Assembly: GCA_016875395.1 (NCBI GenBank)
Contig: VGRF01000007.1
Span: 1-64,000, forward strand
Direction: 5' to 3'
From: Deltaproteobacteria bacterium
GTDB lineage: Bacteria > Myxococcota_A > UBA9160 > UBA6930
Length of the DNA stretch: 64,000 nt
A program made the position numbers and the translations under genes. The notes beneath the pieces were generated by a model. That model had not been told where the DNA came from and did no database searches. It saw only the letters and a list, made by a program, of their open reading frames with translations. Of this stretch, positions 1 through 64,000 are shown in pieces (positions within the stretch are counted from its first letter, which is position 1; each line of letters begins with the position of its first letter).

Positions 1-734
<734 letters not shown>

Positions 735-889
735 GAGCCGCCTCCGAGCTTTCGCTGAGAACTGCGCCGCTCGCTCGGCCGCGCGTGGCGCACCCGGTGC
801 GAGGTGAAGAGCGGGAGCGACACGCTGAAGCGCGCGCCGCGGCCGGGCTCGCTGTCGGCCGCGATGTCTCCGTCGTGCGCGCGCGCGAT

Positions 890-2203
890 CTAGCGCGCGA
901 GTGCGAGACCGAGGCCGAAGCCGCCGCGGCCGGTCTGCGCCGCACCGCGCGCGAAGCGATCCCAGAGGCGCGCGAGATCTTCGGGCGCAATGCCGGGGCC
1001 GCTGTCCACGATCGTCACCGTGACCGAGCCGCCCGCAACGCGCGCGCTCAGCTCGACGCGATCTCCCGGCCGGGAGTACTTGAGCGCGTTGTCGAGCAAG
1101 TTCGAGAAGAGCCGCTCCAGCCAGCTCGCGTCGCCGCGCACGACGGCCTCCGGCAGCGGCTCCACGAGCACGAGCGCGATCGTTCGCTGCTCGGCGAGCG
1201 GCGCGAAGAACTCCGCTTGCGTCCGTAACAACTTCGCGAGCTCGACGGGCGCGGTGTGCGCAGGATCGAGCCCCGACTCCACCTGCGCGAGGCGCAGCAG
1301 TGCGTTCAGCGCGCCGCCGAGCGCTGCGATCTCCTCGCGCAGCTCGAGCAGGACGGCGCGCTGCGCCTCCGCGTCAGGTGCCTGCGCGAGCGCGGCATCG
1401 AGGCGCGAGCCGATGCGCTGCAGCGGCGTGCGCAGCTCGTGTGCCGCGTTCGCATTGAAGCGGTGCACGTGCTCCATGCCCTCGCGAATGCGCGCCAGCA
1501 TCGCGTTGAGCGCGACGGCGAGGCGGTCCAGCTCGTCCTCCGTGCCGTGCACGGGAATCGCATCGTGCAGATTCGCGCTCGAGAGCTGCTCCGCGGCGCG
1601 CGCGATCTCGCCGACCGATGCGAGGCTGCGCCGCGCCAGCAAGAAGCCCGCGGCGCCGCTCGCGAGCAGCATCAGCGGCAGCGCCGCGAGCATCACGTTG
1701 CGCAGCTCGGCGAGGCCGTCGGCCCAGTGGCGCGTCGAGACGGCGACCTGCGCGAAGCCGATGGGCGCCGCGGCGGACGCGACGAAGTAGCGGCCGGCGC
1801 CGCGCAGCCTGCCCGCATAGATCTCCGAAGCGACGCGCCCCGTCGCGACTTGCTGCGGCAGCACGATGTCGACGCCGCGCAGCACGCCGACGTCGACGCG
1901 CAGGCGACCGTCGAAGCGCAGCAAGCGAATGCCGAGCCCGAGCTCAGGATCGGCCTCGGCGACGCGGCTCGCGAGGTACCGCGCACACCACGCTTCGTAC
2001 TCGGCGGTGGTCCCCGTCTGTGCGCGCGCTTCGAGCGCGCCCAGCAGCTCGGTCAGCTGCGTGCGCGCGACGAGCCGCGCTGCGCGATCCGAGCGCTGAG
2101 ACACGACGCCGTACACGACCGCCGCGAACACCGCGAGCGTCGCGGCCATCGCGACCGTGTACCTGAGCGCCCAGCGTGCCCCGACCGAGAGAACGAGCTG
2201 CAT
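890..2203 (-). CDS. Sensor histidine kinase, cut by an in-frame TAG in the ATPase domain
   Basis: Membrane sensor kinase partner of the downstream OmpR regulator. Visible parts are a transmembrane helix at about residues 15-36, a periplasmic sensor region, a second helix at about 168-192, and HAMP. The HisKA helix has the phospho-accepting His255 in AAHELRTPLQRI. The HATPase has an N box (NLLDNALKYS, Asn372), a G1 box (VDSGPGIAPEDL) and a G2 box (GGFGLGLALAR). The frame stops with TAG at 892-890 just after the G2 box. Reading on gives IARAHDGDIAADSEPGRGA and then FSVSLPL, the normal end of the domain, for 52 more codons to a TGA that overlaps the regulator start. A single TGG to TAG change would explain this. 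As encoded, the ATP lid and last strand are missing and the kinase is probably inactive unless the TAG is suppressed or is a sequencing error. Confidence 0.88.
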   Translation of the reverse strand: MQLVLSVGARWALRYTVAMAATLAVFAAVVYGVVSQRSDRAARLVARTQLTELLGALEARAQTGTTAEYEAWCARYLASRVAEADPELGLGIRLLRFDGRLRVDVGVLRGVDIVLPQQVATGRVASEIYAGRLRGAGRYFVASAAAPIGFAQVAVSTRHWADGLAELRNVMLAALPLMLLASGAAGFLLARRSLASVGEIARAAEQLSSANLHDAIPVHGTEDELDRLAVALNAMLARIREGMEHVHRFNANAAHELRTPLQRIGSRLDAALAQAPDAEAQRAVLLELREEIAALGGALNALLRLAQVESGLDPAHTAPVELAKLLRTQAEFFAPLAEQRTIALVLVEPLPEAVVRGDASWLERLFSNLLDNALKYSRPGDRVELSARVAGGSVTVTIVDSGPGIAPEDLARLWDRFARGAAQTGRGGFGLGLALAR

Positions 2204-2337
2204 GTCGCGCCTGTGATGGGACGTGGCCAGCCTATCACCGCGGCGAGAGGCTCCGAACGCGCGCCTTCATGCTGGCTTCAGACACGCAGCGCGCGTGCAA
2301 CGCTGCAGGCCGCGGCGTCTGGCAGCCGGTTCGCTTG

Positions 2338-2748
2338 TTATGTGGCTGCGCCCCACCGCCTGAACTGCGGCAGCCCGTCTGCGAGCGGCGCCCAGTCGAC
2401 GCGGTCCGCCAGCAAGATGTGTCGCTTCGGCGGAAAGGCGGCGGGATCGTCGAGGCTCGCGGTAGTCACGTCGAGATCCGCGGGACGCCGCGCGTGCGCG
2501 TACGTCAGCGCGGTTCCGCAATCGCGGCAGAAACCGCGCTGCACGCGCTCGGAGGAGCGAAAGCGCGCGAGCTCGCCCTTCGTGACACGAAACGAGTCCG
2601 CGTCGAACGTCACCCACGCGACGGGCGAAGCACCGGCCGCACGCCGGCAGGTCGCGCAGTGGCAGAACACTTGGTGGCGGCCCGCCCCGCGCGCCTCGTA
2701 GCGAACGGCGCCGCACAAGCAGCCACCGCGGTGCACCGCTTCGCTCAT
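2338..2748 (-). CDS. GFA/CENP-V family zinc protein
   Basis: Small cytoplasmic protein of 136 residues in the glutathione-dependent formaldehyde-activating enzyme (GFA) superfamily. The family's zinc-binding cysteines are visible: GGCLCGAVRYE near the N-terminus, VFCHCATCRRAAG at about 28-40, and GFCRDCGTALTY at about 71-82. The ATG overlaps the stop of the upstream ogt gene by four bases (ATGA), so it is the last gene of the alkylation-repair operon. Family members are usually assigned only by similarity. Formaldehyde released by oxidative or methyl-transfer repair makes the context appealing, but the substrate here is inferred. The stop codon TAA lies in a copy of the dispersed TAACAA motif. 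Confidence 0.85.
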   Translation of the reverse strand: MSEAVHRGGCLCGAVRYEARGAGRHQVFCHCATCRRAAGASPVAWVTFDADSFRVTKGELARFRSSERVQRGFCRDCGTALTYAHARRPADLDVTTASLDDPAAFPPKRHILLADRVDWAPLADGLPQFRRWGAAT

Positions 2749-3239
2749 CGCAGCGCTCCTTCGTGCGCGAGCAGCCAGCGCTTTCGCGGGGCGCCGCCCG
2801 CGTAGCCCGTGAGCGCGCCGCTCGCGCCGACGACGCGATGGCACGGCACGAGAATCGAGAACGGGTTGCGCGCGTTCGCATGCCCGACCGCGCGCGCGTG
2901 ATTCGGCGCGCCGAGCCTGCGCGCGAGCGCGCCGTACGTGGAGGTGGCGCCGAACGGAATCTCCGTGAGGGCAGCCCAGACCTTGCGCTGGAAATCGCTG
3001 CCACGCGGTGCGAGCGGCAACGCGAACGCGCGCAGCTCGCCGGCGAAGTAGGCGGCGAGCTGCCTGCGCGCCTCCGCGAAAACGGCAGCGCTGTCGTCGC
3101 GACGTGAGTCCGCCGAAAGCGGCGCGAGATGCGCGTGCTGCTCGAAGCGCACGCTCGTGAGCGCAGCGCCGTCGGCCGTGAGCGTGAGCGCGCCGAGTGG
3201 GCTCGCGAGCTCGGTGTGAAGCGTCGTGGCGAGGGTCAT
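2745..3239 (-). CDS. ogt: Methylated-DNA--protein-cysteine methyltransferase
   Basis: Suicide DNA-repair protein that moves the alkyl group from O6-alkylguanine to its own cysteine. The 164-residue protein has the acceptor motif LVPCHRVVGASGALTGYAGG and the preceding helix-turn-helix FQRKVWAALTEIPFGATSTYG, with the family's arginine finger region (HARAVGHANARNPF). The length is normal for Ogt. It lies 9 bases after the Ada-AlkA gene and overlaps the GFA gene by ATGA, so three genes share one minus-strand transcript. Expression is probably under the Ada-type activator encoded just upstream. Confidence 0.95.
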   Translation of the reverse strand: MTLATTLHTELASPLGALTLTADGAALTSVRFEQHAHLAPLSADSRRDDSAAVFAEARRQLAAYFAGELRAFALPLAPRGSDFQRKVWAALTEIPFGATSTYGALARRLGAPNHARAVGHANARNPFSILVPCHRVVGASGALTGYAGGAPRKRWLLAHEGALR

Positions 3240-3248
3240 TCGGGCCTC

Positions 3249-4751
3249 CTAGGCGAGCGAGCTCCAGAGGTGGAGTGCGGCGTACGAGCGCCACGGGCGC
3301 CATGCCTCGGAGCGCTCGAGCACTGCGCGCGCGTCGTCGATGCGCAGCGCCTTGCGCAGGCCGAGGTCGCCGTGCGGGAACGCGTCGGGCCACGCGACCG
3401 CGCGCATCAGTACGTAGTCCGCGGTCCACGGTCCGATGCCCGGCAGCGCGAGCAGCGCCTCGCGCACACGCTCCGGATCGGCGCCGGGCGCGAGATCGAG
3501 CGCGCCGTCGGCGCACGCGCGCGCTGCGGCGCGCAGCGTCTCGGCGCGGGCGCGCGTGAGACCGATGCCCGCGATCGAATCGACGCGCGCGCCGGCAATG
3601 CGCGCGGCGGTAGGTGTCAGGCGCGACAGCTCCGCGTGCGGCGTCTCGAGCGCTTCGCCGAAACGATCGGCGAGGCGTGCGGCGAACGTGGTCGCCGCCG
3701 CGACCGACACCTGCTGCCCGAGAATCGCGCGCGCGAGCAGCTCGAAGCCGTCGAAGGCGCCCGGCACGCGCAGCCCCGGGTTCTCGGCGACCCGCTTCGC
3801 GAGCGCAGCGTCGCCGGCGAGCTGCGGCGTGATCCGAGCAGGATCCGCCGCGAGGTCGAACAGCGCGCGCAACCTCGCGACGACAGGGAGCAGAACGGGC
3901 GCGAGCGAGGGCGACAGCTCTGCGCGCAGCGCGTTCGCGCGCTGCGAAGGCGCAACCCGCAGCCAGCCGCGCGCATCGCCGATCGCGACCGTGCGCGAGT
4001 AACGACCCTCGCTGACGTGCTCGACGCCGCGAATCGCGCGCGGCGCGAGGAACGCGAGCAGCGCGTCCCACGCGAGCGGCGCGCGATACGGCAGATCGAG
4101 CGCGATCGCGTCGTTCGCCTCGCTCGGCGCCCCCTTCGCGCTCTTGCGGAGCACACTCGGCGCGAGGCGATAGCGCTCTCGGAACGCGGCGTTGAAGCGG
4201 CGCACGCTCTCGAAGCCGCTCGCGAACGCGACGCTCGTGACGGGCATGCGCGTGTCGGTGAGCAGCTGCTTCGCCAGCAGCAGGCGGCGCGTGCGAATCA
4301 GCTCCGCGGGCGCGACGCCGAGCTCGCTCGCGACCGCGCGACGTACGTGGCGCTCCGAGACGCCGAGCGCGCGCGCGAGTGCAGGCAGCTCGCTCGCGCC
4401 GTCCTCGATGCGGCGCACCGCGCGCTGCGCGAGGCGCGACAGCGCGTCGACGCGCGCGAGCCCCGGCGCGAGCTCGGGGCGGCAGCGCAGGCACGGCCGA
4501 TAGCCCGCGCGCTCCGCCGCCGCTGCGCTCGCGTGGAACGTGCAGCGCTCGAACGCGGGCGTCTTCGCCGGGCAGATCGGGCGGCAGTAGATGCGCGTCG
4601 TGCGCACGGCGACGAAGAGCCGCCCGTCGAAGCGCGCGTCGCGCGCGCGAATCGCTGCGTAGGCTGCGCGTGGATCGAGTGCGGTGCAGGACTCTGGCGC
4701 GTGCGCGGGGCCGCTCGCGGCGACGGAGGCGACGGCTCTCTCTCGGTCCAT
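3249..4751 (-). CDS. Ada-type activator fused to AlkA 3-methyladenine glycosylase
   Basis: Bifunctional adaptive-response protein of about 500 residues. The N-terminal Ada zinc domain shows four cysteines in TRIYCRPICPAKTP and GYRPCLRCRPE; in this family one cysteine accepts methyl from phosphotriesters and switches the protein to an activator. An AraC-type helix-turn-helix follows (LARALGVSERHVRRAVASEL and the partner helix around VTSVAFASGFESVRRFNAAF). The C-terminal half is an AlkA glycosylase with the HhH-GPD motif LPGIGPWTADYVLMRAV and the catalytic aspartate in FPHGDLGLRKAL. ATG at 4751 is preferred because the frame upstream is Arg-rich and non-conserved. It heads an operon with ogt and the GFA gene. 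Fused Ada-AlkA proteins are known in actinobacteria and proteobacteria. The Ada cysteine methyltransferase domain is absent and is supplied by the separate ogt. Confidence 0.93.
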   Translation of the reverse strand: MDRERAVASVAASGPAHAPESCTALDPRAAYAAIRARDARFDGRLFVAVRTTRIYCRPICPAKTPAFERCTFHASAAAAERAGYRPCLRCRPELAPGLARVDALSRLAQRAVRRIEDGASELPALARALGVSERHVRRAVASELGVAPAELIRTRRLLLAKQLLTDTRMPVTSVAFASGFESVRRFNAAFRERYRLAPSVLRKSAKGAPSEANDAIALDLPYRAPLAWDALLAFLAPRAIRGVEHVSEGRYSRTVAIGDARGWLRVAPSQRANALRAELSPSLAPVLLPVVARLRALFDLAADPARITPQLAGDAALAKRVAENPGLRVPGAFDGFELLARAILGQQVSVAAATTFAARLADRFGEALETPHAELSRLTPTAARIAGARVDSIAGIGLTRARAETLRAAARACADGALDLAPGADPERVREALLALPGIGPWTADYVLMRAVAWPDAFPHGDLGLRKALRIDDARAVLERSEAWRPWRSYAALHLWSSLA

Positions 4752-4828
4752 GCGCGCGATCCTACGCGAGCGCCGGGTGCGCACTGGCCGTTTTCGGACG
4801 CGATCGCGGGAGCGCGCGGCGCTCGGCT

Positions 4829-5194
4829 TCAGCCCTTCTCCCGCATCGACTTCTCGTCCCACACATGCACGCGATAGCCGTCGTGGTCGAGCAGCTCGGC
4901 GCCGTAGCCCCAGAAGAGCTTCTCCGGGGGCTTCGCGAATGCGACGCCTGCGGCCGTGAGCTCGCGATGCTTCATCTCCACGTCATCGACTTGCAGGAAC
5001 AAATCGCAGGCGGCGAGCGCGGCGCGCTCGGGATCGCGGCCGAGAAAGATCGTGAACTCGGCGTCGTCCTTGATCGCGATCATTTCGCCGCCAGGAGCCT
5101 CCATCTCGATCGCGAAACCGAAGTTGCGGACGTAGAAGTCGGCGCTGCGGCGCGGGTCGGCGACGTAGAGGCCGAGGTGGTCGAGCTTCACCAT
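4829..5194 (-). CDS. VOC-family (glyoxalase/dioxygenase fold) protein
   Basis: A 121-residue single-module vicinal oxygen chelate protein, cytoplasmic. It starts MVKLDHLGLYVADPRRSADF, with the usual first metal-ligand histidine, and ends with LLDHDGYRVHVWDEK, where a bacterial glyoxalase or bleomycin-resistance protein would place its last ligand. Internal FLGRDPE and LFLQVDDVEMKHREL fit the beta-alpha-beta-beta-beta repeats. The substrate cannot be told from sequence; lactoylglutathione lyase, dioxygenase-like and antibiotic-binding roles are all possible. It is followed 10 bases before the GNAT gene's stop coordinate and precedes that gene's region on the same strand, with no overlap. Confidence 0.8.
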   Translation of the reverse strand: MVKLDHLGLYVADPRRSADFYVRNFGFAIEMEAPGGEMIAIKDDAEFTIFLGRDPERAALAACDLFLQVDDVEMKHRELTAAGVAFAKPPEKLFWGYGAELLDHDGYRVHVWDEKSMREKG

Positions 5195-5204
5195 GGATCT
5201 CTCC

Positions 5205-5633
5205 TCAGAGCGCGCGGTGCATCACCGCCGCACTCGCTGGGCACAGCTCCGTGAACTCGCGCGTGCGCTGGATCGCCGGCGGCGCGACGTCGCGGGCGAT
5301 CGGCGCGAAGCCCATGCGCGCGAAGAAGCGCGGCGCGGTGGTCGTCAGCAGGTACGCGTCGCGCACGCCGCGGCGGCGCGCGTCGCCGAGCAGGGTGTCG
5401 CACAGTGCAGCGCCGAGGCCCGCGTTGCGCAGCGTCTCGGCGATCGCGACCGAGCGCACGAGCGCGACTTCGCCGTAGTACTCGAGGCCGGCGCAGGCGA
5501 CGAGCGCGCCGCCTCGCTCGCCCACCAGGAACGCAGCGAAGTGCGGAGCGACGTCTTCCCAGGGAAGCTTCGCCTCCCGTAACAACTGCTGTGCTGCCGC
5601 GAGGTCGGCGGCGCGCGCGGGGCGAATCTCCAT
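5205..5633 (-). CDS. GNAT N-acetyltransferase, ArsN-like
   Basis: A 142-residue cytoplasmic acetyltransferase. The acetyl-CoA binding motif A is visible as VRSVAIAETLRNAGLGAALC, followed by the family's later strand TTTAPRFFARMGFAPIARD. The C-terminus with REFTELCPASAAVM resembles small GNATs linked to arsenic genes (ArsN), but no arsenic genes are nearby, so the substrate is open. The start is ATG at 5633. QQLLREAKLPW uses TTG-TTA for its Leu pair, a copy of the dispersed TAACAA motif. The 267 bases upstream, to 5900, contain no convincing gene. Confidence 0.82.
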   Translation of the reverse strand: MEIRPARAADLAAAQQLLREAKLPWEDVAPHFAAFLVGERGGALVACAGLEYYGEVALVRSVAIAETLRNAGLGAALCDTLLGDARRRGVRDAYLLTTTAPRFFARMGFAPIARDVAPPAIQRTREFTELCPASAAVMHRAL

Positions 5634-5900
5634 GCGCGGTCCTCCGCACACCAGCCTACCCGCGCGTCGCAGAAGCGCGGAGGCCGCGCGCGATCGGCGT
5701 CGAGCGACTCGTGCCGTACACCCGCGAGGGCGAGCGAGGCGAGGATCATCCACGCCGACGAGGCTGCGGATCACGAGCGCCATTCCGGTCTGAACGCCAG
5801 CGAGGTGCACCGAGAGACCCACGCCTGTTGCGAGATTCCTTTGCAGGAAAACGCCCGCTCCCCGAGCGCCGCTCTATCGTGCGCGCGAAGGAGACGCGCG

Positions 5901-6191
5901 ATGCCCGCCTACGTGCTCGCCGAGCTGACGATCGAGGACCGCGCCGAGTACGGCCGCTACGAGGCCGCGTTCATGGACGTGTTCAAGAACTTTCGCGGCG
6001 AGCTGCTCGTCGTGGACGAGAAGCCCACGGTCGTCGAGGGCACGTGGCCGCACACGCGCACCGTGCTGATCCGCTTCCCCGACGCCGCCGAGGCCGAGCG
6101 CTGGTACCGCTCCCCCGAGTATCAAGCCATCGCGCAGCACCGCTGGCGCGCCTCGCGCGCGAACGCGGTGATCCTGCAAGGCCTCGCCTGA
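5901..6191 (+). CDS. DUF1330 family protein
   Basis: A 96-residue dimeric alpha-beta-barrel type protein of the DUF1330 family. It starts MPAYVLAELTIEDRAEYGRY and has the family's VVDEKPTVVEGTWPHTRTVL and FPDAAEAERWYRSPEYQ segments. A good ribosome-binding site, AAGGAG, lies at 5888-5893, 7 bases before the ATG. No enzymatic function is established for the family. It is followed 28 bases later by a VOC gene in the same direction and the two may be cotranscribed. Confidence 0.88.
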   Translation: MPAYVLAELTIEDRAEYGRYEAAFMDVFKNFRGELLVVDEKPTVVEGTWPHTRTVLIRFPDAAEAERWYRSPEYQAIAQHRWRASRANAVILQGLA

Positions 6192-6219
6192 CAACCTCGA
6201 TCGACCGCTGGAGACGAAC

Positions 6220-6696
6220 ATGGCCGTGGAGATGAATGGGATCGCGCACATCCAGATCTCGGTGAACGACGCGGAGAAGTGCCTGCCGTTCTGGGAGCGC
6301 TTCTGCCACTTCCTCTCGATGAAGACGCTGATCAAGAACGCGGACACGATCTACTGCATCGGCTCGCGCACCGGCATCCTCGTGCGCGCGTCGGCGCCCG
6401 AGCACCGCGGCACGCGCTTCGATCAGACGCGCGCGGGCCTGCACCACTTCTGCTTTCGCGCGCGCAGCAACGAGGACATCGCGGCGGTGCACGCGTTCCT
6501 GAAGAACGAGCCGAACGTGAACATCCTGCGCGCGCCCGACGTCGGCCCGTGGGCGCCGGGTTATTACTCGATCTTGTTCGAGGATCCCGACGGCATTCGC
6601 GTCGAGGTGAATCACGTGCCGGGGCGCGGGCACTTCGGACCCGAAGGCCAGCTCGGCAGCGGCAGGGGGCCGATGGGGAAGCTGATCGGGACGTGA
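6220..6696 (+). CDS. VOC-family dioxygenase-like protein
   Basis: A 158-residue protein of the vicinal oxygen chelate fold. GIAHIQISVNDAEKCLPFW gives the first module and GLHHFCFRARSNEDI the second, with the terminal DPDGIRVEVNHVPG carrying the usual last metal-ligand glutamate (VEV). The His...His...Glu arrangement suggests a metal-binding enzyme. The C-terminal tail beyond residue 130 is Gly-rich and probably disordered. It follows the DUF1330 gene by 28 bases, and the pair could act on the same small metabolite, but this is only context. Confidence 0.83.
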   Translation: MAVEMNGIAHIQISVNDAEKCLPFWERFCHFLSMKTLIKNADTIYCIGSRTGILVRASAPEHRGTRFDQTRAGLHHFCFRARSNEDIAAVHAFLKNEPNVNILRAPDVGPWAPGYYSILFEDPDGIRVEVNHVPGRGHFGPEGQLGSGRGPMGKLIGT

Positions 6697-6771
6697 GCCT
6701 GAGCTCGCTCGGGGCCGAGAAGCTGCGAGCACTCGCGTAGCCGCCGTGATCGATGATTCGTGCGTCGGCGC

Positions 6772-7619
6772 CTAGAACAAGCTCCCCGGCTCCTCGTCGT
6801 CTTCGGGCGCAGGCGGCGGAATCGGCGGCAGTTCGGGCTCGCGCTCCAGCTGCTGTGCGAGCAGCCAGATCCCCGCGGCGACCGAAAGCGCGGCGGGCGC
6901 GAGCACGCTGAGCGGCGTCGTGTCGCCGGGCGCGTTGAAGCCGGGGATCGGCGCAAGGTGCGGGTACACGGTTGCTGCGACGCCGATCGCCGTGGTGCCC
7001 GCTTCGAGCGCGATGCAGGGCAGGATCGAGCCCGTCGCGAGGCGCAACGCGCCTAACAAGCCGCCGAGCACGAGGCCCTGCGCGGCGGCGCTCGCGAGCA
7101 TGGCGGGCTGCGCCGGGTCGCCCGGTGAGAAGAGCAGCGCCTGCAGGAATGCGATCAGAGCGATGCCGCGCGCGCGACCGAGCGCGGAGACGCAGCCCTG
7201 CAACAGCACGCCGCGAAGGAAGAACTCGCGCACGATCGGCAGCAAGAGGACGGCGGTGAGGATCTCCTCGACCGGCAACGCCTTCGGCTTTCCCAGCTCG
7301 GCGCTTTGCTTCGCATCGAGCGCGATGCGGATCCAGTTGTCCGCCTCGGAGGTGAGCAGCACGACGGGCAACAACAACAGCACGAGGGGAAGCGCGCTCA
7401 GCGAGAGGGCGGTAAGGCCGAGGCGCAGCGGAGCGGGCTCGGGCACGTAGCGCGCGGCGAGCGTGCCGAGGCCGCCGAGCGCGGCGACGGAGGCAAACGC
7501 GAAGGCGGCGGTGCCACCGCCGAAGCCCGCGGTGAGCGCGAGCATCGCGAAGGCCGCGAGACCCGCGAGCCCGAACGCGAGCCCCGGCGTCGGGAACGGA
7601 GGCCCGGGCGCTTGCGAAC

Positions 7620-7623
<4 letters not shown>
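6772..7623 (-). CDS. CPBP-like membrane protein lacking the full protease motif
   Basis: A 283-residue polytopic membrane protein with about seven hydrophobic segments and a charged, Pro-rich cytoplasmic tail ending DDEEPGSLF. The helix PIVREFFLRGVLLQG aligns with the first CPBP (Rce1-like) motif, normally EExxxR, but the first Glu is Arg. The segment ALLFSPGDP stands where FxxxH is expected, with no His. So the fold looks like CPBP but the catalytic set is incomplete, suggesting a non-proteolytic relative. The ATG overlaps the uvrA stop by four bases (ATGA), so it is translated with uvrA. One Leu-Leu pair (GGLLGALR) is a copy of the dispersed motif. Confidence 0.75.
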
Positions 7624-10492
<2,869 letters not shown>

Positions 10493-10496
<4 letters not shown>

Positions 10497-11554
10497 GACT
10501 CGGGCGTTGCGCCCGCCGGCTGCGTGAACTCCTCGATGCTCGCGACCAAGCCCTTGCGTTCGATGTAGGTGTGCTCGCGAATCTCGGTGATGAACTTCTC
10601 GTACTCGCCGTCGAGCCGCTCGCCGTAGAGCTTATTCATGATCGCGCGCTGCGCGTCTTCGAACGCGACGGGCTTCACGTCGCGCGCCTCGACGAGCTGC
10701 ACGAACACGCAGCCGAACGCCTCCTCGCTCACTTCGCTCAGTTGCCCGGGCGCGAGGGGGCGCACCGCCGCTTCGAGCCACGGCGCGAGCTTCGACTCGT
10801 GCACCCAGCCGAGCTCGGGATTCATCGTCGCGACGCCGTTCGCCACCTCGAGCAGGTCTTCCCCCGCGGCGACGCGCGCGCGCGCTGCGCGCACCGCGTC
10901 GCACGCCGCAACGCGCTGATCGGGAGCCGGCGGCGAGACGACGAAGCTGCGCGCGTGGAACTCGCGGCCGCTCTGGGGGCGACTCGCGAACTCGGCGTCG
11001 TAGATCTCCTTCACCTCTTCCGGCTTGATCTCGACGCGCGAGCCGATCACGCCGTTGACCACCTTCGAGTGCTCGATCTCGCCCCTGATGCGCTCGCGAT
11101 ACGCCGAGTACGGAAGGCCCTGCGCCTCCACGCTCGCGCGCAGCCGCTCCGGCGTGATGCCGTTGTCCGAAGCGATCTCCGCGATCGTGCCGTCGATCTC
11201 CTCGTCGGTCGCCTGCAGCTCCGCGCGCTTCACGACGATGCGCAGCAACGCCTTCTCGATCAGCCGCTCGAGCGCCTGCGCCTCGACCATGCGCAGGTCG
11301 CGCTCGCTCGCGCCCGCCGCCTTCGCGCGCGCGATGGTGGGCGCCGCCAGCTCGCGCACTTCGGACACGAGCACGATCTCCGCGCCGACCTGCGCCGCGA
11401 TGCCTTCGAGCAACAGCGACGTCTCGGCGGCGGCGGCCTGCTCCTCCTCGATCAGGCCCTCGAGCGCGCCCTGGGCGAACGCGGGCGACGCGAGCGCGCA
11501 AACGGCGGCGAAGGCAGTGGGAACGACGACGCGGGAGAGCTGGGAGGTGCGCAT
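10493..11554 (-). CDS. SurA-like exported peptidyl-prolyl isomerase/chaperone
   Basis: Periplasmic folding factor for outer-membrane proteins, judged by architecture. From ATG 11554 the protein has a signal peptide with a likely cleavage after SPAFA, then the SurA N-terminal helical domain ([17 protein letters not shown], and [15 protein letters not shown]). A single rotamase-like domain lies around 200-310 ([44 protein letters not shown]). The parvulin active residues are not clearly conserved, so it may be a chaperone only. A GTG twelve bases upstream is an alternative start. The stop overlaps uvrA as TTGA, an unusual coupling of envelope folding and DNA repair genes. Confidence 0.83.
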
Positions 11555-11654
11555 GAGGGGGAGCACCTTAGCGCCGCGTTGCGCAAATCAGGCTTGGGGA
11601 CGTTCTTGCTCGACTCGGCGCGCGGCTGGGGAGTTGAGCAAGACCAACTCCGAG

Positions 11655-12023
11655 TTACGCAATCCGCGGCCGCCACCCGAACCGCCGCAGGTCGATGCGC
11701 CCCCGCTCGTCGAACTCGATGCCCTCGCGTTCGAGCAGGACGCGCTGCACCCACTCGCCGCCGGGGTCGCTGCGCGGGCTGATCTCGCCGCGCGCGTTCA
11801 CGACGCGCTGCCACGGGACGCGCGAGCCGCTCGGCAGCGAGGCCATCGCATAGCCGGCTTGGCGCGGCGCGCGCGGCAAGCCCGCGAGCTCGGCGAGCTG
11901 GCCGTACGTGACGACGTGCCCGCGCGGGATGCGCTTCGCCACGCGCCAGATGCGCTCGTACGTCGACTCGTCGCCCGCGGGATTTCTCTTCGGCTTCGCC
12001 GCGCGTTTCCGCTTCGCCGCCAA
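11655..12023 (-). CDS. Alkyltransferase-like protein (ATL)
   Basis: DNA-binding protein of the MGMT fold that recognises O6-alkylguanine without repairing it. The helix-turn-helix KRIPRGHVVTYGQLAELAG and the glycine loop GYAMASLPSG are present, but the acceptor motif PCHRV is replaced by VPWQRVVNARG. The Cys to Trp change defines ATL proteins such as E. coli YbaZ and S. pombe Atl1, which hand lesions to nucleotide excision repair. The gene lies about 100 bases upstream of the surA-like/uvrA operon on the same strand, matching that role. The start is uncertain: TTG at 12023, 8 bases after the small upstream gene's stop, gives 122 residues; a GTG at 12149 would add a low-complexity N-terminus. 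Confidence 0.87.
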   Translation of the reverse strand: MAAKRKRAAKPKRNPAGDESTYERIWRVAKRIPRGHVVTYGQLAELAGLPRAPRQAGYAMASLPSGSRVPWQRVVNARGEISPRSDPGGEWVQRVLLEREGIEFDERGRIDLRRFGWRPRIA

Positions 12024-12030
12024 GCGGAGC

Positions 12031-12243
12031 TCAGTCCTCGCGCGCGACGGAACGCGAGCTCTTCTGCGCCATCGCGAAGAACTCCGCCAGCTTCGCGCGG
12101 CGCTCGGGCGGCAGGTACTGGAAGTTCGAGCCGCGGTCGGTGATCTCACAATAGTGGGGCGACACTTCGCGCTCGAGCTCCCGCGCGGGCGACATTGTGA
12201 GCCGGCGCAACGCCGCTTGCCTCACAAGTTTTGGGGACATCAC
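12031..12243 (-). CDS. Small hypothetical protein upstream of ATL
   Basis: A 70-codon frame from GTG-ATG at 12243-12238 to TGA at 12033-12031. The second half (RGSNFQYLPPERRAKLAEFF then AMAQKSSRSVARED) has the balanced composition of real protein and an amphipathic helix, whereas the first half is built from short repeats with TTGTGAG cores. The stop lies 8 bases before the proposed ATL start, consistent with coupling. No family is recognised. It could be a real small gene, or a longer N-terminal part of another gene eroded by repeats. Confidence 0.35.
   Translation of the reverse strand: MMSPKLVRQAALRRLTMSPARELEREVSPHYCEITDRGSNFQYLPPERRAKLAEFFAMAQKSSRSVARED
12145..12243. repeat. Short direct/inverted repeats with CTCACAA cores
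   Basis: Plus-strand CTCACAATAGTGGGGCGACA (12145-12164) and CTCACAAGTTTTGGGGACAT (12221-12240) are imperfect direct copies, with a shorter inverted core GCGACATTGTGAG at 12188-12200 between them. They sit at the 5' end of the small frame upstream of ATL and could be operator half-sites, or chance within the coding sequence. Confidence 0.4.
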
Positions 12244-12712
12244 ACAAAACTCACGCGATCAGCCGCACGCAGCGAACCGCCCCAGTCCCGCGCATTCCCG
12301 GCACTTTCCGGCCATCCGCACAACTCAGAACCGTGTGAACTTCTTCACTCCAGGAGGCTCGCTTCCAGCCCGCCGCACCCGCGATTCCGCCGCGCCTTGC
12401 CCTCGCTCTGCCGCTCTACGAGCCCTGAAGCGAGCCGAGTCCGCGATGGCTCGCCACCCCGACGCCGCGAACGAGCGACTCCGAGAGCAACCCCTCACGC
12501 GCGAGTGATGCCCCTCCGCACGACCACCGCGCATTGACGCGCAGCAACCGAAGCCAGAACGACCTCGAAGTCGAACGCTCCGACCAGGCACGTCGGCCGA
12601 GGCCGCAAGCGAAGCGCGCAGCAAACCGCGGAGTCTGCGGAGCGGTTTGCGAAGTAAACAAGGAAGGGATGTTGCCCCTCTCCGCAACGAGCCGTGCACC
12701 TAACAACGCACG
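12244..12712. other. Gene-poor 469-base region upstream of ATL unit, downstream of AKR
   Basis: No reading frame here has convincing protein character. The right half holds copy A of the dispersed 3'-end repeat (12563-12665) and a TAACAA motif copy at 12701. The left half must carry any promoter for the minus-strand small ORF/ATL genes. It contains an AGGAGG at 12352-12357 not followed by a supported gene, and a small inverted repeat GTGAACTTCTTCAC at 12335-12348. Confidence 0.6.
12563..12665 (+). repeat. Dispersed 3'-end repeat, copy A
   Basis: This shares three identical blocks with 54156-54256: 16 bases at 12563-12578, 34 bases at 12592-12625 (GTCGGCCGAGGCCGCAAGCG and onward) and 18 bases at 12648-12665 (TGCGAAGTAAACAAGGAA). 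Block spacing is preserved. Between blocks two and three lies an inverted repeat AAACCGC/GCGGTTT (12623-12629 with 12642-12648). It lies downstream of the minus-strand aldo-keto reductase gene; read on that strand the third block is T-rich. Confidence 0.85.
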
Positions 12713-13720
12713 CTACCGATACCCGTCCACCACCGGCCTGCGCGGCAACATCCACCAGATCGCGTCGCACGCTTCGCGCAGCGAGTCGTCGAGCGTCATG
12801 TCCGCCGCCGCGAGCGAGGGCGCGAGCTGCGCAGGCTTGCTCGCGCCGATGATCGCGCTCGTGATGCCCGGCTGCGCGAGCACCCACGCGACCGCGACGC
12901 TCACGATGTCGACGCCGCGCGCGTCGCACTCCTTCTTGAGCCGCTCGACCGCCGCGAACTGCGCTTCCTGCCAGTAGCGGTGGCGGTACATCTTGCCCGC
13001 CGCGCCGAGCGTGAAGCGCCCGTGCTCTTCCGGTTCGGGCGCGAGCTTGTGCTTGCCCGAGAGAAAGCCGCCGGCGAGCGGGTTGTAGACGAGCACGCCG
13101 ATGCCCTGCGAGATGCACAGCGGAATCAGCTCCGTCTCGATGTCGCGGTACAGCAAGTTGTATCGCGGCTGCACCGAGACGTAGCCCGCGGCGCCGAGCT
13201 CGCGCGCGGCCATCAGCGCTTCCGCGAGCCGCCACGCCGGGTAGTTCGAGGAGCCCACGTACCGCAGCTTGCCCGCGCGCACGAGATCTTCGAGCGCGCG
13301 CAGCGTCTCCTCGATCGGCACGTCGGCGTCGAAGAAGTGCGTCTGATAGAGGTCGATGCGATCCGTGCGCAGCCGGCGCAGGCTCGCGTCGCACGCCTTC
13401 AGGATGTGCTGGCGCGAGAGGCCGACGTCGTTCGCGCCGCGCCCCATCTGCCCGCGGCACTTCGTCGCGAGGATGATGCGGTCGCGGTTGCTCCGAAGCT
13501 GCATCCACTCGCCGATGATTTCTTCGGTGCGGCCGACCGTCTCGAGCGTGCCGCCGAGCGGATACACGTCGGCGGTGTCGAGGAAGTCGAGCCCGCCTTC
13601 GAGCGAGCGATCGAGGATCGCGAACGACGTATCGCGATCACTCTGCAAGCCGAACGTCATCGTGCCGAGGCAGAGCGGCGGCACGCGCAGGCCCGTGCGC
13701 CCGAGCTGGCGAGTCTTCAT
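12713..13720 (-). CDS. Aldo-keto reductase
   Basis: NAD(P)H-dependent carbonyl reductase of 335 residues with the (beta/alpha)8 AKR fold, cytoplasmic. It starts MKTRQLGRTGLRVPPLCLGT. The catalytic set is visible as LDTADVYPLGG (Asp and Tyr), LATKCRG (Lys) and YQTHFFD, the His motif. The cofactor-phosphate loop is near AIIGASKPAQL. It belongs to the AKR group with YghZ/tas-like and potassium-channel-beta-like members; the substrate is unknown. It is transcribed divergently from the first crotonase-fold gene, across a 127-base spacer holding a tandem repeat. The gene ends in TAG, evidence that TAG is an ordinary stop in this genome. Confidence 0.92.
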   Translation of the reverse strand: MKTRQLGRTGLRVPPLCLGTMTFGLQSDRDTSFAILDRSLEGGLDFLDTADVYPLGGTLETVGRTEEIIGEWMQLRSNRDRIILATKCRGQMGRGANDVGLSRQHILKACDASLRRLRTDRIDLYQTHFFDADVPIEETLRALEDLVRAGKLRYVGSSNYPAWRLAEALMAARELGAAGYVSVQPRYNLLYRDIETELIPLCISQGIGVLVYNPLAGGFLSGKHKLAPEPEEHGRFTLGAAGKMYRHRYWQEAQFAAVERLKKECDARGVDIVSVAVAWVLAQPGITSAIIGASKPAQLAPSLAAADMTLDDSLREACDAIWWMLPRRPVVDGYR

Positions 13721-13755
13721 CGCGAGAACCTCCGTGGCGCACACGATGCCACGGC

Positions 13756-13805
13756 GCGCACCGGGGACGTGCGTGCACCAAGACGCGCACCGGGGACGTA
13801 CGTGC
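13756..13805. promoter_or_regulatory. Tandem 21-base repeat in a divergent promoter
   Basis: Two copies of GCGCACCGGGGACGT(G/A)CGTGC lie at 13756-13776 and 13785-13805, 29 bases apart (close to three helical turns), differing at one base. They occupy the 127-base spacer between the divergent aldo-keto reductase and crotonase-fold genes, where a shared operator would be. A partial copy, ACCGGGGACGTAC, is inside a membrane-protein gene at 20726-20738, so a dispersed repeat is the alternative. Confidence 0.5.
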
Positions 13806-13847
13806 TCTTCGTCGGCGATACCGTCGCGCGCTCTGTAGGAGCCACCG

Positions 13848-14690
13848 ATGACAGCCGCACGCACGATCGAAACCGGTACCTCGCACCTGCTCGCGCGCGT
13901 CGAAGACCGCGTCGCGACGCTCACGCTGAATCGCCCCGAACGCCGGAACGCGTTCTCGACCGAGATGCTCGAAGGCCTCGGGCGCGCGCTCGAAGAGATC
14001 GAGCTCGCACGCGACGTCGGCTGTGTCGTGCTGACCGGCGCCGGCAGCGCCTTCAGCGCGGGCGGCGACGTGAAGGGGATGGACGAAGGCAACGCGCCCG
14101 GCGCGACGAGCGGCGCACGCGAGAACGTCGACGCGCGCATTCACGCAATGCGCCGACTGCAGCGCATCACCTCGGGACGGCTCTACACCCTCGCGAAGCC
14201 CGTGATCGCATCGCTGCCGGGCGCTGCCGCAGGCGGCGGTTTCTCGCTCGCGCTCGCGTGCGACCTGCGCATCGCCGCCGAGAACGCGCTGCTCGTCACT
14301 TCGTTCGCGCGCATCGGCTTCTCGGGCGACTGGGGCGGAACGTTCCTCGCAACGCAGATCGTCGGCAGCGCAAAGGCGCGCGAGCTCTACTACCTGAGCG
14401 ACCGCATCGAAGCGCGCGAGGCGCTGCGGCTCGGGCTCGTCAACCGCGTCGTGCCCGCGAGCGAGCTGGGCGCGACGGTGCGCGAGCTGGCGCTGCGCAT
14501 CGCGCACGGGCCGACCGTCGCGTACCGGCTGATGAAGGAGAACCTGAATCGCGCGGCCGACGGCGCCGGCATGCTCGAGTGCCTCGATCTCGAGGCGTCG
14601 AACCTCGTCGCGTCGAGCCTCACCGAAGATCACCGAGAGGCGACGCGCGCGTTCGTCGAGCGGCGCGAGCCCGTGTTCCGCGGGCACTGA
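13848..14690 (+). CDS. Enoyl-CoA hydratase/isomerase family protein, tandem copy 1
   Basis: Crotonase-fold enzyme of 280 residues acting on a CoA thioester. The oxyanion-hole segments are LTGAGSAFSAGGDVKGM and SLPGAAAGGGFSLALACDLR. The two glutamates of classical crotonase (Glu144 and Glu164 of the rat enzyme) fall on Ser in GGFSLAL and Phe in VTSFARIG, so ordinary hydration is unlikely. Instead GFSGDWGGTFL has an Asp at the place used by PaaG-type and other CoA isomerases. The next gene is a close paralogue 58 bases downstream, indicating tandem duplication. Substrate and reaction are inferred only at family level. Confidence 0.9.
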   Translation: MTAARTIETGTSHLLARVEDRVATLTLNRPERRNAFSTEMLEGLGRALEEIELARDVGCVVLTGAGSAFSAGGDVKGMDEGNAPGATSGARENVDARIHAMRRLQRITSGRLYTLAKPVIASLPGAAAGGGFSLALACDLRIAAENALLVTSFARIGFSGDWGGTFLATQIVGSAKARELYYLSDRIEAREALRLGLVNRVVPASELGATVRELALRIAHGPTVAYRLMKENLNRAADGAGMLECLDLEASNLVASSLTEDHREATRAFVERREPVFRGH

Positions 14691-14748
14691 GACTCGCTGC
14701 ACTCTCGGCGCGATAGCGTCGGCACTCACCGAAAACGGAGGACTCACC

Positions 14749-15579
14749 ATGTCCGCACGCACGATCGACACCGGCACGGATCACCTGCTCGCGAGCGTCG
14801 AGGATCGTGTCGCGACGATCACGCTGAACCGCCCCGAGCGCCGCAACGCGTTTTCCAGCGAGATGCTGAGCGGCCTTGCGCTCGCACTCGACGACGCCGA
14901 GCGCGCGAGCGATGTCGGCTGCGTCGTGATCACCGGCGCCGGCGGCGCGTTCTGCGCGGGCGGCGACGTGAAGGGCATGAACGAGCGCAACGCGGGCGGC
15001 GGCGAGGGCCCCGGCATCGACGCGCGCATCCACGCGCAGCGCCTCTCGCAGCGCGCGACTTCGGGCCGCATCTACACCATGCCCAAGCCCGTGATCGCTG
15101 CGCTGCCCGGCGCAGCCGCGGGAGCCGGCTTCGCGGTCGCGCTCGCGTGCGACCTGCGCGTCGCCGCCGACAACGCCGTGCTCGTCACCTCGTTCGCGCG
15201 CGTCGGCTTCTCGGGCGACTACGGCGGCACGTTTTTCTTGACGCAGCTCGTCGGCGCCTCGAAGGCGCGCGAGCTCTACTACCTGAGCGATCGCGTGACG
15301 GCGGACGAAGCGCTGCGCCTCGGCCTCGTGAACCGCGTGGTGCCCGCGAGCGAGCTCGCGAAGGCGACGCGCGAGCTCGCGCTTCGCCTCGCACAGGGGC
15401 CGACCGTCGCGTACCGCTACATGAAAGAGAACATCAACCGCGCCGCGAGCGGCGCGGACGTGATGGACTGCCTCGACCTCGAGGCCACCCACCACGTGCA
15501 CACGGGGCTCACCGAAGATCACCGCGAGGCCGCGAAAGCGTTCGTGGAGAAGCGCGAGCCGAGCTTCAAGGGGCGCTGA
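14749..15579 (+). CDS. Enoyl-CoA hydratase/isomerase family protein, tandem copy 2
   Basis: A 276-residue crotonase-fold paralogue of the preceding gene, alignable over its whole length (both contain VATxTLNRPERRNAF and KARELYYLSDR). Like copy 1 it lacks both classical crotonase glutamates (GAGFAVAL and VTSFARVG) but keeps the Asp in GFSGDYGGTFF, which favours an isomerase-type role. A purine-rich CGGAGGA at 14738-14744 precedes the ATG. Differences between the copies gather in the loop after GDVKGM, which is shorter here, a region that often borders the acyl pocket, so substrate preference may have diverged. Confidence 0.9.
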   Translation: MSARTIDTGTDHLLASVEDRVATITLNRPERRNAFSSEMLSGLALALDDAERASDVGCVVITGAGGAFCAGGDVKGMNERNAGGGEGPGIDARIHAQRLSQRATSGRIYTMPKPVIAALPGAAAGAGFAVALACDLRVAADNAVLVTSFARVGFSGDYGGTFFLTQLVGASKARELYYLSDRVTADEALRLGLVNRVVPASELAKATRELALRLAQGPTVAYRYMKENINRAASGADVMDCLDLEATHHVHTGLTEDHREAAKAFVEKREPSFKGR

Positions 15580-15590
15580 CAGGCAGGCCC

Positions 15591-15612
15591 GAGCCGCGGG
15601 GCGCCGCGGCTC
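15591..15612. terminator. Hairpin between convergent genes
   Basis: A perfect 9-base stem GAGCCGCGG/CCGCGGCTC with loop GGCG lies between the second crotonase gene (ends 15579) and the convergent NTF2-like gene (stop at 15611-15613). There is no T tract, so it may be a structural barrier rather than a full intrinsic terminator. Confidence 0.5.
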
Positions 15613-16054
15613 AGATCTCGTGCGTCAGAGAGGCGCTCTGCGCCCGCGCGATTTCGTACGCCGGCCCGAGCATCACGCGCAGCAGTCGCTCGCTCGCGTA
15701 GAGGCGCTCGCCGGCGAGCATCGTCTCTCCGAACACGAGAATGCCGATGATGCGGTGCCGCTCGCGCGGCGCGCCGGGCAGCGCCAGATCGAGCCAGTAC
15801 TCCTCGCCGAGTCCCTCCGCCGTCGCCCACTGATTCACGAGCTCGAAGCCGGCGATGTGCTGCTGAAACGAGCCGAAGAAGTGCTCGTAGTAAGTGCGCG
15901 CCGCAGCCTTGCCGCGGAAGGAGATGCCGAGCGTCGCAAGCTCGTAGACCGGATCGTGCTCGAGCGTCGCGAGCGTGGTCGCGAGATCGCCGCGCGCCTC
16001 GGCCTCCGCGTGCGCCTTCGCCACCGCCACGAGCGCCTCGTGATCCGCGCGCAT
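15611..16054 (-). CDS. SnoaL/NTF2-like domain protein
   Basis: A 147-residue single-domain protein of the cone-shaped NTF2-like fold. The N-terminal helix AHAEAEARGDLATTLATLEH, the segment YYEHFFGSFQQ and the strand EEYWLDLALPG fit SnoaL-like polyketide cyclase or nuclear-transport-factor folds. Such proteins may be small isomerases or ligand binders; no catalytic pair is certain here. ATG at 16054 is chosen because an ATG five bases earlier is out of frame. It is divergent from the thioesterase gene, with 113 bases between. Confidence 0.8.
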   Translation of the reverse strand: MRADHEALVAVAKAHAEAEARGDLATTLATLEHDPVYELATLGISFRGKAAARTYYEHFFGSFQQHIAGFELVNQWATAEGLGEEYWLDLALPGAPRERHRIIGILVFGETMLAGERLYASERLLRVMLGPAYEIARAQSASLTHEI

Positions 16055-16167
16055 CGCATCGCCTCCCGCACAGCCGCGCATCCTAAGGCAGCGCCATTCC
16101 CTCGCGCGGAAGTGCACGCCCGCGCGAGTGCGCTGACTTAGGCTGCGCGGCCCGAAGAGGAGCTCTC

Positions 16168-16596
16168 ATGTCCGCCCTGCCCGCCCCCGTGCTGCAGCTC
16201 GTCGACGCCGCGATCGTGCGCTCGCCTTACGGCAAGCTGCTCGGCCTCGAGCTCGTCGCTGCCGAGCCCGATCGTGTGCGCGTGAAGCTGCCCTACCGCG
16301 TGGACGTGACGACGCTCGGCGACACGGTGCACGGCGGCGCGATCTCGGGCCTCGTCGACTCCGCCGCGACCGCCGCGTTCTGGGCGCATCCCGGCGCTTC
16401 ACCCGGCGCGCGCGGCACCACGATCGGCTTCAGCATCAACTTCGTGTCCGCGGGGCGCGGGCAGGATCTCGTCGCCGACGCGCGCGTGCGGCGGCGCGGC
16501 AAGGAGATCTGCACGGGCGAAGTGAGCGTGACGGACGCCGCGGGCCGCGAGGTCGCGGTGGCGCTGGTCACTTACAAGATGTCGCTCGGGGGCTGA
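16168..16596 (+). CDS. PaaI-type hotdog-fold thioesterase
   Basis: Acyl-CoA thioesterase of 142 residues in the hotdog fold. DTVHGGAISGLVDSAATAAF is the long central helix with the HGG motif typical of PaaI-like enzymes, and TIGFSINFVSAGRGQDLVAD gives the following strand. It probably hydrolyses an acyl- or aryl-acyl-CoA in the cytoplasm and may relieve CoA trapping in the surrounding CoA pathways. The start is ATG at 16168. Its 3' end overlaps by 25 bases a doubtful minus-strand small frame. Confidence 0.88.
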   Translation: MSALPAPVLQLVDAAIVRSPYGKLLGLELVAAEPDRVRVKLPYRVDVTTLGDTVHGGAISGLVDSAATAAFWAHPGASPGARGTTIGFSINFVSAGRGQDLVADARVRRRGKEICTGEVSVTDAAGREVAVALVTYKMSLGG

Positions 16597-16799
16597 TTCG
16601 AGCGAGCCGCGCCTGCGTGCGTCGCGACGACGGCACGCCACGTCTTCGCGAGCTCGCCGACGAGCCCGTCGAACGCTTCCGATTCGGCCTCGATGCGCTT
16701 CGCGTCGAGCTGCCGCGCCAGCGGGACCCCTCGCTTGCATCTCCGGAACGACTCCGACACGCGCAGAACGCCGAACCCCCGCGCGTACTCATCGACCAC
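16572..16799 (-). CDS. Doubtful small frame, possible gene remnant
   Basis: A 75-codon minus-strand frame from GTG 16799 to TAA 16572. It contains RVSESFRRCKRGVPLARQLD and RIEAESEAFDGLVGELAKTW, whose acidic/basic balance and heptad-like pattern look protein-like and coiled-coil-forming. It overlaps the convergent thioesterase by 25 bases and no family is recognised. A plus-strand frame over the same stretch is also open, so this is listed only as a possible small or decayed gene. Confidence 0.22.
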   Translation of the reverse strand: MVDEYARGFGVLRVSESFRRCKRGVPLARQLDAKRIEAESEAFDGLVGELAKTWRAVVATHAGAARSNQPPSDIL

Positions 16800-17032
16800 G
16801 TGCGAGCGAGAGTCCGCGCCTGCCGCGGGGCTTCGCTGAAGACAGCGCGGCGCGCTTTCTCCCGTCTCGCCCTTGAAGCGGGGCGTCGTCGCAGGGCGGG
16901 GTGAGACATTTCGGCCCGGCCGAAATGTCTCACTGGCGGCACCGCCCGCCGGCAGGCCGGGCGCCACGCTTGAACGTGCCGAGCACGTTCCCTAGCGATG
17001 CTTTTGCACGCCTTTTACAGGGAGGGCTCCGC
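16597..17032. other. 436-base spacer with a perfect palindrome
   Basis: Apart from the doubtful small frame, no gene is supported between the thioesterase and the SDR. The spacer carries the 33-base inverted repeat at 16901-16933 and, immediately before the SDR ATG, an AGGGAGGG ribosome-binding site (17019-17026). Confidence 0.6.
16901..16933. repeat. Perfect 33-base inverted repeat
   Basis: GTGAGACATTTCGGCC is followed by a single C and then its exact complement GGCCGAAATGTCTCAC. A 16-base perfect arm with a one-base centre is far longer than chance allows. It lies 100 bases upstream of the SDR start. It could be a strong operator, a cruciform or terminator-like element, or the end of a small mobile repeat (REP/MITE type). 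Confidence 0.9.
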
Positions 17033-17842
17033 ATGGCGAACACACACTCGCTGCGCGCGATCGTCACCGGCGCAAGCCGCGGCGTCGGGCGCGGAATCGC
17101 GGAGGCGCTCGCTGAGGCGGGCGCGCGAGTCGTGTTGGCCCGGCGCGACGAAGCGGCGCTCGCGGAGACGGCGGCGTCCGTAACAACTCTCGGTGGCGCC
17201 GCGCTCGCGGTGCCGTGCGACCTCAGCGACGACGCGCAGACCGAGGCGCTGTTCGCGCGCGGACTCGCGTGGCTCGGTGGCCTCGACGTGCTCGTGAACA
17301 GCGCGTGGGGCGGTTACGAGCGCATGGCGGAGAACGGCGAGTTCACCTGGCCGAAGCCGTTCTGGGAGCAGCCGCTCTGGCGCTGGGACGCGATGCTCGG
17401 CGCGGGCGTGCGCGCCGCGTACCACGCCTCGCAGCTCGCGGCCCGCGCGATGCTCGCGCAGCGCCGCGGCCTGATCGTGAACGTCTCGTTCTGGGCCGCG
17501 CAGAAACACATCGCGAACGTCGCCTACGGCGTCTCGAAGGCGGGGACGGACAAGCTCAGCGCCGATTGCGCGCACGAGCTGCGCCCGCACGGCATCGCGG
17601 TGGTGTCGCTCTACCCGGGCCTGGTGCGCACGGAGAAGGTGATGGAGTCCGCGGCGTTCCTCGATCTCTCGAACAGCGAGTCGCCGCGCTTCACCGGGCG
17701 TGCGGTCGTGGCGCTCGCGCGCGACGGCGAGTTGTTACGGCGAAGCGGTGAGACGCTCGTCGCCGCCGCGCTCGCGCGCGAGTACGGCTTCACGGACGTG
17801 GATGGGAAGCAGCCGCGGGCGCTCTCGCTCGAGGAAACGTGA
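17033..17842 (+). CDS. Short-chain dehydrogenase, DHRS1-like
   Basis: NAD(P)-dependent oxidoreductase of 269 residues with a Rossmann fold. The cofactor motif is VTGASRGVGRGIAEAL, the structural motif reads LVNSAWGGYE in place of NNAG, and the catalytic pair is YGVSKAGTDK. The Trp-rich segment KPFWEQPLWRWDAMLGAGVR and HELRPHGIAVVSLYPG resemble the DHRS1 subgroup. ATG at 17033 follows an AGGGAGGG site. Two copies of the dispersed motif lie in the gene, one read as Val-Thr-Thr (17181) and one as Leu-Leu-Arg (17732). The gene ends 3 bases before a convergent gene. Confidence 0.92.
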   Translation: MANTHSLRAIVTGASRGVGRGIAEALAEAGARVVLARRDEAALAETAASVTTLGGAALAVPCDLSDDAQTEALFARGLAWLGGLDVLVNSAWGGYERMAENGEFTWPKPFWEQPLWRWDAMLGAGVRAAYHASQLAARAMLAQRRGLIVNVSFWAAQKHIANVAYGVSKAGTDKLSADCAHELRPHGIAVVSLYPGLVRTEKVMESAAFLDLSNSESPRFTGRAVVALARDGELLRRSGETLVAAALAREYGFTDVDGKQPRALSLEET

Positions 17843-17845
17843 GGC

Positions 17846-18394
17846 TCACTCCTCGGATGCGTTCTTCTCGATGTCCCGCATGAGATCTTCGAAGCCCTGC
17901 CCGAGACCGAGCATGGCTTCGAGGGTGTCGAGCTCCTGCATCTTCACGAACCAGCGTCCGGCAATCCGCACGGTCGTGACGACTTCCACCACACCTTCCT
18001 GATGAGCCACGTCGTCCTCCGTTTCCGAGCGCACGACGACGTGAGCAATCCGATCACCCTCGGCAACCGAGCCGAGTACGATCGCGTTGAGCCGCCGGCC
18101 CCCCGGCATGGGCTGGAAAGCTCGGCCGTAGAGAGTCCTCGGGTCCAGCGTGCGCGCTTCCTCGCCGCTGAGACCTCCGAGCCGGAGTGGATCGCCTGGC
18201 CCGTCTCCGAGTGCGCGGAGGACCAAGTCCTTGTACTTCGCGAGGCTCTCGTCGTCATAGAACAGGGCGGCGGCACCGGGGTCCTCCGCAACCGCGTCGA
18301 TGTATCGCTTCACGACGCGCTCGGGCGACTCAACCTCGGCGAGCACAGAGCCCGGAAGAGCAACGAGGATCATCGCGAAGACCCAGCTGCGCAT
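17846..18394 (-). CDS. Exported hypothetical protein
   Basis: A 182-residue protein with a clear signal peptide (MRSWVFAMILVALPGSVLA, cleavage near LA|EV). The mature part has ESPERVVKRYIDAVAEDPGA, an NTF2-like start, and later VVTTVRIAGRWFVKMQELD, a pattern of secreted DUF4878 or SnoaL-like domains where a conserved W follows the last strand. The acidic C-terminus ends EKNASEE. Function is unknown. It lies downstream of the scramblase-like gene on the same strand, 59 bases apart, and may share its transcript and envelope location. Confidence 0.75.
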   Translation of the reverse strand: MRSWVFAMILVALPGSVLAEVESPERVVKRYIDAVAEDPGAAALFYDDESLAKYKDLVLRALGDGPGDPLRLGGLSGEEARTLDPRTLYGRAFQPMPGGRRLNAIVLGSVAEGDRIAHVVVRSETEDDVAHQEGVVEVVTTVRIAGRWFVKMQELDTLEAMLGLGQGFEDLMRDIEKNASEE

Positions 18395-18453
18395 TCGCCT
18401 CTCTCCGTTTCGCGATGCCGAAGTCCTCGGCGACTGCGCACTGTGCGCCATCC

Positions 18454-19116
18454 TCAGTCGAACAACCCGCCGAGGCTCGTCACGCCCCCCACTCCCTGAT
18501 TGTTCTCGAAGAAATCGAGGTCGATCGACACCGCGGCGCAGAAGATCGTCGCGCGCTCTTCGAGGCTCCACGTCGCGCGCGAGAGATCGACGCCGAACGT
18601 GTCGGCGTCCATGAACACTTCGCGCAGCATGCCGCCCCACTTCTTGCCGATCGTCGCCTCGCGTCCGTCGTCGGCGCGCAGCGGGAACGTCCAGATGCGC
18701 CAGAACGGGCTCGACACGCGCGCGAAGGTGCGGCCGAACTTGTCGCGCAGGTCGTACTTGCGGCGCAGGATCCCGAAGCGGCGGTGGATGCTGCCGAGCT
18801 TCACGCCGCTGCCGTCGGCGACATCGAGATCGGAGAAGAACCAGAAGAACTCGCGGCTGAGCCGTAACAACACGGCGCCCGCGCGGTCGCACACGATGGC
18901 TTCGAGCGGGCGATGCGAGCGCAGGAACCAGCGCCAGAAGATGCGCGTCCAGCCGCCCTGCTCCTCCGCGAGCGTGCCCAGCTCTTCGCCGCCCGCGCCG
19001 CGAATCGCGTACTGATTGCGCGTCTCGAAGTCGATCAGGATCTCGACCCACTCCTTGCGCTGCTTCAGCGAGAGCTGCGGCTGCGTCGCGATGAAGCTCG
19101 AGGCGAGTGCGGTCAT
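18454..19116 (-). CDS. Phospholipid scramblase/LURP-one-related protein
   Basis: A 220-residue protein with the tubby-like C-terminal fold of scramblase-related and LURP-one proteins: strands such as IDFETRNQYAIRGAGGEELG, FLRSHRPLEAIVCDRAG, FGILRRKYDLRDKFGRTFAR and a C-terminal hydrophobic helix TIFCAAVSIDLDFFENNQ. Bacterial members are described only by homology; lipid binding is likely and scrambling unproven. It follows the CoA-transferase gene by 25 bases on the same strand. A Leu-Leu-Arg site (LLRLSREFF) is a dispersed-motif copy. Confidence 0.85.
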   Translation of the reverse strand: MTALASSFIATQPQLSLKQRKEWVEILIDFETRNQYAIRGAGGEELGTLAEEQGGWTRIFWRWFLRSHRPLEAIVCDRAGAVLLRLSREFFWFFSDLDVADGSGVKLGSIHRRFGILRRKYDLRDKFGRTFARVSSPFWRIWTFPLRADDGREATIGKKWGGMLREVFMDADTFGVDLSRATWSLEERATIFCAAVSIDLDFFENNQGVGGVTSLGGLFD

Positions 19117-19141
19117 GCGCGGCTCCTCCGGGCGTGAGCCG

Positions 19142-20464
19142 TCATGCCCACGCGCGCGGGATCAGGTTCTTCTCGCGCGCCTCGCGCTCGAGGCTCTCGC
19201 GGAAGTCGGGGTGCGCGATGCCGATCAGCGCCTTTGCGCGCTCGGGCACGGACTTGCCCTTGAGGTTCACCATGCCGTACTCGGTCACGACGTACATCGT
19301 GTCGGTGCGCGGCGTCGTCACGATGTTGCCGGGCGTCAGCGTCGTGACGATGCGGCTATCGCGCTTGCCGCCCCGCTCGTACACCGAGGACAAGCAGATG
19401 AACGACTTGCCGCGCTTCGACTGATACGCGCCGCGCACGAACTGCAGCTGGCCGCCGGTGCCCGAGATGTGGCGGTGCCCGCTCGACTCGCTCGCGGCTT
19501 GGCCCTGTAGGTCGATCTGCGTGGTGTTGTTGATGGACACGACGCGCTCGTTGCGCGCGATGTTGTCGGGCAGGTTCGTGTAGTCGACCGGATAGCTCTG
19601 CGCGCCGGGGTTCTGGTGGATGAACTCGTAGAGCCGCGGCGAGCCGAGCGCGAACGTGAACACCATCTGTCCGCGGTTCATCTGCTTGCGCGAGTTGGTG
19701 ATCAGGCCCGCTTCGTAGAGCTCGATCATGCCGTCGACGAGCATCTCGGTGTGCACGCCGAGCTCTTTCGCGCCGGCGTCCTTCAGCATGCTGCACACCG
19801 CGTTCGGCATGCCGCCGATGCCGATCTGCAGGCACGACCCGTCCTCGATCTCCGCGGCGATCAGGCGCGCGACGGTCTTGTCGACCTCGGTCGGCGGCGC
19901 TGCGGGCAGCACCGGCGTGGGCGCGCCGTCGCCGTCGATCACGAAGTCGACCTCGCTCGCGTGCACGCCCTCCTCGCAGCCGAGCACGCGCGGAAACGAC
20001 GGGTTCACCTCGATCACGATCTTCTTCGCGCGCTCGGTCATCGCCTTCAGGTACGTCACCGCGGCGCTGAAGTTGAAGTAGCCGTGCTCGTCCATCGGCG
20101 GGGTCTGGATCACCGCGACGTCGACGCGCTCGATGAAGCGGCGATAGAAGTCGGGCGACTCGCCGAAGTTCATCGGGATGTAGTGCGTGCGGCCCGCATC
20201 GTGCGCCTTGCGATCCGCGCCTGAGAAGTGCCAGGCGAGCATGTGGAAGCTCTCGCCCCGAGGATCCGCTTCGAGCACCGCGCGCGGCTTCAACGCGAGG
20301 CCGGCGCGAATCTTCACGCCTCGCAGCTCCTTCGCGCGAGCCGCGAGCGCGCGGTCGAACACGACGGGCTGCGCCCCGTTGATCGCGTAGTCGACCCAGT
20401 CGCCGGACTGCACCAACGCAGCGGCCTCTTCGGCGGAGATTTTCGGCGGAGACGAGACAGGCAC
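19142..20464 (-). CDS. Acetyl-CoA hydrolase/4-hydroxybutyrate-type CoA-transferase
   Basis: Class I CoA-transferase of 440 residues that swaps CoA between acetyl-CoA and a short acid, cytoplasmic. It has the family's N-terminal half with RGVKIRAGLALKPRAVLE and QTPPMDEHGYFNFSAAVTY, the glycine motif CLQIGIGGMPNAVCSML, and the segment FALGSPRLYEFIHQNP where the catalytic Glu region is expected. The C-terminal TEYGMVNLKGKSVPERAKAL fits the 4-hydroxybutyrate/butyrate CoA-transferase and acetyl-CoA hydrolase group. The start is GTG at 20464. Substrate identity is open; it fits a locus full of CoA enzymes. Confidence 0.9.
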   Translation of the reverse strand: MPVSSPPKISAEEAAALVQSGDWVDYAINGAQPVVFDRALAARAKELRGVKIRAGLALKPRAVLEADPRGESFHMLAWHFSGADRKAHDAGRTHYIPMNFGESPDFYRRFIERVDVAVIQTPPMDEHGYFNFSAAVTYLKAMTERAKKIVIEVNPSFPRVLGCEEGVHASEVDFVIDGDGAPTPVLPAAPPTEVDKTVARLIAAEIEDGSCLQIGIGGMPNAVCSMLKDAGAKELGVHTEMLVDGMIELYEAGLITNSRKQMNRGQMVFTFALGSPRLYEFIHQNPGAQSYPVDYTNLPDNIARNERVVSINNTTQIDLQGQAASESSGHRHISGTGGQLQFVRGAYQSKRGKSFICLSSVYERGGKRDSRIVTTLTPGNIVTTPRTDTMYVVTEYGMVNLKGKSVPERAKALIGIAHPDFRESLEREAREKNLIPRAWA

Positions 20465-20491
20465 GGAGGCGACTCCTTTGGCGGGAGGCGC

Positions 20492-20914
20492 TCAGCTTCG
20501 AGGAAAGAGCGGCAGCTTCGCCAGGGTGTCTCCGTAGATCGTCACGATCGCGAGCACAGCCACGAACCAGACGGCGATCGGCATCCACCCATCGCGCTCG
20601 TGTAGCCCATGGTGGTTGGACAGGTGGTCCGCGAGCGGCTCGACGAGCGTCTTTCCCATCGCGAACAAGAGCACCGCAAACGGATAGACCCAAGGCGCAC
20701 CCACCACGAAGCCGTTCCCCCGGCGACCGGGGACGTACACGTGGCCTTCGAGCAGCCCCCACCATGCGAGGGTCAGAAACAACAAGCTGCCGAGCAGCCC
20801 GAGGATCGCCTCGAACGCAGATCCCAAGTACGACCGCTTCGCCCTCCGCTCGCGGCGCTCGAGCCTCCAGCGCAGCAGCCTGCCCGGCACGTACCCCGGC
20901 TCGCGCGACGGCAT
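20492..20914 (-). CDS. Hypothetical membrane protein
   Basis: A 140-residue protein with a basic N-terminus (about 28 residues) and three predicted transmembrane segments: AILGLLGSLLFLTLAWWGLL, YPFAVLLFAMGKTLVEPLA and PIAVWFVAVLAIVTIYG. No family is recognised. Its VYVPGRRGNG segment is encoded over a partial copy (20726-20738) of the repeat found in the 13.8 kb promoter. It starts 5 bases after the ferredoxin stop region and is probably cotranscribed with it. Confidence 0.7.
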   Translation of the reverse strand: MPSREPGYVPGRLLRWRLERRERRAKRSYLGSAFEAILGLLGSLLFLTLAWWGLLEGHVYVPGRRGNGFVVGAPWVYPFAVLLFAMGKTLVEPLADHLSNHHGLHERDGWMPIAVWFVAVLAIVTIYGDTLAKLPLFPRS

Positions 20915-20918
20915 CGCG

Positions 20919-21203
20919 TCAGCGCAGCGGCGCGAGACGCAGCGCGTCCTCGGGACACGCCTCGACGCAGAGATTGCACGCGTGGCAGTCGCTCGGCTTC
21001 ACCACGAACGCCTGCTTGTAGCCGTGCGCCCAGCCCTTCATGCGCCCGAGCAGCGAGAGCTGACCGCGCTTCGCGGGGTCGAGCACAGCGATCTCGAACA
21101 CGCCGTAGGGGCAGACGCGCAGGCAGTCGGCCTTGCCCTCGCACTTGTTACGGTCGACGACGGGCGCAACGCGGCCCGGTTCGCCGCGGCACGCCTCGCT
21201 CAT
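20919..21203 (-). CDS. 4Fe-4S dicluster-type ferredoxin
   Basis: A 94-residue electron carrier. The C-terminal cluster motif is complete, DCHACNLCVEACPEDAL (CxxCxxCxxxCP). The N-terminal one is shortened, CEGKADCLRVCPYGVFE, with Cx5Cx3CP, so it may hold a 3Fe-4S or a differently ligated cluster, as in seven-iron ferredoxins. The ATG overlaps the stop of the DJ-1-like gene as ATGA. RNK at residues 19-21 is encoded by a reverse copy of the dispersed motif (21145). Confidence 0.88.
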   Translation of the reverse strand: MSEACRGEPGRVAPVVDRNKCEGKADCLRVCPYGVFEIAVLDPAKRGQLSLLGRMKGWAHGYKQAFVVKPSDCHACNLCVEACPEDALRLAPLR

Positions 21204-21847
21204 GCGCCGAGGAGCTCGGGCGCGATCTTCGCTTGATCTAGGTACCTCGCGAACGGATCGCGCGCGGCGTCGGTCTGCCACTCGTACTCGGTGATCGCCG
21301 CGATCTGCTCCGCCGCGGCGCGGCCCCACAGGCGCGCGATCACGGCGAGCGACATGTCGGTGCCCGCCGAGACGCCCGACGACGTGACGTATGCGCCGTC
21401 TTCCACCCAGCGCGCCTCCTTCACCCAATTCGTCTTCGGGCCTGCGGCCGCGATCGCCGAGAAGAACTGCTTGTTCGTCGTCGCGCTCTTGCCGTCGAGC
21501 AGCCCGGCCGCGGCGTAGAGCGCGGAGCCCGAGCACACCGACATCGCGACCTCGCACTGCGGCGCGCGCGTGCGGAGAAAGTCGAGCAGCGCGGTGTTCT
21601 TCAGCTGCGGGAAGGTCCCGATGCCGCCGGGCACGAGCAGCAGGTCGCAGGCCGGCGCGTCCGCGTACGAGAACTCCGCGTGGGTGCTCGGACCGGGCGT
21701 CGAGCGCACGGGCCCTGCCTGATCCGCGATCGTGACTATGCGCAGCGCCTCGCCGAGGCAGCCGAACATCTCGAGCGGGCCGTAGAGGTCGAGCAGCTCG
21801 AACTGCGGGTAGAGAACGGCGCCGAGCGTGCGAGTGCGTTGCGTCAC
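21200..21847 (-). CDS. DJ-1/PfpI-family protein, isonitrile-hydratase-like
   Basis: A 215-residue class I glutamine amidotransferase-like protein. The nucleophile elbow SVCSGSALYAAAGLLDGK holds the conserved Cys, and LLLVPGGIGTFPQLKN supplies the oxyanion region. TTNKQFFSAIA and SGVSAGTDMSLAVIARLWG fit InhA-type isonitrile hydratases and AraC-linked DJ-1 domains without the HTH. The start is GTG at 21847, supported by AAGGAG 8 bases upstream. The stop overlaps the ferredoxin ATG. The reaction is inferred only from the family. Confidence 0.85.
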   Translation of the reverse strand: MTQRTRTLGAVLYPQFELLDLYGPLEMFGCLGEALRIVTIADQAGPVRSTPGPSTHAEFSYADAPACDLLLVPGGIGTFPQLKNTALLDFLRTRAPQCEVAMSVCSGSALYAAAGLLDGKSATTNKQFFSAIAAAGPKTNWVKEARWVEDGAYVTSSGVSAGTDMSLAVIARLWGRAAAEQIAAITEYEWQTDAARDPFARYLDQAKIAPELLGA

Positions 21848-21882
21848 CTGATAACTCCTTCGTGCGCGCGAGAGCGGCGACT

Positions 21883-22275
21883 CTAACCCGTGTGCTCGCG
21901 TCGTCCCGTTCTCCAGAAGGGAATCGCCGCCGCTGCGCACGCGGCGGCCAGCGCGAGGCTCGCGCGCGCGTACTCCGCGTCGGGATTGAGCACGCTCCAG
22001 ATCACGTGTGAGAGCGCGACGTACGCGAGGTAGAGGCCCGTCGCGCGCGGCGCCCACGCGCGCTGCGTCCACCACGCCCACGCGCCGGCTGCGAGCAGCG
22101 CCCAGTGCAGCGGCGCGCTGATCCGCGCCGCGCGCCCGCGCAGCGCAACGCCGAACCACACCTCGGTGTCGCGCACTTCGGGCAGCGTGAGATCGCGCGC
22201 GGCGATGTAGAGCGCGGATGCAGCGAACAGCGCGGACATCGCGAGCGCGAGCCGCGAGCGGGGCGCGGCGTTCAC
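21883..22275 (-). CDS. Hypothetical membrane protein
   Basis: A 130-residue protein with about four hydrophobic segments (ALAMSALFAASALYIAARDL, LHWALLAAGAWAWW, GLYLAYVALSHVIWSVLN, LALAAACAAAAIPFW). The start is taken as GTG at 22275, where GTGA overlaps the stop of the upstream OB-fold gene; longer frames would run through that gene. The topology suggests a small inner-membrane protein. No family is recognised. Confidence 0.65.
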   Translation of the reverse strand: MNAAPRSRLALAMSALFAASALYIAARDLTLPEVRDTEVWFGVALRGRAARISAPLHWALLAAGAWAWWTQRAWAPRATGLYLAYVALSHVIWSVLNPDAEYARASLALAAACAAAAIPFWRTGRREHTG

Positions 22276-22652
22276 TTCGCCTTCGGCGCGCTGAGCTGAT
22301 GCGGCGTATCGACGACGATCTGCGGCTTCCCGCGATACGAGGAGATTCGCCCGCTCACGCAGATCGTCTTTCCTTCGTGCGACTCCGGCGGCGGCGTGAA
22401 CTTTGCGCGGTGCTTTCCCCAAACGACCGCGGTGAAGGCGTGATTCGGGTACGCGCCGCCGAAGTTGAGAAACGTCGGCTCGCCCCGAACGTCAGGGCGA
22501 TACGACGCGTCGCTCACGACGCCGCACACGGTCGCCGCTTCGCCCACGTGCGCCGCAGCCTGCGCGGGTGTGAGCTCCTTCGCCGAGGCGAGCGCCGCGG
22601 CGAGCAGCACCGCGATCGTTAGGGCGGCCGTGCGTCTCCCGAGCGCGCGCAT
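22272..22652 (-). CDS. Exported OB-fold protein
   Basis: A 126-residue protein with a signal peptide (MRALGRRTAALTIAVLLAA, cleavage near ASA|KE). The mature domain VGEAATVCGVVSDASYR, EPTFLNFGGAYPNHAFTAVV and KTICVSGRISSYRGKPQIVV is an OB-fold nucleic-acid-binding type module widespread in exported bacterial proteins, also seen fused to nucleases. The ligand here is unknown. Its start shares one base with the stop of the DUF1272 gene (TGATG). Confidence 0.8.
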   Translation of the reverse strand: MRALGRRTAALTIAVLLAAALASAKELTPAQAAAHVGEAATVCGVVSDASYRPDVRGEPTFLNFGGAYPNHAFTAVVWGKHRAKFTPPPESHEGKTICVSGRISSYRGKPQIVVDTPHQLSAPKAK

Positions 22653-22891
22653 CAGTCCGCTCGGGCCGGCTTGAACACGCGCTTCGTGCTCGCCGGAAAC
22701 TTCGCGAGCTTCGCGGCCGAGCGAATTGGCCGGCGCACGAGCTCGCCGCCGCAGTTCGGGCAGGCGCCGCCGAGCTTCGCGTCCGCACAGTCGCTGCAGA
22801 ACGTGCACTCGAAGCTGCAGATGCGCGCGTCACGCGACTCCGGCGGAAGATCGCGATCGCAGCGTTCGCAGCCGGGCCGAAGCTCGAGCAT
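22652..22891 (-). CDS. DUF1272 zinc-ribbon protein
   Basis: A 79-residue protein starting MLELRPGCERCDRDLPPES, with CSFECTFCSDCAD and CPNCGGELVRRP. The eight-cysteine pattern is the DUF1272 family, thought to bind zinc. The C-terminal AKFPASTKRVFKP is the usual basic tail. Function is unknown. Translation is tightly coupled to the downstream OB-fold gene. Confidence 0.88.
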   Translation of the reverse strand: MLELRPGCERCDRDLPPESRDARICSFECTFCSDCADAKLGGACPNCGGELVRRPIRSAAKLAKFPASTKRVFKPARAD

Positions 22892-22914
22892 GGCGTGCCC
22901 CTCCTCGCGCGAAG

Positions 22915-23289
22915 CTACTCGCCTCGGCGCCGCGCGATCAGAGTCGCGACCGCTCCGGAGGCGAAGCCGATGACGAGGACGCGAGGCGAGTAGAGAAAGA
23001 AAGCGAGCCCGAGCACCTCCACGGCGCTGCCGCCGAGTAGCCACAGCGCGAGCGGCACCCACGCCACGAAGCCGAGTGCGGCCCCGAGCAGGCCCGCGAC
23101 GAATGGGCGCTTGCCGCGCGCGCGGCGCAGCGCGAGCACGCTGCCGGCGATCGTGAGCAGCGCGAACCAGAGCTCGGTCTGCGCGACCTGGCGCGTGGTG
23201 CGCCCGCCGCCGCCGCCGGGTCCGAACGCGAGCGCCGCGATCGGCAGCGCGAGCAAGAGCGCGACGACTGCGACTTGCCGCGCGCTCAT
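22915..23289 (-). CDS. Hypothetical membrane protein
   Basis: A 124-residue protein. A hydrophobic N-terminus (QVAVVALLLALPIAALAFG) is followed by a Gly-rich stretch and then three more hydrophobic segments (ELWFALLTIAGSVLAL, GLLGAALGFVAWVPLALWLL, VLGLAFFLYSPRVLVIGF). The first segment could be a signal peptide. No family is recognised. The ATG overlaps the flavodoxin-like gene's stop as ATGA. Confidence 0.65.
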   Translation of the reverse strand: MSARQVAVVALLLALPIAALAFGPGGGGGRTTRQVAQTELWFALLTIAGSVLALRRARGKRPFVAGLLGAALGFVAWVPLALWLLGGSAVEVLGLAFFLYSPRVLVIGFASGAVATLIARRRGE

Positions 23290-23864
23290 GGATTGGCGCG
23301 CAGGCGCAGGGCGAGCTTCGCGACGCGCGCCCCTAACAGCTCGCCGGTGCGCAAATCGGCCGCGACGACGCCGGGCGGATTCGTCCCGTAGTCGGCCTGC
23401 CCCGCCGCGCCCATGTACACGCTCAGCCGATTCGGCGCGCTCGGGTCGCGCGTCGTCTCCTCCACCCCCACCCAGATCATGCCGAGCTGCATCGCGGTCA
23501 CGGCGATCGACGTGAGCGTGTTCAGCTTGTCGCCGCTCGGCGTCGCCGACACGGTGAATGCGGCAGCGAGCTTGTTCGCCCACGCGCGCGTGACCCAGCG
23601 CGAGACGGTCGCGTCGAGAAACGCCTTCAGCTGCGCCGATGGCCCGCCCATGAACGTGGGCGAGCCGAAGATGATCGCGTCGGCGGCGTCGAGCTGCGCA
23701 AACAGGGCGTTGTTGCTGAAGCGCCCCTCGCGAATGTCGTCGCCCACGATCGCGTGGAGCGAAGCGCGCGCGCCCGCGACGCCGCCCGCGCCCACGTGCA
23801 CCGCCTGCGCGAGGCGCTTGGTGGTGCCGGTGGTCGAGTGATAGACGACCGCGATCTCCGTCAT
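23286..23864 (-). CDS. Flavodoxin-fold NAD(P)H dehydrogenase, WrbA-like
   Basis: FMN-binding oxidoreductase of 192 residues. The phosphate-binding loop is VYHSTTGTTKRLAQAV, and FGSPTFMGGPSAQLKAFLD is the isoalloxazine loop typical of the WrbA/NQO flavodoxin family. FTVSATPSGDKLNTL is the usual later strand. It likely reduces quinones or nitro compounds in the cytoplasm. It is preceded on the same strand by the ceramidase-like gene 7 bases away. Confidence 0.88.
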   Translation of the reverse strand: MTEIAVVYHSTTGTTKRLAQAVHVGAGGVAGARASLHAIVGDDIREGRFSNNALFAQLDAADAIIFGSPTFMGGPSAQLKAFLDATVSRWVTRAWANKLAAAFTVSATPSGDKLNTLTSIAVTAMQLGMIWVGVEETTRDPSAPNRLSVYMGAAGQADYGTNPPGVVAADLRTGELLGARVAKLALRLRANP

Positions 23865-23871
23865 CGCGCGC

Positions 23872-25404
23872 TCACTTCTTCTCGGCGCTCTCGCCGTTCG
23901 CCTTCGCGAACACTCTCATCAGCGCGCGGTGCACGATGCGCGCCGTGTCGGGGCCGGCGGACACGATCTCGCCGTAGCTCCGCTCGCTGTTCCCGTAGAT
24001 CCACGGCGCCTCCGCGTCCCACTCGCTGCGCGGGATGATGTACCCGAGCGCGTCGTTCGCGAGGTTCACCATCATGTTCACGCGCCCGCGCATCGCGCTG
24101 CGCAGCGGCGGCGTCTCGACCGGCGCGACCTCGTAGTCAGCGCCCGGCGGATTCTCGATGCCGCCGATCGCGATCTCGGGGTAGAGCTCGCCGGGAATGC
24201 ACGCGATCCAGAGCTCGCCAACGCGCACGAGCGCGACCTCGCTGTCGGTGTCGAAGCCCCAGCGCAGGTCGACGTCGCGATCGAGCACGCCGAGCGAACC
24301 CGCCAACACGAGCGGCCAGTTCGAGACGGGCACGTCGATGTCGCGCTTCACCACCGACACGCGCGGAGCTGCCAGGCGCGCGAACTCGCCCGACGCGCGC
24401 GCCTCGAGCACGGCCTCCGCGATCTGGTAGCCCTGCGCGCGCGCCTTCTCCTGCGACGGCTTCGCGATCAAGTCGCCCGTGCGCGGATCCATCACGCCGG
24501 TCTTCGGCGTGGTGGTGATGAGGCCGCCGATGTTGCCCGTGAGCCAGAGCGTGGTGCCGCCGAGGCCGGGCTTGTAGAGCGAGCCGTCGTAGGCGAGCCC
24601 GCGATCGAGCCCGCGGCGCGCCCAGCCCGCGACGTCGGCGGTCAGCTCGAAGTTGCGATCCCACAACAACTCGACGTGGTTGCCGAAGTTGAGCAGCGTG
24701 CCGAGCACGTCGCCGCCGCCCGCGCGCGTCACGATCGCGACGCGCAGGCCGTCGTCGATCACTTCGGGCTTGCGCGTGTCGATCGTCGCGATCGCACGGT
24801 CGCGACCGCGAATCTCGGCGACCTCGATGTCCGCGGGCTCGAGCCGCCGCACCGCCTGCGCGAGCGCGGTGCCCATCTGCTTGCGCAGGAACTTCAGGTA
24901 GCCGTCGGGCACGCCATTGCGCAGTCGCGAGCGCCCCCAGATGCCCTGCGTGTCCGGGCCCTGATGGTTGTGCGTCGCGTGCACGAGCAGGTAGTCGAGC
25001 CCGAGCTCCTCGGCGTAGACGTCGCGCACCTTCTCCACGAACGAGTGCGAGAGCCCGACCACGTCCGCCGCCACGATCCCGACCCGCGTCGCGCCGTCGT
25101 CGAACACGACCGCGACCGCTTCGAGCTCGTCCGCAACGCCCGCCGCGGGCCGCGGACTCTGGAAGCCCGCCATGTAGATCGCGTCGAACTCGCCGTTGCC
25201 GTTCAGGTCCTGATAAGTGTCGACGTCTTCGTCGTACTTGCCGTTGCCGTCGACGTCGGTCCACGTGTCGAGCACCCGCGGCGTGATGGGCGCGCTGCCG
25301 AAGCCGGCGCGCAAGCTGGGCTCTGCGGCCGGCACGAGCGCGTTCGCGAGAAGTGCGCAGGCGAAGGCGAGGAACGCTCGCGTCGCTCGGCCGAACAGCG
25401 TCAG
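23872..25404 (-). CDS. Exported ceramidase-like/neutral hydrolase protein
   Basis: A protein of about 510 residues with a signal-type hydrophobic N-terminus (RAFLAFACALLANALVPA), hence exported. FGSAPITP and the following regions resemble neutral/alkaline ceramidase-like enzymes: VGIVAADVVGLSHSFVEKV, LLVHATHNHQGPDTQG (the zinc His motif) and LLNFGNHVELLWDRN. An insertion, TDVDGNGKYDEDVDTYQDL then NGNGEFDAIY, has two DxDGNGxxD-like calcium loops. No ATG, GTG or TTG is near the signal sequence; a CTG at 25404 would overlap the upstream stop as CTGA, by analogy with the NTGA joints nearby. The start is therefore uncertain. The substrate could be an amide-linked lipid or another ester/amide. Confidence 0.78.
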   Translation of the reverse strand: MTLFGRATRAFLAFACALLANALVPAAEPSLRAGFGSAPITPRVLDTWTDVDGNGKYDEDVDTYQDLNGNGEFDAIYMAGFQSPRPAAGVADELEAVAVVFDDGATRVGIVAADVVGLSHSFVEKVRDVYAEELGLDYLLVHATHNHQGPDTQGIWGRSRLRNGVPDGYLKFLRKQMGTALAQAVRRLEPADIEVAEIRGRDRAIATIDTRKPEVIDDGLRVAIVTRAGGGDVLGTLLNFGNHVELLWDRNFELTADVAGWARRGLDRGLAYDGSLYKPGLGGTTLWLTGNIGGLITTTPKTGVMDPRTGDLIAKPSQEKARAQGYQIAEAVLEARASGEFARLAAPRVSVVKRDIDVPVSNWPLVLAGSLGVLDRDVDLRWGFDTDSEVALVRVGELWIACIPGELYPEIAIGGIENPPGADYEVAPVETPPLRSAMRGRVNMMVNLANDALGYIIPRSEWDAEAPWIYGNSERSYGEIVSAGPDTARIVHRALMRVFAKANGESAEKK

Positions 25405-27530
25405 ATGAGCACCGCAGCGCGCCGCACGTTCACCGGAATCGCGCTCTGCCGCGCCATCCCCGTGATCGGGTCGAAGTCCACCTCGTTCGAGATCAGCGCG
25501 TTGGTCGACGCGCCGATCTCGCGCACTTCCTTCGGGTTCGCAGCGGGGTCGCCCCACGCGTGCGCCATCGAGACGACGCCGGGCATCACATCTTCCGCGG
25601 CTTCGGCGACGCCGTAGATCATCGCGTGGGCGGACTCGATCTCGAGCACGTCGCCCGAGCGCACGCCCAACTCCTCGAGGTCGTGCGGGTGCATGAACGC
25701 GGGGTTGGTGGTGCCGCGCGCGCGGCTGTCGGGCAGATCGCGGCCCGAGGAGTTGTAGACCTGACGCATGCGGCGGCTGATGAGCCGGTGCGAGAACGGC
25801 TCGACGAGCGACTCGCGGCGAACTGTTGCGAGCTCCTCGATCACTCCTTCGGGCGTCATCTCGAAGCGCTTGTCGCAGCTCGCATCCGCAGGCTCCACGA
25901 ACTGCTCCACCTGCGCGTACACCATGCCGCCGCGGTTGTTACGGACTTCGCGGAACGGGATGCGCCCGCCGGCGAGCATGCAATCGAGCACGTCCTCCTT
26001 GCTCGGCTTGCGGTCGAGCGGAAGCTCGCCGCCCGCAAGGCGAATCGGCGTCCCGAGGCGCGCGGCGAGCTCCCAGTAGAGCTCCCACTCCTCGATCAGC
26101 TCGGAGCCTGCGGGGCCGTCCACGACCGCGGGCGTGTACTGCGTGTAGGGTGCCTCGTACCAGGCGTCGCAGAGGACCGGCACGTCGGCGCGCTCGAGGC
26201 ACATCTTGCCGGGCAGCACGTAGTCGGCGTGCTTCGCGGTCGCGGCGCGCTTGATGTCGACGCACACGAGCAGCTCGAGCGCATCGATCGCCTTCATCGA
26301 CTTCTGCTGATCGGGCCACGCGACGAGCGGATTACCGCCGACCGCGAACAGCGCCTTCACCTGGCCTTCGCCTTCGAGCACGATCTCGTCGCTGAGCGCC
26401 GCGCTCGGCATCTCGCCGATGATCTCGCCGAGGTTTCGCACGCGGCTGCGCGGGCCGTGGCCGAACATCGGGAACGGGCCCGTCGGCTGCGCCTTCTTCG
26501 GCGTCACGGGCGTGAGGACGCCGGGGTTCGGGACCTTCTCGCCCGCGCGATTCACGCGACCGCAGATCAGGTTCAGCGCGAGCACGAGATGCTCGGTGAG
26601 CGTCGGATGCGGCGACATGTCGGGGCCCGTGCCCGTCACGGCGACGCCGCGCTTCGCGCGCGCGAACGTGCGCGCGGCATCGAGGATCTGCTGCTGCGGC
26701 AGCCGCGTGCGCTGTGACACGTAGGCGAGGTCGTACTCACTCACCGCGCGGTGCAGCTTGTCGAGGCCGTTCATCCACTGCGCGCAGAACGCTCGGTCGT
26801 GCAGCTGCTCGTCGAGGATCACGCGGATCAGGCCGGCGAGGAACGTCGGGTCTTCGCCGGGGCGAATCTGCAGGAAGAGATCTGCGCGGCGCGCCATGTC
26901 GGTGCGGCGCGGATCGACCACGATCAGCTTCATGCCGCGCGCCTTCGCGTCGCGCAGCTCCTTCACCGGATTCCACGGCGGCGTGCCGCCGAACGGCGTG
27001 AACTGCGACACGATGGGGTTGTTGCCGATGTGCATCACGACATCGCTCTCGTGGAAGCCGTGCATGCCCGCGCTCCACGCGCCCGCGCGCGACGCGGCGA
27101 TCGCCTTGCTCGGCTGATCGATCGTGACGCTCGTGTAGTACGACTCGCTGCCGAAGCCCTTGTGCCACGCCTTCGAGACCGCGAGCGCCGCCGAGTTCAT
27201 GAACGCGTAGGTGCCGCAGTAGCTCGCGATCGCGCGCTTGCCGTGCTTCGCCGCGATCGCCTTCACGCGCGCGGCGATCTCGTCCAGCGCCTGCGCGAGC
27301 GGGATCTCCTCGTACGTGCCATCGGGCATGCGCTTCAGCGGGCGCGTGACGCGCTCGGGGTGCGCGTGCGCCTCGGGCAGCTGGCGACCCTTGATGCACG
27401 AGTAGCCGCCGTAGATCGGGTCGCTCGCGTCGCCGCGCACCGCGACGGCGCGGCCGTTCTCGATGTCGACCTCGAACGCGCAGTAGTTATGGCAGAAACG
27501 GCAGTAGGTCTTCTCGGTCGTGACGGCCAT
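25401..27530 (-). CDS. Molybdopterin-dependent oxidoreductase
   Basis: DMSO reductase-superfamily enzyme of 709 residues binding bis-MGD. The N-terminal 4Fe-4S motif is YCRFCHNYCAFEVDIENG with the fourth Cys in GYSCIKGRQLPEA. The molybdopterin regions are HIGNNPIVSQF, IVVDPRRTDMARRADLFLQI, TGTGPDMSPHPTL and FAVGGNPLVAWPD; the C-terminal cofactor-binding barrel holds MHPHDLEELGVRSGDVLEIE. No Tat signal is seen, so it is probably cytoplasmic. It resembles anaerobic-dehydrogenase/assimilatory oxidoreductase-like relatives of unknown substrate. The nearby ferredoxin could supply electrons, but this is only context. It is divergent from the P450 gene across 113 bases. Confidence 0.92.
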   Translation of the reverse strand: MAVTTEKTYCRFCHNYCAFEVDIENGRAVAVRGDASDPIYGGYSCIKGRQLPEAHAHPERVTRPLKRMPDGTYEEIPLAQALDEIAARVKAIAAKHGKRAIASYCGTYAFMNSAALAVSKAWHKGFGSESYYTSVTIDQPSKAIAASRAGAWSAGMHGFHESDVVMHIGNNPIVSQFTPFGGTPPWNPVKELRDAKARGMKLIVVDPRRTDMARRADLFLQIRPGEDPTFLAGLIRVILDEQLHDRAFCAQWMNGLDKLHRAVSEYDLAYVSQRTRLPQQQILDAARTFARAKRGVAVTGTGPDMSPHPTLTEHLVLALNLICGRVNRAGEKVPNPGVLTPVTPKKAQPTGPFPMFGHGPRSRVRNLGEIIGEMPSAALSDEIVLEGEGQVKALFAVGGNPLVAWPDQQKSMKAIDALELLVCVDIKRAATAKHADYVLPGKMCLERADVPVLCDAWYEAPYTQYTPAVVDGPAGSELIEEWELYWELAARLGTPIRLAGGELPLDRKPSKEDVLDCMLAGGRIPFREVRNNRGGMVYAQVEQFVEPADASCDKRFEMTPEGVIEELATVRRESLVEPFSHRLISRRMRQVYNSSGRDLPDSRARGTTNPAFMHPHDLEELGVRSGDVLEIESAHAMIYGVAEAAEDVMPGVVSMAHAWGDPAANPKEVREIGASTNALISNEVDFDPITGMARQSAIPVNVRRAAVLI

Positions 27531-27643
27531 GTGGCGCTCCTCGGCGGTGCGGATCGCGAGACGGCGGAGTCTACGACGGGGTGCGGCGCCGCTGCGATGT
27601 GATTTCGCGCGCGGCACACTCGGGCGCTGCGAAGGAGCTCCAC

Positions 27644-28891
27644 ATGGCCGCGCCCGCGTTCGACTTCCTCGACCCCGAGACTTCCGGCAAGCCCTACGAG
27701 GCGTACGCGCGGCTGCGCGAGGAGGCGCCGGTCTACCGCGATCCGCGCACGGGGTTCTTCCTGATCACGCGCTACGACGACGTGCGCAGCGTGCTCCTCG
27801 ACACCGAGACGTACAGCAACGCGCGCTGGCAGACGGACGCGAAGACGCAGGTGCTCGGCGATCGCCAGAAGCGCATGCGCGATCTCTACAAGGAGAAGGG
27901 CTGGCTGCCGGCGCCTTCGCTCGCGGGCTACGACGACCCGCGCCATCGCGAGATCCGCGAGGTGTTCACGAAGGCGTTTCGCGCGGGGCGCATCAAGCAG
28001 CTCGACCCGTTCGTGGAGAGCACGGCACGCGAGCTGGTGGATGCGTTCGCGAAGAACGGCTCCTGCGAGGTCGTGCGCGAGCTCGCGGTGCCGCTGCCGC
28101 TGATCGTGATCGGGCAGCAGATGGGCGTACCGAAGAGCGACATCTGGCAGATCAAGGCGTGGACCGACGCCTGGATTCAGCGCCTCGGCATGATGCAGAC
28201 CGAGGAGGAAGAACGCTGGAGCGTGCTGCAGGAGATCGACGCGCAGCACTACTTCCAGAAGATCTACGAGCGGCTGCGCGCGCAGCCCGACGACACCGTG
28301 CTCTCCGATCTCATCAACACGCCGATGGGCGAGCGCCCGCTGAACGACAACGAGCTGCACTCGCACATGATGGCCGACACGTTCGTGGGCGGGAGCGAGA
28401 CGACGACGAACGCGCTCTCGGGCGGCGTGTGGTTGTTATGCCAGTTCCCCGAGCAGTACGCGAAGCTGAAGGCCGACCCCGACAAGTACCTGCGCACGTT
28501 CATCGAGGAAGTGCTGCGGCTCGAGTCGCCGGTGCAGGGGCTGTTCCGCGTGGTGGCGAAGGACACCGAGCTGCGCGGCGTGAAGATTCCGAAGGGCGCG
28601 ACGGTGAACGTGCGCTACGCGGCGGCGAACCGGGATCCGGAGCAGTTCGCGAACCACGACACGCTCGATCTCGAGCGCAAGAACGCCGCGACGCACCTCG
28701 CGTTCGGCACGGGCACGCACCACTGCCTCGGTGCGCCGCTCGCGCGCCGCGAGCTGCACTGGGGCTTTGCCGCGCTGCTCGAGCGCACGGACGAGATTCG
28801 GCTCGACGCGGCGAAGAACGACTTCGCGATCGCGCCGAACTACTGCCTGCGCGCGCTGAAGCAGCTGCACATCACGTTCGCGCCTCGCTGA
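27644..28891 (+). CDS. Cytochrome P450
   Basis: Soluble heme monooxygenase of 415 residues. The I-helix O2-binding motif is FVGGSETTTNALSG (about 248-261), the K-helix ExxR is EEVLR (residues 288-292) and the heme loop is FGTGTHHCLGAPLARRE with Cys361 as axial ligand. The N-terminus lacks a membrane anchor, as usual for bacterial P450s. A ribosome-binding site, AAGGAG, precedes the ATG by 8 bases. Electron partners are not adjacent; the 20.9 kb ferredoxin is a candidate. WLLCQF has the dispersed motif in the form TTGTTATG. The gene ends one base before the convergent PBP gene. Confidence 0.95.
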   Translation: MAAPAFDFLDPETSGKPYEAYARLREEAPVYRDPRTGFFLITRYDDVRSVLLDTETYSNARWQTDAKTQVLGDRQKRMRDLYKEKGWLPAPSLAGYDDPRHREIREVFTKAFRAGRIKQLDPFVESTARELVDAFAKNGSCEVVRELAVPLPLIVIGQQMGVPKSDIWQIKAWTDAWIQRLGMMQTEEEERWSVLQEIDAQHYFQKIYERLRAQPDDTVLSDLINTPMGERPLNDNELHSHMMADTFVGGSETTTNALSGGVWLLCQFPEQYAKLKADPDKYLRTFIEEVLRLESPVQGLFRVVAKDTELRGVKIPKGATVNVRYAAANRDPEQFANHDTLDLERKNAATHLAFGTGTHHCLGAPLARRELHWGFAALLERTDEIRLDAAKNDFAIAPNYCLRALKQLHITFAPR

Positions 28892-28892
28892 G

Positions 28893-31088
28893 TCAAGGCG
28901 ACGCGTCGGGCGCAGGTGCCGGTGGCGCGGGCTCCGCGGGTGGACCGGCGCCGACGTCGGGCATCAGAGCCTCGAACACGCTCGCAGCGGGCGATTCGTC
29001 CGTGACAACTGGCGCACTCGCGTCGCCGGTGGCGCTCGCATCGCCGGCGGCGATGGCGGCCGCGTCGACCTCGGGCTCCTTCGGCTTGTACGGCGAAGGC
29101 ACGAACTTCGCGCGTCGCAGCTCGCGGTCGCCGGCCACCGGCACCCAGCCCGGGTACTGCACGGGGCTGATCACGCGCGCGCCGGTCTCGGGATCGACGC
29201 CGGCCCACGCGAGGCCGGGCGGCTCGCGGAAGTCGCTCGCCGGCTCCTCGCGCAGCACGGCCTCCATGAACGCGGTCCAGATCGGCAGCGCTGCGCCCGA
29301 GCCGGTTTGATCGCGCGCCATCGGCGTGCGGTCGTCGTTGCCCACCCAAACGCCGGCGACGACCTGCGGCGTGAAGCCGATGAACCATGCGTCGCGGTTG
29401 TCGTTCGTGGAGCCGGTCTTGCCTGCCAGGTTCTCGCCGAGCTTCGCGGCCGCGTGCGCGGTGCCGTACCACGCGCGCACCGTCTCGTGCAGCAAGTAGG
29501 TCGTCAGGTACGCGTCGACCTCGCTGATGCGCCCCGCGGCCTTCGCCTCGGGCAGCTCGGCGCTGCGCAGGCTCTCGCGCAGCACGTCGCCGTTCGCGTC
29601 GCGCACGCGCAGCACGAAGCGCGGATCGCGCTGCTTCCCGCCGCGCGCGAAGGTGCTGTAAGCGCTCGTGATCTCGAGCAGCGTGACTTCGTTCGTGCCG
29701 AGCGCGATGCCGAGGTCGCGGCCGAGCGGCGAGCGGATGCCGGCGCGCCGCGCGAAGTCGATCGTCGCGTCGATGCCGACTTCGTCGACGAGCCGGATCG
29801 TGGCGTTGTTGAGCGAGCGCGCGATCGCCTCGCTCATGATCACCGGGCCATTGAAGCGGTTCGTGTAGTTCTTGGGGCGCCAGAGCTTGCCCGTCGCCTT
29901 GTCGCGGTGTTCGTACTGGTAGTCGTAGAGCGTGACGTTGGGCGGGAAACCCGCTTCGAGCGCGGCGCCGTAACAAAACGGCTTGAACGCGGAGCCGGGC
30001 TGGCGGCGCGCTTGTACCGCGCGGTTGAAGCGGCTCGTCGCGAAGTCGCGGCCGCCGACCATCGCGAGCACGTCGCCGGTGCGCGCGTCGATGGCGAGCA
30101 GCGCGCCCTCGGGAGCCACCTCCTTGCCGGCGCGCTTCGCGCGCAGCTCCGCCGCCGCGAGGCCCTTCTCGACGGCGGCGAGCGCGGCGCGCTGCGTGCG
30201 CAGGTTCAGCGTCGTCTCGATGCGCAGGCCGCCCCTCAGCACGGTCTCGGCGCCGAGCTCGTCGAAGAGCTGCTGGCGCACCTCCTCGACGAAGTACGCG
30301 GCGTCGGCGTAAGCCGCAGGAGCGGGCGGGGGCGGCAGAACGACGGGCTTGTCTGCGAGCGCTGCGTGCGCAACCGCTGCATCGATGCGCCCCGTGTCGC
30401 GCATGCGCGCGATCACGAGCTTGCGTCCGGCCTCGGCGGCGTCGGGGTTCGCGTGCGGCGAGAAGCGCGAAGGCGCCTTCGGCAGCGCCGCGAGCTGCGC
30501 CGCCTCCGAGACGCTCAGCTGCGCGAGCGGCTTCCCGTAATAAGTCCGCGCGGCTTCCGCCACGCCATAGGCGCCGCTGCCCAGGTAGATCTGATTCAGG
30601 TAGAGCTCGAGAATCTCGTCCTTCTCGAGCGCCCACTCGAAGCGCCCCGCGAGCGCGACGTCTTGCAGCTTGCGCACGAAGCTGCGATCCGACGTGAGGA
30701 AGAGGTTCTTCGCGAGCTGCTGCGTGATCGTGCTGCCGCCCTGCACGACGCGGCGCTCGCGCAGGTTCGCGAGCGTCGCGCGCCCCATGGCGAAGGGATC
30801 GAAGCCGGGGTGGCTGTAGAAGGAATCGTCCTCAGCAGCGAGGAACGCGTCCTGCACGACTCGCGGCACTTCGCGCAGCGCGACGAGCTGCCGGCGCTCC
30901 TCGACGAACGTGCCGATGGGTTTTCCGTGGCGATCGAGCACGACGCTCGGCAGCGGCGGCCGGTAGGCCGCGAGCCCGTCGATGCTCGGGAGCGAAAGCC
31001 AGAAAGCGACGAAGCTGACCAACGCAATCGCGGCGAGCGAGAGCGCGAGCCAGTGACGGCGGGAGAGTTGGTCGAGTTGGGGCGGCAT
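28893..31088 (-). CDS. Class A penicillin-binding protein (PBP1)
   Basis: Inner-membrane bifunctional peptidoglycan synthase of 731 residues. One transmembrane helix lies at about 13-31. The glycosyltransferase domain has the catalytic Glu in FLAAEDDSFYSHPGFD and QGGSTITQQLAKNLFL. The transpeptidase has SxxK in PGSAFKPFCYGAALEAG (Ser near residue 367), SxN in RSLNNAT and KTG in LAGKTGSTNDN. The C-terminal 70 residues are Ala/Pro/Asp-rich and disordered. ATG at 31088 is chosen; upstream in-frame starts lack character. CYG in the SxxK neighbourhood is encoded by a dispersed-motif copy in a third reading frame (29971). Confidence 0.95.
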   Translation of the reverse strand: MPPQLDQLSRRHWLALSLAAIALVSFVAFWLSLPSIDGLAAYRPPLPSVVLDRHGKPIGTFVEERRQLVALREVPRVVQDAFLAAEDDSFYSHPGFDPFAMGRATLANLRERRVVQGGSTITQQLAKNLFLTSDRSFVRKLQDVALAGRFEWALEKDEILELYLNQIYLGSGAYGVAEAARTYYGKPLAQLSVSEAAQLAALPKAPSRFSPHANPDAAEAGRKLVIARMRDTGRIDAAVAHAALADKPVVLPPPPAPAAYADAAYFVEEVRQQLFDELGAETVLRGGLRIETTLNLRTQRAALAAVEKGLAAAELRAKRAGKEVAPEGALLAIDARTGDVLAMVGGRDFATSRFNRAVQARRQPGSAFKPFCYGAALEAGFPPNVTLYDYQYEHRDKATGKLWRPKNYTNRFNGPVIMSEAIARSLNNATIRLVDEVGIDATIDFARRAGIRSPLGRDLGIALGTNEVTLLEITSAYSTFARGGKQRDPRFVLRVRDANGDVLRESLRSAELPEAKAAGRISEVDAYLTTYLLHETVRAWYGTAHAAAKLGENLAGKTGSTNDNRDAWFIGFTPQVVAGVWVGNDDRTPMARDQTGSGAALPIWTAFMEAVLREEPASDFREPPGLAWAGVDPETGARVISPVQYPGWVPVAGDRELRRAKFVPSPYKPKEPEVDAAAIAAGDASATGDASAPVVTDESPAASVFEALMPDVGAGPPAEPAPPAPAPDASP

Positions 31089-31278
31089 CGACAGGGGAGG
31101 TGAGTGGCCGACACCGTATGGGAAGTGCGGCCCTTCGCCCGTCAAGGTGCGCGAATGCGAATAGCTGAGGGCGGCTAGCGGCGAGCGGCGCACCGCCGCG
31201 CGCGGCCAGGCGGAGTCTTCTGGGCCGAGCGGAGATCGAAAGACCTCGCGGGCGCACCCCGGATGACCGTGCGTTCAG

Positions 31279-31665
31279 CTACTTCGGCGCCATCTCCTTC
31301 GCGACCTGCGCGAGCGTCTGCTCCACCGCCGTGACGAGCCCCGCTGCGCGCGGGTAGCCCGCGTAGTTCGCGACCGTGATGACGACCTCGCGCACCTGCG
31401 CCGGCGTCAGCTCGCCATTCTTCACCGCAGCGCGCGCCTGAATCTGAAACGTGTCGCGCTCGCCCAGCGCCGCGATGATGCCCATCAGCACGAGCCGCCG
31501 ATCGCGGATGCTGAGGATCTCCTCTCGCGACCACACCTCGGCGAAGAGCTGCTCGAGCATCAAGTCGCTGAACGGCATCACGCCGGCCGGCGGCGTGACC
31601 ACGTCGCCGGCGTAGACCTTCTTCATCATCGCGACGCCGCGCTCGCGGCGGGTGGAGTCGGACAT
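31279..31665 (-). CDS. Carboxymuconolactone decarboxylase-family protein
   Basis: A 128-residue all-helical protein of the CMD/AhpD-like family. RRLVLMGIIAALGERDTFQI, followed by AAVKNGELTPAQVREVVITV, gives the classical helices; there is no CxxC, so it is unlikely to be a peroxidase-type AhpD. It might act as a gamma-carboxymuconolactone decarboxylase-like enzyme in aromatic breakdown, but many members have unknown roles. It is downstream of the LLM enzyme gene on the same strand, 37 bases apart. Confidence 0.85.
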   Translation of the reverse strand: MSDSTRRERGVAMMKKVYAGDVVTPPAGVMPFSDLMLEQLFAEVWSREEILSIRDRRLVLMGIIAALGERDTFQIQARAAVKNGELTPAQVREVVITVANYAGYPRAAGLVTAVEQTLAQVAKEMAPK

Positions 31666-31702
31666 GGGGGGCTCCTCGAAGGGAGCGCACGCTAACTCGG
31701 CG

Positions 31703-32590
31703 TCAGCGCCGCGCGACGATCTCCGCCGCGCGCTCCACCTCGGCGAGCTCCGCCGTCGCGGGCACGAGGAAGCACTCCTCGCAGCCCGCGGCTTCGAGAT
31801 TGCCCAGCGCCTCGCGCACCGCGTCAGGCGTCGAGCGCGTGACCATCTTCGCCATCGCGCGCCCGGCGGCTTCGCCGAACACGCGCGTGTAGTCGAACAC
31901 GTACTGACTGAGCTTCGCTTGCGCGTCTCCGCTCGCGAGCGAGAGCCAGAAGCCCCCGATGCGGCGCGGCGCGGTCGTGCGCTTCGCTTCGCCCCAAGCC
32001 GCGTCGGCCATCTGCAAGAAGCGCGCGATCTCGTGCTTCTCGCCGTTGCCGCTCCACACGTACACGCCGTCGGCCCACTTCGCGGCGCGCGCGAACGCCT
32101 TCGGTCCCATCACGCCCGCGAAGATCGGCGGGCCGCCGGCGCGCGAGGGGCGCAGGCCGACGGGATCCGCGCCCGCGAACGGAGGCTCGCCGCGCCAAAT
32201 CGCGCGCATGCGCGCGACCTGCTCGTCTTGGCGCGCGTGGCGCTTCTCGAAGCTCGCGCCGACTGCGCGGTAGTCGACCTCGCGCCCGCCGACGCCCACG
32301 CACACCTCGACGCGGCCGGGGCCCGCGAGTGCATCGAGCGTCGCGATCTCGTGCGCGGCGGCGACGGCGTCGTGCATCGGCAACACGTAGAGCGTGGGCA
32401 CGATGCGCACGCGCGAGGTGACGGCCGCGGCGGCGGCCAGCGTGGCGCCGAGCGAGACGGTGGGGCCCGTGACGCGCTCGCCGCAGGAGATCGCGTCGAA
32501 CGGGCCGGCCTCGATCGCGCGCGCCCAGCCGAGCAGCGTGGCGCGATCGAGCCCGGGCTTCATGTAGGGGAGACAGACGCCAACCTTCAT
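31703..32590 (-). CDS. LLM-class (luciferase-like) F420/FMN oxidoreductase
   Basis: A TIM-barrel flavin-dependent oxidoreductase of 295 residues. MKVGVCLPYMKPGLDRATLL, VRIVPTLYVLPMHDAVAAAH, GRVEVCVGVGGREVDYRAVG and PPIFAGVMGPKAFARAAKWA are standard luciferase-like monooxygenase landmarks. Members use F420 or FMN; nothing in sequence alone decides which. The substrate is unknown. It probably forms a two-gene unit with the CMD-family gene downstream. Confidence 0.88.
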   Translation of the reverse strand: MKVGVCLPYMKPGLDRATLLGWARAIEAGPFDAISCGERVTGPTVSLGATLAAAAAVTSRVRIVPTLYVLPMHDAVAAAHEIATLDALAGPGRVEVCVGVGGREVDYRAVGASFEKRHARQDEQVARMRAIWRGEPPFAGADPVGLRPSRAGGPPIFAGVMGPKAFARAAKWADGVYVWSGNGEKHEIARFLQMADAAWGEAKRTTAPRRIGGFWLSLASGDAQAKLSQYVFDYTRVFGEAAGRAMAKMVTRSTPDAVREALGNLEAAGCEECFLVPATAELAEVERAAEIVARR

Positions 32591-32779
32591 GGTTCTCCGT
32601 TCGCCTTCGGCTCACTGCGCGCGGCGATGCGCCGCTTGCTGAGGTCGCGAGCTCCGTGTGAGAGGAGTGCGCGCGTTGCTAGCGCGAACACGGCGAGCGT
32701 GCGCGGTTCCCTCGCAAGGAATGGCTCTCGCGCGTGGCGCCGCGCTAGCGACCCGACATCACTCGTGAGGAGAGTCGCA

Positions 32780-33115
32780 ATGAACGCGTTTCGCGCCTGG
32801 TTGGTGCTGATCCTGGTCGTCGTGGGCGCCTACACGGCGCTCGTGATCCGAGACCACGGGATGACCCTCTACCCGCACTTCTTCGGGGACATGGCGAAGC
32901 TCGGTTGGCCCGGCCAGTTCAACCTCGACTTCCTGTTCATGCTGTCGCTCTCGGGCCTGTGGGCGGCGTGGCGGAACGGCTTCAGCGGAGCCGGCCTGCT
33001 GATCGGCTTCGGCGCGTTCAACCTCGGCGCGCCGTTCCTGAGCGGCTACTTGCTCGTGCTCCTCGCGCAGACGAAGGGCGATCTGCGCCGCACGTTGCTG
33101 GGCGTCCACGCCTAA
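32780..33115 (+). CDS. Small hypothetical membrane protein
   Basis: A 111-residue protein with three transmembrane helices (AWLVLILVVVGAYTALVI, LDFLFMLSLSGLWAAW, GAGLLIGFGAFNLGAPFLSG), preceded by a GAGGAG site at 32767-32772. No characterised family is recognised. Its TAA stop is the TAA of a dispersed-motif copy (CCTAACAAG, 33111-33119). It converges with the CoA-ligase gene, 33 bases apart. Confidence 0.75.
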   Translation: MNAFRAWLVLILVVVGAYTALVIRDHGMTLYPHFFGDMAKLGWPGQFNLDFLFMLSLSGLWAAWRNGFSGAGLLIGFGAFNLGAPFLSGYLLVLLAQTKGDLRRTLLGVHA

Positions 33116-33148
33116 CAAGCGAAGCGCCGGCGAACGCGGACGCTACGG

Positions 33149-34837
33149 CTACTTCGCGCGCGCCTTCGCCAGCGCGTCGCGCAGCTCGCGCTTCAGGATC
33201 TTGCCCGCCGGGTTGCGCGGCAGCGCCTCGGGCTTCCACTCGATCACGCTCGGCACCTTGAAGCCGGCGATGCGCCTCGTGAGATGCGCGCGCAGCTCGT
33301 CCTCGCTGAGCGACATGCCCGCGCGCAGGTGAATCGCCGCGGCGACCTCCTCGCCGAGGCGCTCGTGCGGCAGGCCGAACACCGCGCACTCGTACACCGC
33401 GGGGTGCTCGTAGATCGCGGCCTCCACCTCGGCGCAGTACACGTTCTCGCCCGCGCGCAGCACCATGTCCTTCGCGCGGTCCTCGACGTACACGAAGCCC
33501 TCGTCGTCGATGCGCCCGATGTCGCCGCTGCGCAGCCAGCCGTCGACGATCGTCTGCGCCGTCGCTTCAGGCTTGTTCCAGTAGCCGCGAATCAGGTGCG
33601 GGCCCCGGGACCAGATCTCGCCGACCTCGCCGGTCCCTAACACCTTGCCTTCGGGGTTGGTCACCCGCACTTCGACGACGGGCACCGTGCGGCCCGCGCT
33701 GGTGGGCTTGCGCACGTAGTCGTCGCCGGCGTTCTGCGGGCCGTACGCGTTCGTCTCGGTCATGCCGTAGCCGATGTTCGGGCGGCCCTTGCCCTTGAAC
33801 GATTTGTCGATGCGGTGCACGAGCTGCGGCGGCGCCGGCGCTCCGCCGCCGCCGACCGACACGAGACTCGACGTGTCGTACTTCCCGAACGCCTTCGACT
33901 CGAGCAGATCCCACGCCATCGTGGGCACGCCGACGAAATTCGTCACGCGCTCGCGCTCGATCAGCTGCAGCGCGCGCTCGGGATCCCACTTGTACATCAT
34001 CACGAGCTTCGTCCCGGCGGCGAACGAGGTGAGCATCACCGCCACGCAGCCCGTCACGTGGAAGAGCGGCACGGTGAGGATGAACGCGGTGGGATGCGTC
34101 TGCGCCTCTTTGTCTTTGGGGAAGCGCATCGCCTGCACCGCGGCGCGGCACGCGAACGCGCCGAGCGAGGAGAGCACCGCGCGGTGCGTCGAGACGGCGC
34201 CCTTCGGGTGGCCCGTCGTGCCGCTCGTGTAGAGGATCGTGGCGTCGTCGTCGTAGGTGATCGCGACTTCCGGCAGCGGCGCGCCGAGCTTCACCACGTC
34301 CTCGTAGCGATCGGTGCGCGGCGGCAGCGGCTTGCCTTCGCTGCGCACCGCGAGCGCGCGAATGTCGAGGCGCTCCAGCGCGCCGGCGGCCCGCTCGATG
34401 CGCTCGAGGTCGCCGACGAGCAGCTTCGCGCCGGAATCTTCGAGGCCGTACGCGAGCTCGTCCGGCGTCCACCACGCGTTCAGCAGCACGGCGATGCCGC
34501 CCACGCTCGTGATCGCCGCGAAGGCCGCGATCCACTCGGGGAAGTTGCGCATGCCGATCGCGACGCGGTCGCCCTTCTTCACGCCGTAATGAGTCACGAG
34601 CGCGTTGCCGATCGCGTCGACCGTCTCGGCCACGCGCCCGAAGGTCCAGCGCTCGTCCTCGTACACGAGGAATTCCTGCGCGGCGCGCAGCTTCGCGAGC
34701 GCGAACAGCATGCGCATCGACGGCGGCGTGCTCTTGAACACCTTCATGCGCGTGCCGCGCACGTCTGCCTCTGTCACTTCGAACATGCCGCCGGGCTTCG
34801 TGAGCGCCTCGACTGCCGCCTCGTACGCGATCGTCAT
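33149..34837 (-). CDS. AMP-binding acyl-CoA synthetase
   Basis: Fatty-acid or aryl-acid CoA ligase of 562 residues (ANL superfamily), cytoplasmic. The adenylate-forming P-loop is LYTSGTTGHPKGAVSTH, the A5 motif is NIGYGMTETNAYGPQN, GWLRSGDIGRIDDEGFVYV is the hinge-side motif, and PRNPAGKILKRELRDAL holds the catalytic Lys near the C-terminus. It probably supplies acyl-CoAs to the crotonase-fold and CaiB enzymes of the region. GKVLGTGEV contains a variant dispersed motif (33638). It is divergent from the ICMT-like gene over 88 bases. Confidence 0.93.
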   Translation of the reverse strand: MTIAYEAAVEALTKPGGMFEVTEADVRGTRMKVFKSTPPSMRMLFALAKLRAAQEFLVYEDERWTFGRVAETVDAIGNALVTHYGVKKGDRVAIGMRNFPEWIAAFAAITSVGGIAVLLNAWWTPDELAYGLEDSGAKLLVGDLERIERAAGALERLDIRALAVRSEGKPLPPRTDRYEDVVKLGAPLPEVAITYDDDATILYTSGTTGHPKGAVSTHRAVLSSLGAFACRAAVQAMRFPKDKEAQTHPTAFILTVPLFHVTGCVAVMLTSFAAGTKLVMMYKWDPERALQLIERERVTNFVGVPTMAWDLLESKAFGKYDTSSLVSVGGGGAPAPPQLVHRIDKSFKGKGRPNIGYGMTETNAYGPQNAGDDYVRKPTSAGRTVPVVEVRVTNPEGKVLGTGEVGEIWSRGPHLIRGYWNKPEATAQTIVDGWLRSGDIGRIDDEGFVYVEDRAKDMVLRAGENVYCAEVEAAIYEHPAVYECAVFGLPHERLGEEVAAAIHLRAGMSLSEDELRAHLTRRIAGFKVPSVIEWKPEALPRNPAGKILKRELRDALAKARAK

Positions 34838-34925
34838 GCCGTCCTCCGCCAGAAAGGCGCGCACTCTAGCCGTGGGATCGCAGCGAGCGGTTAGGCTCGC
34901 GCGCCGCGCCCCGCGGAGATTTTCC

Positions 34926-35517
34926 ATGCCCCGCCTCGCTCTCGCGCTCTACGCGCTCTTCTTCGCCCTCGCGTTCGGCTGGCGCACTTGGCGGCAGCTC
35001 CGCACCACGTGGCGCTCCGGCTTCGCGGGCATCTCGCGCGGCAGCGCGCTCGAGCGCATTGGCGGCGCGCTGTTCGTCGTCGCGCTCGTGCTCGGCGTCG
35101 GCGCGCCGATCCTCGCGATGCTCGGCGCCTCGCCCGCGCTGTTCGCGCCGCTGCCCGCCGTCGGCTGCGCGCTCTACGCCCTCGGGCTGGCGCTCACGCT
35201 GTGGGCGCAGTGGACGATGGGCGCGTCGTGGCGCATCGGCGTCGACCCGAGCGAACGCACGCAGCTCGTGACCACGGGCGCATTCGCGTTCGCGCGCAAT
35301 CCCATCTTCACGGGCATGCTCGGCGTCGCGCTCGGGCTCGCGCTGCTGCTGCCGAACGCGCCGGCGCTCGCGGCGGTGGCGTCGCTCGCCGTCGCGCTCG
35401 AGCTGCAGGTGCGCCTCGTCGAGGAGCAGTATCATCATCGCGCAGCACGGCGAGGCGTATCTCGGCTGGGCGCGGCGCGTCGGGCGCTTCGTCCCGGGCG
35501 CGGGGCGCCTGCGCTAA
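34926..35517 (+). pseudogene. ICMT-like isoprenylcysteine methyltransferase-fold gene, frameshifted
   Basis: The start encodes a polytopic membrane protein (MPRLALALYALFFALAFGWR) with the ICMT/PEMT landmarks GAFAFARNPIFTGMLGVALG and RLVEEQY. After the Tyr codon at 35430 the natural frame is lost. Deleting one base in 35430-35433 restores IIAQHGEAYLGWARRVGRF and a VPGAGRLR end at a TAA at 35515-35517, the expected C-terminus. In the unshifted frame the reading continues to 35927 through the next gene, which is implausible. So this is a recent frameshift mutation or an assembly error. Active, such an enzyme would methylate a membrane substrate using S-adenosylmethionine. Confidence 0.85.
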
Positions 35518-35547
35518 CGCCTCCGCTTCTCGCAGCGAGGAGATTCC

Positions 35548-36408
35548 ATGCAGCGCGCCGTTCTCGTCTTCTTGAGCCTCGCGCTCGCCGGCTGCGGCGG
35601 GGGCGATCTCTATGCGGGAATGCCCGACCACGTGAAGAAGCGACACGTGGCGCTCGAGGGCGCCGCGAACTTCCGCGATCTCGGTGGCTACGCGACGAAC
35701 GACGGCCGCACGGTGAAGTGGGGACAGCTGTTCCGCAGCGACAACCTCGCGCACCTGACAGACAGCGATCTCGAGAAGGTCAGCGCGCTCGGCATCAATC
35801 TCGTGTGCGATTTCCGCTCGGCGCCCGAGAAGGCGGAAGAGCCCGATCGTCTGCCCGCGAACGATCCGCCCGCGGTCGCGGAGCTCGAGATCGGCGTCGA
35901 CGGCTTCATGGTGAACGACCTGCGTGAGCGCATCATGTCGGGCGACATCGAAGGCCTCGATCTGCGCGAGATGCTGATCGAGGGCAATCGCCAGTTCGCC
36001 ACGAAGCAGGCGCCCACCTACGCCGCGATGTTCGAACGCATCACGAAGCCGGAGAATCTGCCCGCGCTCGTGCACTGCACCGCCGGGAAGGACCGCGCGG
36101 GCTTCGCCGCCGCCGCGATCCTGAGCGTGCTCGGCGTGCCGCGCGAGACGGTGATGGCGGACTTCCTGCTCACGAATCACTACACGGCGGCGGCGACGGA
36201 CCGGCGGCTCCTGATGATCGAGCTGTTCTCGTTCACGCGCGCCGATTCGGATGCGCTGCGCCCGCTGTTCGGCGTCGAGCCCGCGTATCTCGAAGCCGCT
36301 TTCGCCGAGATCGAGAAGAGCTACGGCGACTTCGACACCTACCGCCGCGACGGACTCGGCCTCGACGACGCCGAAGTGGAGGCGTTCCGCGCGCTCGCGC
36401 TGGAGTAG
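35548..36408 (+). CDS. Lipoprotein tyrosine phosphatase
   Basis: A 286-residue exported lipoprotein: MQRAVLVFLSLALAGCGGG with lipobox LAGC, so probably membrane-anchored outside the cytoplasm. The active-site loop is ALVHCTAGKDRAGFAAAA, the CX5R signature, after EGAANFRDLGGYATNDGRTV, the family's N-terminal motif for Tyr_phosphatase3-type (PTP/dual-specificity) enzymes. A GCGAGGAGA site lies at 35535-35543. Substrates could be phosphotyrosine, phosphoinositides or phosphosugars. The gene ends one base before a convergent stop. Confidence 0.9.
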   Translation: MQRAVLVFLSLALAGCGGGDLYAGMPDHVKKRHVALEGAANFRDLGGYATNDGRTVKWGQLFRSDNLAHLTDSDLEKVSALGINLVCDFRSAPEKAEEPDRLPANDPPAVAELEIGVDGFMVNDLRERIMSGDIEGLDLREMLIEGNRQFATKQAPTYAAMFERITKPENLPALVHCTAGKDRAGFAAAAILSVLGVPRETVMADFLLTNHYTAAATDRRLLMIELFSFTRADSDALRPLFGVEPAYLEAAFAEIEKSYGDFDTYRRDGLGLDDAEVEAFRALALE

Positions 36409-38358
36409 TCAGGGCCTCGCACTTTTCAGGAGGCTGTCGAGCATCTCGTCGCCCGGGTGCTTCGCGAGCGCGGCTTCGAGTCGCGCACGCGCGGCGTCGC
36501 GCAGGCCGCCTTGGAGCTCGCTCGTCGCGAGCAGCGCGATGACCTCGATCCGCGCGAGCTCTTCGGCGGGCACGCTCGCGAGCAGCTGGGTCGCGCGCTT
36601 CTCGTCGCCCGCCGCGAGCCGCAGCGCCGCGAGCTTCCAATGCGCGGCGGCGCTGCCCTCGCGCGAAGCGATCGCGCGCTCGTAGGCCTGTGCTGCGCCG
36701 GCGGCGTCGCCCTGCGCGAGGCGCAGATCGCCGAGCACCACGTGCGCATCGGACTCGGCGGGGTCGGCTTCGATTACTCGCGCGAGCGCCGCTTCCGCTT
36801 CCCCGACTCTCCCTAATGACCCGAGCGCGTTCCCGAGCGCGATCCAGCAGTCGCCGTAGCCGGGCGACTGCTCGGCGCAGAGGCGGGCGTGCATCTCGGC
36901 GCGCGCGAACTCACCTGCGTACTGCGCCGCGATCGCTCGCTGTGCCGAGATGAACGCGCCCTCGCCGGGGTACGCCTCCGCACGCGCGAGCGCGCCCGCG
37001 TAGTCCTTCGCCTCGATCAGCGCGCCGATGATCTCGTAGTCGCGCAGGTGCGAGATGACGTCCTTCGAGTCGATGCCGCCCACGCGCAGGTCGACCTCGC
37101 GCGCCGGCGCGGTCACGACGTAGCCGAGACTCTCGAGCTGCTCGCGCTCCTCGCCCGCGGGCGCCGCCTTCGCCCACGCCAGCGGCCGCGCGCGCTCGTG
37201 CACGCGCTCGATCTCGCGATCGAGCTCGGCCGCGACCGCGGGCTCGCTCGCGGCGAGGTCCTTCAGCTCGCGCGGATCGCTCGTCAGGTCGTACAGCTCC
37301 GGCCGCGGCGCGCGGATGAACTTCCAGCGCTCGCTGCGCACGCCGTAGAGCGGGCTCCAGCCTTGGCTGAGGCGCGCGTCGAGCGATTCCACGTACGCGA
37401 TGCGTCCGCCGCGATCGCGGCCGCGCAGCGCGCCAGACAAGTCGACGCCATCCGTGTCAGCGAGCGGCTCCGCCCGCGCGAGCGAGAGCAGTGTCGGCGC
37501 GACGTCCGCGAGCCGCGCGACGTTCGTGACGACCGTGCCGGGGTCGACTCCGGGCCCGGCAAAGATCAGCGGCACGCGCTGCGTCGCGTCGTACACGGTG
37601 AAGCTGTGCGCGGGCTCGCCGTGCTCGCCGAGGCTCTCGCCGTGATCCGCGGTGACGGCGAACAGCGTGCGGCCGTCGCGGTGTCGTGTCGCGATGCCGT
37701 CGAAGAGGCGCCTCAGCTGCGCGTCGGTGTACGCGATCTCCGAGCGATACGCGTCTCCGGCGACGCGATTCGCCCACTGCGGCGGCGGGTCGTAGTTCGC
37801 GTGCGGGTCGTACACGTGCACCCACACGAAGAAGCGCGGAGGCGCGGTGGCGATCCACGCGAGCGCCGCGTCAACCACGGCCTCGGCGCGGCGCTCGGCG
37901 TAGCCGCCCGAGCGGCCGCCCGCGCGGCGCAGCGACATCGCGTCGTCGTAGGTGTCGAAGCCGCGCGCGAGTCCGTAGTGCCGATCGAGAACGATCGCGC
38001 CGACGAACGCTCCGGTCGCGAAGCCCGCTGCTCTCATGCGCTCGGCGAGCGTGGCGACGTCGCTCGGGAGAGCGAACACGCCGTTCGCGCGCACGCCATG
38101 GCGCGGCGGCTCGAGGCCAGTCATCAGGGTCGCGTGCGCGGGCAACGTGATCGGGACGGGCGAGATCGCCGCGTCGAAGCGCGCACCCGCCGCTGCGAGC
38201 GCGTCGAGCGCGGGCGTCACCGCGAGCGCATCGCCATAAGCGCCGACTCGGTCGGCGCGCAGCGTGTCCACCGTGACGAGCACCACGCGCTCGGGCGCCG
38301 GCGCGCGCGAGCACGCGGCGAACGCGGCGACGATGAGCAGCGAAGCAGCGAGGCGCAT
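36409..38358 (-). CDS. Sulfatase-like/alkaline-phosphatase-fold lipoprotein with TPR repeats
   Basis: A 649-residue exported lipoprotein (LLIVAAFAACSRAP, lipobox AFAAC). Residues about 24-370 are a sulfatase/phosphopentomutase-type fold: VVLVTVDTLRADRVGAYGDA (metal Asp pair), PITLPAHATLMTGLEPPRHG, AVTADHGESLGEHGEPAHSF and RPELYDLTSDPRELKDLA. The usual nucleophile motif CxPSR is replaced by TLPAHAT, with Thr in the nucleophile place, as in related non-formylglycine enzymes. Residues about 440-640 form TPR-type helix pairs (CWIALGNALGSLGRVGEAEA, AHVVLGDLRLAQGDAAGAAQ). It may bind a polymer or partner complex. Confidence 0.88.
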   Translation of the reverse strand: MRLAASLLIVAAFAACSRAPAPERVVLVTVDTLRADRVGAYGDALAVTPALDALAAAGARFDAAISPVPITLPAHATLMTGLEPPRHGVRANGVFALPSDVATLAERMRAAGFATGAFVGAIVLDRHYGLARGFDTYDDAMSLRRAGGRSGGYAERRAEAVVDAALAWIATAPPRFFVWVHVYDPHANYDPPPQWANRVAGDAYRSEIAYTDAQLRRLFDGIATRHRDGRTLFAVTADHGESLGEHGEPAHSFTVYDATQRVPLIFAGPGVDPGTVVTNVARLADVAPTLLSLARAEPLADTDGVDLSGALRGRDRGGRIAYVESLDARLSQGWSPLYGVRSERWKFIRAPRPELYDLTSDPRELKDLAASEPAVAAELDREIERVHERARPLAWAKAAPAGEEREQLESLGYVVTAPAREVDLRVGGIDSKDVISHLRDYEIIGALIEAKDYAGALARAEAYPGEGAFISAQRAIAAQYAGEFARAEMHARLCAEQSPGYGDCWIALGNALGSLGRVGEAEAALARVIEADPAESDAHVVLGDLRLAQGDAAGAAQAYERAIASREGSAAAHWKLAALRLAAGDEKRATQLLASVPAEELARIEVIALLATSELQGGLRDAARARLEAALAKHPGDEMLDSLLKSARP

Positions 38359-38386
38359 CGGCGCGCAGCTTCGCGGGCGCGCGCGC

Positions 38387-38551
38387 TCAGTTCGAGTCCT
38401 TCTTGCCCTCACCGCGCAGACCCCTGCCGATGCCGCGCACGAAGTCGCGCGTGCTGTGCCCGATCGCCTTCACGACGTCGCGCGTCCCGTAGGCGCTCCG
38501 TTCGATCCGCGCGCGCTGCGGGTGGCTCGCGCGCTGCCTGCGCGCCTTCAC
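38387..38551 (-). CDS. Small basic protein after the ABC1 kinase
   Basis: A 54-codon frame starting with GTG at 38551, which overlaps the stop of the ABC1-kinase gene as GTGA. The product is strongly basic (KARRQRASHPQRARIERSA) with a patterned middle (DVVKAIGHSTRDFVRGIGRG) and ends in KKDSN. No family is known. The 4-base overlap and amphipathic middle favour a translated gene; a small nucleic-acid- or membrane-binding peptide is possible. Confidence 0.5.
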   Translation of the reverse strand: MKARRQRASHPQRARIERSAYGTRDVVKAIGHSTRDFVRGIGRGLRGEGKKDSN

Positions 38552-39828
38552 CGCGGCGGCCCCGCGCCCATCGCGCTGAGCACGTTCGCGCGCGAACCGA
38601 GCGTGTGCGCGATGCCGGAGAGGAACGAGAACACGCGGCCCACGAGCACGAAGTCGCTCGGCACGCGCACGACGGGATCCTCGCGGATCGCCTCGAACAG
38701 CTCGTCGGTCATCTCTTCGGTGAACTCGCCCTCGAACGAGCCAGTGTCGCTGCGCGACATCATGCGCCGCGCGATCAGGAGGAACGTGTTCGTGTCGCCG
38801 GTCTTCGTCTCGAACCCTAATTCCTGGAACGCGCGGATCATCGCGGACTCGTTCATCGTCATCATCGAGAACATCAGCTCGAACAGGCCGAGGCCGTAGC
38901 CGTCGGGCAGCTCCTTCGAGAGCCCAAAGTCGAGCACGATCAGGCGGCCGTCGCGCGTGACCATCAAGTTGCCGGGATGCGGATCGGCCTGGAAGAAGCC
39001 GGCAGCGAGGATCATGCGCACGTAGACGCGCATCAGGTCCTGCACCACGTCGGCGGGGTCGACGCCAGCGGCCTCGAGCGCGGCCTTCTCCGTGACCTTG
39101 ATTCCCTCGACGCGCTCCATCACGAGCACGCGCCCGGTCGAGAGCTCGTGGTGAATGCGCGGGATCCACACGCGCGCATCGTCGGCGAACAGCGCGCGCA
39201 CCCGATCGCACGACTGCGCTTCGCGGCGCATGTCGAGCTCCATGCCGATGTGCGAGGTGAGCTCGCGCAGCAGCGGCAGCAGCTCCATCGGCTGCGGGTC
39301 GAGGCGCTCGTAGACGCGGCAAGCGCGCTCCATGTTGCGCAGGTCGGTGCGCACGATGTCCTCGATGTCGGGGTACTGGACCTTCACCGCGACGGCTTCG
39401 CCCGACAGCAGCCGCGCGGCGTGCACCTGCGCGAGCGAGGCGGAGGCGATCGGCGTCTCGGAGAACTCGGAGAACACCGCATCGAGGGGTTTGCCGAGCT
39501 CGCGCTCGACCGCGGCACGCACGATCGGGAACGGCTTCGCCGGCACCGCGTCGTGGCACTTCTTCAGCTCCTCCACGAACTCGGGCGGGAACACGTCGGC
39601 GCGCGTCGCGATCGCCTGACACATCTTGATGATCACGCCGCGCATCGAGAGTGCAGAGGATAGGATCCAGCCCGCGGCGATCTCGTGGCGGCGCCGCTTC
39701 GTCGCCTCGTCCGGCTCGCCGCGCCGTAACAGCTTTCCCCAGTACTCGGGCAGCTTGTAGTGCGCCCACAGGCGCGCAGCGAGCACGCCCACCTTCGCTG
39801 TGCGGCGGAGCCGCGTGACAGGATGCAT
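38548..39828 (-). CDS. ABC1/AarF/UbiB-family kinase-like protein
   Basis: A 426-residue atypical kinase of the UbiB/ABC1 family. The KxGQ-like N-terminal motif reads SMRGVIIKMCQAIATRADVF. The Ala-rich loop is PIASASLAQVHAARLL, with AVKVQYPDI carrying the ATP Lys, then GFFQADPHPGNLMVTRDGRL (catalytic loop) and IVLDFGLSKELPDG, the metal-binding DFG. Such proteins support ubiquinone and other lipid metabolism in membranes. A Leu-Leu-Arg site near residue 35 carries the variant CTGTTACGG. Confidence 0.9.
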   Translation of the reverse strand: MHPVTRLRRTAKVGVLAARLWAHYKLPEYWGKLLRRGEPDEATKRRRHEIAAGWILSSALSMRGVIIKMCQAIATRADVFPPEFVEELKKCHDAVPAKPFPIVRAAVERELGKPLDAVFSEFSETPIASASLAQVHAARLLSGEAVAVKVQYPDIEDIVRTDLRNMERACRVYERLDPQPMELLPLLRELTSHIGMELDMRREAQSCDRVRALFADDARVWIPRIHHELSTGRVLVMERVEGIKVTEKAALEAAGVDPADVVQDLMRVYVRMILAAGFFQADPHPGNLMVTRDGRLIVLDFGLSKELPDGYGLGLFELMFSMMTMNESAMIRAFQELGFETKTGDTNTFLLIARRMMSRSDTGSFEGEFTEEMTDELFEAIREDPVVRVPSDFVLVGRVFSFLSGIAHTLGSRANVLSAMGAGPPR

Positions 39829-39925
39829 CTCTTGCCTTTCCGCCCCGCCAGCGGATCAGTCGCGACGCCCTGCGTCGCCCTTTGCATCCGCCCAGCTCCG
39901 CAACCGCGCTGACTCCGATCGAGTG

Positions 39926-41020
39926 CTACGCCGCGATCGGCTCGAAGCCCGTGCGCTCCGGCGGAGCCCACTTCGATTCGAGCGCGTCGAACTCTTCGAC
40001 GAGGCGCGCCGGGTTCGCGACGCCCTTCATCGCCTCGGTGAAGCTCGCGCGCAGGTCCTCGCGCTGATCGCGCGGCCGATCGCGCGTGATCGTGCGCAGA
40101 ATTAGGTGCATGAGGCCGTCGACGACTTCGCGGCCCGCGATCGTCTTGCCGTCCACCGTGCGCAGCGTGCGCGCGCGCGTCTCGCTGAGCGCGGTGCGCA
40201 GGTACTCGACGTGCGGCTTCTCGTCACTCTGGATGTGGCGAACCATGTCGCCCGCCGCCTTCGGCGCCGCCGACACTTCGGGGTCCGACAACAAGTCGAC
40301 GCCCCATTGGAACGTGCCCTCGGCGAACACCTCGACCACCATCACCTGCGCCATCATCGCGAGCATCCGCTCGAGCGTGGGGTCGAGCATCGGATACGGG
40401 CGCTCTTGCGGCGCGCCGCGCCCGCCGCCCATGCGGCCCATCATGCGCATCATCACGTCGGCGGGAATCTTCGGCTTCTCGAGCGCGAGGTCGCGCGCCG
40501 CTTCCCACATCTGCTTGTGCCCGCCCTCTTCGCGCCAGCCCGCCTCGTCGCGCGCGTGCGCCTCGAACAGACCGCGGCCGAGATGATCGAGCGCGGTGCC
40601 TTCGAGCGGCTCGACGAAGCAGTCGGCGAGCTTCGGCACCTTCACGTCGCGGATGATCGCGCCGAAGCCCTCGACGATGGAGATGATCGTCAGCGTGCGC
40701 ACGATCGGATCGCGCACGCCGTTCCTCAGTAACAACTTCGACTGCGCGACGTTCGGGTACTGCGGCGGCATCAGCGCCGCGGGCACGTCCACCAGCGCGT
40801 GCCCCTCGCGCGCGAGCCGCGCCTGCCACGCCGCCACCGCCGGCCCGCGATGCAGCGTGCGCGGCGAGCGGTAGGCGCCCGTCGCGTCGAAGCCGCCGTG
40901 ACAGCGCACGCCGCCGGCGATGAGCGGGGCTTCGTACGCGCCGGAGTCGAGGATCTCGGCGTCGGTGAAAGTGAGTCGCTGCGGATCGAAGGACTGCGTC
41001 GTCTTCATGAGCACCTGCAT
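39926..41020 (-). CDS. Ferritin-like superfamily protein
   Basis: A 364-residue protein of unknown function. Segments with metal-ligand spacing, RGLFEAHARDEAGWREEGGH, VEVFAEGTFQWGVDLLSD and IQSDEKPHVEYLRTALSE, suggest a four-helix diiron bundle (E...ExxH pairs). The Met-rich loop VMMRMMGRMGGGRGAP interrupts the helices. No characterised homologue comes to mind. ATG at 41020 (or 41008) is used. It is divergent from the antiporter gene with 107 bases between. LLLRN near residue 98 is a dispersed-motif copy (40730). Confidence 0.62.
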   Translation of the reverse strand: MQVLMKTTQSFDPQRLTFTDAEILDSGAYEAPLIAGGVRCHGGFDATGAYRSPRTLHRGPAVAAWQARLAREGHALVDVPAALMPPQYPNVAQSKLLLRNGVRDPIVRTLTIISIVEGFGAIIRDVKVPKLADCFVEPLEGTALDHLGRGLFEAHARDEAGWREEGGHKQMWEAARDLALEKPKIPADVMMRMMGRMGGGRGAPQERPYPMLDPTLERMLAMMAQVMVVEVFAEGTFQWGVDLLSDPEVSAAPKAAGDMVRHIQSDEKPHVEYLRTALSETRARTLRTVDGKTIAGREVVDGLMHLILRTITRDRPRDQREDLRASFTEAMKGVANPARLVEEFDALESKWAPPERTGFEPIAA

Positions 41021-41127
41021 CGGGGGCGCGAGCAGCCCACGTTAGCCGCGCCTCGGCGAGCCGCCTGCGCGAGAAGCGGCGAACGGCAGCAAGCGATCCG
41101 TCGTCCATCGCGTTACAAGCTCCGCAC

Positions 41128-43179
41128 ATGCACGACGCGCACGAATTCCTCACGGCGCTCGCGACCGTGCTGTGCGTCGCGGGCGTGATGACCGTGGTGA
41201 GCCAGCGGCTGCGGCTCCCCGTCGTGGTCGGCTACGTGCTCGCGGGGCTGGTGGTCGGCCCGCACGTCCCGATCCCGCTCGTGGCCGACCGCGCGATCGT
41301 GCAGACGCTCTCCGAGCTGGGCGTGATCCTCGTGATGTTCTCGCTCGGCCTCGAGTTCCACCTGACGAAGCTCGCGCGGGTGGGGCCAGCCGCGGGGCTC
41401 ACCGGCCTGATCGAGTGCAGCGCGATGTTCTGGCTAGGCTTCAGCGCAGCCGACCTACTCGGCTGGAGTCCGCGAGAGAGCCTCTTCACGGGCGCGCTGG
41501 TCGCGATCTCCAGCACCACGGTGATCGTGAAGGCGTTCGAGGAGCGCGCGGTGCGCGCGCCACTGCGCGAGCGCGTGATCGGCATCTTGGTCGTCGAGGA
41601 TCTCCTCGCGATCTTGTTGCTGGCGCTGCTGCCCGCGGCGGCGCTGGGCGAAGCGGTGAGCTGGCAGGGCGTCGCCGCGTCGCTCGGAAAGCTCGCGGGC
41701 ATTCTCGGGCTCGCACTCGCCGCCGGGCTCTTCGTCGTGCCGCGCGCGATGCGTGCAGTGCTCGCGCTCGGCCGCGCGGAAACCGCGCTCGTCGCGAGCC
41801 TCGGCGTGTGCTTCGCGGGCGCGCTCGCCGCGCAGGCGCTCGGCTACTCGGTCGCCCTCGGCGCGTTCCTCGCGGGCTCGCTCGTGTCGGAAGCCGGCGA
41901 TGCGCCCGCGATCGAGCGGCTCGTGCACCCCGTGCGCGATCTCTTCGCCGCGATCTTCTTCGTCTCGGTCGGCATGCTGCTCGACCCGCGGCTCGCGCTG
42001 GAGCACTGGCCAGCGGTCGCCGCGATCACGGCGGTCGTGATCGTGGGCAAGCTCGCGAGCGTGGGCTTCGGCGTGTTCCTCACCGGCGGCGGCACGCGCA
42101 CCGCGGTCGAGAGCGGCATGAGCCTCGCGCAGATCGGCGAGTTCTCGTTCATCATCGCCGCGCTCGGCGTCACGACGGGCGCGACCGGGGAGTTTCTCTT
42201 TCCCGTCGCCGTCGCGGCATCGGTCATCACGATGGTCGCCACGCCGGCGATGATCCGCGCCGCGCCGCGCGCCGCCGCGTTCCTCGATCGCAAGCTGCCG
42301 CGCCGCGTGCAGACCTTCGCCGCGCTCTACGGCAGCTGGGTCGAGAAGCTGGGCGGCGCGACACAGCGCGAGCAGACGCTCGGCGCGAACCTGCGCCGCC
42401 TCGCGGGCTGGCTCGCGCTCGATGCGCTGTTGTTAGGGACGATCGCGATCGGCGCGTCGCTCCGCGGCGCCTCGCTGTCGCTGTGGCTCGCAGGCGCACT
42501 CGGCATCGGCACTGCGCTGGCGAACGCGATCGTCTTCGGCGCCGCGCTCGCGCTCACCGCTCCTTTCGTGCTCGGCATCGTGCGAATCTCGAAGCGCATC
42601 GGCATCGCGCTCGCGCGCGTCGCGCTGCCCGATGCGCGCACGGGCCAGCTCGATCTCTCGATCGCGCCGCGGCGCGCGCTCGTCGTCACGCTGCAGCTCG
42701 CGGCGGTGATGCTCGTGGGCTTGCCGCTGCTCGCGCTCGCACAGCCCTTCCTTCCGAGCGGCGCGGGCCCAGCCGCGCTCGCACTCACGCTCGCGGGCCT
42801 CGCCTTCTCGTTCTGGCGGACGGCGGCGGACCTTCAGGGCCACGTCACTGCCGGCGCGAGCGCGGTGATCGAGGCGCTCGCGTCGCAAGCGAGAGGCGGC
42901 ATGCGCCCGGTGCATGCTCCCGCGCTCGGCGAGCTCGCGCGCGGCCTCGGCGAGCCCGAGGCGGTCCGCATCGCGCCCGGCTGCGCCGCGTGCGGCGCGA
43001 CGCTCTCGGCGCTCGACCTGCGCGGCCTCACGGGCGCCACCGTTCTCGCGATCACGCGCGGCGAGCGCGCGATCGTGTTCCCGAGCGCGGGCGAGCGCCT
43101 CGAAGCGGGCGACCTGCTCGCGCTCGCGGGCACGCGCGAAGCGGTGGATGCCGCGAAGGCGCTGCTCGCGCGCGCCTAG
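41128..43179 (+). CDS. Kef-type cation:proton antiporter with RCK_C domain
   Basis: A polytopic inner-membrane antiporter of 683 residues (CPA2 family). About 12 or more helices occupy residues 5-590, including GYVLAGLVVGPHVPIPLVAD, LGVILVMFSLGLEFHLTKLA and the ion-site segment VIGILVVEDLLAILLLALLP. The C-terminal 90 residues (VRIAPGCAACGATLSALDLR and FPSAGERLEAGDLLALAG) form a TrkA-C/RCK_C fold. No NAD-binding TrkA-N is seen, so regulation by pyridine nucleotides is unlikely. K+ or Na+ efflux is plausible. A dispersed-motif copy encodes LLLGTI (42430). The gene ends in TAG, and a strong inverted repeat follows. Confidence 0.93.
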   Translation: MHDAHEFLTALATVLCVAGVMTVVSQRLRLPVVVGYVLAGLVVGPHVPIPLVADRAIVQTLSELGVILVMFSLGLEFHLTKLARVGPAAGLTGLIECSAMFWLGFSAADLLGWSPRESLFTGALVAISSTTVIVKAFEERAVRAPLRERVIGILVVEDLLAILLLALLPAAALGEAVSWQGVAASLGKLAGILGLALAAGLFVVPRAMRAVLALGRAETALVASLGVCFAGALAAQALGYSVALGAFLAGSLVSEAGDAPAIERLVHPVRDLFAAIFFVSVGMLLDPRLALEHWPAVAAITAVVIVGKLASVGFGVFLTGGGTRTAVESGMSLAQIGEFSFIIAALGVTTGATGEFLFPVAVAASVITMVATPAMIRAAPRAAAFLDRKLPRRVQTFAALYGSWVEKLGGATQREQTLGANLRRLAGWLALDALLLGTIAIGASLRGASLSLWLAGALGIGTALANAIVFGAALALTAPFVLGIVRISKRIGIALARVALPDARTGQLDLSIAPRRALVVTLQLAAVMLVGLPLLALAQPFLPSGAGPAALALTLAGLAFSFWRTAADLQGHVTAGASAVIEALASQARGGMRPVHAPALGELARGLGEPEAVRIAPGCAACGATLSALDLRGLTGATVLAITRGERAIVFPSAGERLEAGDLLALAGTREAVDAAKALLARA

Positions 43180-43187
43180 ACCGCAAA

Positions 43188-43240
43188 GGCCACTTGGGTC
43201 AGGCACGAAGTGGCCAAAACGGTCACTCCGTGCCTGACCC
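43188..43240. terminator. Long hairpin between convergent genes, with an alternative fold
   Basis: Two 20-base arms, 43196-43215 and 43221-43240, are complementary in 18 positions around the loop AAAAC, starting GGGTCAGGCACG and ending CGTGCCTGACCC. GGCCACTT (43188-43195) can instead pair with AAGTGGCC (43208-43215), giving a competing hairpin. It lies between the antiporter stop and the convergent ferritin-like gene. It may terminate both genes or be a REP-type repeat. Confidence 0.7.
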
Positions 43241-43257
43241 CGATTGGTCTCCGCGCC

Positions 43258-43815
43258 CTAGCGCCGAAGCGCCGTCACTTCTTGCTGCAGCTTCCCGATC
43301 GCGCTGCAGATCTCGTCGAGGCGATCGTGCAGCTCGCGCATCTCGCTCGCGGCGGGCTTCGCGCCCTGCTGCGCGCGCGCCTTCAGCGCGGCGTAACAAC
43401 CGCGCAGCATGCGCCCGCTGTCTTGCTCCTCGGCGATGTAGCGGCCGAGCAGCTCGCCGGTGCGGATGTCGATCGAGGTGTCCTCGAAGACGCGCGCGAA
43501 GAGGTTCGTCTCTTCGCGCTTCCCGTAACCGAACGCCTCGAACTTCTCGAGGTCGCTGCAGTCCGCGTTCGCGATCTCCATGCTCTTCGCGAACGACGGA
43601 TCCGGCCGGTCGAGCACGCCGTAGCCGAGCTCGCACAGCCGCTTCGTGAACGCGTGCGAGTGCTCGCCTTCGCGGATCGCGACGGTCTGCAGAATTTTCT
43701 TCACGTCGGGGTCGGTCGTCTTCGCCGCCCAGCAGTTCAGGTACTGGTGCGCGCGCCCTTCCCCGAGCGCGATCGCGTTGAGAAGACCGAGATACGAGGG
43801 CTTCTTGGCGTCCAT
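43258..43815 (-). CDS. Ferritin-like diiron-fold protein
   Basis: A 185-residue protein of helical bundle type. Metal-ligand helices are AIALGEGRAHQYLNCW, VAIREGEHSHAFTKRL and LGRYIAEEQDSGRML (E/ExxH pattern), and the C-terminal 40 residues form a coiled coil (MRELHDRLDEICSAIGKLQQ). It may store iron or handle peroxide, or be a rubrerythrin-like domain without rubredoxin. CYAALKARAQ is read through a dispersed-motif copy in the frame TGT-TAC (43394). Confidence 0.72.
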   Translation of the reverse strand: MDAKKPSYLGLLNAIALGEGRAHQYLNCWAAKTTDPDVKKILQTVAIREGEHSHAFTKRLCELGYGVLDRPDPSFAKSMEIANADCSDLEKFEAFGYGKREETNLFARVFEDTSIDIRTGELLGRYIAEEQDSGRMLRGCYAALKARAQQGAKPAASEMRELHDRLDEICSAIGKLQQEVTALRR

Positions 43816-43905
43816 GACGGAGCTCCTTGGTGTTGGGTCACGAACGGGTAGCGCAGCCGTCTCAGCGGCCGCCGCGGCCCGAAACGGCAGCGATGTGCGC
43901 GCGCC

Positions 43906-46317
43906 TCACAGCACCGCTCCGCGCGGCGGCGGCGGATCCTCGAGCGCGCCCGCGGCGACCAGCGCCTCGATCTGCGCGTCGCTCATGCCGAGCAGCGCGC
44001 GCGCGATCTCGCGCGTGTGCTGGCCGAGCTCGGGCGAGGGCGCGACGTACACGTCGCTCATGCCGCTCGCGGCGAACGCGGGGCCCTCGAGCGCCATGCG
44101 GCCCACGCCGGGCTGCTCGATGAAGCGCGCATAGCGCCACTGCTGATAGTGCGCGTCGTCGAGTTGGTCGGTGCCGGCGAACATTGCGCCGCACGGGACG
44201 CCGTGCTGCTGGAGCAGCGCGGCGATCTCGCGCTTGTGACGGGCGCGCGTCCATTCGCCGATGCGCGCGTCGAGCTCGTCCTGCGCGGCGAAGCGGCCCG
44301 CGGCGCTGGCGAAGCGCGCGTCGCTCGCGAGCGCGGCGTCTCCCAGCGCGGCGCACAGCCGGCGCCAGTCGTCGTCGCCGCGCACCGTGATCACGCACCA
44401 CTGCTGCTCGCCCGCGCACGGGTAGGCGCCCCACGGCGCGCCTTGGTCGCTGCGATTGCCGCGCGGCTTCACGCTGCCCGGCGCGAGGCCCTCCTTCAGC
44501 AACAACTCCGCGAGCATGCCCGTGACGCTCTCGATCTGCGCCACCTCGACCAGCGCGCCGCGGCCGCTGCGGTCCCTGCGCAGGAGCGCGGCCATCGCGC
44601 CGAGCGCGCACACGCGGCCGGCGAGGTGGTCGGGGAAGATCGCGCCGGAGCCGGCCGGGAAGTCTTGGTCCGCGTAGTTCCAGAGGTGGACCATGCCGCC
44701 GATCGGCTGCGTGCTCGGCCCGTAGCCGATCCAGCTCTTCCACGCGCCGTTCGCCCCTAGCAGCTGGCTCGACACCATCACGCAGCGCGGGTTGATCTCG
44801 CGCACCGTGTTCCAGCCCACGCCCATGTCCGCCATCGTGCCCGTCGCGCTGTTCTCGACGATCACGTCGGCTTGCGCGATCAGCTGCTTCAGGGCCGCGA
44901 GTCCCTCCGCGTGCTTCACGTTCACGCCGAACGAGCGCTTGCTGCGGCTCGACGACGTGAACGAAGGCGAGGTCCAGCCACCGGTGACCGTGCGGATGAA
45001 GTCGGGATACGTGCGCGTCTCGATCTTGATCACGTCGGCGCCGTACTCCGCGAGCAGCCGGCTCGCCTCGACGCCCACGCCGCCGATGCCGAAGTCGAGC
45101 ACGCGCAGGCCCGCGAGCGGAAGTGCGGGCGCGGGGCGCGCGCCGCTCGGCGCCGCGCGCTCCTCGGCGTTCGCGGAGAACGCGGCGAGATCGTTCTGCC
45201 CGCGCGCGGGCGCCGGCGTGCGGAAGCCTTGGCGCGCGCCATCGACCGAGAGGAAGCCGCTCGCGATCGGCGCGGCGGGGAGCCCGTCCGTGACGACTGC
45301 TTCGACGAACGTGCCGCGCGAGCGCAGGTGCACGTTCTCGAGCACCTCGCTCGGCCGCAGCACTGGCGTGCACACGATGCCGCGCCGCTGCGCCTCCGCG
45401 GACACCTCCTCCATCGTGAGCTCGGCGAAGTGCGCCTCGTAGCGCTTGGTGAGGATGTCCGCGTTCATGAGCCGCGCCGGGAACTGCTCCCAGTGCGCGT
45501 CGGCGAACTCCTCGGGCTTGCCGAGCCACTCCCACATCGCGCGCCACTGCCGCGGCGAGAGGATCACGAGGCGCACGTAGCCGCCCTTGCACTTGTAGAT
45601 CGTGTAGACGGGCCCGCTGCCGTTGCGCACTTCGGCGACGGGCAGGCCCTTCTCCCGTAACAAGCTCGCGTTCGAGAACGACCAGTCGGTGGTCTGCGCG
45701 GTGCCGAGCAGCAGCGAGAAATCGAGGTGCTGGCCCCAGCCCGACGCGCGGCGCTGCCAGAGCGCGAGCAGCGTCGCGTAGGCAGCCGTCACGGACGCCA
45801 CATCGTGAGCGAGCGGAACCGGCGGAATCAGCGGCGGCTTCGAGGGGATGCCCGCCTTGAACATCATCCCGCTCATCGCTTCGAGCACCGCGTCGGTCGC
45901 GATCCAGTCCGCATACGGGCCCGTGAGCCCGAAGTCCGTGAGCGAGACGTGCACGAGATGCGGATGCTCCGCCGCGATCTCCGCGGGCGCGAGCTTCTGC
46001 GCCGCACGCGCTGCCTTGTCCGCAGACTCGAGCAGCACGTCGCAGCTCGCGAGCAGCGAGCCCAGCGGCGCGCCCCCCACTGCGCTCGCGAGATCGAGCG
46101 TCGCGCCGCGCTTGTTCGCGTTGCGCCACGCGAAGTGGAGGCTCACGCCGTCGTGCAGCGGAACCGTGGCGCGCGAAGCGGCGCCGCCGGGCTTCTCGAT
46201 GCGCAGCACGTCGGCGCCGAGGTCCGCGAGCAGGCGCCCGCACAGCTCGCCGCGGCCGTCGCAGAGGTCGACGATGCGGACTCCTGAGAGCGGGCGGTCA
46301 GCGGCAGCTTGCGACAT
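43906..46317 (-). CDS. Double-module CaiB/BaiF family CoA-transferase
   Basis: Class III CoA-transferase of 803 residues in which two family units are joined. Module 1 (about 1-360) starts LSGVRIVDLCDGRGELCGRL and keeps Asp172 in VPLAHDVASVTAAY. Module 2 (about 400-790) starts LAGLRVLDFGIGGVGVEASR and keeps Asp563 in AIFPDHLAGRVCALG. Those Asp residues match the aspartyl-CoA nucleophile of formyl-CoA transferase. Most relatives are single-module (about 400 residues) and dimerise in interlinked rings, so this fusion may be an internal dimer. Substrate unknown. It is divergent from the third crotonase gene with 147 bases between. Confidence 0.92.
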   Translation of the reverse strand: MSQAAADRPLSGVRIVDLCDGRGELCGRLLADLGADVLRIEKPGGAASRATVPLHDGVSLHFAWRNANKRGATLDLASAVGGAPLGSLLASCDVLLESADKAARAAQKLAPAEIAAEHPHLVHVSLTDFGLTGPYADWIATDAVLEAMSGMMFKAGIPSKPPLIPPVPLAHDVASVTAAYATLLALWQRRASGWGQHLDFSLLLGTAQTTDWSFSNASLLREKGLPVAEVRNGSGPVYTIYKCKGGYVRLVILSPRQWRAMWEWLGKPEEFADAHWEQFPARLMNADILTKRYEAHFAELTMEEVSAEAQRRGIVCTPVLRPSEVLENVHLRSRGTFVEAVVTDGLPAAPIASGFLSVDGARQGFRTPAPARGQNDLAAFSANAEERAAPSGARPAPALPLAGLRVLDFGIGGVGVEASRLLAEYGADVIKIETRTYPDFIRTVTGGWTSPSFTSSSRSKRSFGVNVKHAEGLAALKQLIAQADVIVENSATGTMADMGVGWNTVREINPRCVMVSSQLLGANGAWKSWIGYGPSTQPIGGMVHLWNYADQDFPAGSGAIFPDHLAGRVCALGAMAALLRRDRSGRGALVEVAQIESVTGMLAELLLKEGLAPGSVKPRGNRSDQGAPWGAYPCAGEQQWCVITVRGDDDWRRLCAALGDAALASDARFASAAGRFAAQDELDARIGEWTRARHKREIAALLQQHGVPCGAMFAGTDQLDDAHYQQWRYARFIEQPGVGRMALEGPAFAASGMSDVYVAPSPELGQHTREIARALLGMSDAQIEALVAAGALEDPPPPRGAVL

Positions 46318-46464
46318 GGGGGCTCCTTCGCGCTCGGCGGGCCGGCATCATATGCGCGGCGCTTCCCCGCGAACCAGAGCGGCGCGCCCATTGCCGCGCG
46401 CCCGCTTGCTGCCTGAACATGCGCCCTTCGCCGCTTCCGGCGTCCGCTCGGAGAACGTGCCCGC

Positions 46465-47244
46465 ATGGAGCTTCAGGACATTCGCGTCGAACGCCGCGGC
46501 GAAGTCGAGATCCTCACGCTCGACCGGCCCGAGCAACGCAACGCGCTCACCTTCCGCACCTACGCCGAGCTCGAGCACGCCGTCCGGCACACGACGGCGC
46601 GCTGTCTCGTCATCACCGGCGCCGGCACCGCGTTCTGCTCGGGCGACGACGTGCGCCAGGTGATGGGCGGCGGCGAGCGCAAAGCCGGCGAGCGCCTCAG
46701 CGCTGCGGCGCCGCGCCTGACACCTGCCGCCGAGGCGCTGCTCACGAGCAACGTGCCCGCGATCGCGGCGGTGAACGGCGCCGCGGTCGGCTGGGGCATG
46801 GAGCTCGCGATGATGTGCGACCTGCGCGTCGCGTCCGAGCGCGCCAAGTTCGGCGAGCTGTTCGTGCTGCGCGGCCTGTGCTGCGACGTCGCGGGCCTCT
46901 CGCGCCTCGCCTCGCTCGTGGGCCGCGAGAAGGCCGCCGAGCTGCTCTACACCGGCGACGTGATCGACGCGAAGGAGGCGCAGCGCATCGGCCTCGTCTC
47001 GCGCGTCGTGCCCGACGCCGAGTTGCTCGAGACCGCCGTCGCGCTCGCGGCCAAGATCGCCGCGAATCCGCCGCTCGCCGTGCGCCGCCTCAAGGCCGGC
47101 CTGCGCGAAGCGCTCGATCCTGATTGGAAGACCCTCGGCGAGTGGGTGAGCCGCTCGCTCGGCGAGCTGTTCCAGACCGAGGACCATCGCGAGGGCGTGA
47201 AGTCGTTCCTCGAGAAGCGCGCGCCCAAGTACGTCGGGCGCTAG
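46465..47244 (+). CDS. Enoyl-CoA hydratase/isomerase family protein
   Basis: A 259-residue crotonase-fold enzyme. Oxyanion-hole sequences are ITGAGTAFCSGDDVRQVMG and AAVNGAAVGWGMELAMMCDL. One classical catalytic Glu is kept (GMEL, matching Glu144 of rat crotonase), but the second position is Phe (KFGELFVL), so it may be a hydratase variant or isomerase. It lies opposite the CaiB gene and could work on the same CoA esters. It ends 9 bases before the lower-G+C AAA-ATPase gene, but functional linkage is doubtful. Confidence 0.9.
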   Translation: MELQDIRVERRGEVEILTLDRPEQRNALTFRTYAELEHAVRHTTARCLVITGAGTAFCSGDDVRQVMGGGERKAGERLSAAAPRLTPAAEALLTSNVPAIAAVNGAAVGWGMELAMMCDLRVASERAKFGELFVLRGLCCDVAGLSRLASLVGREKAAELLYTGDVIDAKEAQRIGLVSRVVPDAELLETAVALAAKIAANPPLAVRRLKAGLREALDPDWKTLGEWVSRSLGELFQTEDHREGVKSFLEKRAPKYVGR

Positions 47245-47253
47245 GAACAGGTC

Positions 47254-48468
47254 ATGCGGCCGAAGCGCGACATGCGATTGCTCACGCGAATCATGATTCG
47301 CAATTACAAGAGCATCGCCGCCTGCGACGTTCGGCCCGCACAGCTCTCGTTCCTCGTGGGTCCGAACGGGTCGGGCAAGAGCAACTTTCTCGACGCACTC
47401 CGCTTCGTCGCAGACTCGCTTCGGTACTCGCTCGATCACGCGCTTCGAGACCGCGGCGGTATCAACGAAGTTCGCCGTCGTTCGAGCGGTCACCCCACGC
47501 ACTTCGGGATTCGGCTCGAGTTCACGCTTCCGAATCACTACGGCCACTACGCGTTCAACGTCGGCGCGAAGAAGAGCGGCGGCTACGAGGTGCAGCGCGA
47601 AGAGTGCCGAGTAATCGGGATCTCGAGTGCGTTTTACGAGGTGGAGTCGGGCGTCGTCCGCGCGTCGTCTCTTGCAGCCCCGCCCGCACCAGCGAAAGAT
47701 CGCCTCTATCTCGTAAGCGCTTCCGGGCTCGAAGCGTTCCGCCCGCTCTACGACTCTCTCTCGAACATGGGCTTCTACAACCTCAATCCCGACCAGATCA
47801 AAGATCTACAGCCGCCCGATCCGGGTGAACTGCTGAGCCGAGACGGGAGCAATCTCGCGAGTGTTGTCGCGAATCTCGCCACGCACGCGCCCGAGCTGAA
47901 GACGAGAATCGAGGAGTATCTCGCGAAGGTCGTGCCGGGCATCGCAGGTGTTGACTCGAAGACGATCGGCCCAAAGGAAACGCTCGAGTTTCGCCAGGAC
48001 GTGCGAGGCGCCAAGCATCCTTGGCGCTTTCTTGCCGCCAACATGTCGGACGGAACTTTGCGCTCCTTCGCTGTTCTCGTCGCGCTCTTTCAGGGAGGAG
48101 CGAGCGGGGCCGCCGCGCGACGCCTGGTCGGGATCGAGGAGCCCGAGGTCGCGCTTCATCCTGCAGCGGCGGGCGTACTGACCGACAGCCTTCAGGACGC
48201 CGCCGAGCACGCGCAGATTCTCGTGACCAGTCACAGTCCAGACTTGCTCGACAACGAATCGATCCCCGATGAGTCGATCCTCGCGGTGTTCGCCGAGCAC
48301 GGCGAAACGAAGATCGGGCGGCTCGACGAAACAGGCCGCTCTGCGCTTCGCGAGCACCTGTACACGGCTGGCGAGTTGCTTCGGATGGATCAGCTTCGCC
48401 CCGACCCTGACCAGACGCGCCTCGATCCCGAACAGCTCGAGTTGTTTGGGGACGCGAGACCCGCATGA
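47254..48468 (+). CDS. AAA/RecF-like ATPase of a two-gene module
   Basis: A 404-residue ABC/RecF-like predicted ATPase (AAA_21, COG4637-type). IMIRNYKSIAACDVRPA is the typical N-terminal strand-turn; Walker A is FLVGPNGSGKSNFLDAL (about 33-49), the signature-like motif is NMSDGTLRSF (263-272), Walker B is LVGIEEPEVALHP (291-303) and the switch His is in LVTSHSPDLLD (His327). ATG 47254 is used; 47272 is also possible. G+C is lower than in the neighbours (sampled lines 60-62% versus 70%), suggesting transfer. Its partner overlaps by ATGA. Proteins of this type occur with TOPRIM-like partners in OLD, Gabija, PARIS and related defence systems. Confidence 0.9.
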   Translation: MRPKRDMRLLTRIMIRNYKSIAACDVRPAQLSFLVGPNGSGKSNFLDALRFVADSLRYSLDHALRDRGGINEVRRRSSGHPTHFGIRLEFTLPNHYGHYAFNVGAKKSGGYEVQREECRVIGISSAFYEVESGVVRASSLAAPPAPAKDRLYLVSASGLEAFRPLYDSLSNMGFYNLNPDQIKDLQPPDPGELLSRDGSNLASVVANLATHAPELKTRIEEYLAKVVPGIAGVDSKTIGPKETLEFRQDVRGAKHPWRFLAANMSDGTLRSFAVLVALFQGGASGAAARRLVGIEEPEVALHPAAAGVLTDSLQDAAEHAQILVTSHSPDLLDNESIPDESILAVFAEHGETKIGRLDETGRSALREHLYTAGELLRMDQLRPDPDQTRLDPEQLELFGDARPA

Positions 48469-49052
48469 GGCTTGCAACGATCGTCGAGGGCCATGGTGAC
48501 GCCGAGGCCGCGCCCGAGTTGATTCGGCGGATTGCAGTGTCGATCTCACGCGAGGTCGAAGCGCTGCGGCCCATTCGGATTCCGCGGCAACGGCTCCTCA
48601 AGGCAGGCGAGCTCGAGCGCACGGTCGAGTTCGCTGCTCGCCACGCAGGCGCTGGTGGCGGCGTTCTGATCCTGCTCGACGCCGACGACGATTGTCCGGC
48701 AGAACTCGCGAGCGAGCTTCTCGCGCGAGCCCGCGCAAGACGCGGTGACCGTGAGATTCGTGCCGTCCTAGCAAAGACCGAGTTTGAGGCGTGGTTCCTC
48801 GCATCGGCGACGTCGCTTCGGGGGAAGCGCGGGTTACGGTCAGACCTTTCGCCGCCGGCTGATCCCGAAAGCATCCGAGATGCGAAAGGCTGGCTATCGA
48901 GCGCCATGCCGGCGGATCGCTCGTACCGCGAGGTGCTCGATCAGCCTGCGTTCGCAGCAACGATGGACCTCGACGAGGCGAGGCGAGCGCCGTCGTTCGA
49001 CAAGTTCTGGCGAGACGTCGAATCACTCCTCCGGACGCAAGTCCCCACATAA
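48465..49052 (+). CDS. DUF4276, TOPRIM-like partner protein
   Basis: A 195-residue protein that overlaps the AAA-ATPase stop by ATGA, so the two are translationally coupled. Motif IVEGHGDAEA (Glu8) and LILLDADDDCP (Asp72, Asp74) are the Glu and DxD pair of TOPRIM-type nucleases, and LAKTEFEAWFLAS is the characteristic DUF4276 segment. So a metal-dependent phosphodiester cleavage or nucleic-acid switch is inferred, with the ATPase as sensor. DUF4276 is repeatedly found next to AAA_21-type ATPases in varied genomic positions. The stop is in a dispersed-motif copy (CATAACAAC). Confidence 0.87.
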   Translation: MRLATIVEGHGDAEAAPELIRRIAVSISREVEALRPIRIPRQRLLKAGELERTVEFAARHAGAGGGVLILLDADDDCPAELASELLARARARRGDREIRAVLAKTEFEAWFLASATSLRGKRGLRSDLSPPADPESIRDAKGWLSSAMPADRSYREVLDQPAFAATMDLDEARRAPSFDKFWRDVESLLRTQVPT

Positions 49053-49071
49053 CAACTCGAAGGAGACCCCC

Positions 49072-49983
49072 ATGGGCGTGCTCACAGGCAAGATCGCAGT
49101 CGTCACCGGCGCAGGCCGCGGCATTGGCCGCGAGATGGCGCTGGACTTTGCGCGCGAGGGCGCGCGCGTCGTCGTGAACGACCTCGGAGGCGCGCCCGAC
49201 GGCACCGGCGGCACGCGCATCGCGGACGAAGTAGTGGGTGAGATCAAGGCGCTCGGCGGCGAGGCCGTCTCGAACTTCGACAGCGTCGCCACGGTCGAGG
49301 GCGGACAGCGCATCCTGAAGACCGCGCTCGATGCGTTCGGCGCGTGCGACATCCTGATCAACAACGCGGGCATCCTGCGCGACAAGACGATCTACAACAT
49401 GGAAGAGTCCGACTGGGACGCGGTGATCGCCGTGCACCTGAAGGGCCACTACGCGTGCTCGCGCCCGTTCGCGAACTACATCCGCGCGAACAACCGCCAG
49501 GGCTGCCGCATCGTGAACTTCTCCTCGGTGTCGGGCCTGTACGGGAACTTCGGGCAGGCGAACTACGGCGCCGCGAAGGCGGGCATCGCGGGCTTCAGCC
49601 GCGTGCTCGCGCTCGAGCTCGCGAAGTACGGCTGCACCGTCAACACGATCTCGCCCGGCGCCGCGACGCGCCTCACGATTCCGCTGATGCAGGGCCGCGG
49701 CGAGCCGGACCGCGCCAACGCGCCGTCGCAAAGCCCCGCGCAGATCGCGCCGGTGGTGAGCTGGCTGTGCTCGGCGAAGGGCCAGGGCTTCACGTCGCAG
49801 ATCATCAACGTGATGAGCGGCGAGGTCGGCATCATGCAGCAGCCCGCCGTGATTCGATCCTTCACGAAGGGCGGCGCCCCGTTCACGCAGAACGATCTCG
49901 ACGCGGTGATGCCGCAGCTCCTCGCTGCGCGTCAGGAGAACCTCGCGCGCGCGAAGAAGGAAGGCGCGGCGGAGAAGATCTGA
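49072..49983 (+). CDS. Short-chain dehydrogenase, peroxisomal multifunctional-like
   Basis: A 303-residue NAD(P)-dependent dehydrogenase. The cofactor motif is AVVTGAGRGIGREMALDFA, then DILINNAGILRDKTIYNMEE; the catalytic Ser and Tyr-Lys are in IVNFSSVSGLYGNFGQ and NYGAAKAGIAGF. The NDLGGAPDGTG segment and conserved VNTISPGA make it like the hydroxyacyl-CoA dehydrogenase domain of HSD17B4/MFE-2, so beta-oxidation is likely. AAGGAG sits 8 bases before the ATG. It follows the DUF4276 gene by 19 bases, but is of normal G+C, so it marks the right edge of the transferred segment. Confidence 0.93.
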   Translation: MGVLTGKIAVVTGAGRGIGREMALDFAREGARVVVNDLGGAPDGTGGTRIADEVVGEIKALGGEAVSNFDSVATVEGGQRILKTALDAFGACDILINNAGILRDKTIYNMEESDWDAVIAVHLKGHYACSRPFANYIRANNRQGCRIVNFSSVSGLYGNFGQANYGAAKAGIAGFSRVLALELAKYGCTVNTISPGAATRLTIPLMQGRGEPDRANAPSQSPAQIAPVVSWLCSAKGQGFTSQIINVMSGEVGIMQQPAVIRSFTKGGAPFTQNDLDAVMPQLLAARQENLARAKKEGAAEKI

Positions 49984-50049
49984 GGCGCGGCGGGGGACGC
50001 GCGTTTCGTCGACTCGCGAGGGGCCGGCGCGCAAATTGGGCGCGCCGAC

Positions 50050-51957
50050 TCACTCCTTCGCTTGCGAACCCGCCTTCTCCTCCGCGCTCCACGTCCTCGG
50101 CGCCAAGATTGAGCTCAGCAGGTCCGGCTTCGCTTCGTCGCGCACGAGATGCGGGTGCCGCGCGCCGCCGCGGTAGTCGACCTCGTGCGTCGTGAAGAAA
50201 TCCGCGTTCTTCACGAGCAGCTCGATCGGCGCGCCGCTTTCCTTCGCCGCGGCCATCGCGTCGGCCAGCACGTCCGCGTTGAACGCGCGCGAGTTCACGG
50301 CGACGACTTCGGCGCCGACGCCGATGCCGGCGCGAGCGAGGGGCGAGCCGGGCACGAGGTCGGCGACTTTGGCCTCGCCCGATAGGTAGGCGCCGAGCGA
50401 GTCGAGCAGGTTCAGCGCGCCCTCGGATTCGGCGGCGCAGGCCTCGCCGAGTGCGTTCGGCTCCTCGCTGTAGACGAGCTTCCAGCCGGCAGCTTCGATG
50501 CCTTCGAGCGGCGCGCCCGGGCGTAGCCCGTCGATGCGCTGCGCGAAGAACGCCTCCCAGTCGCGCGGCGCGACTTCGTTCAGCGCAGCGACGAGCTCGG
50601 CGCGCGTGTACGGCTTCACCTCGGGACCACCGCTCGTGGCGCCGCCGAAGAACGCGCGCGCGAAGTCGTCTAGGGACTTGGCGCCGCTCGTCTGCGCGCG
50701 AATCAGCGCGTCGGCCTCGAGCCACACGAGCGCGCCTTCGCTGTAGAAGTCCACGCCGCGGCGCCAGCTCGAGCCCTCCCAGCGCGCGCCGAACAGGTGC
50801 TGCACCTCGCGCGCGGTATCGACGAGCGGTCGCCACTCGCGGCCCTTCGTGTAAGCGAGGCCCGCCGCGATCCACGCGAGGCTGTCGCGTTCCTGCTCGG
50901 GCGTCACGAGCCCCGCGCGCGCGGCGAGCACTTCGGCCCAATAACTCGTGAGGCCCTCGTACACCCACAGCAAGTCGCCTTCCATCGGCGTCGTGAAATC
51001 GCGCGCTGCGAGGCCGGCGGGGCGGCGGTACTTCGCGTTCCACGAGTGCACGAACTCGTGCGGGAGGAGCCACGCGCCCGAGAGCGTGCTCGCCTCCTCG
51101 AGGAACGTGCGCTCGGGGAGGCGGTTGTCGCTCGACTCGTGGTGCTCGAGCCCGAAGTGCGCGACGTGATCGGAGAGCGCGAGCAGGAAGTCGTAGCGGC
51201 GATAGTGATGCGCCCCGAACAGCGCATGCGTCTCGGGCACGAGGCGCGCGAGCGCCGCGAGCGTCTCGGGCTTCAGCGCGAGCGCGGCTTCGCTGTCGGC
51301 CATCAGGTGAAGCACGTGCTCGGGCGCGCCAGCGGGCGCCGCGAGCGGAATCGGTCGGTAGTGCGCGCCCGCGAGCAGCGGCGAATCGACGAGCGTCTCC
51401 AGCGAGACGGGCGCGTACTTCACGCGATGGCCGCGCTTCTCCGTGATGCGCAGCGCCGTCGCCGCTTCCCAGCCCGCGGGCGGCTCGATCTGCGGCTCGA
51501 GCTGCAGCGCTGCCGGCCGCTCGCCATCCGGGTAGAGCAGCACGGTGTTCCAAGCGAGCATCGCGAGCTTCGCGGAGGTCGAGGGCGCGTTCGTGAAGCC
51601 GTCGCCCCTCGAAGGCGCGAGATAGTCGAGCGCCACGTCGATGCGCGTCACACCTGCGGGCACCGTCACGCGGAAGAGGTGCAGGTCGACCGAGTCGCGT
51701 TGCCACGCGAGCGCCTGCTTGCCCGCCGTGATGCGCAGGCCCGCCATGTCGACCACGGGACCGCTCGGCGAGTGCTCGCCGGGCAGCCACTTCGCATAGC
51801 GCAGCGCGAGCGGTCCACTCGTTACGGGAATCGTCTCGCGCGCGCGCAGGATGCGCTGGGGCGCCTCGCGCAGGTCGACCGTGAGACGGATCGGCTCCGC
51901 GCTCGCCGCGCCGAGGGTGGTCAGGAACGCGGCGAACAGGAACGCGATCAGTTGCAC
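50050..51957 (-). CDS. M61-family metallopeptidase with PDZ-like domain
   Basis: An exported zinc aminopeptidase-like enzyme of 635 residues, signal peptide to ASA|EP. An N-terminal beta domain leads to the gluzincin catalytic part with LLPHEFVHSWNAKYRRP (HExxH, near residue 300) and DLLWVYEGLTSYWAEVLAA, carrying the third ligand Glu. FYSEGALVWLEADALIR is conserved in the family. A C-terminal PDZ fold is in LVPGSPLARAGIGVGAEVVA. The start is GTG at 51957. Glycyl aminopeptidases of this family clip N-terminal Gly/Ala. Confidence 0.92.
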   Translation of the reverse strand: MQLIAFLFAAFLTTLGAASAEPIRLTVDLREAPQRILRARETIPVTSGPLALRYAKWLPGEHSPSGPVVDMAGLRITAGKQALAWQRDSVDLHLFRVTVPAGVTRIDVALDYLAPSRGDGFTNAPSTSAKLAMLAWNTVLLYPDGERPAALQLEPQIEPPAGWEAATALRITEKRGHRVKYAPVSLETLVDSPLLAGAHYRPIPLAAPAGAPEHVLHLMADSEAALALKPETLAALARLVPETHALFGAHHYRRYDFLLALSDHVAHFGLEHHESSDNRLPERTFLEEASTLSGAWLLPHEFVHSWNAKYRRPAGLAARDFTTPMEGDLLWVYEGLTSYWAEVLAARAGLVTPEQERDSLAWIAAGLAYTKGREWRPLVDTAREVQHLFGARWEGSSWRRGVDFYSEGALVWLEADALIRAQTSGAKSLDDFARAFFGGATSGGPEVKPYTRAELVAALNEVAPRDWEAFFAQRIDGLRPGAPLEGIEAAGWKLVYSEEPNALGEACAAESEGALNLLDSLGAYLSGEAKVADLVPGSPLARAGIGVGAEVVAVNSRAFNADVLADAMAAAKESGAPIELLVKNADFFTTHEVDYRGGARHPHLVRDEAKPDLLSSILAPRTWSAEEKAGSQAKE

Positions 51958-51961
51958 AGGC

Positions 51962-52984
51962 TCACTCCATTCGCGCTCTCGCGAGCGCCTTCACGTCGCG
52001 AAACGAGACCAGCTTCCCCGCCACCTCGTCCCACAAACCGAGCCGAAAACAGCGAATCGCTTCGCCGAGCGCCAGTCGGTTCAGCTCGGCGAGCTCGGGA
52101 TGCGCCTCGATGCAGGCCCGCAGCCGGTAGTTGGGAATGCGCGGACACAGGTGGTGGACGTGGTGAATGCCGGTGTGCCCTGTGAACCACTCGAGCAGGC
52201 GCGGCAGCGCGAGGTACGACGAGCCGAGCAGGCTCGCATCGCGGTGACGCCAGTCGGGCGGCTCGGCCCAATAACCGTTCTCGAAGTTGTGGTGGACGTA
52301 GAAGAGCGCGACGCCCGCGGCGGCGGCGAGCGTCATGGTGGGCAGGTAGATCCAGAGGAATTCGCCGAAGCCGAGCGTCGCGTGAATCGCGAGCCCGAGC
52401 GCGAGCAGCGCCGCGTTCATGCCGAGAATGCTCAGCCGCGCCTCGCGCGCGGGCTCGGGCAGATTGAACGGCAGGCGGAAGCGCAGATAGAACTGCCACG
52501 ACGGCCCGACGCCTAACAACCCGAGCGGATGCCGGTAGACGCGGTAGGCGAGTCGGCCGAGCCACGACATCTCGCTGAACTCGCGCGCGGTGAACACGTC
52601 GATCTCGCCGATGCCGCGCTTGTCGAGCCGGCCGATCGTGGCGTGGTGCGTCGCGTGCGCGCTGCGCCAGTACGCGTAGGGCACGAGGCTGATCACGCTG
52701 AGCGCGCGCCCGGTCCAATCGTTCGCGGCGCGCGAGTGGAAGAAGGCGCCGTGGCCGCAGTCGTGCTGGATCGAGAACAGGCGCAGCGCGAAGCCCGCAG
52801 CCGGAATCGCGAGCACGAGGCTCGCCCAACGACTCGTGTCCGCGAGCTGCCACATCGCGACGAAGAGCGCGAAGAACGCCGCGAGGTTGCCCGCGAGCTG
52901 CGCCGCGCTGCGCAACGTTTCGGGCTCGGCGTAGGCGGTGAGAACGCGCTGCCACTGCGCGGACGACATCTCTGCTGCGCTCAA
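51962..52984 (-). CDS. Fatty acid desaturase-family protein
   Basis: Integral membrane diiron oxygenase of about 340 residues. Histidine boxes are IQHDCGHGAFFHSR, SAHATHHATIGRL and GHTGIHHVHHLCPR, matching the fatty-acid desaturase/hydroxylase superfamily, with four long hydrophobic segments. It could be a sphingolipid or acyl-chain desaturase, or an alkane/steroid hydroxylase-type enzyme. Start: TTG at 52984 with GGGGAG 6-7 bases upstream, or ATG at 52969. A dispersed-motif copy encodes LLGVGPSWQ (52514). Likely cotranscribed with the peptidase gene, 4 bases away. Confidence 0.88.
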   Translation of the reverse strand: MSAAEMSSAQWQRVLTAYAEPETLRSAAQLAGNLAAFFALFVAMWQLADTSRWASLVLAIPAAGFALRLFSIQHDCGHGAFFHSRAANDWTGRALSVISLVPYAYWRSAHATHHATIGRLDKRGIGEIDVFTAREFSEMSWLGRLAYRVYRHPLGLLGVGPSWQFYLRFRLPFNLPEPAREARLSILGMNAALLALGLAIHATLGFGEFLWIYLPTMTLAAAAGVALFYVHHNFENGYWAEPPDWRHRDASLLGSSYLALPRLLEWFTGHTGIHHVHHLCPRIPNYRLRACIEAHPELAELNRLALGEAIRCFRLGLWDEVAGKLVSFRDVKALARARME

Positions 52985-53139
52985 ACGAAGCTCCCCGATC
53001 GTGGCGACCGAGGCGATGGGGACGCAGCGGGCGCGAACGGCGCATGGGTAGAACGCCGACCGGAGCGAGGCGACGGCGCGCGCGGCTTTTCACAAAGAAG
53101 GCACAAAGCGCGCCGGACCTAGGGGCGAGCGAAGCCAAG

Positions 53140-54070
53140 CTATGGGGTCGCAGGCTTCGGCGGCGACTTGCGCGCCACCCAGGCCTCGACGGCCTTGCGG
53201 CAATCGTCGAGATCGCGCTGCGTGAGCTGCGTCTCCACGACGATCAGCGCCCGCCGCGCGCTCGGATGACCCGAGCGCGTCGCGATCTCGAGCCAGCGGC
53301 ACGCCTCGACGGGATCGCGCAGGGCACCCTTCGCCTCCGCGTGCAGCGTGCCGATCGCGTACTGCGCGTCCGCACTGCCAGCCTCCGCCGCCCGCCGGTA
53401 CCAGGCGAGCGCCTCGTAGTCGTCCTCGCGCGTTCCGATGCCCATGTCGTGGCGGAAGCCCACTTGGTACTGGTCGATCACGCTGCTCTGCTCGGCGGCC
53501 GCGCGATACCAGCGCAGCGCCTCGGCTGCGTCCGCGGCGACGCCAACGCCGCCATCGAGCCGCTGCGCGATCGCCGACTGCGCCTCGACGTCGCCCTGCT
53601 TCGCCGCCTCGAGGTAAAGCCGCGACGCCTCGGCGTCGTCTTTCGCGACACCGCGGCCCTGGGCATACATGCTCGCTAGCTGACGCTGCGCCGACTTGTG
53701 GCCGAGATCCGCCGCGACCTTCAGCCAGCGCGTGGCGTCACTCGCGCTCGCAGGACTACCGACGCCGAAGTCGACGAGCACACCGAGCCGGTACGCCGAC
53801 TCCGCATGCCCCCTTCTCCGCCGCCGTGCGGTACCAGCGCTGTGCCTCCGCGTGATTCACCCAGGTCCCCTGGCCCGTCTGATACATCTGCCCGACGACC
53901 GACATCGACTCGACATCGCCCGCCTTCGCGCGCTTCAGGCTCTCCGCGAACGCCGCCTCGAAGCCCTGCTGCTGCCTCTCCGCCGTCCGCTCCAGCTCCG
54001 CCACCGGATTCGCCGGCACGCAAGCGAGCGCGACCAGCGCGGCCATTAACAACGCGAGGTAGGCGCGCAT
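53140..54070 (-). pseudogene. SEL1-repeat lipoprotein, frameshifted in a C5/G5 run
   Basis: The gene starts MRAYLALLMAALVALACVPA, a lipoprotein signal (ALAC). TPR-like SEL1 repeats follow: ESMSVVGQMYQTGQGTWVNH, then, after the break, the same frame should read GHAESAYRLGVLVDFGVGS. The coding strand carries GGGGG (53813-53809) where four G's restore the frame, so a one-base indel in a homopolymer, real or a sequencing error, splits the gene. Downstream repeats include SAQRQLASMYAQGRGVAKDD and DAQYAIGTLHAEAKGALRDP. SEL1 proteins scaffold envelope or signalling complexes. Confidence 0.88.
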
Positions 54071-54155
54071 CGAGTACCCCCGAGAGACGAGACGCAGTCT
54101 CGCAAGCCAACGCACTCCTTGGAAGCTCCCCGAACTCTCGAAAGCGCCGGAACGC

Positions 54156-54256
54156 CCTCGAAGTCGAACGCACCTCCAAAGCGTGTCGGCCGAGGCCGCA
54201 AGCGAAGCGCGCAGCAAAGGCCGAGTCTTCGAGGCCGATGCGAAGTAAACAAGGAA
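54156..54256 (+). repeat. Dispersed 3'-end repeat, copy B
   Basis: This matches copy A (12563-12665) in three identical blocks of 16, 34 and 18 bases with the same spacing. Here it lies downstream of the minus-strand HerA-like gene, between its terminator hairpin and the frameshifted SEL1 gene. Read on the minus strand, the last block gives a T-rich tail right after the hairpin at 54259-54277. Confidence 0.85.
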
Positions 54257-54258
54257 AG

Positions 54259-54277
54259 GGCGACCTGCTCGGTCGCC
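54259..54277 (-). terminator. Intrinsic terminator after the HerA-like gene
   Basis: A perfect 7-base stem GGCGACC/GGTCGCC with a 5-base loop lies 12 bases beyond the TAG stop at 54290. On the transcribed minus strand it is followed by CTTTCCTTGTTTACTT, a T-rich tail unusual in this GC-rich sequence and supplied by repeat copy B. Confidence 0.7.
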
Positions 54278-54289
54278 TTGACCTGCACC

Positions 54290-56695
54290 CTAAGCGCGCG
54301 GCACCCAGAGCAACGCGACGCCATCCACGCTGAGGTCGCCCTTTCGCGGCGCGACCGTGATCTCGCTGATCTCGAGCGCCTCGACGCCGCCCGCGGTGCG
54401 GAGCGCGTCGACCTCGGCGTTGAACGCGGCTTCGAGCTCCTTCAGCTGCGCCGCGATCGCCTCGGCGCCCTCCTCCGCGCGCGCGATGTCTTCCTTCTGG
54501 CGCGCGGCGCGGCCCACGCTCTTCGCGACGCTCGCGGCGCGCCCGACGTTCGTGGCGCTTGCGAGCTTGCGCCCGAACAGCGCGCCGAGCACCGACGCGC
54601 CCATCGAGACCGCGGTCTCGAGCTTCTTGCTCGAGTACTCGTCCTTCTCGCGCTCGGCTCGCTCCTCGGCGCGGCGCAGGCGCTCCTGCAGCTGCGCGAG
54701 CTTCGGCGCCCACTTCTGGCGCAGCTTCTCCAGCTCGAGGTCGCGGCTCTCGTGGAGCTTGTCGCGCAGTCGCGCACGGAAGTCCCCGAGTGATTCGCCG
54801 GGGTTCGATGTCGCCTTCAGGGCTCTGCACTCGTAAATCGTGAGCGGGCGCGCCTGGAACAGCTTCGACTCGAGCATCTTCGCCCAGCGCGCGTAGCTCG
54901 CAGGCCGCTCGGCGAGCGCGGGCAGCGGCGCAAACGACGCGCCGGGCGCTGGCCCCGCTGCGAGCGCGGGCTTGCCGGGCAGCTCCGTGAGCGCCTCCCA
55001 CGGCGCATCCGCGCTGGCTTCGTCGAGGCGCGAGCTCAGCGCGAGGCTCTGCCACGTATCGAGCTTTGCGGCGGCGTTCACGTAGTGCGCGCTAGCGGTG
55101 GCGAACAGGTGCGGCTCGTACGCGAGCGCGCCGCCCGTGCCCGTGGCCGGCGCTGCGGCGAAGCGCTCCTCGATGCCCGTGGGCAACGTGGGGCGCGCTG
55201 CGGGCGCCTCCGCGGCAGGAGCCGGAGGCGCGCTCGGCGCGGCCGTAACAACTCCGGGCGCGGCGCTCGGCGCGGGTGTGCTGGGCGCCGTGAGCTTGCG
55301 GATCTGCTCGCGCGTGAGCGGCCCGCGCAGGTACGAGAGCGCCCAGCGCGACTCGAACAGCGTCGGCGCGTCGTCGTGCACGTTGTGCATCAGGAACTTG
55401 CGATTGCCGAGGCCGGCGAGCACTCGCTCCATCGCACCGCGATCGAACGCCTTGCCGGTCGCGGTGCTCGCGCCTTCGAGGCCTTCGAGCACGCGCAGCT
55501 TGTCGCGCTCCGTCTGCAGGCGGCCGAGGAACCACGTGCCGGTGTTGGCGAGGCCCTTGTAGTCGAGGTCGACGGGGTTCTGCGTCGCGAGCATCACGCC
55601 CACGCCGTAGGCGCGCGCCTGCTTCAGCAGCGTGAGCATCGGCTGCTTCGACGGCGGATTCGCCGTGGGCGGGAAGTAGCCGAAGATCTCGTCCATGTAG
55701 AGCAGCGCGCGCAGCGACTGCGTGCCCGGCTGTGCGCGCATCCACGCGATCAGCTCGGAGAGCAGCAGCGTGACGAAGAACATGCGCTCCCCGTCGCTGA
55801 GGTGCGCGATCGAGAGCACGCTGAGGCGGGGCTTGCCCTCGGGCGTGTAGAGCAGGCGCGCGATGTCGAGCGGCTCGCCCTCGAGCCACGCGCCGAAGCT
55901 CGGCGAGGCGAGCAGGTTGTTGAGGTTCATCGCGAGCGCCATGCGCTCTTTGGCGGGATAGAACGACTCGAGGTCGAACACGCCGACGCGCTCGAACGGC
56001 GGCTGCTGAATCGCGCGAATCAGGCTCGCGAGGTCGAGGTTCTCGCCCTTCGACCACGCGGCGTTCACCACGTTCTGCAGCAGGATCGACTCGCGGCTCT
56101 GAATCGGATCCGCGTCGACCCCGAGCAACGCGAGCAAGCTCGCCACCGCGGCCTGAAGGCGCTCGCGCACGGCCTCGGCGTCGCTCGCGAGCGCGGGCGG
56201 CGGCGCGTCGAACGAGCGGAGCAGGCGCAGCGGGCGGCCCGCGGTGGAACCGGGCGTGTAGATCGCGACGTCGGCGGCGCTGCGGAACGCGCCGATGCGC
56301 TCGGGCGCCTGCCCCCAATCCGCGAGCCCTTTGCGCCAGCGATCGGCGACGGTCTTCGCGTAGTCCGCCGGCGTCGCACCCGCGCGCGCAGCCTCGGCGG
56401 GGTCGATCCACGGCGCGAAGTCCTCCGCGCGCAGCTGCGGGAACGTGAGCAGCAGGTTCCCGAGATCGCCCTTCGGGTCGATCGCGAGCGCGGGGATGCC
56501 GTCGATCGCGGCCTCTTCGAGCAGCGCGAGGCAGAGGCCGGTCTTGCCGCTGCCCGTCATGCCCACGCACACGCCGTGCGTAGTGAGGTCCTTCGCGTCG
56601 TAGAGCAGCGGCGCGTCGCTGGGCGCACCGTCCGCACCGATCACGCGGCCGAGGTAGAAGGAGCCGAGCTTCTCGTAGTCGTCTGCGCGCAGCAT
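54290..56695 (-). CDS. HerA/FtsK-like ATP-binding protein
   Basis: An 801-residue ATPase. The P-loop is VCVGMTGSGKTGLCLALLEE (Walker A, about residues 42-61), IPALAIDPKGDLGNLLLTFP lies after it, and ALLYMDEIFGYFPPTANPPS is the Walker B/extended acidic motif. LLATQ-type sensor sequence is MLATQNPVDLDYKGLANTG, and GLGNRKFLMHNVHDDAPTLF follows. The C-terminal third is Ala/Pro linker, then a long coiled coil (LRQKWAPKLAQLQERLRRAE, ERAEREKDEYSSKKLETAV) with a small Gly-rich hydrophobic patch. It resembles HerA/VirB4-type translocating ATPases; cargo is unknown. It is divergent from a HelD-like helicase gene. Confidence 0.9.
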   Translation of the reverse strand: MLRADDYEKLGSFYLGRVIGADGAPSDAPLLYDAKDLTTHGVCVGMTGSGKTGLCLALLEEAAIDGIPALAIDPKGDLGNLLLTFPQLRAEDFAPWIDPAEAARAGATPADYAKTVADRWRKGLADWGQAPERIGAFRSAADVAIYTPGSTAGRPLRLLRSFDAPPPALASDAEAVRERLQAAVASLLALLGVDADPIQSRESILLQNVVNAAWSKGENLDLASLIRAIQQPPFERVGVFDLESFYPAKERMALAMNLNNLLASPSFGAWLEGEPLDIARLLYTPEGKPRLSVLSIAHLSDGERMFFVTLLLSELIAWMRAQPGTQSLRALLYMDEIFGYFPPTANPPSKQPMLTLLKQARAYGVGVMLATQNPVDLDYKGLANTGTWFLGRLQTERDKLRVLEGLEGASTATGKAFDRGAMERVLAGLGNRKFLMHNVHDDAPTLFESRWALSYLRGPLTREQIRKLTAPSTPAPSAAPGVVTAAPSAPPAPAAEAPAARPTLPTGIEERFAAAPATGTGGALAYEPHLFATASAHYVNAAAKLDTWQSLALSSRLDEASADAPWEALTELPGKPALAAGPAPGASFAPLPALAERPASYARWAKMLESKLFQARPLTIYECRALKATSNPGESLGDFRARLRDKLHESRDLELEKLRQKWAPKLAQLQERLRRAEERAEREKDEYSSKKLETAVSMGASVLGALFGRKLASATNVGRAASVAKSVGRAARQKEDIARAEEGAEAIAAQLKELEAAFNAEVDALRTAGGVEALEISEITVAPRKGDLSVDGVALLWVPRA

Positions 56696-56827
56696 CGCGG
56701 GATTACATCGCGCGCGTGGCGGCGGCGGCAACCCAAATCGTGTCGCGAGGGACTCGCGATTCGGCCCCGCCTTGGTTTTCGCGCGCGGCTGAACTACCCA
56801 ACTCCGTTCTTCTGACGCGGAGCTGAC

Positions 56828-58942
56828 GTGCCCGATCGCATCGTGCAGGAGGAGCTGGAGCTGCTCGCGCGGGTTCGCGAGACGCTCGGCGCGAACGCCG
56901 AGCCGCCGCCGCCCAACGAGTCCGGGCTCGTGCAGGACCTGCACGGCATCCGCGATCAGCTGCTCGAAGGTGCGCCCGACCTCTACGACCAGACGCAGCT
57001 GACGCAGCGCTTCCACGTGCAGAGCTCGGTGCTCGATCAAATCCGCAAGTCGCGCGGCGCGCCGCGCGTCGACGGCGCGTCGCCGTACTTCGCGCACCTG
57101 CGCCTCCGCGAAGGCGGGCGCGTGCGCGATCTCTGCATCGGTAAGGCGACGCGCCTCGACCACGGCCTCCGCATCGTCGACTGGCGCAACGCGCCGATCG
57201 CGCAGCTCTTCTACCGCTACCAGCAGGGCGACGAGTACGAGGAGGAGATCAGCGGGCGCGTGCAGGCCGGCCACGTCGAGGCGCGGCGCACGGTGACGAT
57301 TCGCGCGGGTGCGCTCGAGCGCGTCGAGTCGCCCGAGGGCGTGTTCGTGCAGGACGCGAGCGTGGACGAGGGCTGGCGCGTGTCGGCGAAGACGCTGCCG
57401 CGCCTCGCGGGCGGCGAAGGCGCGGCGCTGCGCGTGCAGGAAGGCGAAGGCGGCGCGCGGCGGCTCGGCACCGACCCGAGCGGGCGCGCGCTGCGAGCGG
57501 ACAAGCGCCTGCCGGACATCGCGGGCCTGATCGATCCCGCGCAGTTCGACCTGATCACGCGCCCGAGCGCGGGCCTCGTCGTGATCCGCGGCGCTGCGGG
57601 CTCGGGCAAGACGACCGTTGCGCTCCACCGCATCGCGTACCTCGCCTACGACGACGCGCGCATCGACTCGAACGAGACGCTCTTCGTCGTGTTCTCGCAG
57701 GGCCTGCGCGACTACGTGAGCCACGTGCTGCCCGCGCTCGGCGTCGCGCGGGTCGCCGTGCGCACCTTCCACCAGTGGTCGAGCGAAGTGCGCCGCCGCC
57801 ACTTCCCGGGGCTCGCCGAGAACGTGCGCGACGACACGCCCGCGCTCGTGACGCGCCTCAAACTGCATCCCGCGATGGAGACGGCGCTCGAACGCCAGGT
57901 CGCGCGCGCGCCCGCCCAAGCCACGCGCGGCCGCGTCGTCGACGACTGGATCACGGTGCTGAGCGATCTGCCGTTCCTGCAGAGCGTCTTCGCGGAGGTC
58001 GCGCCGGACGCGTTCCGCGCGGGCCACCTCGAAGAGGCCGTGGCGCATTGCCGGCGCCAGCTCGAGGCGGTGCAGGCCTACATCTCGGGCGACCACGACG
58101 CCGAGGCCGAGCTCGATCCCGAGGACGACGCGCTGTTGTTACGGGCGTGGCAGCTGCGGATGGGGCCGCTGCTCGCGCAGAACGGCGCGCCGCTCGAGCT
58201 GCGCCACATCGCGATCGACGAGGTGCAGGACTTCTCGCCGCTCGAAGTGCGCGTGCTGATCGAGTGCGCGGGCGAGCGCCGCAGCGTGACGCTCGCGGGC
58301 GACACGCAGCAGCACGTGATGCAGGCCGCGGGCTTCACCGATTGGTCGCAGTTCTTCCGCCACCTCGGCCTCGAAGCGGCGCACGTCGACACGCTGCAGA
58401 TCAGCTACCGCTCCTCCGCCGAGATCACGCGCTTCGCGATGGAGCTATTAGGTCAGCTGCGCGAGAAGGACCTCGCCCTGATGACGACGCGCTCGGGCCC
58501 GCCCGTCGAGATCTTCCACTACACCGAGCACGGCGCCTGCATCGCCTCGCTCGCCGATGCGCTGCACGCGCTCGCGAGCGCCGAGCCGCTCGCGTCGGTG
58601 GCCGTGCTCACGCCGTCGCGCGAGCTGAGCGAGATCTACTTCCGCGGCCTCCAGCAGAGCGACGTGCCGCGCCTGCGCTGGGTGCAGCAGCAGGACTTCG
58701 CGTTCACGCCCGGCGTCGAGGTCACCGATGTCGAGCAAGTGAAGGGCCTCGAGTACGACTACGTCGTGCTCGCCGGCTGCGACGCCGCGCACTTCCCGCC
58801 CGACGCCAAGTCGCGCCGCGTCCTTCACGTCGGCGCCACGCGCGCCGTGCACCAACTGTGGGTCACGTGCGTGGGCGAGCCGAGCCGCGTGATCGAGGAA
58901 GCCGAGCGCGCGTGCGCGGTGGGCGGCGTAGAGAGCGCTTAG
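56828..58942 (+). CDS. UvrD/HelD-like superfamily 1 helicase
   Basis: A 704-residue SF1 motor. Motif I is VVIRGAAGSGKTTVALHRIA (about 249-268); motif II is IAIDEVQDFSPLEVR; motif III is SVTLAGDTQQHVMQAAGF; motif IV is LQISYRSSAEITRFAMELLG; motif V/VI are VEQVKGLEYDYVVLAGCDAA and HVGATRAVHQLWVTC. A helical N-terminal arm (IVQEELELLARVRETLGANA) fits HelD/HelR proteins that remove RNA polymerase, as well as UvrD-like DNA helicases. The GTG start is at 56828. It is divergent from the HerA-like gene, 132 bases apart, so they may share regulation. Confidence 0.88.
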   Translation: MPDRIVQEELELLARVRETLGANAEPPPPNESGLVQDLHGIRDQLLEGAPDLYDQTQLTQRFHVQSSVLDQIRKSRGAPRVDGASPYFAHLRLREGGRVRDLCIGKATRLDHGLRIVDWRNAPIAQLFYRYQQGDEYEEEISGRVQAGHVEARRTVTIRAGALERVESPEGVFVQDASVDEGWRVSAKTLPRLAGGEGAALRVQEGEGGARRLGTDPSGRALRADKRLPDIAGLIDPAQFDLITRPSAGLVVIRGAAGSGKTTVALHRIAYLAYDDARIDSNETLFVVFSQGLRDYVSHVLPALGVARVAVRTFHQWSSEVRRRHFPGLAENVRDDTPALVTRLKLHPAMETALERQVARAPAQATRGRVVDDWITVLSDLPFLQSVFAEVAPDAFRAGHLEEAVAHCRRQLEAVQAYISGDHDAEAELDPEDDALLLRAWQLRMGPLLAQNGAPLELRHIAIDEVQDFSPLEVRVLIECAGERRSVTLAGDTQQHVMQAAGFTDWSQFFRHLGLEAAHVDTLQISYRSSAEITRFAMELLGQLREKDLALMTTRSGPPVEIFHYTEHGACIASLADALHALASAEPLASVAVLTPSRELSEIYFRGLQQSDVPRLRWVQQQDFAFTPGVEVTDVEQVKGLEYDYVVLAGCDAAHFPPDAKSRRVLHVGATRAVHQLWVTCVGEPSRVIEEAERACAVGGVESA

Positions 58943-59057
58943 GCGATCGCCGGGCGTGCGAGCTCGCGCAGCGCCGCGCGCGAGCACGACGCCCACCCGG
59001 CAGAAAGCGAGCGCCATCGCGACGACGGTGGCCCGTTGATGGAGAGCTCGGCTCCGC

Positions 59058-59318
59058 CTATTCAGGTCCGCCGCGCCCTCTCGAGTCGCGCTCGCCGAAG
59101 TCCACGCCGCGGGGCTCCCCCGGATTTGGGGAGTCGCCTTGCGGAGTGTCGCCTCGCCCGCTGAGGAACCGCTGGAAGCCGTCCGGACGCAGTTCGTCTC
59201 GCAGCCGCTGCCAGCGGCTCCTGCGTTTCGGTGCGCGGCGCAGAGCGCTGGCGAACCAGGCGAGCGCGAGGATCAGCCCGGCGCCTAACAACACGACTCG
59301 CCAGCCGAGTTCGTCCAT
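59058..59318 (-). CDS. Small single-span membrane protein
   Basis: An 86-residue protein: VVLLGAGLILALAWFASALR is a transmembrane helix, then a basic stretch (RAPKRRSRWQRLRDELRPDG) and a polar, Pro/Gly-rich tail. No family is recognised. LLGAG is coded through a dispersed-motif copy (59286). Confidence 0.6.
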   Translation of the reverse strand: MDELGWRVVLLGAGLILALAWFASALRRAPKRRSRWQRLRDELRPDGFQRFLSGRGDTPQGDSPNPGEPRGVDFGERDSRGRGGPE

Positions 59319-59367
59319 CGCAGGCCTCCGCTGCGCAATGCGCGAGTGAGTCCTTAGCCGCGAAACC

Positions 59368-59877
59368 TCAGAGCGCCCGCTGCCACCACCCGACGTCCCA
59401 GTAGCGCCCGTGCTTGCGGCCTACCTCGCTGTAGCGGGCGACCAGCGCGAAGCCGAGGCGCTCGTGCATGCGCACCGAGGCGTCGTTGGGCAGCGTGATG
59501 CCTGCGAGCAGGCGGTGCACGTCTTCGCCGCGCAGCGCGTCGAAGAGCGCGGCGTACATGCGCGGGCCGATGCCGCGCGCGCGTTCGGCAGCGTCGACGT
59601 AGATCGTGACCTCGACGCTCGTCTCGTATGCGGCCTTCGGGCGGTACTGCATCGAGCTCGCGTAGCCGATCACGCGGCCCGCACGCTCGGCGACGAACAA
59701 CTGGTGCCGCCCGCTCGCCGCGAACTGCGCGAGCCAGGGCTCACGCTCGGCTTCCGTGTACGGCTTCACGTCGAAGGTGATCGCCGTCGTCTCGACGTAG
59801 TGGTTGTAGATCTCGACGATGCGCGCGAGGTCTCGGCGCTCCGCGCGGCGAATCTCGACTGCGAGGTCCGTGCTCAT
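59368..59877 (-). CDS. GNAT acetyltransferase, phosphinothricin-acetyltransferase-like
   Basis: A 169-residue GNAT enzyme. IRRAERRDLARIVEIYNHYV and TTAITFDVKPYTEAEREPWL are PAT/Bar landmarks, the acetyl-CoA loop is VDAAERARGIGPRMYAALFD, and GITLPNDASVRMHERLGFAL follows. The last residues YWDVGWWQRAL are conserved in PAT-like enzymes acting on phosphinothricin or amino acids such as methionine sulfoximine. The start is ATG at 59877. Confidence 0.87.
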   Translation of the reverse strand: MSTDLAVEIRRAERRDLARIVEIYNHYVETTAITFDVKPYTEAEREPWLAQFAASGRHQLFVAERAGRVIGYASSMQYRPKAAYETSVEVTIYVDAAERARGIGPRMYAALFDALRGEDVHRLLAGITLPNDASVRMHERLGFALVARYSEVGRKHGRYWDVGWWQRAL

Positions 59878-60004
59878 GCGCGGAGAGTATGCGCAGCGCG
59901 GGCGCACGAGCCGAGCCGCGTGCAGCGCGACGTGCACGGATCCGCGCGCCGGAGCCGCGGCCGGCGCAATCAGCTTCGGCGCGAGCGCGGCCGATGCGTG
60001 CGCC

Positions 60005-60871
60005 ATGACCGAGTGCCCCAAGTGCGGCTTCGAGACCGGCTTCGAGAGCGAGTGCGCGCGCTGCGGCGTCGTGTTCTCGCGCTGGCGGGCGCCGGCGGTC
60101 GCGACACCCGAAGCGACTCCGGAGCCTTCGCTCGAAGCAGTCGCGGAGCCCGAGCCTGCGCGCGGGCCGCACGTCGATTCGCTCGGCTGGGCGTGCTTCG
60201 GCGGAGGGCTCGTCGCCGCGTTCCTCGCGCTTCAGTTCTGGCCGACGCAGGCCGCGCTCGGCGCGATGACCACGCTCGTTCACGAGATGGGGCACGCCGC
60301 GTTCGGCTGGCTGTTCGGGTACCCGTCGATTCCCGCGTTCGACTTCAGCTACGGCGGCGGCGTCACGCTGCAGCAAGACCGCATCGCGCTGCTCGGCGTG
60401 GGGGTCGCCGCCGCGCTCGCGTACGCCGCGTACGCAATGCGCGAGCGCGCGCCGCTGCGAAACGCCCTGCTCGCGGCGCTGGCGCTCTACGTGCCGCTCG
60501 CGCTCACGCGCGGGCACGAGGCCGCAATCCTCGCGATGGGCCACGGGGGCGAGCTGTGCTTTGCGACGCTCGCGCTGCACCGCGCGCTCTCGGGCCGCGG
60601 CTGCAAGCTCGAAGCGGAGCGCCCGCTCTACGGCCTGATCGGCTGGTTCATCGTGCTCTCCGACGTGCGCTTCGCCTGGCAGCTGCGCACGAGCGCCATC
60701 CACCGCGAGCTCTACGAAGAGGCCAAGGGCGGCGGGCACTGGATGGACTTCTCGCGCCTCGCGAACGAGTTCTTCCACGTGCCGCTCGACACGATCGTGG
60801 CCGTGTTTCTCGCGCTGCTCGTCGTGCCGCCGCTCGCCGCGCTCGCGCTGCAGCGACTGCGGCGCGATTGA
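60005..60871 (+). CDS. Zinc-ribbon plus M50-like membrane protease-type protein
   Basis: A 288-residue protein. The N-terminus has a four-Cys ribbon (CPKCGFETGFESECARCG), then an acidic Pro-rich linker, then a polytopic membrane part with the metal site TTLVHEMGHAAFGWLFGY (HExxH, about residues 92-96), and several more hydrophobic helices. The combination resembles M50/S2P-like membrane peptidases, but the second ligand motif (DG-type) is not evident, so activity is uncertain. Confidence 0.65.
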   Translation: MTECPKCGFETGFESECARCGVVFSRWRAPAVATPEATPEPSLEAVAEPEPARGPHVDSLGWACFGGGLVAAFLALQFWPTQAALGAMTTLVHEMGHAAFGWLFGYPSIPAFDFSYGGGVTLQQDRIALLGVGVAAALAYAAYAMRERAPLRNALLAALALYVPLALTRGHEAAILAMGHGGELCFATLALHRALSGRGCKLEAERPLYGLIGWFIVLSDVRFAWQLRTSAIHRELYEEAKGGGHWMDFSRLANEFFHVPLDTIVAVFLALLVVPPLAALALQRLRRD

Positions 60872-60911
60872 GGCGCACGCGCGAAACTCGGCGCTGCTTC
60901 AGGAGCCGTGC

Positions 60912-62000
60912 GTGAGAGAGCTGCGCGACATCTTGGCGGCCTACGAGCAGCTCGCGGCGCGCGGCGAACGCGGCGTGCTCGCGAGCGTCGCGGGCGTTGC
61001 GGGCTCGACCTACCGGCGCGCGGGCGCGCGCATGCTCGTGCTCGCGGACGACACGATGGTCGGCCTGATCAGCGGCGGCTGCCTCGAGGGCGATCTGCTC
61101 GAGCACGCGCGCGCGGTGCGCGAGACCGGTACGCCGAAGCTCGTGCAGTACGACCACCGCGGGCAGGACGACATCGTGTGGGGCCTCGGGCTCGGCTGCG
61201 CCGGCGCCGTGGACGTGTGGCTCGAGCGCGTCGACGCCACGCAGCCAGGCCCGCTCGCACAGCTCGGCGCGTGGAGCGAGGCGCGCACCAGCGGCGCGAT
61301 CGCGACGGCTCTCGATGGCGCGCGCGCGGGCCAGCGCCGCACGCTCGACGCGCAGGCAGGCTTGTTAGGGACGCTCGCGGTCGCCGAGGTCGACGCCGCG
61401 CTCGAAAACGCGCTCGCGAGCGGCCACGGGCGGCGCTTCACGAGCGCGAGCGGTGAGTCGATCTGGCTCGAGATGGCGCGCGCCCCGGTGCGCCTCGCGC
61501 TGTTCGGCGCCGGCCCCGATGCGATTCCGCTGTCGCGCATCGCGCGCGAGCTCGGCTGGGACGTGGTGGTGAGCGACCACCGTGCGGCCTACGCGGTCGC
61601 CGAGCGCTTCCCCGGCGCCGACGTGCGCCACGTCGAGGTGGCGCAGTCGGTCGTGCGCGCCGCTGTCGATGCGCGCACGCACGCGATCGTGATGACGCAC
61701 CACTACCTGCACGACCGCGCGATCCTCGCCGCGCTGCTCGCGACGCCCGCGCCGTACATCGCGGTGCTCGGCCCGAAGCAGCGCACGCACGACCTGCTCG
61801 CCGAGATCGCCGCGACCGGCCCGCGCGTGGGCGACGACGAGCGCGCGCGCGTGTTCGGCCCCGCCGGCCTCGACATCGGCGCCGACGCGCCCGAGGAGAT
61901 CGCGCTCTCGATCTGCGCCGAAGTGCAGGCCTTCGCGAGCGGCCGCAGCGGCGGCGCCCTGCGCGAGCGCAAAGGCCCGATCCACGAGCCCGCGGCGTAG
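60912..62000 (+). CDS. XdhC-family molybdenum cofactor maturation protein
   Basis: A 362-residue XdhC/CoxI protein that binds molybdenum cofactor and helps insert it into xanthine dehydrogenase-type enzymes. GSTYRRAGARMLVLADDTMV and ISGGCLEGDLLEHARAVRET are N-terminal motifs, and RLALFGAGPDAIPLSRIARE then AIVMTHHYLHDRAILAALLA form the C-terminal Rossmann-type domain. The start is GTG at 60912, after a CAGGAG at 60899-60904. LLGTLAV carries a dispersed-motif copy (61362). The next gene is a MocA-like nucleotidyltransferase, the usual partner. No xanthine dehydrogenase is in this window. Confidence 0.92.
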   Translation: MRELRDILAAYEQLAARGERGVLASVAGVAGSTYRRAGARMLVLADDTMVGLISGGCLEGDLLEHARAVRETGTPKLVQYDHRGQDDIVWGLGLGCAGAVDVWLERVDATQPGPLAQLGAWSEARTSGAIATALDGARAGQRRTLDAQAGLLGTLAVAEVDAALENALASGHGRRFTSASGESIWLEMARAPVRLALFGAGPDAIPLSRIARELGWDVVVSDHRAAYAVAERFPGADVRHVEVAQSVVRAAVDARTHAIVMTHHYLHDRAILAALLATPAPYIAVLGPKQRTHDLLAEIAATGPRVGDDERARVFGPAGLDIGADAPEEIALSICAEVQAFASGRSGGALRERKGPIHEPAA

Positions 62001-62041
62001 CGGTAGTGCCCGCCCGAATCCCCGCGCGACGCAACTACGCA

Positions 62042-62053
62042 GGGTCTGACCCC
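62042..62053. repeat. REP-like GGGTCTGACCCC half-element
   Basis: A short near-palindrome at the XdhC-MocA boundary. Its TGACCCC end resembles the arm ends of the 43.2 kb hairpin. Alone it is too short to be certain. Confidence 0.3.
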
Positions 62054-62067
62054 TTCCGAGCGGCGGG

Positions 62068-62673
62068 ATGCCCGTAACCGCGGTGCTTCTCGCTGCCGGC
62101 GGCTCGCGGCGCCTCGGCGAGCCCAAGCAGCTGCTGCGGCTCGCGGGCCAGACGCTCATTCGACGCGCAGCGCTTGCGGCGCTGGGCTCGCGCGTAGGGC
62201 GCGTGCTCGTCGTGACTGGTGCGCGCGCCGCCGAGGTGGAAGCGGCGCTCACCGGGCTCGCGGTGGAGTGCGTGGGCTGCGAGCGCTGGGAGGCGGGGCT
62301 CGCCGCTTCGCTGCGCACGGGCGTCGAGGCCGCGCTCGCACGCGGCGACGAGAGCGTGCTCGTGATGCTCGCGGATCAGCCCGCAGTCGATGCTGCGCTG
62401 CTCGACGCGTTGATTGCGCAGCACGCCGCGGGCGCCGAGATCGCGGCGTGCGAGTACGGCGGTGAGCCCGGCGTGCCCGCGCTGTTCTCGCCGCCCTATG
62501 CGCGCAAGCTGCTCGCGCTCGAGGGCGACCGCGGGGCAAAGGCGCTGCTCGTGCGCGAACGCGCCCACCGCGCGCTCGTGCCGTTCCCGGACGGCGCGCT
62601 CGACGTCGACACGCGCGACGACTGGGAGCGCGCGCGGCGGATTCTCGAAGCGCGAGCCGCGGATCGCGCGTGA
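62068..62673 (+). CDS. MocA/MobA-like nucleotidyltransferase
   Basis: A 201-residue GT-A fold transferase that adds a nucleotide (CMP or GMP) to molybdenum cofactor. AVLLAAGGSRRLGEPKQLLR is the N-terminal GXG/RMG-type nucleotide loop, VLVMLADQPAVDAALLDALI carries the metal Asp, and GEPGVPALFSPPYARKLLAL matches MocA relatives. Gene adjacency to xdhC makes cytidylation for a xanthine dehydrogenase-type enzyme likely. Confidence 0.9.
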   Translation: MPVTAVLLAAGGSRRLGEPKQLLRLAGQTLIRRAALAALGSRVGRVLVVTGARAAEVEAALTGLAVECVGCERWEAGLAASLRTGVEAALARGDESVLVMLADQPAVDAALLDALIAQHAAGAEIAACEYGGEPGVPALFSPPYARKLLALEGDRGAKALLVRERAHRALVPFPDGALDVDTRDDWERARRILEARAADRA

Positions 62674-62746
62674 CGCGCAGGCGCAGAGTCGAACGCTGGC
62701 TTACGGATCGGTTGCGTTGGAAGCTGTGCTCCGCCCCGAGGTCGCG

Positions 62747-63262
62747 ATGACGCAGCGCAAGTCCTGGGATCTCTCGTTCGACTCGTGGATCGACGCGCAG
62801 ATCCGCGAGGCGAAGTCGCGCGGGCTGTTCGACGAGTTATCGGGCGCGGGCAAGCCGCAGACGAATCTGCGCGACGCCGAAGACCCGATGTGGTGGGCGA
62901 AGCAGTTCTTGCGTCGCAAAGAGGTGTCGTATCTACCGCCGGCGATCGAGGTGAAGGTGCGCGCGCAGAAACTGCGCGAGGTGCTCGCGGGCTTCCCGAG
63001 CGAGCGCGCCGTGCGCGAGGCGGTGGACGCGCTGAACGCCGACATTCGCCGCGTGAACCGCACCGCGACCGACGGGCCGATGACGACGCAAGCGCCGCTC
63101 GACGTCGAGGAGCTCGTGACGCGCTGGAGCGCAGCGCGCTCGGAAGCGAGCGGTGCCGCGGCGCCGGGCAGCGCCACGCTTCATCTCGAAGCGCGCGAGG
63201 GCGACGGCAGCACGCGCGCGAAGCGCCGCGCACTCTTCGAGATCAAGCCCACGAAGCGATGA
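62747..63262 (+). CDS. DUF1992 (DnaJ-homologue C28-like) protein
   Basis: A 171-residue protein with the DUF1992 domain: WIDAQIREAKSRGLFDELSG, AGKP-type turn and WWAKQFLRRKEVSYLPPAIE are the conserved core. The later half is helical (AVREAVDALNADIRRVNRTA) with a low-complexity, basic tail. Function unknown; relatives occur near membrane and DnaJ-like proteins. The start is ATG at 62747. Confidence 0.85.
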   Translation: MTQRKSWDLSFDSWIDAQIREAKSRGLFDELSGAGKPQTNLRDAEDPMWWAKQFLRRKEVSYLPPAIEVKVRAQKLREVLAGFPSERAVREAVDALNADIRRVNRTATDGPMTTQAPLDVEELVTRWSAARSEASGAAAPGSATLHLEAREGDGSTRAKRRALFEIKPTKR

Positions 63263-63264
63263 TC

Positions 63265-63340
63265 CCGCAAGCGGAGCGCGCAGCGAAGCAAAGCCGAGCG
63301 GAGGCATCCCGACGGGAGCCGAGCGAAGATCGAACAGTGG
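63265..63340 (+). repeat. Degenerate copy of the 3'-end repeat
   Basis: CCGCAAGCGGAGCGCGCAGC at 63265-63284 differs in one base from the central block of copies A and B. Here too it lies directly after a gene (the DUF1992 stop is at 63262). A hairpin with arms GGC(A)TCCC and GGGAGCC follows at 63303-63320, then TTCGATCTTCGCTCGGC (minus strand), which resembles 31230-31246. Confidence 0.55.
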
Positions 63341-63412
63341 CTCGCGGTGCGTGGAGTCTCGTCGTCGGGTCTCCGCGCATCTCGAGTCGGTCTCCCAACA
63401 AGCGAGGCCGCG

Positions 63413-64000
63413 ATGGCGAAGCTCGAGTTCTTTTTCGACTGCAGCAGCCCGTGGACGTACCTCGCGTTCCACAAGATCGAGGGCGTCGCACGCGCGCACG
63501 CAGCGCAGCTCGTGTGGCGGCCGATCCTCGTGGGCGGCGTCTTCAACACGGTGAACGACACGGTCTACGCCGCGCGCGAGAAGCCGAACCCGCGCAAGGC
63601 GAAGTACAGCTCGAAGGACCTCCAAGACTGGGCGCGCCTCTACGGCCTGACGATCGCTTGGCCCAAGGTGTTCCCGGTGAACAGCGTGAAGGCGATGCGC
63701 GCGGCGATCGCGCTGGAGGAGCGCGGCAAGCTGCCGGCATGGTCGCGCGCCTGCTTCGAGAGTTATTGGGGGCGCGGCGAAGACCTCTCGCAGGACGCGG
63801 TGCTCGAAGCGATCGCGAAGCAGCAGGGCCTCGACGCGAGCTGGCTGTTCGCGCGCATCGCAGCGCCCGAAATCAAGGAGCAGCTGCGCAAGAACACCGA
63901 CGAGCTGATCGCGCGCGGTGGCTTCGGCTCGCCCACGATGTACGTGAACGAGTCCGACATGTTCTTCGGCAACGACCGGCTGCCGCTCGTCGAGGCGGCG
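63413..64000 (+). CDS. 2-hydroxychromene-2-carboxylate isomerase-like, 3' end cut by window
   Basis: A DsbA/GST-kappa-fold isomerase, at least 196 residues. It starts MAKLEFFFDCSSPWTYLAF, where the Ser-Ser pair fits the glutathione-binding active Ser of HCCA isomerases and kappa GSTs. WRPILVGGVFNTVND and KVFPVNSVKAMRAAIALEE follow, and GFGSPTMYVNESDMFFGNDR is the C-terminal cis-Pro region. Only a few residues appear to be missing past base 64000. It would act with glutathione in naphthalene-type aromatic breakdown or similar. Confidence 0.9.
   Translation, partial: MAKLEFFFDCSSPWTYLAFHKIEGVARAHAAQLVWRPILVGGVFNTVNDTVYAAREKPNPRKAKYSSKDLQDWARLYGLTIAWPKVFPVNSVKAMRAAIALEERGKLPAWSRACFESYWGRGEDLSQDAVLEAIAKQQGLDASWLFARIAAPEIKEQLRKNTDELIARGGFGSPTMYVNESDMFFGNDRLPLVEAA

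Follow-up and report, generated by a model that had tools for sequence, protein, structure and literature searches.

An apparently acquired ATPase/DUF4276 gene pair matching the candidate defence system HEC-01

The window analysed here, a stretch of 64,000 nucleotides from a deltaproteobacterial contig, carries two overlapping genes for an ABC/RecF-like ATPase and a DUF4276 protein which, judged by their profile matches, are a member of HEC-01, a candidate defence system already held in PADLOC-DB (2023). The explanation we favour, and consider reasonably probable, is that the pair is an acquired HEC-01 module in which an ABC-ATPase sensor restrains, and on a cue releases, a predicted Toprim nuclease; that the pair has a role in defence we regard as very likely. 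HEC-01 is a widespread and apparently uncharacterised candidate, to which we add a probable assignment of the catalytic site of DUF4276, evidence from an empty site that a restriction operon can carry the pair as an optional insert, and a variable segment in the ATPase. The abbreviation HEC stands for Hma-embedded candidate, and these embedded candidates were reportedly described by Payne et al. in a 2024 preprint.

The gene pair and its identity

The ATPase (HEC-01A, 404 aa) is encoded on the forward strand at 47254..48468, where ATG 47272 may be an alternative start to 47254, and the DUF4276 protein (HEC-01B, 195 aa), a predicted Toprim nuclease, follows on the same strand at 48465..49052. 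As the original prediction had it, the two ORFs share an ATGA start/stop overlap (48465..48468), which likely reflects translational coupling. Only 9 bp lie between the stop of the upstream enoyl-CoA hydratase (ECH) gene and the ATPase ORF, and 19 bp between the end of the DUF4276 ORF and the start of a short-chain dehydrogenase (SDR) gene. Both assignments draw on profile matches, residue conservation and predicted models. In Pfam, the ATPase matches AAA_21 at 99 bits, and its partner matches PF14103 at 57 bits, where the cutoff is 30. In PADLOC-DB, the ATPase matches the HEC-01A profile PDLC04178 over residues 7-400 (E = 2.2e-164, 545 bits), and the adjoining partner, with its 4-base overlap, matches the HEC-01B profile PDLC04196 over residues 1-190 (E = 3.2e-75); the strength of these two matches places the pair in HEC-01. 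At E-values up to 1, the only PADLOC profiles matched by the DUF4276 protein are HEC-01B and PDC-M25B.

The pair had been put forward as a possibly parallel, little-studied type outside the known ones. This is not supported, as HEC-01 has been in PADLOC-DB since 2023 and is listed among the predicted systems of Desulfovibrio piger in a 2025 paper (PMC12724379). A 2026 study of archaeal defence reports several HECs with antiviral activity, HEC-06 among them, and does not mention HEC-01 (PMC12988326). In the literature searched, which did not extend to the original HEC preprint, we found no phage phenotype or experimental test of any HEC-01, and no mention of DUF4276 by name.

Pairing of the two genes is near-obligate. 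When the 80 best DUF4276 loci were drawn from 84,980 scanned species genomes, an ATPase homologue lay directly upstream of DUF4276 in 79, and the two genes overlapped by 4 bases in 34 of the 78 pairs measured. Strong but divergent PF14103 matches from the window's phylum, in which 44 of 189 sampled genomes score above the PF14103 cutoff, have an ATPase homologue adjoining in 28 of 30 cases.

Composition and distribution

Composition was compared across the 46 genes of the window that reach 400 bp, whose G+C averages 70.3% and whose GC3 averages 0.894. The ATPase gene has the lowest G+C of this set (62.8%) and the third-lowest GC3 (0.751, z = -3.5), while the DUF4276 gene has the third-lowest G+C (65.1%) and the lowest GC3 (0.704, z = -4.5); in codon-usage fit, DUF4276 is the worst of the 46 and the ATPase the third-worst. 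The ECH and SDR genes on either side are of ordinary composition (GC3 0.94 and 0.93). These values bear out the earlier impression that the segment lies below its surroundings in G+C. The cassette holds 0 copies of the most over-represented 8-mer, TCGCGCGC, where about 2 would be expected, an absence that lower G+C alone could explain. Elsewhere in the window, a 189-aa ORF on the reverse strand (58448-59017) has the second-lowest GC3 (0.747) and the second-worst codon-usage fit; it has no Pfam match and is possibly another acquired gene.

Among 80 genomes of the order, the ATPase occurs in two: the source genome and one from another family (G025), where the ATPase is 78% identical and a DUF4276 partner is also present at 58% identity. 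All other searched genomes of the window's family lack the ATPase, and its other relatives fall in Acidobacteriota, Gemmatimonadota, Pseudomonadota, Planctomycetota, Actinomycetota, Latescibacterota and other groups. The codon-usage signal together with this patchy distribution points to horizontal transfer of the pair, in line with its original description as an acquired two-gene module. The same distribution bears on a housekeeping role, in which a RecF-like ATPase and an RNase M5/RecR-like Toprim protein would act in DNA repair. Toprim proteins and RecF-like ATPases do occur in repair, and the local neighbours in the window are metabolic, but presence in only 2 of 80 genomes of the order, a strong codon-usage outlier signal and the defence neighbours of relatives make a repair function highly improbable.

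We sought the exact empty site of the window's copy and found none; the relatives searched include no genome of the same genus. In two genomes of the same family, the orthologues of ECH and SDR share a strand but are separated by 4.4 and 7.2 kb of sequence that holds other genes and lacks the cassette; neither a tRNA nor convincing flanking or target-site repeats were found at the window's cassette. Partner swapping was also considered for the two pairs of the order, given the disparity between ATPase and DUF4276 identity (78% and 58%), and was rejected as a strong claim because other pairs with 75-85% ATPase identity have DUF4276 proteins at 58-84%.

The ATPase and its variable middle segment

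The ATPase carries a Walker A motif (G36-S43), an ABC signature (S265-x-G267-T268), a Walker B motif (I294-E295-E296) and a His/Ser switch near S328. Across 61 relatives, G36, N38, G41, K42, N44, S265, G267, T268, E295, P297, E298, H302, P303 and S328 are invariant, and the P-loop (G36-S43), the signature, E295/E296, H302-P303 and S328 vary little or not at all. A C-terminal region (GELLR..QLRP) is conserved as well. Taken with the active-site residues of DUF4276 described below, this conservation suggests that both parts of the module are intact. The predicted model (pLDDT 95.6) adopts the head fold of SMC, Rad50 and PtuA (Z about 20-22), with PtuA (of Septu and retrons) and GajA among its matches to defence proteins; a sequence-profile search puts an OLD-family nuclease (6p74) closest among solved chains.

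Between the conserved halves lies a fast-evolving middle segment (residues ~85-165, 47506..47748, forward strand), delimited by a dip in pairwise identity. Within the window's own clade, mean pairwise identity falls to 0.53 over residues 85-165, against 0.81 over residues 10-80 and 0.70 over residues 256-345. A similar pattern is seen in six Streptomyces copies embedded in restriction-modification (RM) operons, where the ATPases are 81-86% identical to that of L048 and the M, R and DUF4276 proteins are about 90-96% identical. Their ATPase divergence is concentrated at positions corresponding to window residues ~88-205 (down to 0.53), the catalytic halves remaining mostly at 0.86-1.0, and dN/dS is about 0.28-0.33 for the ATPase and about 0.14-0.19 for DUF4276 and R. 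Such values suggest relaxed or diversifying change, with positive selection unproven, and the reading we favour is that the middle segment may be the surface that binds a trigger.

DUF4276 as a predicted Toprim nuclease

Structure prediction, called for when the pair was first noted, gave a confident and Toprim-like model of the DUF4276 protein (pLDDT 95.8, pTM 0.91). Its top matches in VIA-align are the C-terminal regions of three OLD Toprim structures (Z 9.4, 9.0 and 8.7 over 162-166 of 195 residues); unrelated Rossmann-like folds come next, with Z values reaching 8.2 over some 130 residues, and AriB of PARIS scores 7.7 over 145 residues. Foldseek against the PDB returned no confident match, the best being lumazine synthase, which has another fold (E = 5e-3). 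A sequence search against PDB chains likewise gave no credible match, and hhalign against five OLD Toprims set the VEG and DxD motifs in register at low probability (1.5%). Because Foldseek is unconfident and unrelated folds reach Z values of about 8, the Toprim call rests mainly on the correspondence of residues.

In BpOLD, the metal ligands are E400, E404, D455, D457 and E508, and K562 is the catalytic lysine (PMC6755086). The DUF4276 residues E8, D/E12, D72, D74, E108 and K141 parallel this site in order, matched by order and spacing rather than by superposition, and the first two residue pairs have i+4 and i+2 spacings identical to those of BpOLD. Among 67 relatives, E8, D72, E108 and K141 are conserved in all 67, D/E12 in 66 and D74 in 65, so that Glu8 and Asp72/74, singled out in the original prediction, were correctly placed and are conserved or nearly so. 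We consider DUF4276 a probable OLD-type Toprim nuclease with a predicted catalytic site of E8, D12, D72, D74, E108 and K141. The view that DUF4276 stands outside the TOPRIM family of OLD, Gabija and PARIS is thus upheld at the level of sequence family, but not by the predicted fold and catalytic residues, which resemble those of an OLD-type Toprim.

Conservation in 23 divergent DUF4276 proteins separates a core from a clade-specific set of residues. E8, D72 and E108 are invariant and an acidic residue (E or D) occupies position 106, E106 in the window's protein, in 22 of them, while the second Asp of the DxD motif is present in only 7 and K141 is mostly lost; the core metal site would therefore be family-wide, and the full OLD-like set a feature of the window's clade. 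Divergent subfamilies without the second Asp (in L139-L168, with motifs such as FDLYGLP) keep E8, D72 and E108, which suggests a different metal site in these proteins.

The resemblance to OLD allows a more direct mode of action, in which the ATPase would position DUF4276 on phage DNA for cutting, as in OLD or Gabija, with no sequestration or release. Fold and active-site order are closest to the DNA-cutting OLD nucleases, and the ATPase head is closest to the DNA-binding families SMC, Rad50 and PtuA. However, the effector here is encoded on its own as a small protein, an arrangement shared with PARIS and AbiL but not with OLD, where the two parts are fused, and DNA binding by the pair is putative. 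A direct nuclease complex is possible, though in our judgement somewhat unlikely, and restraint and release of the nuclease by the ATPase remains the reading we prefer.

Genomic neighbourhoods of relatives

The window's copy is solitary, lying between the fatty-acid-type ECH and SDR genes with no recognised defence neighbour among the window genes scanned. The one strong match among these genes, to the PADLOC mad3 (337 bits) and mad8 (127 bits) profiles, was rejected, being an ordinary UvrA of 958 aa at 7620-10496 on the reverse strand; cross-hits of this kind could yield false MADS calls.

A search for known defence genes near relatives of the pair, likewise proposed at the outset, found defence neighbours, individually checked, in at least 16 of the 80 loci. 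In ten actinobacterial loci the pair sits in a type I restriction operon, nine of them having the contiguous order M-S-ATPase-DUF4276-R and the tenth (L053) having R further downstream; the type I RM context was verified with PADLOC in L048 and L057, and R alone in L068. This position between hsdS and hsdR is occupied by two different ATPase clades. A Streptomyces mirabilis plasmid (NZ_CP108478.1) carries M (74%), S and R (76%) with an S-R gap of 2 bp and no pair, a natural empty site which shows the pair to be an optional component of this operon. Relatives also lie inside DISARM loci (DrmA/DrmB in L003 and L037, DrmA in L014), between HmaB and HmaC (in the order HmaB, ATPase, DUF4276, HmaC, in L017), beside a type III methylase (L067) or a type I methylase-specificity fusion (L032), and beside Gabija on a Streptomyces plasmid; pooled neighbour scans add DrmMI, type IIG, DruM/type II methylases and PDC-S01. 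In a control set of 101 genes from the window and related loci, the matches were that of UvrA to mad3/mad8 and two weak ones to BrxP; since this set was not matched by taxon, we give no rate for defence co-location. The co-location with type I RM, DISARM, Hma and Gabija agrees with the initial view of the pair as a candidate defence system.

Two further features of these loci were observed. In the Streptomyces operons of L048, L050, L056, L063, L070 and L075, hsdS is about 28-32% identical to that of L048 and M and R are 91-96% identical, a pattern consistent with specificity shuffling beside the HEC-01 insert. In L171 (NZ_CP108307.1, 618887-635456), a plasmid-borne HEC-01 pair has IS5 and ISL3 transposases in its vicinity, together with a gene for conjugal transfer.

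The same neighbourhoods bear on whether the pair could be a toxin-antitoxin or plasmid-stability system and not a phage defence. It is a coupled two-gene operon, is found on Streptomyces plasmids and once near transposases, and its AAA_21 family is annotated as an AbiEii-like toxin family; repeated insertion in restriction, DISARM and Hma operons, however, is atypical of addiction modules, and we think such a role decidedly unlikely.

Proposed mechanism

In PARIS, a hexamer of AriA keeps AriB sequestered until the binding of Ocr or another trigger sets it free (PMC12409363), and it is by analogy with AriA and AriB that we propose restraint and subsequent release of DUF4276 by the ATPase. The ABC ATPase would dimerise or oligomerise around ATP and hold DUF4276, an OLD/AriB-like Toprim two-metal nuclease, in an inactive state. 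A phage cue, probably a protein binding the variable middle segment, would then change the ATPase so that the nuclease is freed or activated, and the nuclease would cut nucleic acid, its substrate being tRNA (the target of AriB) or DNA (the target of OLD), and so stop the infection, probably sacrificing the cell in the process. What the analysis shows is the gene pair with its mark of acquisition, its near-obligate pairing, the intact motifs of the ATPase, a Toprim-like predicted fold with conserved metal ligands, and the co-location of relatives with defence systems; complex formation, restraint and release, trigger, substrate and abortive outcome we infer.

A narrower form of this explanation concerns the trigger. 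Placement inside restriction operons suggests that HEC-01 may guard against phage anti-restriction proteins, sensing them as PARIS senses Ocr and acting when restriction is blocked. HEC-01 of the window's clade would then be a portable restriction guard and a counterpart of PARIS, an optional cassette whose diversifying ATPase segment recognises anti-restriction proteins. The hsdS-hsdR position of the pair in nine actinobacterial loci (and in a tenth with a distant hsdR), its occurrence in DISARM and Hma loci, the empty operon of NZ_CP108478.1, the variable middle segment and the precedent of the PARIS trigger (PMC12409363) are all consistent with this role, but a recognised restriction neighbour is lacking for the window's copy and for many relatives, and co-location in defence operons may reflect only shared transfer and regulation. 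We therefore offer it tentatively, as an unlikely but testable trigger hypothesis supplied by these insertions, within the broader scheme of restraint and release.

Comparison with known systems

Both subunits match the HEC-01A and HEC-01B profiles over nearly their full length, and at the level of the family the embedding of a relative between HmaB and HmaC (L017) fits HEC-01; the window's copy differs in having no recognised defence system nearby. With OLD nucleases and GajA the pair shares an ABC ATPase with a predicted Toprim domain, the matching order of metal residues and catalytic Lys, and the best structural match, but OLD and GajA are single polypeptides, whereas the window's pair consists of two separate ORFs. 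Gabija additionally has a UvrD-like helicase (GajB), whereas no helicase adjoins the pair, the next gene being the short-chain dehydrogenase. The likeness to PARIS lies in a two-gene operon with a separate ABC ATPase as predicted sensor and a predicted Toprim effector, and in the AriB structural match; however, AriB profiles do not find DUF4276 (PADLOC, E up to 1), and the tRNA target of AriB and the PARIS trigger are unproven for HEC-01. The analogy with OLD and PARIS drawn in the original prediction is supported, the family having a Toprim-like predicted fold and defence genes among its neighbours. AbiL (AbiLi/AbiLii, RloA/RloB-like) also combines an ATPase with a small separate effector: the ATPase matches the AbiLi profile at 80 bits (PADLOC), and the best match of DUF4276 among viral models in BFVD is an RloB-like protein (E = 9e-4, TM 0.55), but DUF4276 has no AbiLii match (PADLOC, E up to 1). 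If the predicted architecture is correct, another large family would join OLD, Gabija, PARIS and AbiL in combining an ATPase with a Toprim protein.
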